Virus record (IMG/VR): IMGVR_UViG_3300025889_000909
Location: 1 to 24,474 of that record
DNA from: a virus
Strand: one strand, 5' to 3'
DNA length: 24,474 nucleotides
Below, one piece after another: positions 1 through 24,474 of the stretch. A program made the position numbers and the translations under genes. Below the pieces are notes generated by a model. It saw only the letters and a program-made list of their open reading frames with translations. It was not told the DNA's origin and did no database searches. How positions within the stretch are numbered: the stretch's first letter is position 1; every line of letters begins with the position of its first letter.

Positions 1-809
1 TAATTAATGTCTAAGATATTTTCTTCTCCTATAGCTTCTCTAGCATAGGTTGTTAAATCCATTATTTCAAAGTTTCTCAATAAAAGTTCTTTATTTTCAT
101 TCAAAGTTTGAATATGTTTATACTTACTATTTATGGGGCACGCGTCATAAATATCAAATACATTTCCAAATTCTTGTAATAAAGATACCGCTCTTTTTTC
201 TCCAATCCCAGGTATACCTGGAATATTGTCCCCCTTATCTCCTGTTAGACATTTTATAGTAATGTAGTCTTGTATAGAAAATTCATGGGTATCTTCCCAA
301 GTATCAAAAGTAGACTCTCTTCTATTTATGTAGGAAAATCTAGATACTTTTGGGCCTACTAGCAAATCCCAATCTCTGTCTGAACTAATCAACCACATAT
401 GCTCTACTTCTGCATTTGTAGATAAATATCCAGCAATATCGTCTGCTTCTACTCCATCATACTGAAGTACTATATCGGTATTTCTAAATATGTCTAAAAC
501 TTTATTCATCTCGGTGAAGAATATTTCAAAAGCAAGTTTTTCTTCTTCACTTTGATTCTCGTATTTTAGTTTTCTGTCTAACTTATATTCTGGATATATA
601 CCTTTTCTATAAGTACTGCTTCCTTTATCACACGCAAGAATTATAGTGCCACAATTATACGAGCTTGCTAGCGAATTTACAGTTTTTATATAGTCTTCTG
701 CGAACTCAACCCTATTCTGGTGTTTCCATCTAAAACCTAAGTTTAGAGCATCAATAACAATAACTCTTTTTTTACTAGGCTTTTTTAAATCATTAAACTG
801 TACTGCCAT
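1..809 (-). CDS. 5'-3' exonuclease / flap endonuclease (T5 D15-like), 3' end off the window
   Basis: About 269 residues are readable without a stop from the ATG at 809 to the left edge, so the C-terminus is missing. The family usually has about 290 residues, so little is lost. The family removes 5' flaps and RNA primers with two metal ions. Visible signatures are an N-terminal VIVIDALNLGFR strand, a helical-arch segment with YRKGIYPEYK, the acidic metal site VEADDIAGY, a second metal strand ISSDRDWDLL, and the helix-hairpin-helix/H3TH stretch LTGDKGDNIPGIPGIGEK. A good ribosome-binding site (GAGG at 817-820) lies 7 bases before the ATG. The start overlaps the 3' end of the resolvase gene by 17 bases. 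It is last in the recombination/repair run sbcD-sbcC-resolvase-exonuclease, the same place D15 holds in T5. Identification is firm at family level. Confidence 0.93.
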   Translation of the reverse strand, partial: MAVQFNDLKKPSKKRVIVIDALNLGFRWKHQNRVEFAEDYIKTVNSLASSYNCGTIILACDKGSSTYRKGIYPEYKLDRKLKYENQSEEEKLAFEIFFTEMNKVLDIFRNTDIVLQYDGVEADDIAGYLSTNAEVEHMWLISSDRDWDLLVGPKVSRFSYINRRESTFDTWEDTHEFSIQDYITIKCLTGDKGDNIPGIPGIGEKRAVSLLQEFGNVFDIYDACPINSKYKHIQTLNENKELLLRNFEIMDLTTYAREAIGEENILDIN

Positions 810-1242
810 TTACAAACCTCGGATTTTCTAGACTTAACCATTCATCAGCCAACATAACATAGCATCTTAGATGAGATATATAAAAATACTTTTCTACTTT
901 TTCAGGCTCATCCTTAGTAACTACAAAAATCTTAGATCTATTATATTTAAAAAATAAAACAGGTTTTTTCTCTGAAATTTTTGCTTGATTAACTGCTTGG
1001 GCCCACCATCTAGTAAACTCATTGGATTTATTAGTTATAATTTTATCATCAAAATGTGAGTTTTTATAAAATTTTACTTCTATACAGTAATTTAAGGACG
1101 TATCTGGAACAAATAAATCCCCTTTCATAAATGGCAGGGCACCAGACATTGGCACTCTTTCGAAAGGTAGTCCCGTATGCTTTTTAAGTAATTCTTTTAC
1201 TTGTTTTTCGCCTTCGGCACCTTTAGCTCTTGAATCAACCAT
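793..1242 (-). CDS. Holliday-junction-resolvase-like PD-(D/E)XK endonuclease (T5 D14 position)
   Basis: This 149-residue protein has the layout of archaeal Hjc-type resolvases and related phage nucleases. An N-terminal basic helix (RAKGAEGEKQVKELLKK) carries the conserved glutamate. RVPMSGALPFMKGDLFVPD supplies the SGA...KGDL strand with the catalytic Asp, and YCIEVKFYKN supplies the E-x-K. A later helix, TRWWAQAVNQAKI, is typical of the family. The expected role is to cut branched replication or recombination intermediates before packaging. It lies between the SbcC/SbcD pair and the flap exonuclease, matching D14 in T5. The ATG at 1242 is preceded by AAGG and overlaps the end of a 33-codon gene by 8 bases. 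A general PD-(D/E)XK nuclease not specific for junctions cannot be excluded. Confidence 0.8.
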   Translation of the reverse strand: MVDSRAKGAEGEKQVKELLKKHTGLPFERVPMSGALPFMKGDLFVPDTSLNYCIEVKFYKNSHFDDKIITNKSNEFTRWWAQAVNQAKISEKKPVLFFKYNRSKIFVVTKDEPEKVEKYFYISHLRCYVMLADEWLSLENPRFVNGSTV

Positions 1243-1336
1243 TCTTCATGCCTTTATAATATGCAATATATTCTGGCCAACTGAAAAATCCTTTTCTGAT
1301 ATAACACCAAAATAGTCCATCATATACACTATTCAT
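1235..1336 (-). CDS. 33-residue aromatic small protein, unknown function
   Basis: A short reading frame, ATG at 1336 to TGA at 1235, fills what would otherwise be an 86-base gap. It overlaps the upstream gene's stop by 8 bases and the resolvase's start by 8 bases, as neighbouring phage genes do here. AAGGA lies about 6 bases before the ATG. The product is rich in aromatic residues, with the C-terminal stretch GFFSWPEYIAYYKGMKNG, which reads like a folded protein segment rather than random sequence. It has no transmembrane segment or recognisable motif. I do not recognise it. Support comes from the ribosome-binding site, the two-sided coupling and the composition only. Confidence 0.55.
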   Translation of the reverse strand: MNSVYDGLFWCYIRKGFFSWPEYIAYYKGMKNG

Positions 1337-1529
1337 TTAAATTCCTTACTACTTCTAGCTTTTCTTGATACTCAGCTATCTTTGAAACTTCTTCTTCTAC
1401 CGCACTCATGATATCAGAGTGGTCTCCAATACCTGCTGAATTTTGTAGGTAAACTTCTAAATTTAGTCTATGATAGCCTATTTTACCTAAAAAATAATTT
1501 TCTGCTGCTGACAGTATTTCATCTCTCAT
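1329..1529 (-). CDS. Small conserved phage protein with GIGDHSD motif, unknown function
   Basis: This 66-residue, mostly helical acidic protein has the central motif NSAGIGDHSDIMSAVEEE. From memory, short proteins with an N-terminal helix, a 'nPaGIGeHsD' turn and a C-terminal helix (EYQEKLEVV) occur in many marine phages next to replication genes. No function is known to me. The ATG at 1529 overlaps the SbcC stop by four bases (ATGA), so translation is probably coupled. It could be a small accessory factor of the SbcCD complex or the resolvase, but only its position supports that. Confidence 0.75.
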   Translation of the reverse strand: MRDEILSAAENYFLGKIGYHRLNLEVYLQNSAGIGDHSDIMSAVEEEVSKIAEYQEKLEVVRNLNE

Positions 1530-3334
1530 TGTTCTAACCTGCTAATATTTTTTTCTTTGATTACTTCTATTTTATTTAGGAGAGGATGTGTCCACCCATG
1601 GGATACCATATAAGTATTTAAATCTTCCTCTTCTAATAAAACCTCTACTAATTTCTCTCTTCCTAGTTCATCAATTACATTAATAACTTCATCTAGAAAT
1701 AAAACATTTAGTTTACTTTTAGATATGCTACTCATCAATTTACGAATGGAAAGAAGAGTCGCAGTGTTCACTCTAGCTAGCTCTCCACTACTTAAAGCTA
1801 AAATATCGACATCATTTCCATTATCTGATAAAGACACATTTAATTTATCCTTTTCTACTACAAAAGATAGCCCAAATCTACCATCACTTAACTCAGATAA
1901 GTAAGAGTTTGTCAAATCTTCTAGTTCTTTTACTAGATTTTCTAGTTTATAAGCTAAAAGCCCATTTGTTGAAAATGCTCGTTTCAAAATATCTAAATTA
2001 GACAAAAGCTTCTCTTCTTTGTTAAGAGCTGTTTGAGCTTCTTGTAGATCATTTTTTAACTTTTCCGCTTGTTCTAGTACTAACTTAATTCTAGTATTAT
2101 TTTCTTTTCTTTTATCGTTTTCTGCTTGCACTTCTAAAATTTGCAAGGTTACTTTATTTATTTTTTCTTTAATAGAGTCTATTTCTGTCTGTAAAACATT
2201 TCCATCTAGATATTCAGAAGAAATGCTGCTATCGTATAAAGATAGCAGCTCTTGAAATTCTTTATATTTTTTATTCTTTTTTTCAATGGAGGTGTTTGTT
2301 TCTTTAATATGGCTTATTTCGGCCTTTAGGTTTTTTATTTCCTGATCCGCTTCCTCGCATTGGTTTTTTCTTCGGTTTATTAGATCCTGTATTGTGATGG
2401 GCTTTATTTCTTGTTTGCATGTTGGGCATTTTCCTCCTAACTGCTCTAGTTCTAGCAGTTCTTTAGCGTTTTGATCTTTTATACGCTGGTTGTTGCCTAG
2501 GTTTAACATAAGATCGTCGTATGATCTTACTCCTTTCTCTTCCTCTTTAGTTTTTGCGAAGTCAGAGGGTTTAATAGCACTTAATAAGTCTTTATAAGTG
2601 TTATTTTTTGATATTTTTTTATTTTTTTCCGAAATATTTTGAAAGTCTACAGATAAAGAACGTAATCTTTCTTCGTCTTCTTCCGAGATTTTTGGAAGAT
2701 TTAACATAGGCTGTGGGGTAGTATCGTCAAGTTTATTTCGATCTAACCATTTTTCCGTACTTTCAACAGCGCTTTTTAATTTTATAACATTATTAGATAT
2801 ATTCTTAGCCGCTTCTTTAAATATTTCATAATATTTCTCGTATTCGTCTATACCAAAAAGATCTGTTAGAAATTTCTTTCTATTAGCATCTGTAGCTGTT
2901 AAAAATTGTAAACTAGCGCCGGTGTTCTGGTATACTAACTGAGAAAACGTCTTAAAATCTAGTTTTAATACTTCCTCAAGAGTCTTATAAGTATTTGTAG
3001 CTGTGTGGCTAGAAATATCCTCACTGTTTTTTATTAGTTTTACTTTTATAGTTCCTCTACTTCGACGAACTTCTATTTTGTAATTATCATTATCCACAGA
3101 AAAATCTAGAGAGATATTATAACCTTTGTTAAACTCTCTATTTTGTATATCTGCTTTTTTGATATTTTTAGAGTTCTTATTAAAAAGAACTTCTTCGAGT
3201 ATTAGCGGTATAGAAGATTTTCCCGCCCCATTTTTGCCTATTAGCTGAGTTAGGGTACTATCGCTTAAATCTAATTTATTTCCGCTGCCGTAACTAAAGC
3301 AATTATCCCATTGCAAAGTTTTTAGAGTAATCAT
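1526..3334 (-). CDS. sbcC: SbcC/Rad50-like recombination nuclease ATPase subunit (T5 D13, T4 gp46 type)
   Basis: The 602-residue SMC-like ATPase has Walker A GKNGAGKS at residues 33-40. Two long charged coiled-coil arms follow, joined by a Rad50 zinc hook CPTC at residues 303-306. The C-terminal half has the ABC signature LSSGE at 514-518, Walker B ending in FLDE at about 546-549, and an H-loop in VSHGWTHP. It pairs with the SbcD-like nuclease immediately upstream. Together they should resect or process DNA ends and branched DNA for recombination-dependent replication. Its start overlaps the sbcD gene by 32 bases, so the subunits are probably co-translated. The length is shorter than bacterial SbcC (about 1000 residues) and typical for phage gp46/D13. 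Confidence 0.95.
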   Translation of the reverse strand: MITLKTLQWDNCFSYGSGNKLDLSDSTLTQLIGKNGAGKSSIPLILEEVLFNKNSKNIKKADIQNREFNKGYNISLDFSVDNDNYKIEVRRSRGTIKVKLIKNSEDISSHTATNTYKTLEEVLKLDFKTFSQLVYQNTGASLQFLTATDANRKKFLTDLFGIDEYEKYYEIFKEAAKNISNNVIKLKSAVESTEKWLDRNKLDDTTPQPMLNLPKISEEDEERLRSLSVDFQNISEKNKKISKNNTYKDLLSAIKPSDFAKTKEEEKGVRSYDDLMLNLGNNQRIKDQNAKELLELEQLGGKCPTCKQEIKPITIQDLINRRKNQCEEADQEIKNLKAEISHIKETNTSIEKKNKKYKEFQELLSLYDSSISSEYLDGNVLQTEIDSIKEKINKVTLQILEVQAENDKRKENNTRIKLVLEQAEKLKNDLQEAQTALNKEEKLLSNLDILKRAFSTNGLLAYKLENLVKELEDLTNSYLSELSDGRFGLSFVVEKDKLNVSLSDNGNDVDILALSSGELARVNTATLLSIRKLMSSISKSKLNVLFLDEVINVIDELGREKLVEVLLEEEDLNTYMVSHGWTHPLLNKIEVIKEKNISRLEQ

Positions 3335-4259
3335 GAAATGTACCTAATATATCTTTTACATTATCTGACTCTAGTTCTAGAATATAAGTTAGATATTCTA
3401 CTAACTCATCTTCCATGCTCATATCTTTTTCAAGAATTAATACGGCTTCTGTTTTTCTCTTTATCAACTTTTTGTCTAAAAGTTCTGAATTTGCTACTAG
3501 AGAAAGGTCTGCTATATCACCTTCAAGCTCATAGATCGTATGGTGGTAGTCAGTTTGCACCATATCTTCTTCTGAGGAGACTAATTTTCTTATTAACTGA
3601 GGAAGTTGAAACTTTTCCCAAGTCCAACTATTTTCCTCTGTATCTATTAATAGATAGCCCGTTTCTACTTCCGTTCTATGAAAAGAGGTAGTCATAGGAC
3701 TTCCTGGGTATACCAAGTTTAACTGAGTATTTTTATGACTATGTAAATCGCCAGCAAATACTACAGGAAATGGCTCGAATCTTTTAAGATCAATTTCTGG
3801 TGTAACATGAGGTGGGATGGCTCCTCGCACATGGGTAAACAACGGTCTTCTTGAATTAAAATCAGTAATATGCCAGTTACCGTGTACCTCACAGTACGGG
3901 AGCACCCCAAAATGATCTTCATTGTGAATAGAGTCGATTATTTCAATGTGTCTATTCACCTCCTTGCTTGCTTTTTTCAGTTGTGTTAGAAAAGTTTTAT
4001 GTTTTTTAGTGGCTTCATGGTTTCCGTCGTAAATCAAAGTACGAACAGCCGTGCCAGAGATAAATTCAAAGAATAACTCTAACTCACCCATTGAAGGGAT
4101 TCTATCAAATAGATCCCCTCCAATGATATGAAGATCAACATCTTTTTCGATTTCGTGTACATCTGAAAAGAACTTTAAATATCGCTCACGAGCCCACTGC
4201 TCAGGAACATTTTTTTGCCCTAATTTTATATGCCAGTCGGCTGTGAACAATATTTTCAT
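3303..4259 (-). CDS. sbcD: SbcD/Mre11-like recombination nuclease subunit (T5 D12, T4 gp47 type)
   Basis: The 318-residue calcineurin-type phosphoesterase shows all five metal-site blocks: FTADWH (Asp8, His10), GGDLFDR (Asp49), YDGNHE (Asn80, His81), FTHVRG (His143) and FAGDLHSH (170-175, with His173 and His175). The C-terminal 100 residues would form the capping and SbcC-binding region. Its start codon overlaps the stop of the ssDNA-binding protein gene and its 3' end overlaps sbcC, placing all three in one transcript from the promoter at 5280-5308. The family is well established as the nuclease partner of Rad50/SbcC. Confidence 0.95.
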   Translation of the reverse strand: MKILFTADWHIKLGQKNVPEQWARERYLKFFSDVHEIEKDVDLHIIGGDLFDRIPSMGELELFFEFISGTAVRTLIYDGNHEATKKHKTFLTQLKKASKEVNRHIEIIDSIHNEDHFGVLPYCEVHGNWHITDFNSRRPLFTHVRGAIPPHVTPEIDLKRFEPFPVVFAGDLHSHKNTQLNLVYPGSPMTTSFHRTEVETGYLLIDTEENSWTWEKFQLPQLIRKLVSSEEDMVQTDYHHTIYELEGDIADLSLVANSELLDKKLIKRKTEAVLILEKDMSMEDELVEYLTYILELESDNVKDILGTFHDYSKNFAMG

Positions 4260-4891
4260 TAGTAAGGCAGATCCTCAGCGTCTAGTTCTTCTGAAACTTC
4301 GGCAGGAACTCCTCCTGCGTCAGCTACTCCTTCCAAAAAAGTTTTCTGCTGTTCTGCAGACGGACGAGGAAGAATTTCATCCATAGATCGAAGATCAGCA
4401 ATTAATGCTTGTTCGGCAGTGTCTAATGCTCGAGGCTTACATTTTAGAGCTTGAAGCTGGTAATCTACATTGTATACATTAGGACCAGTTTTAACTCGTC
4501 GAAAGTGTACATCCCACCCAGTATCTGGGTCTGTAGGATCTCCTAAGTCATCAGCAGCTAATTTGATTTGCTCCATCAGTTTCTTTTTAAGATTTAAAAT
4601 TTTTATTTCGCCATCATGAATACACTGAATAGCGTATGCCCAACCGCATCGCTTTTCTGGGTGGTATTTTTTCACCCAATCCGTTTCTGCATTATCAAAT
4701 GTTTCCGTTTCTCTATTAAAAGCAAGACATTCCATAGGAATCTGCTTTTTGTTCTCACCTTCTACCCAATAAACATATCGAGGTAAAATGTCTCCTACCA
4801 GGCGAATTTTGTTGTCGCCATCAGTGTATGCGTACTGCTTCAGACTTGATTTCTGTGCAGAACCTTTTGATTCAGTAAATTTCAATCCCAT
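4259..4891 (-). CDS. Single-stranded DNA-binding protein (phage gp32-like OB fold)
   Basis: The 210-residue protein has a basic N-terminus, a central beta-rich OB-like domain (DNKIRLVGDILPRYVYWVE, then conserved FDNAETDWVKKYHP and CGWAYA) and the motif DLGDPTDPDTGWDVHF, which I associate with marine-phage ssDNA-binding proteins. It ends in an acidic tail closing with DAEDLPY, like the protein-interaction tails of SSB and gp32. Cys49, Cys85, Cys93 and His77 could bind zinc, though the spacing is not that of T4 gp32. The gene is clearly richer in G+C than sbcC downstream, as are other genes here whose products are probably abundant. It is coupled to sbcD by overlapping start and stop codons. 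Confidence 0.82.
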   Translation of the reverse strand: MGLKFTESKGSAQKSSLKQYAYTDGDNKIRLVGDILPRYVYWVEGENKKQIPMECLAFNRETETFDNAETDWVKKYHPEKRCGWAYAIQCIHDGEIKILNLKKKLMEQIKLAADDLGDPTDPDTGWDVHFRRVKTGPNVYNVDYQLQALKCKPRALDTAEQALIADLRSMDEILPRPSAEQQKTFLEGVADAGGVPAEVSEELDAEDLPY

Positions 4892-5277
4892 TAATTTTCT
4901 CCTATTGCGTCTTCAAACAGAAAAAATACTTTACTATCTTTAACTGTCAGAAGTCTATTGCCTGTTATTTTCTTGTCTAAAATGTACAAGTCAAGAGAAG
5001 TATCTTTCGATATTCTATAGTTATTATAGTTTCTCATGCTTGCTATTCTTACATACTCTACCCATTCAGAAACTGAATACTGAGAAAAGTAGTAAAATAT
5101 CTTTTCAGGATGAATAAGAAAAGAAGAACCAGAGTAGTCTTTTCCATATACAGAGTAGAGTATATCTTTTCTGTTTTTAGGTATAGAATTAAAAGTAAGA
5201 AGATGCAGGATTGCAAAAAACTTCTTTGCTTTTCTATCTGATTCTTTTATAATCTTATTCCAGTCGAAAAGTATCAT
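4891..5277 (-). CDS. Unknown 128-residue phage protein between the SF2 helicase and SSB
   Basis: The protein is basic and aromatic-rich, alpha/beta in appearance, with no motif I recognise. It occupies roughly the place of T5 D11. Its stop overlaps the SSB start. The 5' end is odd. The ATG at 5277 lies only two bases after the -10 box of a near-perfect promoter (TATAAT at 5280-5285), so transcripts from that promoter should start at about 5272-5274, inside or after the start codon. No other normal start codon follows soon in frame. Either the gene is translated only from read-through transcripts, or the promoter mainly serves ssb-sbcD-sbcC. The reading frame itself looks real because its length and both end junctions fit the gene packing. 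Confidence 0.62.
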   Translation of the reverse strand: MILFDWNKIIKESDRKAKKFFAILHLLTFNSIPKNRKDILYSVYGKDYSGSSFLIHPEKIFYYFSQYSVSEWVEYVRIASMRNYNNYRISKDTSLDLYILDKKITGNRLLTVKDSKVFFLFEDAIGEN

Positions 5278-5279
5278 AT

Positions 5280-5308
5280 ATTATATCAAAACTTTTTAAA
5301 ATTGTCAA
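5280..5308 (-). promoter_or_regulatory. Sigma-70 promoter P1 (TTGACA-17-TATAAT)
   Basis: On the minus strand the -35 TTGACA is at 5303-5308 and the -10 TATAAT at 5280-5285, with a 17-bp spacer. All twelve hexamer positions match the consensus. It carries the shared upstream extension AAAAATAGTTC. The TGA stop of the helicase gene lies inside the -35 box. The predicted start, at about 5273, falls just after the ATG of the next gene. It should drive ssb, sbcD, sbcC and the genes beyond. Confidence 0.85.
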
Positions 5309-6603
5309 GAACTATTTTTACTCATGTTCAGTATTTTATAGCCTTGTTTCAAGTAGTATCCCTTTCTATTATTAGCCTGTTTTCTAGCAGTATTTCCTTT
5401 TAGGTTAATATCTATAATTACAGGGTCTTTCTTATTTTCATTTATTCTTATAACCCTGCCTATTAACTGCGTTAACAAAGGTTCGTTATTTACTGGTGTT
5501 CCAAGTATTAAACAGCTAAGTTGGTCTATTGAAACCCCTTCTGAAAATATAGATTGAGTTCCAAATAAAATCTTTTTATCTTCTCTAATTTGTTCCATTA
5601 GAGAAATTCGTTCATCTTGAGGGGTCTGACCCGTTATCAAAACTCCTACGTCACCAGTTAGCTCGCAACATTTTCTAAGCAATTCTACTCTATCCGCTAC
5701 AACTAGAACTTTATGCCCTTTAGCGGCGTATACACTTGCAAGTAAAGACAGAAAGTGTTGATACTCCTCATTATAAGCAAGGTGATTAACCTTCTTTGCC
5801 CAAGGTATATTCATACCATCTAAAAACCGTATCTCAGAGTCAAAGATATGTATTTTAGGAGTCATATAATTCTCTTTTGGAGGAAAATAGACTGTAGGGC
5901 TGAAATAATCTCGGAATACTACATGCTTCCCGTCTTTTCTTTCAATAGTTCCAGATAAGCCAATTTTATAACGAGCCTTTGACTTATCAATAATGTTTTT
6001 AAAAGTAGGGCTTGATACGTGGTGCATTTCATCTAGAATAATAGTACCGAATTCATTGATTATGTCTGGTACTCTCCTTGTGAGAGTTTGTACATTACCT
6101 ATGACGATTGGTGCATCTGTATCAAACTTACCACTACCAATTATACCAGGACTAATTCCAAAAACTTTTTCTACCTCTTTTTCCCACTGATTTCTTAGAG
6201 CTACAGTATGTACTACTACCAAGGTCTTCTGTTTTAACTTTGAAGCAATTGCAAGCCCTGTGAAAGTCTTTCCCCAGCTTACCCAAGCATTGATAATACA
6301 ATTATCATCTATAGCGTCATAAATCTTCTGTTGGCTTTCTCTTAATGAGAATTTAAATTCTGGAAATTCTACTGGAATCGACAGCCTTTTATCTACTACT
6401 TCGTACCCTTCTGGTATTAGATCTATTCTTCCGCAAGGAATACTTACCATTTTGCTACGAATCCTCCCCATATTTTTTATAACCGTAGGAGGGTCAGTAG
6501 GATTATAAGAAGGTATAGCATAAGTTAATTCTTTGTCTAGCAAAGAAACCTGAGTATCGTTTTCCAATGATAGGTAGATTCTGTCTGATATAACTGCTTT
6601 CAT
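5305..6603 (-). CDS. SF2 DNA helicase (T5 D10 / T4 UvsW type)
   Basis: The 432-residue superfamily 2 helicase has a Q-motif-like LRESQQ near 88, motif I around AWVSWGKT at 106-113, motif II DEMHH at 191-195, motif III LSGT near 216-219, motif V EGVSI and motif VI QLIGRVIR. Such enzymes remodel forks and branched DNA. The phosphate loop is unusual: the usual G-x-G before GKT is replaced by Ala...Trp, leaving only GKT of the classic P-loop. It lies downstream of the polymerase, as D10 does in T5. The ATG at 6603 overlaps the end of the preceding gene by 4 bases. Its last codons (ending SKNSS, stop TGA) run into the -35 box of P1. Confidence 0.92.
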   Translation of the reverse strand: MKAVISDRIYLSLENDTQVSLLDKELTYAIPSYNPTDPPTVIKNMGRIRSKMVSIPCGRIDLIPEGYEVVDKRLSIPVEFPEFKFSLRESQQKIYDAIDDNCIINAWVSWGKTFTGLAIASKLKQKTLVVVHTVALRNQWEKEVEKVFGISPGIIGSGKFDTDAPIVIGNVQTLTRRVPDIINEFGTIILDEMHHVSSPTFKNIIDKSKARYKIGLSGTIERKDGKHVVFRDYFSPTVYFPPKENYMTPKIHIFDSEIRFLDGMNIPWAKKVNHLAYNEEYQHFLSLLASVYAAKGHKVLVVADRVELLRKCCELTGDVGVLITGQTPQDERISLMEQIREDKKILFGTQSIFSEGVSIDQLSCLILGTPVNNEPLLTQLIGRVIRINENKKDPVIIDINLKGNTARKQANNRKGYYLKQGYKILNMSKNSS

Positions 6604-7115
6604 ATTTTTCTTTTTGTGTCTTTTTTACGTTCTTCACTGAACTCATAAAGAATCCAGGGGTGATTTCCATTGTATAGTATACCTGCCCAGGTCATGTATG
6701 CCAATGGTGGACGAAGCACTGGAAAAGGAGAATTTATTCCTTTTATCCATACTAAACAAGTTACACCCCTGTCTTCCACTTTTAGTATTTTATGGTATCT
6801 TAAAGATACTAAAAGGCTTTTTTGATATTCAAATACAGTACCTTCTGAATCTATATATCTCTTTGCTGTGGATTTAAGCATAGAGGGAATATCATGTACA
6901 GCCTTATTTAAGACAGCTTTGTTAGGATAAGAAGACCGAAGTCTTCTTACTCCTAACTTATCGCTTTTTATATTCTTATCGTCTAGACATAGACCATCTA
7001 GAAACACAATTCCATCTTTCTCTTCGATAAGAGCCTCCTTTGGGAGAATAAATAATGGAAATTTCGCATTAAATATTTGTGTACTCTTTCTCAAATTTAC
7101 CAAAGCTGTAATCAT
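6600..7115 (-). CDS. Unknown phage protein between DNA polymerase and D10-like helicase
   Basis: The 171-residue basic protein has an aromatic, proline-rich C-terminal third (FPVLRPPLAYMTWAG, then HPWILYEF) and a lysine/arginine tail. I do not recognise a family. It overlaps the polymerase gene by 47 bases, longer than most junctions here. The start is uncertain: the ATG at 7115 has AGGAG directly against it with no spacer, so a slightly later in-frame start (for example a TTG near residue 8) is possible. Position suggests a replication accessory role, without direct evidence. Confidence 0.68.
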   Translation of the reverse strand: MITALVNLRKSTQIFNAKFPLFILPKEALIEEKDGIVFLDGLCLDDKNIKSDKLGVRRLRSSYPNKAVLNKAVHDIPSMLKSTAKRYIDSEGTVFEYQKSLLVSLRYHKILKVEDRGVTCLVWIKGINSPFPVLRPPLAYMTWAGILYNGNHPWILYEFSEERKKDTKRKI

Positions 7116-9345
7116 CTCCTATTTCGAAGTCGCAGCCGATAGGAGCGCCTTCGATATGACAGCCTACTCTAGGCTTTTGAACATATGTTTTTAGCAACCC
7201 ACAGTACATTTCTACTTCATCTTCTGGCACTTCTGCCAAAATAGAATCGTGTACTAGGGCGAAAATTCTACTCTTCATATCTGCATTTAGAATAAAATTG
7301 TGCATATCAATAGCACCTAATAAGTTAATATCACTAGCTGCGGACTGTACCAAAAAATTAATTCCAGATCTAACTTCATGGCTTGCTACTCCTTTGTCTG
7401 AAGAAAAGACGTTAGGGAGTCTTCTCTTTCTGCCAAATACTGAATATACGTGTCCAATTTTACTTATTTCCTGCTGTTTTGACTCTAACCAGTCTCTTAA
7501 TTTTGAGAACTGGTTAAAATAATCATCAATTACTTCCTGAGCCTCTGATTTTGAAAAGTATTTTCCAGAGTCTTTAGTTACTTGAGCACTAATTTTAGCG
7601 GCTCCCGCACCATACATGATACCAAAGGTAACTGCTTTCGCAGCCTGTCTTTTAACACCATACAACTCTGCAACTTCTTCTACTTCACAAGGTAATTTAA
7701 AAACTACTTTTGCGATAGTAGAATGAAAGTTTCCTCCAGATCTAAATACGTCTTGCAGTTTTTTATCTTTCGCAAGAACAGCAGCTACATAAACTTCCGC
7801 AGTGGTTAAGTCCATTGCAACTATTTTATGTCCTGGAGCTGCTTTAATACAGCCTTTTACCGCAGGGTTATCCCGCGGAAGTTGCTGCATGTTGAGCTTA
7901 CCTGAGCTACTAAGTCTGCCACTAGTAGTGCCATGTAAGCTAAAGTTAGTTCTTAATCTGCTATCTCTATCGAGTTGGGGTATAATCTTATCAAGATAAG
8001 TATTTTTTATTTTACCTTTTTGTCGAATGCTGAGAATATGAGCAGGTATATTATGCTCTTCTGCTAAGGTTGCCAATACTTCTGCGTCTGTCGAATGTGC
8101 TCCAGTTCCTGTCTTTTTTCCAGTAGGTTTTAGACCTATAAAGTCAAATAACAATTTTCTAAGCTGTAGAGTACTATTTGGATTGAACTCTTTTTCTTGA
8201 AATTGTTCAAACTTTTTAACTTCCTCATAGGAATATAAACCTTTAGTCGCCTCTTCGATATCACTGCTCATAATTTCTTGAGCTAGCAAAAGTCTTTGTC
8301 TATCAAACGGAACTCCGTTTTCTTGTACATCTTTCAAAAACCTCATAGCAGGAATTAATAGTTGCTTATATACCCTACGAATTTGTGGGTCTTTATCTAG
8401 CTCCTGCTTAAAGATATCATAAAGTAGAAACGTTACTGCCGCATCAATGGCTGCGTAAACTTGAATAATATCAAAAGGAATCATATCAAAACTGAAATTT
8501 CCCTTTAAAATACCATTCTTTCTACAGTAATTATCAATAAAGTCATACATTGGTTTCTCATAGTCACCGTACTTAGTATGACGAATAGCAAGCTGCTTAA
8601 GACCATGATTACCAGGATTTTCATCTAACATATAATGCATGAGCATGGTATCTTCAATGTTTGGAAACTCAAACTTGAAGTGGTACTCCAGCATTGCTAA
8701 GTCAAACTTTGCATTATGCATAATTACATTTTTCTTAGTAAAAAGTTCTTGTAATTTTTCTGTGACCCTCTCATCTACATAGTCTGTATCAATATAGACT
8801 CCTGTATCTGGTTCACACGATAAACTTATACCAAGAATATATCCATCTCTCGGATATAAAGCTGTAGTTTCTGTGTCTACAGCCACATAAGGATAAGGGG
8901 CTTCAATGGCTTTACATACCCACTCGTAGGCTTGATCAGAGTCTTGTATCCCATAGAACAGAGTTTCATCAATTTTTTCTACAGTTAAATCTCCAGAAAT
9001 ATATCCTTTTAGTTTTTGAATTGAGTCTTCCCACATTGGGCGTGCCTCAGGCTTAAAAGACATCATAGCAGGACTAATGATAGGAATAAACTTATCATTT
9101 ATTAGCCTTCCTGTATGTTCTGTTATAGCTCGTTCTTTAGTAAAATATTCGAGTGCCTCTCCCCCCACTAAAATAACATAGTCATATAAATCAATATTAA
9201 TATCAATATCAACATCTCTTCGTAAAACTTTTTTCTTGCCTGGATCTGAACATAAGTGAAAGCGTTCAAAATCAAAGTCATTTTCAAAATGTTTCACGAA
9301 GTCTATTTTACTAGGTGCTTTTTCAATAAGTGCAACATTAGCCAT
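7069..9345 (-). CDS. Family A DNA polymerase with 3'-5' exonuclease and an N-terminal UDG-like domain (T5 D9 position)
   Basis: The 758-residue replicative polymerase has proofreading motifs Exo I VAVDTET (Asp157, Glu159), Exo II NAKFD (211-215) and Exo III Y297xxxD301. Polymerase motif A is MDLTTAEVY (Asp512), motif B is KAVTFGIMYG (570-579) and motif C is VHDS (698-701). The first ~120 residues resemble a uracil-DNA-glycosylase fold (LVGGEAL near 59-65, then IPIISPAMMSF near 87-97). The catalytic HPS-type motif appears changed to SPAM, so it is probably structural; that assignment is inference. It overlaps the primase gene by 8 bases. Primase, helicase and polymerase are separate adjacent genes, as in T5. 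Confidence 0.96.
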   Translation of the reverse strand: MANVALIEKAPSKIDFVKHFENDFDFERFHLCSDPGKKKVLRRDVDIDINIDLYDYVILVGGEALEYFTKERAITEHTGRLINDKFIPIISPAMMSFKPEARPMWEDSIQKLKGYISGDLTVEKIDETLFYGIQDSDQAYEWVCKAIEAPYPYVAVDTETTALYPRDGYILGISLSCEPDTGVYIDTDYVDERVTEKLQELFTKKNVIMHNAKFDLAMLEYHFKFEFPNIEDTMLMHYMLDENPGNHGLKQLAIRHTKYGDYEKPMYDFIDNYCRKNGILKGNFSFDMIPFDIIQVYAAIDAAVTFLLYDIFKQELDKDPQIRRVYKQLLIPAMRFLKDVQENGVPFDRQRLLLAQEIMSSDIEEATKGLYSYEEVKKFEQFQEKEFNPNSTLQLRKLLFDFIGLKPTGKKTGTGAHSTDAEVLATLAEEHNIPAHILSIRQKGKIKNTYLDKIIPQLDRDSRLRTNFSLHGTTSGRLSSSGKLNMQQLPRDNPAVKGCIKAAPGHKIVAMDLTTAEVYVAAVLAKDKKLQDVFRSGGNFHSTIAKVVFKLPCEVEEVAELYGVKRQAAKAVTFGIMYGAGAAKISAQVTKDSGKYFSKSEAQEVIDDYFNQFSKLRDWLESKQQEISKIGHVYSVFGRKRRLPNVFSSDKGVASHEVRSGINFLVQSAASDINLLGAIDMHNFILNADMKSRIFALVHDSILAEVPEDEVEMYCGLLKTYVQKPRVGCHIEGAPIGCDFEIGDDYSFGKFEKEYTNI

Positions 9346-10174
9346 ATAAATAGTCCCCTAACTTTATTACTCTTTCCTCAGATAAATCAGCTGGATCTGA
9401 ATTTTTATCAATAGGAATCTTTTCTACTCTTAAATTAATTTTTTCACCAAGGTCCGCTACTTTTTGAGTGGCCTTTTCTCCTGCTTCATCCCCGTCAAAA
9501 AAAGTATAGACTGAATTTACATTCATTACTTTTAACAGAGACATTTTATAAATATCTATATTGTTTGTTCCAAAAATACACACTACGTTGGGCAGTCCTT
9601 TGTCTATCAAATTTAGACAATCAAATATACCTTCTACTAAAATTACACTACCTTGAACCAACTCTACATCACCAGGAAATAAAGGGAGTTTTACTCCACC
9701 TGGATGAACTTTGTATTTTGGAATAATTGTATTATCCGTAGCTCTTCCCACAAAGGCTCGGATCTTGCCAGTAATATCATAAATCGGAAACACTATTCTA
9801 CTTGCGTACTCCGGTTCTATACTAGTAAACGCTCTATATCTAGCTAAGGTACTCGCAGATATTCCTCTATACGTTCCTACAAATGGTGTATAGTTCTTCG
9901 GCATCTTCAAACCGATGTTATCTGCTCGAATACCCATAATTTTATCTTGTATTCTCTTTCTTTTTAAGTCTTTTGCGTTTATAGCTTCATCAAAGAATTT
10001 AAATATATTTCCTTTAAATCCACAACTAAAACAGTTCATAATTCCACTAATCTTATTTACTCGAAGAGAGGGATTACGATCTTCATGCTCAGGATTTAAA
10101 CAACGTATTAAGTAGTCCTGTCCTGATGTTTGAAAGGGTATTTTTCTTTTATTTAAAAGTTCTACTACTTCCAT
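9338..10174 (-). CDS. DNA primase (zinc-finger plus TOPRIM)
   Basis: The 278-residue DnaG-type primase has an N-terminal zinc finger with Cys25, His30, Cys48 and Cys51 (CFSC). The TOPRIM domain has LVEGIFD (Glu181) and FFDGDEAG (Asp227, Asp229). It is shorter than bacterial DnaG (about 580 residues) and lacks an obvious helicase-binding domain, as is common in phages. It makes RNA primers for lagging-strand synthesis. The ATG at 10174 overlaps the stop of the DnaB-like helicase gene, so the two are translationally coupled. Confidence 0.94.
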   Translation of the reverse strand: MEVVELLNKRKIPFQTSGQDYLIRCLNPEHEDRNPSLRVNKISGIMNCFSCGFKGNIFKFFDEAINAKDLKRKRIQDKIMGIRADNIGLKMPKNYTPFVGTYRGISASTLARYRAFTSIEPEYASRIVFPIYDITGKIRAFVGRATDNTIIPKYKVHPGGVKLPLFPGDVELVQGSVILVEGIFDCLNLIDKGLPNVVCIFGTNNIDIYKMSLLKVMNVNSVYTFFDGDEAGEKATQKVADLGEKINLRVEKIPIDKNSDPADLSEERVIKLGDYLYG

Positions 10175-11511
10175 TATTCATCTCCCTCCAAAGCTTCTGC
10201 AAGTCTTGCTTTTTCTTTTGGATTGAGAGAAGGAGTAGGTCCGATTTTTAGCGTGCGCCAGTCCATTTCACTTGTGAAATCAGACATCGGACCATTCCTC
10301 ATTTTTTTACACTCAAATGTAATACAGTTATCCTCTTGATCCCATGTTTCAAGAGAAAACGCAGAGTCTGCTGCATCAAGAATGCCTTTTGCGAAGCGCG
10401 CTTCGCCGGTTGCATCAGTCTGGTATGGAGAGAAAATTAATATCTCATGTTCCTGGGCATACTGCTTTAGAGCCTTACTAACCTCTATCTGCTCTGTCCA
10501 GTCATATTGTCCATTTCTACTAGGCATATGAGATCTCTTAACCTGGTTTAGATAGTCTACAATAACTACAGATATTTCCTGTGTTGCAATTCTATGTTCA
10601 ATTTCTGACTTAATCTTGGCAAGAGTAAGTGCTGGATCATAAACTATGTCTAATTGCAGATTCTTTTTCAACGGTAATTTAGTTACTTCCTTCTGAAAGT
10701 CTACAAAATTATTATGTTTTAAGAAACTATTGAAAGCGTCTTGTGAATCTTCAAATCTTCCTGCTTGAAACTTTGCTAGAATTTGAAGCTCACTCTTAGA
10801 AATCATTCTAGAGTTTAAACGCTCAAGAGGAATCTCTGTAGCTATGGAAACCATACGTCTGAATACTTGTTCTTTTGTCATTTCTATACTGAAGTACAAA
10901 GAGCTATGTCCTTGCATGTATTGATTAACAGCAATATTACTACAAGTGAAAGACTTACCAGACCCTCTTCTACCGCCTAATAGTACTAGATCTTGTTTAG
11001 CAAATCTCAAGCCAGTATCATATTCAGAGTTTAAACCTAAATTTATGTAGTTCTTTAGCTCTTCTTCTGTTTGGAAAAGCTCTATCTTCTGCATACTAAC
11101 AGAATCTACATCTAGCTCTACATTGTCTCTAACTTTTATAATTATATTTTCTAAGGCTTCGATATTCTCTTCCGCTCTAGACATTGCTACTGATCTGTCA
11201 AGATATGAGTCAATTTCTGTTAGAACCATATCTTGAGTGTACTCATTTTTTAAGTATTCAAGCAGAAGATGAGCTTCAGAATCTACCTCTGTAGACTCTA
11301 AGGCCGCAAGTTTCTCTTTTACTTCTCTACTGGGTACACTAAGTTTTAGATCATCAAAGGAGGGAAGAGCGTTCTCTAAATCAAAGTGCTTAGAGATAGC
11401 CCTGAAAATTGAATGAAATTCTTTAGGTAAATATTCAAGCCGTAAATTGCCCCAGGTTTCTATATCCTGTTCTCTAATAATTGTACTTATAAGAGCAGTG
11501 GCAATATTCAT
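10174..11511 (-). CDS. dnaB: Replicative DNA helicase, DnaB-like
   Basis: The 445-residue RecA-fold helicase has an N-terminal helical domain (about 1-130). Its C-terminal motor has Walker A GGRRGSGKS (179-187), motif H1a YFSIEMTKE (about 206-214), Walker B VVIVDYLNQ (Asp319) and a downstream arginine-bearing segment (residues TFECKKMRNG, near 404-413). It should unwind DNA at the fork and recruit the adjacent primase. The ATG at 11511 has no clear ribosome-binding site. A five-codon frame (ATG at 11525) ends in a TGA that overlaps this ATG and could deliver ribosomes to it. A strong hairpin lies between this gene and the upstream Myb-like gene. Confidence 0.95.
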   Translation of the reverse strand: MNIATALISTIIREQDIETWGNLRLEYLPKEFHSIFRAISKHFDLENALPSFDDLKLSVPSREVKEKLAALESTEVDSEAHLLLEYLKNEYTQDMVLTEIDSYLDRSVAMSRAEENIEALENIIIKVRDNVELDVDSVSMQKIELFQTEEELKNYINLGLNSEYDTGLRFAKQDLVLLGGRRGSGKSFTCSNIAVNQYMQGHSSLYFSIEMTKEQVFRRMVSIATEIPLERLNSRMISKSELQILAKFQAGRFEDSQDAFNSFLKHNNFVDFQKEVTKLPLKKNLQLDIVYDPALTLAKIKSEIEHRIATQEISVVIVDYLNQVKRSHMPSRNGQYDWTEQIEVSKALKQYAQEHEILIFSPYQTDATGEARFAKGILDAADSAFSLETWDQEDNCITFECKKMRNGPMSDFTSEMDWRTLKIGPTPSLNPKEKARLAEALEGDE

Positions 11512-11534
11512 ATAACTGTAAGCATTTTTTAGGC

Positions 11535-11569
11535 GTAAATAAAGGTGGGATGCAGAAGCACCCCACCTT
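11535..11569 (-). terminator. Terminator-like hairpin after the Myb-repeat gene
   Basis: On the minus strand a 12-bp stem (11542-11553 against 11558-11569; one G-U pair, rest Watson-Crick) with loop TTCT is followed by TTATTT. It begins 20 bases after the stop of the four-repeat HTH gene and ends 24 bases before dnaB. The U-tract is short and interrupted, so termination may be partial, letting the HTH gene be expressed more than the replisome genes below it. Confidence 0.65.
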
Positions 11570-11588
11570 CAAAGTTAAGAAGAAACTA

Positions 11589-12302
11589 TTAGTTAGCTGC
11601 TTCTTTTTTGCTGGGGTAGTCTGCAGCTTGCAGACCTCGACGCGTAAGCATAGTCTTAACGCCTCGTACAGTCTTCCCAATCTCTTCGGCGATTTCGTCC
11701 ACAGTCATTTCGCTTAGGTCCCCAAGATCTTCCAGAGGATCTGTAACAGACCCTTTCATATCACGCTGGGGAGGAATAGCTTCGATCTGCTTCGAACGAA
11801 GCAAAGATAAAGCCTTACCACGAATAGAGTTCACAGGTCGACCAAGAGCCTCTGCAATTTCTTCTACAAAAGCGCCGTCAGCAACCATACTCAAGAAGGT
11901 AGACTCTTCTTCATCAGAATATGTTTTAGTGCTAGCAGGCTTTTCAGTCTTCTTAACATGGTCTGTGAGTTCCATGCTAAGAACTTTACCTTGAATTGAT
12001 TTTGCTGAATATTTACCGCCAGCAAAAGCATCCGCAATTTCAGCATAGGTATACTGCCCAGAGTTAGACTCTACAAACTCACGAAGAGTGTCTTCCTCTG
12101 CTTCGCTAAAAGCACGAGAAGAGCCCGTGGCTGCGGATTCTACTTCATAACCCATTTTACGAAGTTTAGACGATACAGAACGAGTGCTAGTATCAAGATT
12201 TGCCGCTGCTTCCGCAATAGTAGATTGCGAGACAGGGCTTTCGTCACCGACAAAAGTAGTGAGCGAGTCGGTACGCTCATCAGTCCACTTAGGTACTGCC
12301 AT
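11589..12302 (-). CDS. Four-repeat Myb/SANT-like HTH DNA-binding protein
   Basis: The 237-residue protein is built from about four helical repeats, at roughly 5-55, 64-118, 127-175 and 194-226. The first three start with an aromatic-Ser/Thr-acidic signature (KWTDER, AFSEAEE, TYSDEEE). Each repeat has an I-A-E/D helix and ends in a basic recognition-helix-like S-x-(x)-G/S-K-x-L segment. The pattern resembles Myb/SANT or tandem HTH modules, so sequence-specific or architectural DNA binding is likely. The fourth repeat closely resembles the HTH of the protein at 15512-15952. The coding DNA is markedly richer in G+C (about 45-52% in sampled lines) than neighbours, which may reflect strong expression. 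The start has GGAG seven bases upstream and a terminator-like hairpin follows. The exact function is unknown to me. Confidence 0.78.
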   Translation of the reverse strand: MAVPKWTDERTDSLTTFVGDESPVSQSTIAEAAANLDTSTRSVSSKLRKMGYEVESAATGSSRAFSEAEEDTLREFVESNSGQYTYAEIADAFAGGKYSAKSIQGKVLSMELTDHVKKTEKPASTKTYSDEEESTFLSMVADGAFVEEIAEALGRPVNSIRGKALSLLRSKQIEAIPPQRDMKGSVTDPLEDLGDLSEMTVDEIAEEIGKTVRGVKTMLTRRGLQAADYPSKKEAAN

Positions 12303-12303
12303 A

Positions 12304-13050
12304 TTAAATCTCCAATAATTCTTTAATATCAGATATGATAATTATTCCCATTGCCTCAGCTTTTTTTGTTTTTGCGGAAGCAATATTACTTTCATTAACT
12401 AGATATTTAGTATCTCTAGTAATGGATGTTTTTACTACGTAGCCTTTTTGTTGTAAAACTCCTTTTGCAATTTCTTTTGTTTTAAAAGAAAACAGTTTTC
12501 CAGTTATAACAACAACGGGACCAGAAGTTATTTCTTCTTGTGCAGTCTTCCACTCAAAGGGAAGATTTTTGTACTTATACGCATATTCAGTATTAAACCA
12601 ATGCATAAAGTTAAGTATCGTTTTTGCTCCTAGACCGGCTTCTAAAAGTTTTTGCTCTGTTACTTCTGTAATATTACTTATTTGAGAGCACAATTTCTCG
12701 GAAGCTGTTTTTCCAAATAAAGGAATAGAAAACGAACCTAAAAGGTTACTAAGACCCGCACTTTTGCTTTTCTCGATCTGATCCAATAATTTATCGGCTA
12801 GTGTAACACTATTCAGCTTACTTACTACATAGTCTCTATCTAATTCGTAAATATCTGATATATCGGATAGTTCCAGCGATGCAATAGTGGCAGGCCCTAG
12901 ACCTTTAATTTTTAGTGAAGAAGCAAAATGAGAAATAATTTTGCGACTTTTATCCGCACAATCACTGTTTCTACAGTACAGAAGATCATTTACCCATACA
13001 AGCTCAGAGTTACACCCTGGACAATGTGTAGGCGGCAAAATTTCTTTCAA
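12304..13050 (-). CDS. ligB: NAD+-dependent DNA ligase, C-terminal part (zinc finger, HhH, BRCT)
   Basis: The product carries the C-terminal half of bacterial LigA: a four-cysteine zinc finger (Cys10, Cys13, Cys26, Cys31 from the chosen start), helix-hairpin-helix segments (KIKGLGPATIASL and later GLGAKTILNF) and a BRCT domain over the last 75 residues (VVVITGKLFSFKTKEI...). With the ligA product it would make one complete ligase, as in T5. I place the start at TTG 13050 (248 residues), with GGGGA about nine bases upstream. A longer frame opening at 13107 would begin on the -35 box of promoter P2, upstream of the transcription start, so it is unlikely. Confidence 0.92.
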   Translation of the reverse strand: MKEILPPTHCPGCNSELVWVNDLLYCRNSDCADKSRKIISHFASSLKIKGLGPATIASLELSDISDIYELDRDYVVSKLNSVTLADKLLDQIEKSKSAGLSNLLGSFSIPLFGKTASEKLCSQISNITEVTEQKLLEAGLGAKTILNFMHWFNTEYAYKYKNLPFEWKTAQEEITSGPVVVITGKLFSFKTKEIAKGVLQQKGYVVKTSITRDTKYLVNESNIASAKTKKAEAMGIIIISDIKELLEI

Positions 13051-13078
13051 GTTACTTCTTCCCCAAAAATGAATATAT

Positions 13079-13107
13079 ATTATACATAAATCAACAAAAG
13101 ATGTCAA
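13079..13107 (-). promoter_or_regulatory. Sigma-70 promoter P2 (TTGACA-17-TATAAT), between ligA and ligB
   Basis: The minus-strand -35 TTGACA is at 13102-13107 and the -10 TATAAT at 13079-13084, with a 17-bp spacer; both hexamers are perfect. The upstream extension is GAAAAATAATTC, which contains the TAA stop of ligA. The predicted start near 13072 gives a leader of about 22 bases to the TTG start of ligB. It separates expression of the two ligase parts. Confidence 0.85.
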
Positions 13108-13110
13108 GAA

Positions 13111-14064
13111 TTATTTTTCTATACGTCTTGTAATTCTAGGTATAATATCGCCAGATCTTATTACTTCTACTTTACAGCCTATTTCCAAGTTTAAAGATCT
13201 GATATACTCTATATTATGTAAAGTAGCTTTTGTTATTCTAGCTCCGTCTATTTCTATAGGATCTAATATTCCCACGGGGGATACTACTCCACTTTTTCCA
13301 GTCTGCCAGATAACATTTATAAGAGTTGTTACTTTGCCTTCTTTTCTAGTTTTTAAGGCAAAAGAACCTCTTGGATGATGAGATGTCCATCCTTGTTTTT
13401 CATAGTCTTGATTATTATCAATTCTGAACACAATTCCATCTCTAGGAAACTGCTCATATTTATCTGCCGTGGAAACGGAGAACCCGTTTTCAGCAAAAAA
13501 TATCATGTCTTCTGAGAAAGAAGTTGTTATATATGGATAACACCCATGTACAATAAAGGACAGATCACGAGAGAGAAACTCATCTATGCTTTTAAGATTT
13601 AGGGAACCAGCAGCATAGTTTCTAGAGTTTGGTATTGACTTGGGAGAAACTATCTCTCCCGTGATCTGTATAGGTTGACTACTAAAAGATATTCTTTTAG
13701 GAACTAAGTTTTTAGCAAGGAACTTATCGGTAACATCAATACCATATTTTCCGTCACCCCTAGTCAGCACTTGTACTAAGTATCCGTTACTATAAGTAAC
13801 GGCAACAGACGCACCGTCTAGTTTTGGACTTGCAACTATTTTTCCTTTATAGGAAGATAAAGGATTTTGCCCTTGATCTTCATAGTGTTTTTGCAAACTG
13901 TATAAAGGATGTGTGTGCTTAACTTTTCCGTTACTATTATCAAGTTGATAACCTACTTCTTTCCAACTAGCCTGCTCTGCGAGAGCATCAAACTCTTCAT
14001 CAGACATAATCGGGGAGCCTTCATAATAGTGTCTGGCTGCTTTTTGTAGTAGTTTAATCAACAA
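13111..14064 (-). CDS. ligA: NAD+-dependent DNA ligase, N-terminal part (Ia, adenylation, OB)
   Basis: The 317-residue product has the NAD-binding Ia motif ARHYYEGSPIMSDEEFD (about 10-26) and the active-site lysine in SPKLDG (Lys81). TRGDGKYG, a GEIV segment and DGIVFRID mark the nucleotidyltransferase domain. The OB domain follows (KSGVVSPVGILDPIEI... ending EVIRSGDIIPRI). It stops before the zinc finger, which the next gene encodes. The start is TTG at 14064 with AAGGA eight bases upstream; a second TTG follows at once. The stop TAA lies within the extended -35 region of P2. The adenylation domain can probably self-adenylate alone, but nick sealing should need the ligB product. Confidence 0.94.
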   Translation of the reverse strand: MLIKLLQKAARHYYEGSPIMSDEEFDALAEQASWKEVGYQLDNSNGKVKHTHPLYSLQKHYEDQGQNPLSSYKGKIVASPKLDGASVAVTYSNGYLVQVLTRGDGKYGIDVTDKFLAKNLVPKRISFSSQPIQITGEIVSPKSIPNSRNYAAGSLNLKSIDEFLSRDLSFIVHGCYPYITTSFSEDMIFFAENGFSVSTADKYEQFPRDGIVFRIDNNQDYEKQGWTSHHPRGSFALKTRKEGKVTTLINVIWQTGKSGVVSPVGILDPIEIDGARITKATLHNIEYIRSLNLEIGCKVEVIRSGDIIPRITRRIEK

Positions 14065-14100
14065 AAATAAATTCCTTAGTTATAATTAAATTCAGAAAGT

Positions 14101-14129
14101 ATTATCTCAGAATTTAAACAAGAAGTCAA
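14101..14129 (-). promoter_or_regulatory. Sigma-70 promoter P3 (TTGACT-17-GATAAT), upstream of ligA
   Basis: The minus-strand -35 TTGACT is at 14124-14129 and the -10 GATAAT at 14101-14106, with a 17-bp spacer. The upstream extension is TAAAAATATTTC. The predicted start is near 14094, giving a leader of about 30 bases with AAGGA before the TTG start of ligA. It lies 14 bases past the stop of the PC4-like gene. Confidence 0.8.
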
Positions 14130-14142
14130 GAAATATTTTTAA

Positions 14143-14442
14143 CTATGATTGATACAGTTCTTCAAACATATCGCTAAAATATTCCATAATCTTACTTCTG
14201 CTTTCTGCTAGAGATAAAATCTCTACTAAGCCAGTAAATAGCTCGTAAGAATTAGCTAAATCTAAAGGTACGGAAATCCCTTTAGAAGAAGGCAAACTAT
14301 CTCCATCAAAATTTAAATAGTATTCTCTAAGATGTAAGTATTCTTTTCCATTAAATGTATTAATAGTAAGTTTCACTTGTCTACCATCTTCGTACTCATG
14401 TACTATTCTGCTGTATTGTTCAATAGACTCTTTTTCATACAT
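14143..14442 (-). CDS. PC4-like ssDNA-binding / transcription coactivator domain protein
   Basis: The 99-residue protein matches the PC4 (p15) pattern: strands VKLTINTF and YLHLREYY, the characteristic DGDSLPSSKGISVPLDLA ('dGe.lPgkKGIsLp') and a C-terminal helix for dimerisation. PC4-fold proteins bind ssDNA and melted duplexes, and phage T5 is known to carry one. It could act in transcription of later genes or in recombination and replication. It is the last gene before promoter P3, and its ATG at 14442 overlaps the previous gene by 8 bases. Confidence 0.82.
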   Translation of the reverse strand: MYEKESIEQYSRIVHEYEDGRQVKLTINTFNGKEYLHLREYYLNFDGDSLPSSKGISVPLDLANSYELFTGLVEILSLAESRSKIMEYFSDMFEELYQS

Positions 14443-14713
14443 TATTTGCTCCTCCGTTCTTTAGAATGGAGGACAGAGGGACTATACTTGTAATACTGTC
14501 TGGTTTTAACAGGCGGTATGAGTCAGTGTCCCAACAAAAAAGAAGAATATTCTCAGAGGTTTCTTTGGCTCTGTTCTTCTTTTCTTGAATGTATGGAGTA
14601 GTAAAATCTAAAGTACATACATTATATTTGAGCTTATTTGAGTTAGTACTCCTATAGGTAATTATGGCGTCGCCACACCTTTCTATAAGCTCTTTAGCTT
14701 CTATTTTATTCAT
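14435..14713 (-). CDS. Small conserved phage protein, unknown function
   Basis: The 92-residue protein starts at ATG 14713, with GGAAA six bases upstream; an upstream in-frame TTG at 14725 is less likely. The strand-rich sequence includes KYNVCTLDFTTPYIQ and LLFCWDTDSYRLLKPDSIT, ending IVPLSSILKNGG. It looks like a small beta-barrel or SH3-like fold, and I recall similar short proteins in marine phages, but I cannot name a function. Its start codon directly follows an 8-bp hairpin that contains part of the ribosome-binding site, so its translation may be regulated. Confidence 0.7.
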   Translation of the reverse strand: MNKIEAKELIERCGDAIITYRSTNSNKLKYNVCTLDFTTPYIQEKKNRAKETSENILLFCWDTDSYRLLKPDSITSIVPLSSILKNGGANNV

Positions 14714-14742
14714 GCGGATTTCCAACTAATTAAAAAATCCGC
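14714..14742 (-). promoter_or_regulatory. Hairpin abutting a start codon (possible translational operator)
   Basis: A perfect 8-bp inverted repeat (GCGGATTT at 14735-14742 read on the minus strand, AAATCCGC at 14714-14721) encloses a 13-base loop ending TTGG. The 3' arm ends at the base before the ATG at 14713, and the Shine-Dalgarno GGAAA straddles loop and stem. This would hinder initiation when folded. It begins 11 bases after the stop of the preceding gene and has no clean U-tract after it, so a terminator role is less likely. Confidence 0.6.
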
Positions 14743-14753
14743 AACTCACTTAG

Positions 14754-15509
14754 TTACTTTTTTGGGGGGTCTAACTCTATTGCATGATATATCGGTGTTT
14801 TTTCCGGCATTTCTTGATAGAGTCTTTTGTTCAGGTCTTCAATAGATACATAGTCCAAGTATGTATTTATCTTAGAGTCTGGACTCATGGAATAAATTTT
14901 TATTCCTAAAGGTTTACACATTAGATGAAACTTATATAGATATGTACTTAACTGATTATATAAATCAGTGTTCCACTGCCTTTGTTTATCAGACAGCTTC
15001 ATATCATCAAAGTAATCTCCGTTTTGTAAACTAAAATCGCACCCTACTAGATATATTTCTCTGTGTCCCATCCACATTATAATATTCAGCATGGTTGCAA
15101 AAGAGTTTTGGTGCCAGACAAATTTTCCTTCTTCTGTAAGATCGGAAAAAATATCATAAACTCCCTCTGCTTTTTTAAGGGTTGCGTAATACATATTATG
15201 AAGCTTAAATAGCTTAACTCCATTATATGTTCTATTTTGATAGCCTCCTCGTAGTATTTTTATAAAGGGCTCAAAGAAGAGATCTCTATTGTAACAATGA
15301 GGATCATCCATACCAACCCAAACATCTGGCTTAATTTTAGGGTAAACATTGTTCAGCCCAAAAATTACCTTTTTAGGCCCAGGAAGTAGTGAAGAATCTA
15401 TTTTGTTAAAGGACGGGCCACCACAGACAAGTATAGCTACAGAAGAGCTATACAGTCTGTGAAAACTAGAGGAGTGCCAAGCTCCTCTATTGAAGTAAAG
15501 CAGGGACAT
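14754..15509 (-). CDS. DUF115 / MptE-like (6-hydroxymethylpterin pyrophosphokinase-like) protein
   Basis: The 251-residue protein opens its core with VAILVCGGPSFNKID (about 24-38), the glycine-rich turn of the DUF115/MptE-like fold. PDVWVGMDDP and a later WHQNSFATMLNIIMWMG helix followed by IYLVGCDFS are the typical second half. Members include archaeal pterin pyrophosphokinases and sugar-transferase-like enzymes around flagellin or LPS modification. In phages the role is undefined and may be modification of a cell-surface or virion component. The ATG at 15509 nearly abuts the stop of the upstream gene. Confidence 0.7.
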   Translation of the reverse strand: MSLLYFNRGAWHSSSFHRLYSSSVAILVCGGPSFNKIDSSLLPGPKKVIFGLNNVYPKIKPDVWVGMDDPHCYNRDLFFEPFIKILRGGYQNRTYNGVKLFKLHNMYYATLKKAEGVYDIFSDLTEEGKFVWHQNSFATMLNIIMWMGHREIYLVGCDFSLQNGDYFDDMKLSDKQRQWNTDLYNQLSTYLYKFHLMCKPLGIKIYSMSPDSKINTYLDYVSIEDLNKRLYQEMPEKTPIYHAIELDPPKK

Positions 15510-15511
15510 TA

Positions 15512-15952
15512 TTAGCCATTAATAGAAGTAATGACTGAAGTAAAATATGCCGCAGCTTTACCAGTAAGTTTGCTTACTACTGCGTCATCTACTTCTTGCC
15601 CAGCATCTACGAGTGCCTTTTCCAAGGCTTCGATGGCTGCTGCTTTTGATACTCGACTAGAGCTTGAACTAGAAGAAGAGCTTGACGCCCCTGGGGTCTT
15701 CTTAACATATACTCCAGCTTTGGTTAAAATCATACGAACACCGTTCGGGCTCTCTTCTACTTCATCTGCGATTTGTTTAACAATCTCCATTGAAGTTTCG
15801 GGAGTTGGGTTTTCGCTTTCATACATCTCAATTACTTGGGCTTTCTTATCTTCATCCCACGCCATTCTACTGTTTCTCCGTTTTGGTTTTCCATAATATC
15901 CTGGGCAAGTACCCAGTTTGTCAAGTTGTTGTCTATAAAATCGGTCGCCCAC
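15512..15952 (-). CDS. HTH DNA-binding protein with poly-Ser linker
   Basis: The 146-residue protein has a short basic N-terminus with KPKRRNSR, then a Myb/HTH-like module (AWDEDKKAQVIEMYE ... IADEVEESPNGVRMILTKAG, about 31-83). A run of ten serines (about 90-99) and a C-terminal helical domain follow. The HTH closely resembles repeat 4 of the protein at 11589-12302, so they are probably paralogous. The serine codons are mixed (TCA, AGC, TCT, AGT), so the run is not a recent slippage product. The start is GTG at 15952 with AAGGA six bases before it and a leader of about 20 bases from P4. An internal ATG at 15865 (residue 30) with GGAG ten bases upstream could give a shorter form. Confidence 0.75.
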   Translation of the reverse strand: MGDRFYRQQLDKLGTCPGYYGKPKRRNSRMAWDEDKKAQVIEMYESENPTPETSMEIVKQIADEVEESPNGVRMILTKAGVYVKKTPGASSSSSSSSSSRVSKAAAIEALEKALVDAGQEVDDAVVSKLTGKAAAYFTSVITSING

Positions 15953-15978
15953 TGGTTTCCTTTAATTTATAAAAACAT

Positions 15979-16007
15979 ATTATGATATAATTTAACAAAA
16001 AAGTCAA
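15979..16007 (-). promoter_or_regulatory. Sigma-70 promoter P4 (TTGACT-17-CATAAT)
   Basis: The minus-strand -35 TTGACT is at 16002-16007 and the -10 CATAAT at 15979-15984, with a 17-bp spacer and the upstream extension GAAAAATATTTC. The TGA stop of the methyltransferase gene lies inside the -35 box. The predicted start near 15972 gives a leader of about 20 bases to the GTG at 15952. Confidence 0.78.
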
Positions 16008-16786
16008 GAAATATTTTTCGTTTTCTTGTTAATATACGCTTGAATTATCTCACCTTGAGTAACTGTAGGAGCTAGAGCTGTGTCAAAGGCACAACTCAAA
16101 TCAAGGTTTTCAAATATTTCTATAGCACTTTCATTTAGTATTTGAATAAATACATATTGAGTGATAGGAGTTGCGTCTTCTGGGAAGACTACCTCTCCTA
16201 CGGATTTGTATCCGGTTCTACGTATAGCAATGTCGGCTTTATTTAAGTCAAATGACTTTCCTTGCGCTACAATATTAAAGTCAGGATGAGAAGAGGGCAA
16301 TACTACTTTTTTTCTTTTGTAATCTCGTCGTTCCCATACTTGCCACACTGTTCTTATTTTCTCGGCTCCTCCTATAAAAATCCCGACATCAAGCAGCTCT
16401 TCATCTAATAGATGAAAGTATTCATTTAATTGGTTTACGATGTACGCTTTTCTAAACGAGCGAGGAATAATAAAAGCAATTTTGTAACAATATTTAGCAC
16501 AAGCATTAAAGAACTCAATTGCTCCTTGGGCACGATATCCAAAAGGTGGATTACCAACTGCAATTATTTTTTTATCTGTAGGTAGTTTCACTGTAAGAAA
16601 ATCTTGCTGAATTACCCCAGGACACTTAGGTTCGAGATCATACCCAAGCTTATTAGCTGGCATAATATTATAGAAACTTCCTGACCCTGCCGAAGGCTCT
16701 AGCCATATATCAGGGCTCTCTTCTTGCAGAGTAGAAAGTAGTCTAGAAGCTACTTCGGGATTAGTATAAAATTGGTCTAAACTCAT
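16004..16786 (-). CDS. N6-adenine DNA methyltransferase (probable modification enzyme)
   Basis: The 260-residue class I SAM methyltransferase starts with the DQFYTNPEVA signature seen in many phage and viral adenine methyltransferases. It has SAM motif I EPSAGSG (30-36), GYDLEPK (48-54), QDF (61-63) and catalytic motif IV NPPFG (79-83), the form expected for adenine N6 methylation. Its start overlaps the stop of the PD-(D/E)XK nuclease gene by four bases. With that nuclease it looks like the modification half of a type II restriction-modification pair, although a solitary self-protection or regulatory methylase is also possible. The target sequence cannot be read from the gene. The last codons run into the -35 box of P4. 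Confidence 0.85.
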   Translation of the reverse strand: MSLDQFYTNPEVASRLLSTLQEESPDIWLEPSAGSGSFYNIMPANKLGYDLEPKCPGVIQQDFLTVKLPTDKKIIAVGNPPFGYRAQGAIEFFNACAKYCYKIAFIIPRSFRKAYIVNQLNEYFHLLDEELLDVGIFIGGAEKIRTVWQVWERRDYKRKKVVLPSSHPDFNIVAQGKSFDLNKADIAIRRTGYKSVGEVVFPEDATPITQYVFIQILNESAIEIFENLDLSCAFDTALAPTVTQGEIIQAYINKKTKNIS

Positions 16787-17337
16787 GCGTATACATTCTT
16801 TTGAGTGTACATAGGTCGAGCATAATATGCCCAGCCCTTTCGGTTATTTGATAGATTTTCAAGTCTTTTATTGTGTTTTCTCACAACCTCAGTACATTCC
16901 ATATGACACTCTAATAATATCTCTCTCACTTCTGGATCCATAAGCTGATACCCTGAAAATATTTTAAACCCTACTGACGGGTCTGACAGTACATATGTAA
17001 AATCGTTGTTGATGAGGTGAGTGTTAAACTGATAACCACTAGCAGTCTTAGACGCTTTAACTTCAATAAAGAATACTTCCTCTTCGGTTACAGCAATAAA
17101 GTCGGGGGAATTTTGACTGCCTAGAGGCTGAGCGTAGAAGGTGTTGGGCTCCAACTGAAACTCTCCGTCTCGAACTGCTTTTACTAATTCAGTTTTATTT
17201 CTATAGCCTGAATCTTTAATCAGAGAAGCAATATCTAATTGTTTTAGTCCGTCAGCTCTAAGAGCTTCGCCTACTGCATTCTCTGCTATTTTTCCTGTAC
17301 CAATATAACTACTTGCTTCTAGAAGTTCAATCCACAT
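16783..17337 (-). CDS. PD-(D/E)XK nuclease, putative type II restriction endonuclease
   Basis: The 184-residue protein has an N-terminal helix with a conserved-type glutamate (GKIAENAVGEAL). The catalytic core is SPDFIAV followed 12 residues later by IEVKASK (Asp79, Glu92, Lys94), a clear PD-(D/E)XK site. The next strand YQFNTHLINNDFTYVLSD resembles the region after the EVK strand in type II restriction enzymes. It directly precedes and overlaps the adenine methyltransferase gene, which is why I call it a restriction partner. A phage nuclease that degrades host DNA is an alternative. Its ATG lies just after a promoter remnant; the altered -35 (TTGAGA) appears to supply the Shine-Dalgarno GAGA. 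Confidence 0.68.
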   Translation of the reverse strand: MWIELLEASSYIGTGKIAENAVGEALRADGLKQLDIASLIKDSGYRNKTELVKAVRDGEFQLEPNTFYAQPLGSQNSPDFIAVTEEEVFFIEVKASKTASGYQFNTHLINNDFTYVLSDPSVGFKIFSGYQLMDPEVREILLECHMECTEVVRKHNKRLENLSNNRKGWAYYARPMYTQKNVYA

Positions 17338-17344
17338 AAATTTT

Positions 17345-17360
17345 TCTCAAGAAATATTTT
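17345..17360 (-). promoter_or_regulatory. Promoter remnant P5: shared -35 extension without a -10
   Basis: The minus strand reads AAAATATTTC then TTGAGA at 17345-17350, matching the shared extended -35 of the other promoters except for the fifth base of the hexamer. At 17-bp spacing the expected -10 reads AACTTC, inside the nuclease gene, so it is unlikely to be active. The altered base creates GAGA eight bases before the nuclease ATG, which can act as a ribosome-binding site. Confidence 0.55.
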
Positions 17361-17361
17361 T

Positions 17362-18033
17362 TTATTGTTTAACAATTTCCAGTTCTTCTACCGCATTAGC
17401 TACATTTGGAAAATGTTCTTTGATAACAGCCCATGCAAGACTTGCAACATCCGAATGCTCCAGTTGGGTTCCATTAGAAATGCGTAACCCAACATAATGA
17501 ATCCAGCTACGAAGAGTCCCTGCCATATATAATTTTGAGTAAGTATTGCCCTCCGGAAGAACTGCTCTTGCTTGTTCTTTTGCGATTCCATGTTCTAGTG
17601 CCCACTTATAAACTGTTCTTACAGTTTCTATGACGGCCAACTGTTTGTTCTGCCACGCATCTTCCAGTTTTACGTCTTCATTTGGAATACTGTTTTGCCT
17701 ATTTTTAGTATCTTGTAATCGACCCTCCCTGATTAAAAAGCTAAGGTCATCTGTTGGGTCCGCGTACCTCTGGCTAAATTCTTGAAAAGAAAAAGATCTA
17801 TGTCTAAGAATTTGTCGGGCAATATCTCTAGTTGTTACTATCTCCATTGTAAGAGATACCATCTCAAAAGGAGACCAGTGCCCTTCTCTAACCAAGTATT
17901 TTACAAGACCTTTTGCTGTCTTTGAATTATTTTGATTGCTTGGGTTGCTCACTCTTGCACAGTATGTTATTAGTTCTTCTGGGGAGTGGTCTGGTGATTG
18001 ACTGATTGAAATCAGTCTCACTTCATTGTTCAT
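17362..18033 (-). CDS. thyX: Flavin-dependent thymidylate synthase ThyX
   Basis: The 223-residue protein has the ThyX motif RHR-x7-S (Arg77, His78, Arg79, Ser87) continuing SQRY. Its second half is typical, with ARAVLPEGNTYSKLYMAGTLRSWIHYVGLR. The enzyme makes dTMP from dUMP with methylenetetrahydrofolate and FAD, raising the thymidine supply for an AT-rich phage genome. Length is normal. The ATG at 18033 overlaps the stop of the preceding gene (TAATG). Confidence 0.96.
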   Translation of the reverse strand: MNNEVRLISISQSPDHSPEELITYCARVSNPSNQNNSKTAKGLVKYLVREGHWSPFEMVSLTMEIVTTRDIARQILRHRSFSFQEFSQRYADPTDDLSFLIREGRLQDTKNRQNSIPNEDVKLEDAWQNKQLAVIETVRTVYKWALEHGIAKEQARAVLPEGNTYSKLYMAGTLRSWIHYVGLRISNGTQLEHSDVASLAWAVIKEHFPNVANAVEELEIVKQ

Positions 18034-18614
18034 TATCTACTAATCCTTTTTTCATAATCAGCTATTTCTTCGTCCCACCACCAAGGCTTTCCTCTAACTT
18101 TCCAGGTAGCACCTTTACTAATCGCTGCTTTATCCTTCATATAAAACATACGATAAGAGGCTATAGCATCATCACTCTTTAGCTCTTCAGGCATTGCTTG
18201 GGCAAAGGCTGTGAGTCCCCTGTTTGGTAAGTGTACCATATCAGGCAACTTCGAGATAACTTCGGAGAAGGACTTATGATTTGCTCCCCCTCTAAAGATG
18301 TGTTCTTGGTTGAGAGCGTGTGCGTAGCAAAAAAGCCACTCATAGTTTTCTCTAGACTCTCTAGCCCATATCGTGCAAGGATGGTTGTACATAGTAGGCA
18401 AATAAGGAAAATCTCTAACTGTATTTTTCTTCGCCTCTTTAAGGACAGCCCATTCTTCACTTGTAAGTTTTCGTGGTACATAGCCTAAATATTTATCTAT
18501 CCAGTGGTTCGTGCACAACATTTGTGCACTCTCTAGCTGCATTTTGCCTGTGTGAGGATCTATGTGATACTGAGCACAGGCATCTATATCTTTGTCAAGT
18601 ACAAATATATTCAT
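18033..18614 (-). CDS. Conserved phage protein of unknown function (MNIFVLD family)
   Basis: The 193-residue protein has an N-terminal MNIFVLDKDIDACAQYHID segment and a His/Trp/Cys-rich centre NHPCTIWARESRENYEWL, then a Trp-rich C-terminal tail (KPWWWDEE). From memory, proteins with 'MNIFVLD.dp..aA..h.D.H..Km..E..Q.L' followed by 'HPc..W.r.S..NY.Wl' are common in phages and sometimes labelled pyrimidine-dimer glycosylase-like, but I know of no firm function. The conserved histidines and glutamate could bind metal. The ATG at 18614 is the family's normal start and sits at the position where transcription from P6 should begin, implying a leaderless message. Confidence 0.75.
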   Translation of the reverse strand: MNIFVLDKDIDACAQYHIDPHTGKMQLESAQMLCTNHWIDKYLGYVPRKLTSEEWAVLKEAKKNTVRDFPYLPTMYNHPCTIWARESRENYEWLFCYAHALNQEHIFRGGANHKSFSEVISKLPDMVHLPNRGLTAFAQAMPEELKSDDAIASYRMFYMKDKAAISKGATWKVRGKPWWWDEEIADYEKRISR

Positions 18615-18621
18615 AGCCTAT

Positions 18622-18650
18622 ATTATACTCTTTTATAGGGTTGAAGTCAA
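18622..18650 (-). promoter_or_regulatory. Sigma-70 promoter P6 (TTGACT-17-TATAAT)
   Basis: The minus-strand -35 TTGACT is at 18645-18650 and the -10 TATAAT at 18622-18627, with a 17-bp spacer and the upstream extension TTAAAATAGTTC. Seven bases separate the -10 from the A of the ATG at 18614, so that A is the natural start of transcription. The lysozyme gene ends eight bases upstream of the -35. Confidence 0.85.
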
Positions 18651-18658
18651 GAACTATT

Positions 18659-19105
18659 TTAAATGTTCTCCAACCGAACCATTAAACGCTCTGCTCTATT
18701 AGTTACTTGTCTGTACCACTTGCTGTCCCGTCCTTCAACGGCAGCAGTTTTCCAGTCTCCTTCTTTACAAGCAGCAATAAATTTTTTAAAACCTGACAAT
18801 CTTGGGCGACCCATATTAAACATCATATTTACAATTACTTGTTGTGCTTCTTCTGGAAATCCTTCAAATTCGTCTCCAGGAAAAAGATGGTGACACTCTG
18901 CGATGGCAATATTTAAATCTTGATCAAACGCTTCCCATACTCGCTCTTCTGATACAGGAGTTTCAAAAGGCTGACCCCACTCAGGGTCTTGGTTAGTAAT
19001 TAGGTGTCCAACACCGAAAGTGTGTAAGCCTAGGTGGTCAGCATATACTTTATACTCTACACCTTCATCAATTTTTAGTGTTTCAAATACTTCTTGTCTA
19101 TTCAT
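18659..19105 (-). CDS. T4-type lysozyme (GH24 muramidase endolysin)
   Basis: The 148-residue protein aligns with T4 lysozyme. The catalytic triad spacing is exact: Glu14 in IDEG, Asp23 in YADHLG and Thr29 in HTFGVGH, equivalent to Glu11, Asp20 and Thr26. The C-terminal half has VNMMFNMG and RAERLMVRL, typical of the family. It hydrolyses peptidoglycan. There is no signal peptide or membrane anchor, so export should need a holin; a 31-residue one-TM peptide gene lies immediately upstream. The ATG is preceded by AGGAG about eight bases away. Confidence 0.96.
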   Translation of the reverse strand: MNRQEVFETLKIDEGVEYKVYADHLGLHTFGVGHLITNQDPEWGQPFETPVSEERVWEAFDQDLNIAIAECHHLFPGDEFEGFPEEAQQVIVNMMFNMGRPRLSGFKKFIAACKEGDWKTAAVEGRDSKWYRQVTNRAERLMVRLENI

Positions 19106-19124
19106 TTATTTTCTCCTAAAGTGC

Positions 19125-19143
19125 AAGGGGGCAAAGCCCCCTT
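19125..19143 (-). promoter_or_regulatory. Strong GC hairpin in front of the lysozyme gene
   Basis: A perfect 8-bp stem (AAGGGGGC / GCCCCCTT) with a 3-base loop lies between the small TM gene and lysozyme, ending 19 bases before the lysozyme ATG. It is followed on the minus strand by GCACTTT, not a U-run, so it is a poor intrinsic terminator. It may stabilise or delimit mRNA, or attenuate expression of the lysozyme. Confidence 0.6.
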
Positions 19144-19146
19144 ACT

Positions 19147-19242
19147 TTATAGCTCAGCCAATATTACAAGAAAAGAGCAAAATAGGCATAAGCCTAAAAT
19201 ACTCTCAGCATTGGCGATAGCTTTTTTGGTCATTGTTTTCAC
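19147..19242 (-). CDS. 31-residue one-TM peptide, holin candidate
   Basis: GTG at 19242 to TAA at 19147 encodes a short peptide: a basic N-terminus (KTMTKKA) followed by one hydrophobic stretch (ILGLCLFCSFLVILAEL). AGGAG lies five bases before the GTG and overlaps the hsp20 stop; an ATG three codons later would be too far away. The position directly upstream of a lysozyme with no signal peptide, the single TM segment and the strong ribosome-binding site suggest a minimal holin or lysis regulator. At 31 residues it is smaller than typical holins (60 or more), so the role is only inferred. Confidence 0.55.
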   Translation of the reverse strand: MKTMTKKAIANAESILGLCLFCSFLVILAEL

Positions 19243-19250
19243 AAATACTC

Positions 19251-19679
19251 CTAGTTAATTGAAATCATCACTGGTTTCAATTCTTCAGGAAGTTCTTCAT
19301 GCAAATCAATACAGAGCAGTCCGCGCTCCATATAAGCGCGATCGAGTTTCACATGCTTGTTTACAGCAAAAGTTTTTTCAAAACATCTACCGCTCAAACC
19401 CTTATGAACATACCTCTCCCCAGAAGGAAGACTCTGCTTATTAGTGCCTGAAACAGTTAAAACTCCGTTGTGAAGTTTGATGCTTATATCTTCTTTGGAC
19501 CAGCCAGGTACTGCTAATTCAATTCGCCACCTGCCTTCATCTTCGCTTTTAACAATATTAAAACGAGGATATCCACCGTCCATTGTTGAAGAGAAAAAAT
19601 TCTCGTGATTTACATACTGGTCAAAACCTAAGAAAATTTTTCTTAAGTCCGCCACTGCTAGTTGTTTAGCATTTGTCAT
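19251..19679 (-). CDS. Small heat-shock protein Hsp20 (alpha-crystallin domain)
   Basis: The 142-residue protein has an alpha-crystallin domain over about 38-135: WRIELAVPGWSKEDISIKL, then LTVSG, the FEKTF strand, and the canonical AYMERGLLCIDL strand ending in a short LKPVMISIN tail. Such chaperones hold unfolding proteins during infection; Hsp20 genes are known from marine myoviruses, where they may aid virion assembly. The ATG at 19679 has AAGGAG seven bases upstream. The gene is moderately GC-rich relative to neighbours, suggesting good expression. Confidence 0.94.
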   Translation of the reverse strand: MTNAKQLAVADLRKIFLGFDQYVNHENFFSSTMDGGYPRFNIVKSEDEGRWRIELAVPGWSKEDISIKLHNGVLTVSGTNKQSLPSGERYVHKGLSGRCFEKTFAVNKHVKLDRAYMERGLLCIDLHEELPEELKPVMISIN

Positions 19680-19752
19680 AAAGTTCTCCTTATATGTTAT
19701 GCGCTCTTTCGATACGCAGGTTGCCCTAAAAGGGTCGGTTAGTTTTAGCTTT
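19680..19752 (-). promoter_or_regulatory. hsp20 leader with small hairpins
   Basis: This 73-base gap holds the AAGGAG of hsp20 (19686-19691). It also has a CCCT-TTT-AGGG hairpin (19724-19734) and a weaker TGCG...CGCA pair around 19699-19717. The CCUU of the first hairpin could pair with the AAGG of the ribosome-binding site. I see no promoter of the shared type. The structures are weak, and a thermosensor role is only a thought prompted by the downstream gene. Confidence 0.3.
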
Positions 19753-19980
19753 TTAAAGAGAGCCTACCTCTACAAATTCTGTGATAGTATTCTTATATAT
19801 AGACTTCCACTCTTTCGTTCCTAAGTCATAGAAAGCATAAACGTTACTTTCAGGCCTGTTTTTCAGTACCTTTCCGTTATGTTTTGTTGTTGCTTTAAAA
19901 GATAGAGGCTCGCCAGTTCTATAATGAGAATACTTTAATAATACAGTTCCATTTTCAACTTTCTGTAGTAGTTCAGTCAT
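19753..19980 (-). CDS. Small hypothetical phage protein
   Basis: The 75-residue protein is strand-rich: VENGTVLLKYSHYRTGEP, then NVYAFYDLGTKEWKSIYKNTITEF. It vaguely recalls small phage SH3-like or DUF2693-type proteins, in which a final strand follows a 'v.D...g.wr' segment, but the match is too weak to name. The ATG at 19980 lies four bases after the glycosyltransferase stop with no strong Shine-Dalgarno, so translation may be coupled. Confidence 0.6.
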   Translation of the reverse strand: MTELLQKVENGTVLLKYSHYRTGEPLSFKATTKHNGKVLKNRPESNVYAFYDLGTKEWKSIYKNTITEFVEVGSL

Positions 19981-19984
19981 AAGT

Positions 19985-20710
19985 TTATTTATTCATAAAA
20001 CTTAGCCATTCAGGAGAATTATCTTGTTTCTTTCTATCTCCCTTTTTATGGTCTATAAAAGGAGCCAGTTTCGGGTCTCTAGCCATAATATGAAGATCGC
20101 CATTTGGATCTCCAAGTTTAGTTTCTGAATAATCAGAAACTCCTAAAAATTTTTTCCTAGTTGCGTCGAACGCATGACAATCTGTAAAAGCTTTTTCATT
20201 ATAAATATTATCTGCTAAATACATATCCTCATAATATTTGAAAAAGTCTACTGATACTGATTTATTTAAGTCAAAGAATATTATTCCGCACTCAGTATAA
20301 AAATCTGGCCTATCGTAGAATGCAACAAAAGAGTTATTTAGCATATCATTGGCCCACTCATCTGTTATCTTATCAATAAATATACAATCAGCATCCATCC
20401 ATATAAACTTACTACTTATATTTGAAATAGAAAATCTTGCTTGGGAAAATACTTTAGAAGAAAATCTTACTGCATCCTGAAGGTATGTCTTAACAAGCCT
20501 ATTTTTGTTTCTATCCCTAAACTCATACCAGTGCTCAGGCAAAGGTAAAAAAGTAATATTGTCTATAATAGGAAAATCTTCTAAAGAATCTTCGGTATAA
20601 ACAAACATGGGTATATCAATATTTTTACTTTTATAAGTATCAAGAAGCTGATAGCCAAATTTATTTAGTAACTTTTTACTCATAGAAGTTACTATACTAT
20701 ATTCTGTCAT
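19985..20710 (-). CDS. GT-A-type glycosyltransferase-like protein
   Basis: The 241-residue protein resembles GT8-like transferases. The N-terminal half is Rossmann-like (YSIVTSMSKKLL...MFVYTED). A helix precedes KFIWMDADCIF, where Asp106-Ala-Asp108 forms the DxD metal/sugar-nucleotide site. ECGIIFFD and a C-terminal DHKKGDRKKQ basic loop follow. It lies directly downstream of GDP-mannose dehydratase with a 4-base overlap, so it may use the GDP-sugar made there, for example to modify a virion or host-surface glycan. Donor and acceptor are not readable. Confidence 0.72.
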   Translation of the reverse strand: MTEYSIVTSMSKKLLNKFGYQLLDTYKSKNIDIPMFVYTEDSLEDFPIIDNITFLPLPEHWYEFRDRNKNRLVKTYLQDAVRFSSKVFSQARFSISNISSKFIWMDADCIFIDKITDEWANDMLNNSFVAFYDRPDFYTECGIIFFDLNKSVSVDFFKYYEDMYLADNIYNEKAFTDCHAFDATRKKFLGVSDYSETKLGDPNGDLHIMARDPKLAPFIDHKKGDRKKQDNSPEWLSFMNK

Positions 20711-21681
20711 ATATTTCTCTTTAAATCTGCCATTACCATATCTCCAATCATATCAGAAAAAGATGTTCTAGGCTTCCATCCAAACTCTTTCTCGGCCTTT
20801 GATCGATCTCCTCTTAAGTAAGGTACTTCTGCTGGACGCATAAAAAGTGGATTAATTTTAACATATTTTTCATAATCATCTAATCCCGCGCAATTAAATG
20901 CTATCTCTAATAATTCTTCTATAGAATGAAGCTCCCCTGTAGCAATTACAAAATCATCATTTAATTTCTGAGATGTCATTATATACATTGCTTCTACATA
21001 GTCTTTTGCGTAGCCCCAATCTCTTTTTGCCTGTAAGTTTCCTAGCTCTACGTACCTTTGTTTGCCATAGTATATTTTTGATACAGCATCAGTTATTTTT
21101 CTTGTTACAAACTCAAGACCTCTCAAGGGGCTTTCATGATTAAAAAGTATACCACAACACACATTCAAACCATAGCTTTCTCTATAATTTACTGCCGTAT
21201 TGTGCGCAAATACTTTTGCAGTTCCATAAGGAGAACGAGGCCTAAAGTTTGTACTTTCTCTTTGAAACATATCATCATCCCAATTATTGCCATACATTTC
21301 TGATGTACTAGCTTGGTAAAAGGACGTATCAGGAGAAAAGTTTTTTATTGCTTCAAGCAGGTGTAAGGCCCCAAGACCGTTTACTTCGGTTGTATAGATT
21401 GGTTGTGTCCAACTGTGTCCAACAAAACTCATTGCTCCAAGATTATAAACTTCTGTTGGTCTAATGCTTTTTATAGCATTATTAATACTAGAAGGATCTG
21501 TTAAATCCCCAAAAACAAAGTTTATTCTGTTTAAAACATTTAAATATTCTAAGTTTTCATAGCTCTGATTTACTCTTCTTGGTAAAAACCCATATACTTT
21601 ATAATTTTTACCAAGGAGTAGTTCTGCTAAATAGGCTCCGTCTTGACCAGTTATTCCTGTTATTAACGCTGTTTTTTCCAT
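20707..21681 (-). CDS. gmd: GDP-mannose 4,6-dehydratase
   Basis: The 324-residue extended short-chain dehydrogenase has NAD(P)-binding GITGQDGAYLAELLL (from residue 9), NLGAMSFVGHSW, catalytic STSEMYG (Thr126, Glu128) and the Tyr152-x3-Lys156 pair in SPYGTAK. NHESPLRG and ELGNLQAKRDWGYAKDYV match Gmd closely. It converts GDP-mannose to GDP-4-keto-6-deoxymannose, precursor of fucose, rhamnose or perosamine. The second-step enzyme is not in this window. Length is slightly under the bacterial 345-370 residues. GGAAA precedes the ATG. Confidence 0.95.
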   Translation of the reverse strand: MEKTALITGITGQDGAYLAELLLGKNYKVYGFLPRRVNQSYENLEYLNVLNRINFVFGDLTDPSSINNAIKSIRPTEVYNLGAMSFVGHSWTQPIYTTEVNGLGALHLLEAIKNFSPDTSFYQASTSEMYGNNWDDDMFQRESTNFRPRSPYGTAKVFAHNTAVNYRESYGLNVCCGILFNHESPLRGLEFVTRKITDAVSKIYYGKQRYVELGNLQAKRDWGYAKDYVEAMYIMTSQKLNDDFVIATGELHSIEELLEIAFNCAGLDDYEKYVKINPLFMRPAEVPYLRGDRSKAEKEFGWKPRTSFSDMIGDMVMADLKRNI

Positions 21682-21935
21682 TATTTTTCCAGAAATTTTG
21701 AAGCATAACTCTTAATAAAGTCTTCTTCATTGCTTAACATAAATATCATAGCTGGGCCTATAAATACGCCTAAAAGAAAAAATATAATTCCCATTATTGT
21801 CTTTGTAAGAGTTGGTATATTATCCTCTAAAGCAGTCTCTATCAAAGCAACTGCTGGTAAAAATATTTTTATAAAACAAAGCAATGCCCCAGATAAACAA
21901 AATATTATATAGTATAGCACTATAGACTCGGCCAT
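21681..21935 (-). CDS. Two-TM membrane protein, unknown
   Basis: The 84-residue protein has two hydrophobic segments (about 5-32 and 46-68) joined by an acidic loop (ETALEDNIPTL), with a charged C-terminus (EEDFIKSYASKFLEK). The size and topology fit a class II holin, but it is far from the lysozyme, so this is only an alternative. The start overlaps the previous stop (TAATG), and GAGGG lies about nine bases upstream. Confidence 0.68.
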   Translation of the reverse strand: MAESIVLYYIIFCLSGALLCFIKIFLPAVALIETALEDNIPTLTKTIMGIIFFLLGVFIGPAMIFMLSNEEDFIKSYASKFLEK

Positions 21936-22627
21936 TATACCGTGCCCTCTAATCTATTTAAATTAAGTCCATATTGTTTAAGATGGTTTAATTTTCCTAG
22001 ATCATGAGCAGGTTGAGCTGCAAAAAATCCGCCGCTTACTTCTCCAAAATAACTTTCTTCTTCCCAAGCAGACTGCTTCATTACATAGACTCTATAGCAT
22101 TTTGATCCATATTTTTGCTCGTAGTCCATATTAGTTTCTTCTTTTACTACTTTTGCGGCAGAGTTATATCTAGCACTCCATACTATTTCTCCCGCTTCGA
22201 AAGTCTCAGACACACACTCTTCTGGAAGAAATGTGATATCTTGAGACTCCGAAGTTTTCTTTGCGGGAATGCCTATTCTTTCTATAACGCTTTTAACAAA
22301 ATTTGCAGAACGAAATAAACTTTTAGAAATTTCAGCTATTGAACTTCCTTCAAGATAGCTTTCTGCAATACTTTTTATTTCTACATCTGAAGCAGGGCGT
22401 CCTTTATTTTGAGCACGCCTCTTTTCTCTAAATTTTCTTGTTTCTAGAAAGTCGTCTATGATTTTATTTAATCTTTGCGTATTGTACGCAATGTTTAATA
22501 TTTCACACGCCTCTTTCTTCGTTATAGGCTTTTGCTCCGAAGAACTCGGAGGCTCCAACAACTCTATTACTTTTTGAATATTTGAGTCCGTTAGTTTCTC
22601 GTATTCTCTCTTCTTTACTCGTCTCAT
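21935..22627 (-). CDS. HTH DNA-binding phage protein
   Basis: The 230-residue protein has a basic N-terminus and what look like two HTH units: ITKKEACEILNIAYNTQRLNKII (about 35-57) and, after GRPASD, VEIKSIAESYLEGSSIAEISKSLFRSANFVKSVIERIGIP (about 82-121), reminiscent of resolvase-type HTHs. A C-terminal domain with EAGEIVWSARYNSAAKVVKEE and conserved aromatic residues follows. A role in transcription or DNA organisation is plausible. The ATG at 22627 has GAGG six bases upstream, within the upstream gene; the two frames overlap by 125 bases. Confidence 0.7.
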   Translation of the reverse strand: MRRVKKREYEKLTDSNIQKVIELLEPPSSSEQKPITKKEACEILNIAYNTQRLNKIIDDFLETRKFREKRRAQNKGRPASDVEIKSIAESYLEGSSIAEISKSLFRSANFVKSVIERIGIPAKKTSESQDITFLPEECVSETFEAGEIVWSARYNSAAKVVKEETNMDYEQKYGSKCYRVYVMKQSAWEEESYFGEVSGGFFAAQPAHDLGKLNHLKQYGLNLNRLEGTV

Positions 22628-22889
22628 CTTCGTCCTCTGTCATTCCTAGTAAGATTATGCCATAGTGGACCATTTTTAGTAGATCCGCTCTGTTCTTTCC
22701 GTCTTTCTTTCCCCATCTCTGAGCGTACTTAATGATATTACCCAGGCAAAAGCCAACACCATGACCAGAATCAAAAATAAACTCAGTAGTCTGTATTTTA
22801 TTTTTCGCATAATGTTTGTTATAAGTAGACGAAATATAAGTGTCTAGTTCTTTTAGTACTTTGTCTTCATTGTACTTAAACTCTGTCAC
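22503..22889 (-). CDS. DUF3310 protein
   Basis: The 128-residue protein has a core (about 28-82) matching the DUF3310 pattern: TTEFIFDSGHGVGFCLGNIIKYAQRWGKK followed by GKNRADLLKMVHYGIILL. These proteins are widespread in tailed phages, have an MazG-like helical look, and are sometimes called nucleotide kinase-like, without proof. The start is GTG at 22889, overlapping the stop of mazG. The last ~40 residues, beyond the usual domain end, overlap the next gene in another frame. Confidence 0.78.
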   Translation of the reverse strand: MTEFKYNEDKVLKELDTYISSTYNKHYAKNKIQTTEFIFDSGHGVGFCLGNIIKYAQRWGKKDGKNRADLLKMVHYGIILLGMTEDEDETSKEERIRETNGLKYSKSNRVVGASEFFGAKAYNEERGV

Positions 22890-23191
22890 AAATCTGATTC
22901 CTTTACAAATATTCCGTCTATCATTTTACCTTTTCTATCTTTAATATCTTCCCAGGCTACAGACATACATTCTTTAAGTGTTGTGTTGTTTCTTTCTGCG
23001 ATATTGATTAAAATAACTAACATATCTCCAATATCGTCTTTAACATCTTTCTTCTTGCATACACTATCACTAAGTTCTCCAAGCTCTTGCATTAATTTTA
23101 AAACTTGATCTTTATCTGTGCTGCCTTCAATTAGGTTTCTATCTTTGTGCCAGCCTCGAATCAGGTTGACATATTCTCTTGTTCCGTACAT
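22886..23191 (-). CDS. MazG-like nucleoside triphosphate pyrophosphohydrolase
   Basis: The 101-residue all-alpha protein has the Mg-binding E-x-x-E of MazG/dUTPase-like enzymes (QELGELSD, Glu36 and Glu39) and DDIGDML (Asp53, Asp56). The family hydrolyses (d)NTPs to monophosphates; phage versions may clean nucleotide pools or shift host alarmone or nucleotide state. First gene after P7, with AAGGAG seven bases before the ATG and a leader of about 18 bases. Confidence 0.85.
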   Translation of the reverse strand: MYGTREYVNLIRGWHKDRNLIEGSTDKDQVLKLMQELGELSDSVCKKKDVKDDIGDMLVILINIAERNNTTLKECMSVAWEDIKDRKGKMIDGIFVKESDL

Positions 23192-23215
23192 ATATACTCC
23201 TTATTTCAACACAAA

Positions 23216-23244
23216 ATTATAACAAAATAAGAGCAAAAAGTCAA
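23216..23244 (-). promoter_or_regulatory. Sigma-70 promoter P7 (TTGACT-17-TATAAT)
   Basis: The minus-strand -35 TTGACT is at 23239-23244 and the -10 TATAAT at 23216-23221, with a 17-bp spacer. The upstream extension AAATTATTC is a slightly diverged form of the shared motif. The predicted start near 23209 precedes the mazG-like gene. No other shared-type promoter is seen until P6, so the whole run down to lysozyme may depend on it. Confidence 0.83.
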
Positions 23245-23251
23245 GAATAAT

Positions 23252-23785
23252 TTAAGCATTACGTTTAAAAAATAGTCCGCTCTTTTTAAAAAATCCTTTT
23301 TTCATATCACTGATTTCTCTCAATACCTTAGTTTGTTTTTCGTGATAGTATAAATTATAAGAGCTAAATATATCAATCCAATACTCTGAAGATCTACAAT
23401 TTACATGATGATGCCCTGGAGTTCCTGGAGGCGCTGCGGTTACAAAAGCATATCTACATTGTGCAAAATTTTTCATAAAATTGGGTACGTATTCTTCTTC
23501 TACGTGCTCTAAAAACTCTACTGACCATGCAAGATCAAATTCTTGCTCTAGCTCACAGGTTCCGGCGGTATAATCATGAAGAATGCTATTTTCCACCCCC
23601 TTGATGGCGGAGGGGTCTCCGTCTATTCCTATCCATTTCTTTCCGTACCCCTCTACCACTCTCTTCATACCACCAGGACCACATCCGATATCTAGAACGG
23701 AGTTAAGTGTTATAATTGACTTTAGATAGGAAAAAGAACTTCTGTCTATATTAGTTACGTTGTTGTGTCCGCCTAGGTGTTTCAT
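23252..23785 (-). CDS. Small class I SAM-dependent methyltransferase
   Basis: The 177-residue protein has SAM motif I VLDIGCGPGG (30-39), an acidic residue after the second strand (GIDGDP, Asp55), the FDLAWSVEFLEHV stretch typical of small-molecule or sugar methyltransferases, and PPGTPGHHHVNC near the C-terminal half. There is no NPP(Y/F) motif, so DNA adenine methylation is unlikely. The substrate is unknown; phage relatives may modify sugars or proteins. It overlaps the upstream gene by 35 bases and ends five bases before the extended -35 of P7. Confidence 0.85.
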   Translation of the reverse strand: MKHLGGHNNVTNIDRSSFSYLKSIITLNSVLDIGCGPGGMKRVVEGYGKKWIGIDGDPSAIKGVENSILHDYTAGTCELEQEFDLAWSVEFLEHVEEEYVPNFMKNFAQCRYAFVTAAPPGTPGHHHVNCRSSEYWIDIFSSYNLYYHEKQTKVLREISDMKKGFFKKSGLFFKRNA

Positions 23786-24239
23786 TATTTTTAAACGAAG
23801 CTATTAATATATGCTTCTCTCCTTCTTTTACTTTTGTTATTGAATATTCAAGGTTTGAGTCAAAAAAGATAAAACTTCCTTGACTGTTTGCTTCTTCTGG
23901 CATTATTACATAATCGAATAATATTTTTCCACCAATACTCTTCTCTTCTTCATCTAGGACTAATAATGCTGTTACATCTGAATTTTCTTTTATAACTCCA
24001 TTACTTTTACTATTATAACGAAGCACATGAATATTTATAATTTCTAAGGGGGGAGCCTCCAGATATTTTACAGAGGTTCTATTAATTATTTCTTCTATTG
24101 TATAATACAAAGAAGCCCATTCGTAGTATCTGGGAAGAAACACAGATACCCCCGAAGTGGGCCAATTTGAATTTGCTTTTTGTGTAATATTTTTACAAAC
24201 AGCCTGAGGCATAGAAGAATAAAGACCGTGAATAAACAT
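23751..24239 (-). CDS. 2-oxoglutarate oxygenase-fold-like protein, metal site apparently degenerate
   Basis: The 162-residue protein starts at ATG 24239, with AGGAG five bases upstream; the frame remains open to 24317, but that part lies in a structured leader and looks non-coding. The order of segments recalls phage 2OG-Fe(II) oxygenases: IINIHVLRYNSKSNG, then SDVTALLVLD, GGKILFDY, GSFIFFDSNLEYSITKVKEGEKHI. Where the HxD and distal His are expected I read Asn86-Ser-Asp88 and Tyr132, so the iron ligands seem changed. It may be inactive or bind something else. The fold call is inference from pattern, not alignment. Confidence 0.5.
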   Translation of the reverse strand: MFIHGLYSSMPQAVCKNITQKANSNWPTSGVSVFLPRYYEWASLYYTIEEIINRTSVKYLEAPPLEIINIHVLRYNSKSNGVIKENSDVTALLVLDEEEKSIGGKILFDYVIMPEEANSQGSFIFFDSNLEYSITKVKEGEKHILIASFKNNETPRRTQQRN

Positions 24240-24398
24240 TGTTCTCCTAAGAGGGCAGGGCCGCCCCCTAGGTGTTTGGGGCGACCCTGCTTTGATAGAA
24301 ACCCATGTACTAAGCATTTCGTCGGTGGAGTGTAAAATGCTATGTACGACCTGCCCTCCCGAACAGCTTTACTGTCCACAAAAACATTATTTACAACA
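24240..24398 (-). ncRNA. GC-rich structured 5' leader, candidate regulatory RNA
   Basis: The 159-base leader between the predicted start of P8 and the ATG at 24239 is unusually GC-rich near its 3' end (34 of 50 bases over 24241-24290). Three helices can form. An outer stem pairs 24350-24360 with 24249-24259 (up to 11 bp, two G-U). Hairpin A pairs GTAC...AGCATTT with AAATGCT...GTAC. Hairpin B pairs 24278-24290 with 24255-24267 (13 bp, one G-U) around a 10-base loop. Outer stem and hairpin B compete for 24255-24259. The AGGAG ribosome-binding site follows at 24244-24248, and CUCC in the loop of A could pair with it. There is no U-run after B. I do not recognise a known riboswitch class. Confidence 0.62.
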
Positions 24399-24404
24399 GA
24401 AGAT

Positions 24405-24433
24405 ATTATCGCACAATGAAGATAAAATGTCAA
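24405..24433 (-). promoter_or_regulatory. Sigma-70 promoter P8 (TTGACA-17-GATAAT)
   Basis: The minus-strand -35 TTGACA is at 24428-24433 and the -10 GATAAT at 24405-24410, with a 17-bp spacer. The upstream sequence AAAAAAAGTAC is A-rich like the other copies but less similar. The predicted start near 24398 gives a long leader of about 159 bases, unlike the 0-30 bases behind the other promoters. Confidence 0.78.
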
Positions 24434-24474
24434 GTACTTTTTTTCTGAGGTAAATGTGAAAATGATAAACCAAA
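24430..24474 (-). CDS. Possible 3' end of an upstream gene
   Basis: One minus-strand frame from the right edge stops at a TGA inside the -35 box of P8, the same arrangement as the helicase and methyltransferase genes at P1 and P4. Only 14 codons are visible, ending KKST. Other frames are also open here, so the call rests on the pattern alone. Confidence 0.25.
   Translation of the reverse strand, partial: FGLSFSHLPQKKST

Follow-up and report, generated by a model that had tools for sequence, protein, structure and literature searches.

The locus in this study raises the question of whether a long leader RNA, predicted ahead of a phage gene, is a regulatory element, and if so of what kind. The window, i.e., the whole 24,474 nt stretch of DNA analyzed, is an entire viral record in which all main genes lie on the minus strand and the DNA polymerase is ∼44% identical to those of T5-like phages. 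The leader is at the upstream end of this strand, ahead of the window's main genes, and stands at the start of the main early operon in a lineage of T5-like marine phages. The same strand carries an NAD-dependent DNA-ligase-like gene (12304–14064) that is apparently split into two ORFs, and a split gene of this kind is known from T5-like phages.

A near-consensus sigma-70-type promoter, TTGACA-N17-GATAAT (24405–24433, minus strand), precedes the leader; it is the sole such match in the window (0.02 expected), and the same position is kept in relatives. From this promoter and the ORF start, the transcript is predicted to begin near 24398, giving a leader of ∼159 nt (24240–24398, minus strand) before the ATG at 24239, with a Shine-Dalgarno sequence (SD), AGGAG, at 24244–24248 on the same strand, and serving both the first gene and the same-strand operon behind it. 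As reported in a preliminary description of this DNA, those other strong minus-strand promoters that were checked by eye have leaders of ∼0–30 nt, and the coordinates and minus-strand assignment that it gave for all leader features match the sequence. The first gene (23754–24239, minus strand) encodes a 162-aa protein that matches nothing in Pfam or PHROG and resembles a real 2OG-Fe(II) enzyme weakly (E 3e-5); it is probably a 2OG-oxygenase-like protein without metal ligands. The HxD motif and second metal histidine are absent from it, with LEYSITKV standing against LMHQVTKV in the active-looking relative in contig L024.

The leader is predicted to be strongly structured, with a fold of −62.5 kcal/mol for 165 nt compared to −45.1 ± 4.1 for shuffled sequences (z −4.27; 0 of 200 shuffles as low) and a z of −3.56 for a 121-nt core. 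The preliminary description had drawn a three-way junction from an outer stem and two hairpins, A and B, and all of these helices can form: the outer stem (24360–24350/24259–24249), in which all 11 pairs are standard and two are G-U, hairpin B (24255–24290, minus strand; 24290–24278/24267–24255) with 13 of 13 pairs and a 10-nt loop, and hairpin A (24347–24335/24319–24307) with CUCC at 24330–24327. That junction is, however, the minimum free energy (MFE) structure only for the truncated 121-nt piece, and the preferred fold of the full leader is instead hairpin A, hairpin B and a further hairpin, P2. Conserved coding sequence, which the preliminary description had named as one result that would overturn its reading, was not found in this region, as stop codons interrupt the frames in the homologues, which have no ORF in common.

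Homologues were sought by synteny and by sequence searches of viral contigs, yielding seven distinct leaders (the window, L100, L108, L116, L117, L118, and L119) that form one family. Searching with the 162-aa protein returned one near-identical record, L002, with a leader 100% identical over 295 nt. Relatives were also identified by their DNA polymerase and their whole records searched for the leader, giving a 76% match in record G003 (L100), and a core-pattern search of contigs gave L108. A small 81-aa protein served as a neutral anchor and was found at 27 loci, among which L116–L119 are clear relatives of the leader and L120–L139 are a looser second group. L116–L119 were reached through this neighboring gene, not the leader, yet the junction described below is present in them. 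L113, L114, and L115 duplicate L100, L108, and L002, respectively, and a methyltransferase relative, L005, was ruled out as a homologous locus because it is non-syntenic. Other exact-pattern core scans of viral and bacterial contigs gave no further members, the remainder being GC-rich chance or low-scoring matches, and BLASTN searches with four stretches of the leader, run against 50,697 records of cultured phages, returned nothing or short chance matches only. As L002 shows, the window leader forms one arm of a divergent promoter region, and the gene for the anchor protein lies on the opposite arm. The divergent promoter pair can be seen in L002 (1947–2040), L100 (10713–10824), and L108 (1401–1512), with −35 and −10 sequences alike, and it encloses a common CCTCAGAAAAAA stretch that is conserved across relatives and is a possible regulator site.

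The seven distinct leaders have in common three helices, P1, P2, and P3, around a GGGNGGGCNGGUC strand (present in 7/7), together with a CACUCCA loop and YGGG after P3. In the alignment of these seven sequences (A9), where the registers of P1 and P2 were set manually, using N padding, in a way that leans towards structure, 95.8% of cells pair and 20 of 25 pairs show changes on both sides, compared to 36–46% of cells paired in shifted registers. The covariation score for A9 is 0.823 against 0.319 for shuffled alignments (0 of 500 as high) and ≤0.18 for slid registers, and the register of P3 is identical in an unpadded alignment. A covariance model built from A9, R1, detects the junction at 24288–24386 on the minus strand of the window (93.5 bits, E 3.7e-27), although its source sequences, the window among them, match by construction. 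Across ∼1.4 Mb of DNA from related phages, R1 gives a single match in each record and no other credible one.

P1 (columns 1–6/100–105 of A9) changes on both sides in all six family pairs but is weak in the window, where UUUU (24380–24383) and AAAG (24290–24293) form only four A-U/G-U pairs. P2, formed by GGACAG (24372–24377) and CUGUUC (24361–24366), is 100% paired with double changes in four of six pairs, and P3 (24335–24347 with 24307–24319), which is hairpin A, is 95.2% paired with double changes in 10 of 13. The P3 loop, UACACUCCACCGACG (24320–24334), is near-invariant. Between P2 and P3 runs the conserved strand J23, GGGAGGGCAGGUC (24348–24360), which is complementary to 24253–24259, and P3 is followed by J31, AUGGGUUUCUAUC (24294–24306), holding the conserved YGGG and a 4-nt insertion that is peculiar to the window clade and can pair with the SD; all of these elements are on the minus strand. 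A fixed GGGAG-CUCC pseudoknot was considered and rejected, since J23 varies (A/U) while the loop is invariant, and covariation therefore gives it no support. In L116–L119, a further hairpin (GAATGGTAAATCGTTTATCATTC in L116, for example) is located exactly where the transcript is predicted to begin; it is absent from the window.

The leader is almost certainly a conserved structured RNA, and, with the structure kept in related marine phages while the letters changed, it is very likely a real control element. The suggestion of a conserved, riboswitch-like leader is thus borne out by compensatory changes in homologues, the evidence that the preliminary description itself had proposed to seek. The helices that it highlighted fared unevenly, in that hairpin A is family-wide as P3, but the outer stem and hairpin B are lineage-specific: in the nearest relatives, L100 and L108, the hairpin B columns would form 8–9 of 13 pairs in the window register and the outer stem columns 8–9 of 11, nearly all G-U, and the 3' strand of the outer stem (24249–24259) is unconserved outside the window sequence. 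The conserved junction is a different one, requiring P1 and P2, neither of which was listed. The CUCC loop had also been described as complementary to the SD, but the loop is conserved even where no SD adjoins, so pairing with the SD is not its main role.

What lies downstream of the core varies, being the 162-aa ORF, hsp20, lysozyme, or a terminator and then MazG. In the window and L002, hairpin B, the SD and the 162-aa ORF follow the core. L100 and L108 have a scored intrinsic terminator immediately after the core, in the hairpin B position, and then a new promoter and MazG; a simple terminator, another finding against which the preliminary description had set its reading, is thus present in these two relatives but not in the window, where hairpin B has no T-run. 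In L116, two small hairpins, an SD and hsp20 (PHROG 432) follow, hsp20 is directly downstream in the records of L117 and L118 (L150 and L153), and L119 has an SD and then a lysozyme-like gene, named from sequence. The junction leader accordingly lies between promoter and ribosome-binding site in the window, L002 and L116–L119, with the terminator instead in L100 and L108. In the window, hsp20 and lysozyme are 4.5–5.6 kb further down the same strand, and we infer that this was once the leader of an hsp20-lysozyme operon, behind which genes were later inserted.

The second group (L120–L139, ∼20 contigs) occupies the same locus ahead of hsp20 and has the arrangement hairpin-GGGNGGG-hairpin-YGGG, with helices that covary. 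An additional 4-bp helix shares the 5' arm of P3 and is 97.9% paired with five double-changed cells (register slide −1), which is evidence for two mutually exclusive states in that group, as judged from its alignment. R1 recognizes one sequence type (L121, L122, and L125) at E 0.31 but in the right place, and the model R2 left the first-group leaders unscored. The second group is akin to the junction family only probably, since the link is by position and motif and not by model score. Matches of R2 in L024, inside a gene, and in L177, without the P3 insert, were taken as chance. Two small tetraloop hairpins (CCGAAAGG type) lie directly before the SD in L120–L139 and covary, and several members have, close to the 5' end, a stretch of pyrimidines able to pair with the SD.

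On the best reading, these leaders form a new family of structured RNA that acts in cis and is probably a switch. We give regulation in cis by the leader a probability of roughly 0.85, and we lean, less firmly, towards a switch that is controlled by the core, for which a small molecule, a protein or temperature would be a candidate trigger. The junction would be the regulatory core, and its folding would decide what the variable downstream part does. In L100 and L108, GGGCAGG is complementary over 8–9 bp to GCCUGCCC, the 5' arm of the terminator (including CCUGCCC), so the competing helices of the preliminary description return in altered form, although those that it drew are lineage-specific. 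When free of the core, GGGCAGG would pair with CCUGCCC and break the terminator, such that an unfolded core would mean read-through and a folded core termination. In L100, the alternative pairing of J23 with the terminator arm has a predicted energy of −37.8 kcal/mol. The matched terminator fold, for which the count is limited to the 6-bp G-C portion of the stem, reaches −32.9, and a folded core should therefore favor termination; the MFE of −49.0 for L100 keeps the longer terminator.

For the window, whose hairpin is without a T-run, the likely target would be the SD. UUUCUA of J31 (24301–24296) can pair with UAGGAG (24249–24244), and an unfolded core may hide the SD in this manner while a folded core would free it. 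The SD of the window is largely paired in the predicted ensemble, which varies with the amount of downstream sequence included, and the J31-SD pairing depends on the insertion found only in the window clade. For L116–L119, the ensemble prediction leaves the SD at least partly unpaired, and by eye there is neither a downstream complement of the conserved strand nor a J31-SD pairing. For both outputs we infer the mechanism from predicted energies. The fullest version of this reading is less likely than not: a new riboswitch or polymerase-modifying RNA class in marine T5-like phages, in which one core has terminator- and SD-type outputs in close relatives and controls an early or chaperone operon.

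The same core could instead be a regulator-binding or autoregulatory site, where a phage or host protein and not a small molecule binds the GGG strand and the CACUCCA loop. Conservation of single-stranded motifs with variable helices would suit a protein site, as would downstream genes that have no metabolic pathway in common, but no candidate binding protein was identified and the same evidence fits a ligand aptamer. This account is rather unlikely.

Antitermination of the put type is also unlikely. The folded nascent RNA would bind RNA polymerase just past the promoter and allow read-through of terminators along the long operon. HK022 putRNA is known to work in this manner by itself (PMC9378689). 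The window leader resembles putRNA in being a phage leader RNA just behind an early promoter, so that an effect on elongation is possible; the promoter is strong, the operon contains all main window genes on one strand, the leader is independent of the first gene, and in L100 and L108 an intrinsic terminator comes at once behind the core. However, the leader differs from putRNA in being a single-copy three-way junction, which occurs once in each record and is lacking from the divergent operon, and comparison with put, made through Rfam only, gave no match. In L100 and L108, moreover, the terminator is immediately followed by a new promoter, so read-through is not needed there.

Less likely still is a small phage RNA that has a promoter and a terminator of its own and acts in trans, its CACUCCA loop pairing with ribosome-binding sites; in the window, loss of the terminator would have turned this RNA into a leader. 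In L100 and L108, the promoter, the structured RNA and the terminator do form a unit, with the next gene having its own promoter, and CUCC is an anti-SD motif, but in the window and L116–L119 the RNA continues into an SD and ORF, and a role in cis fits the loop and its position equally. It is very improbable that the leader has no function, as a GC-rich patch that folds by chance or as a mobile hairpin in decay, for although the GC-rich hairpin B is restricted to the window clade, there is covariation over seven distinct leaders, whole-leader identity in L002 and a fold z of −4.3.

The cis-acting leader is very likely previously uncatalogued. The comparison with Rfam advised in the preliminary description gave no gathering-score match to the 4227 models of Rfam 15, with chance matches or none in permissive scans, and no description of the leader was found in the open-licence literature. 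The closest known kind is the manA-type leader of marine phages. In marine phages, Weinberg et al. (PMC2864571) describe leaders of the manA and wcaG types, manA being found ahead of ibpA chaperone genes as well; it resembles the structured 5' leader described here in that ibpA-type (hsp20) genes follow it and hsp20 follows several members of this family. Nevertheless, manA (RF01745) has no hit in 17 records even with the cutoff relaxed to E ≤ 10, and the consensus of this family is matched by none of the Rfam models. Riboswitches share with this family a conserved core, a swapped terminator or SD platform, and, in L100 and L108, a core strand complementary to the terminator arm, but the leader matches no class, and the downstream genes of its members, with no shared metabolic theme or pathway, point to no metabolite. 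RNA thermometers (ROSE, fourU) are brought to mind by the several members that lead hsp20, a small heat-shock gene, but a simple hairpin that melts differs from a core of several helices and invariant loops, and there is no Rfam match; moreover, no conserved helix includes the SD, and predicted SD pairing differs among members. Likenesses to G-quadruplex, hammerhead, and T-box elements were considered, and no Rfam model matched.

Structured regulatory RNAs known from lytic phages are few, and those whose close relatives carry different expression platforms are fewer still. The strong covariation, short core and natural terminator and SD variants of this family make ligand, protein or polymerase hypotheses directly testable in vitro, and the leader would reveal how phages of this kind set the timing of their early operon and of hsp20.
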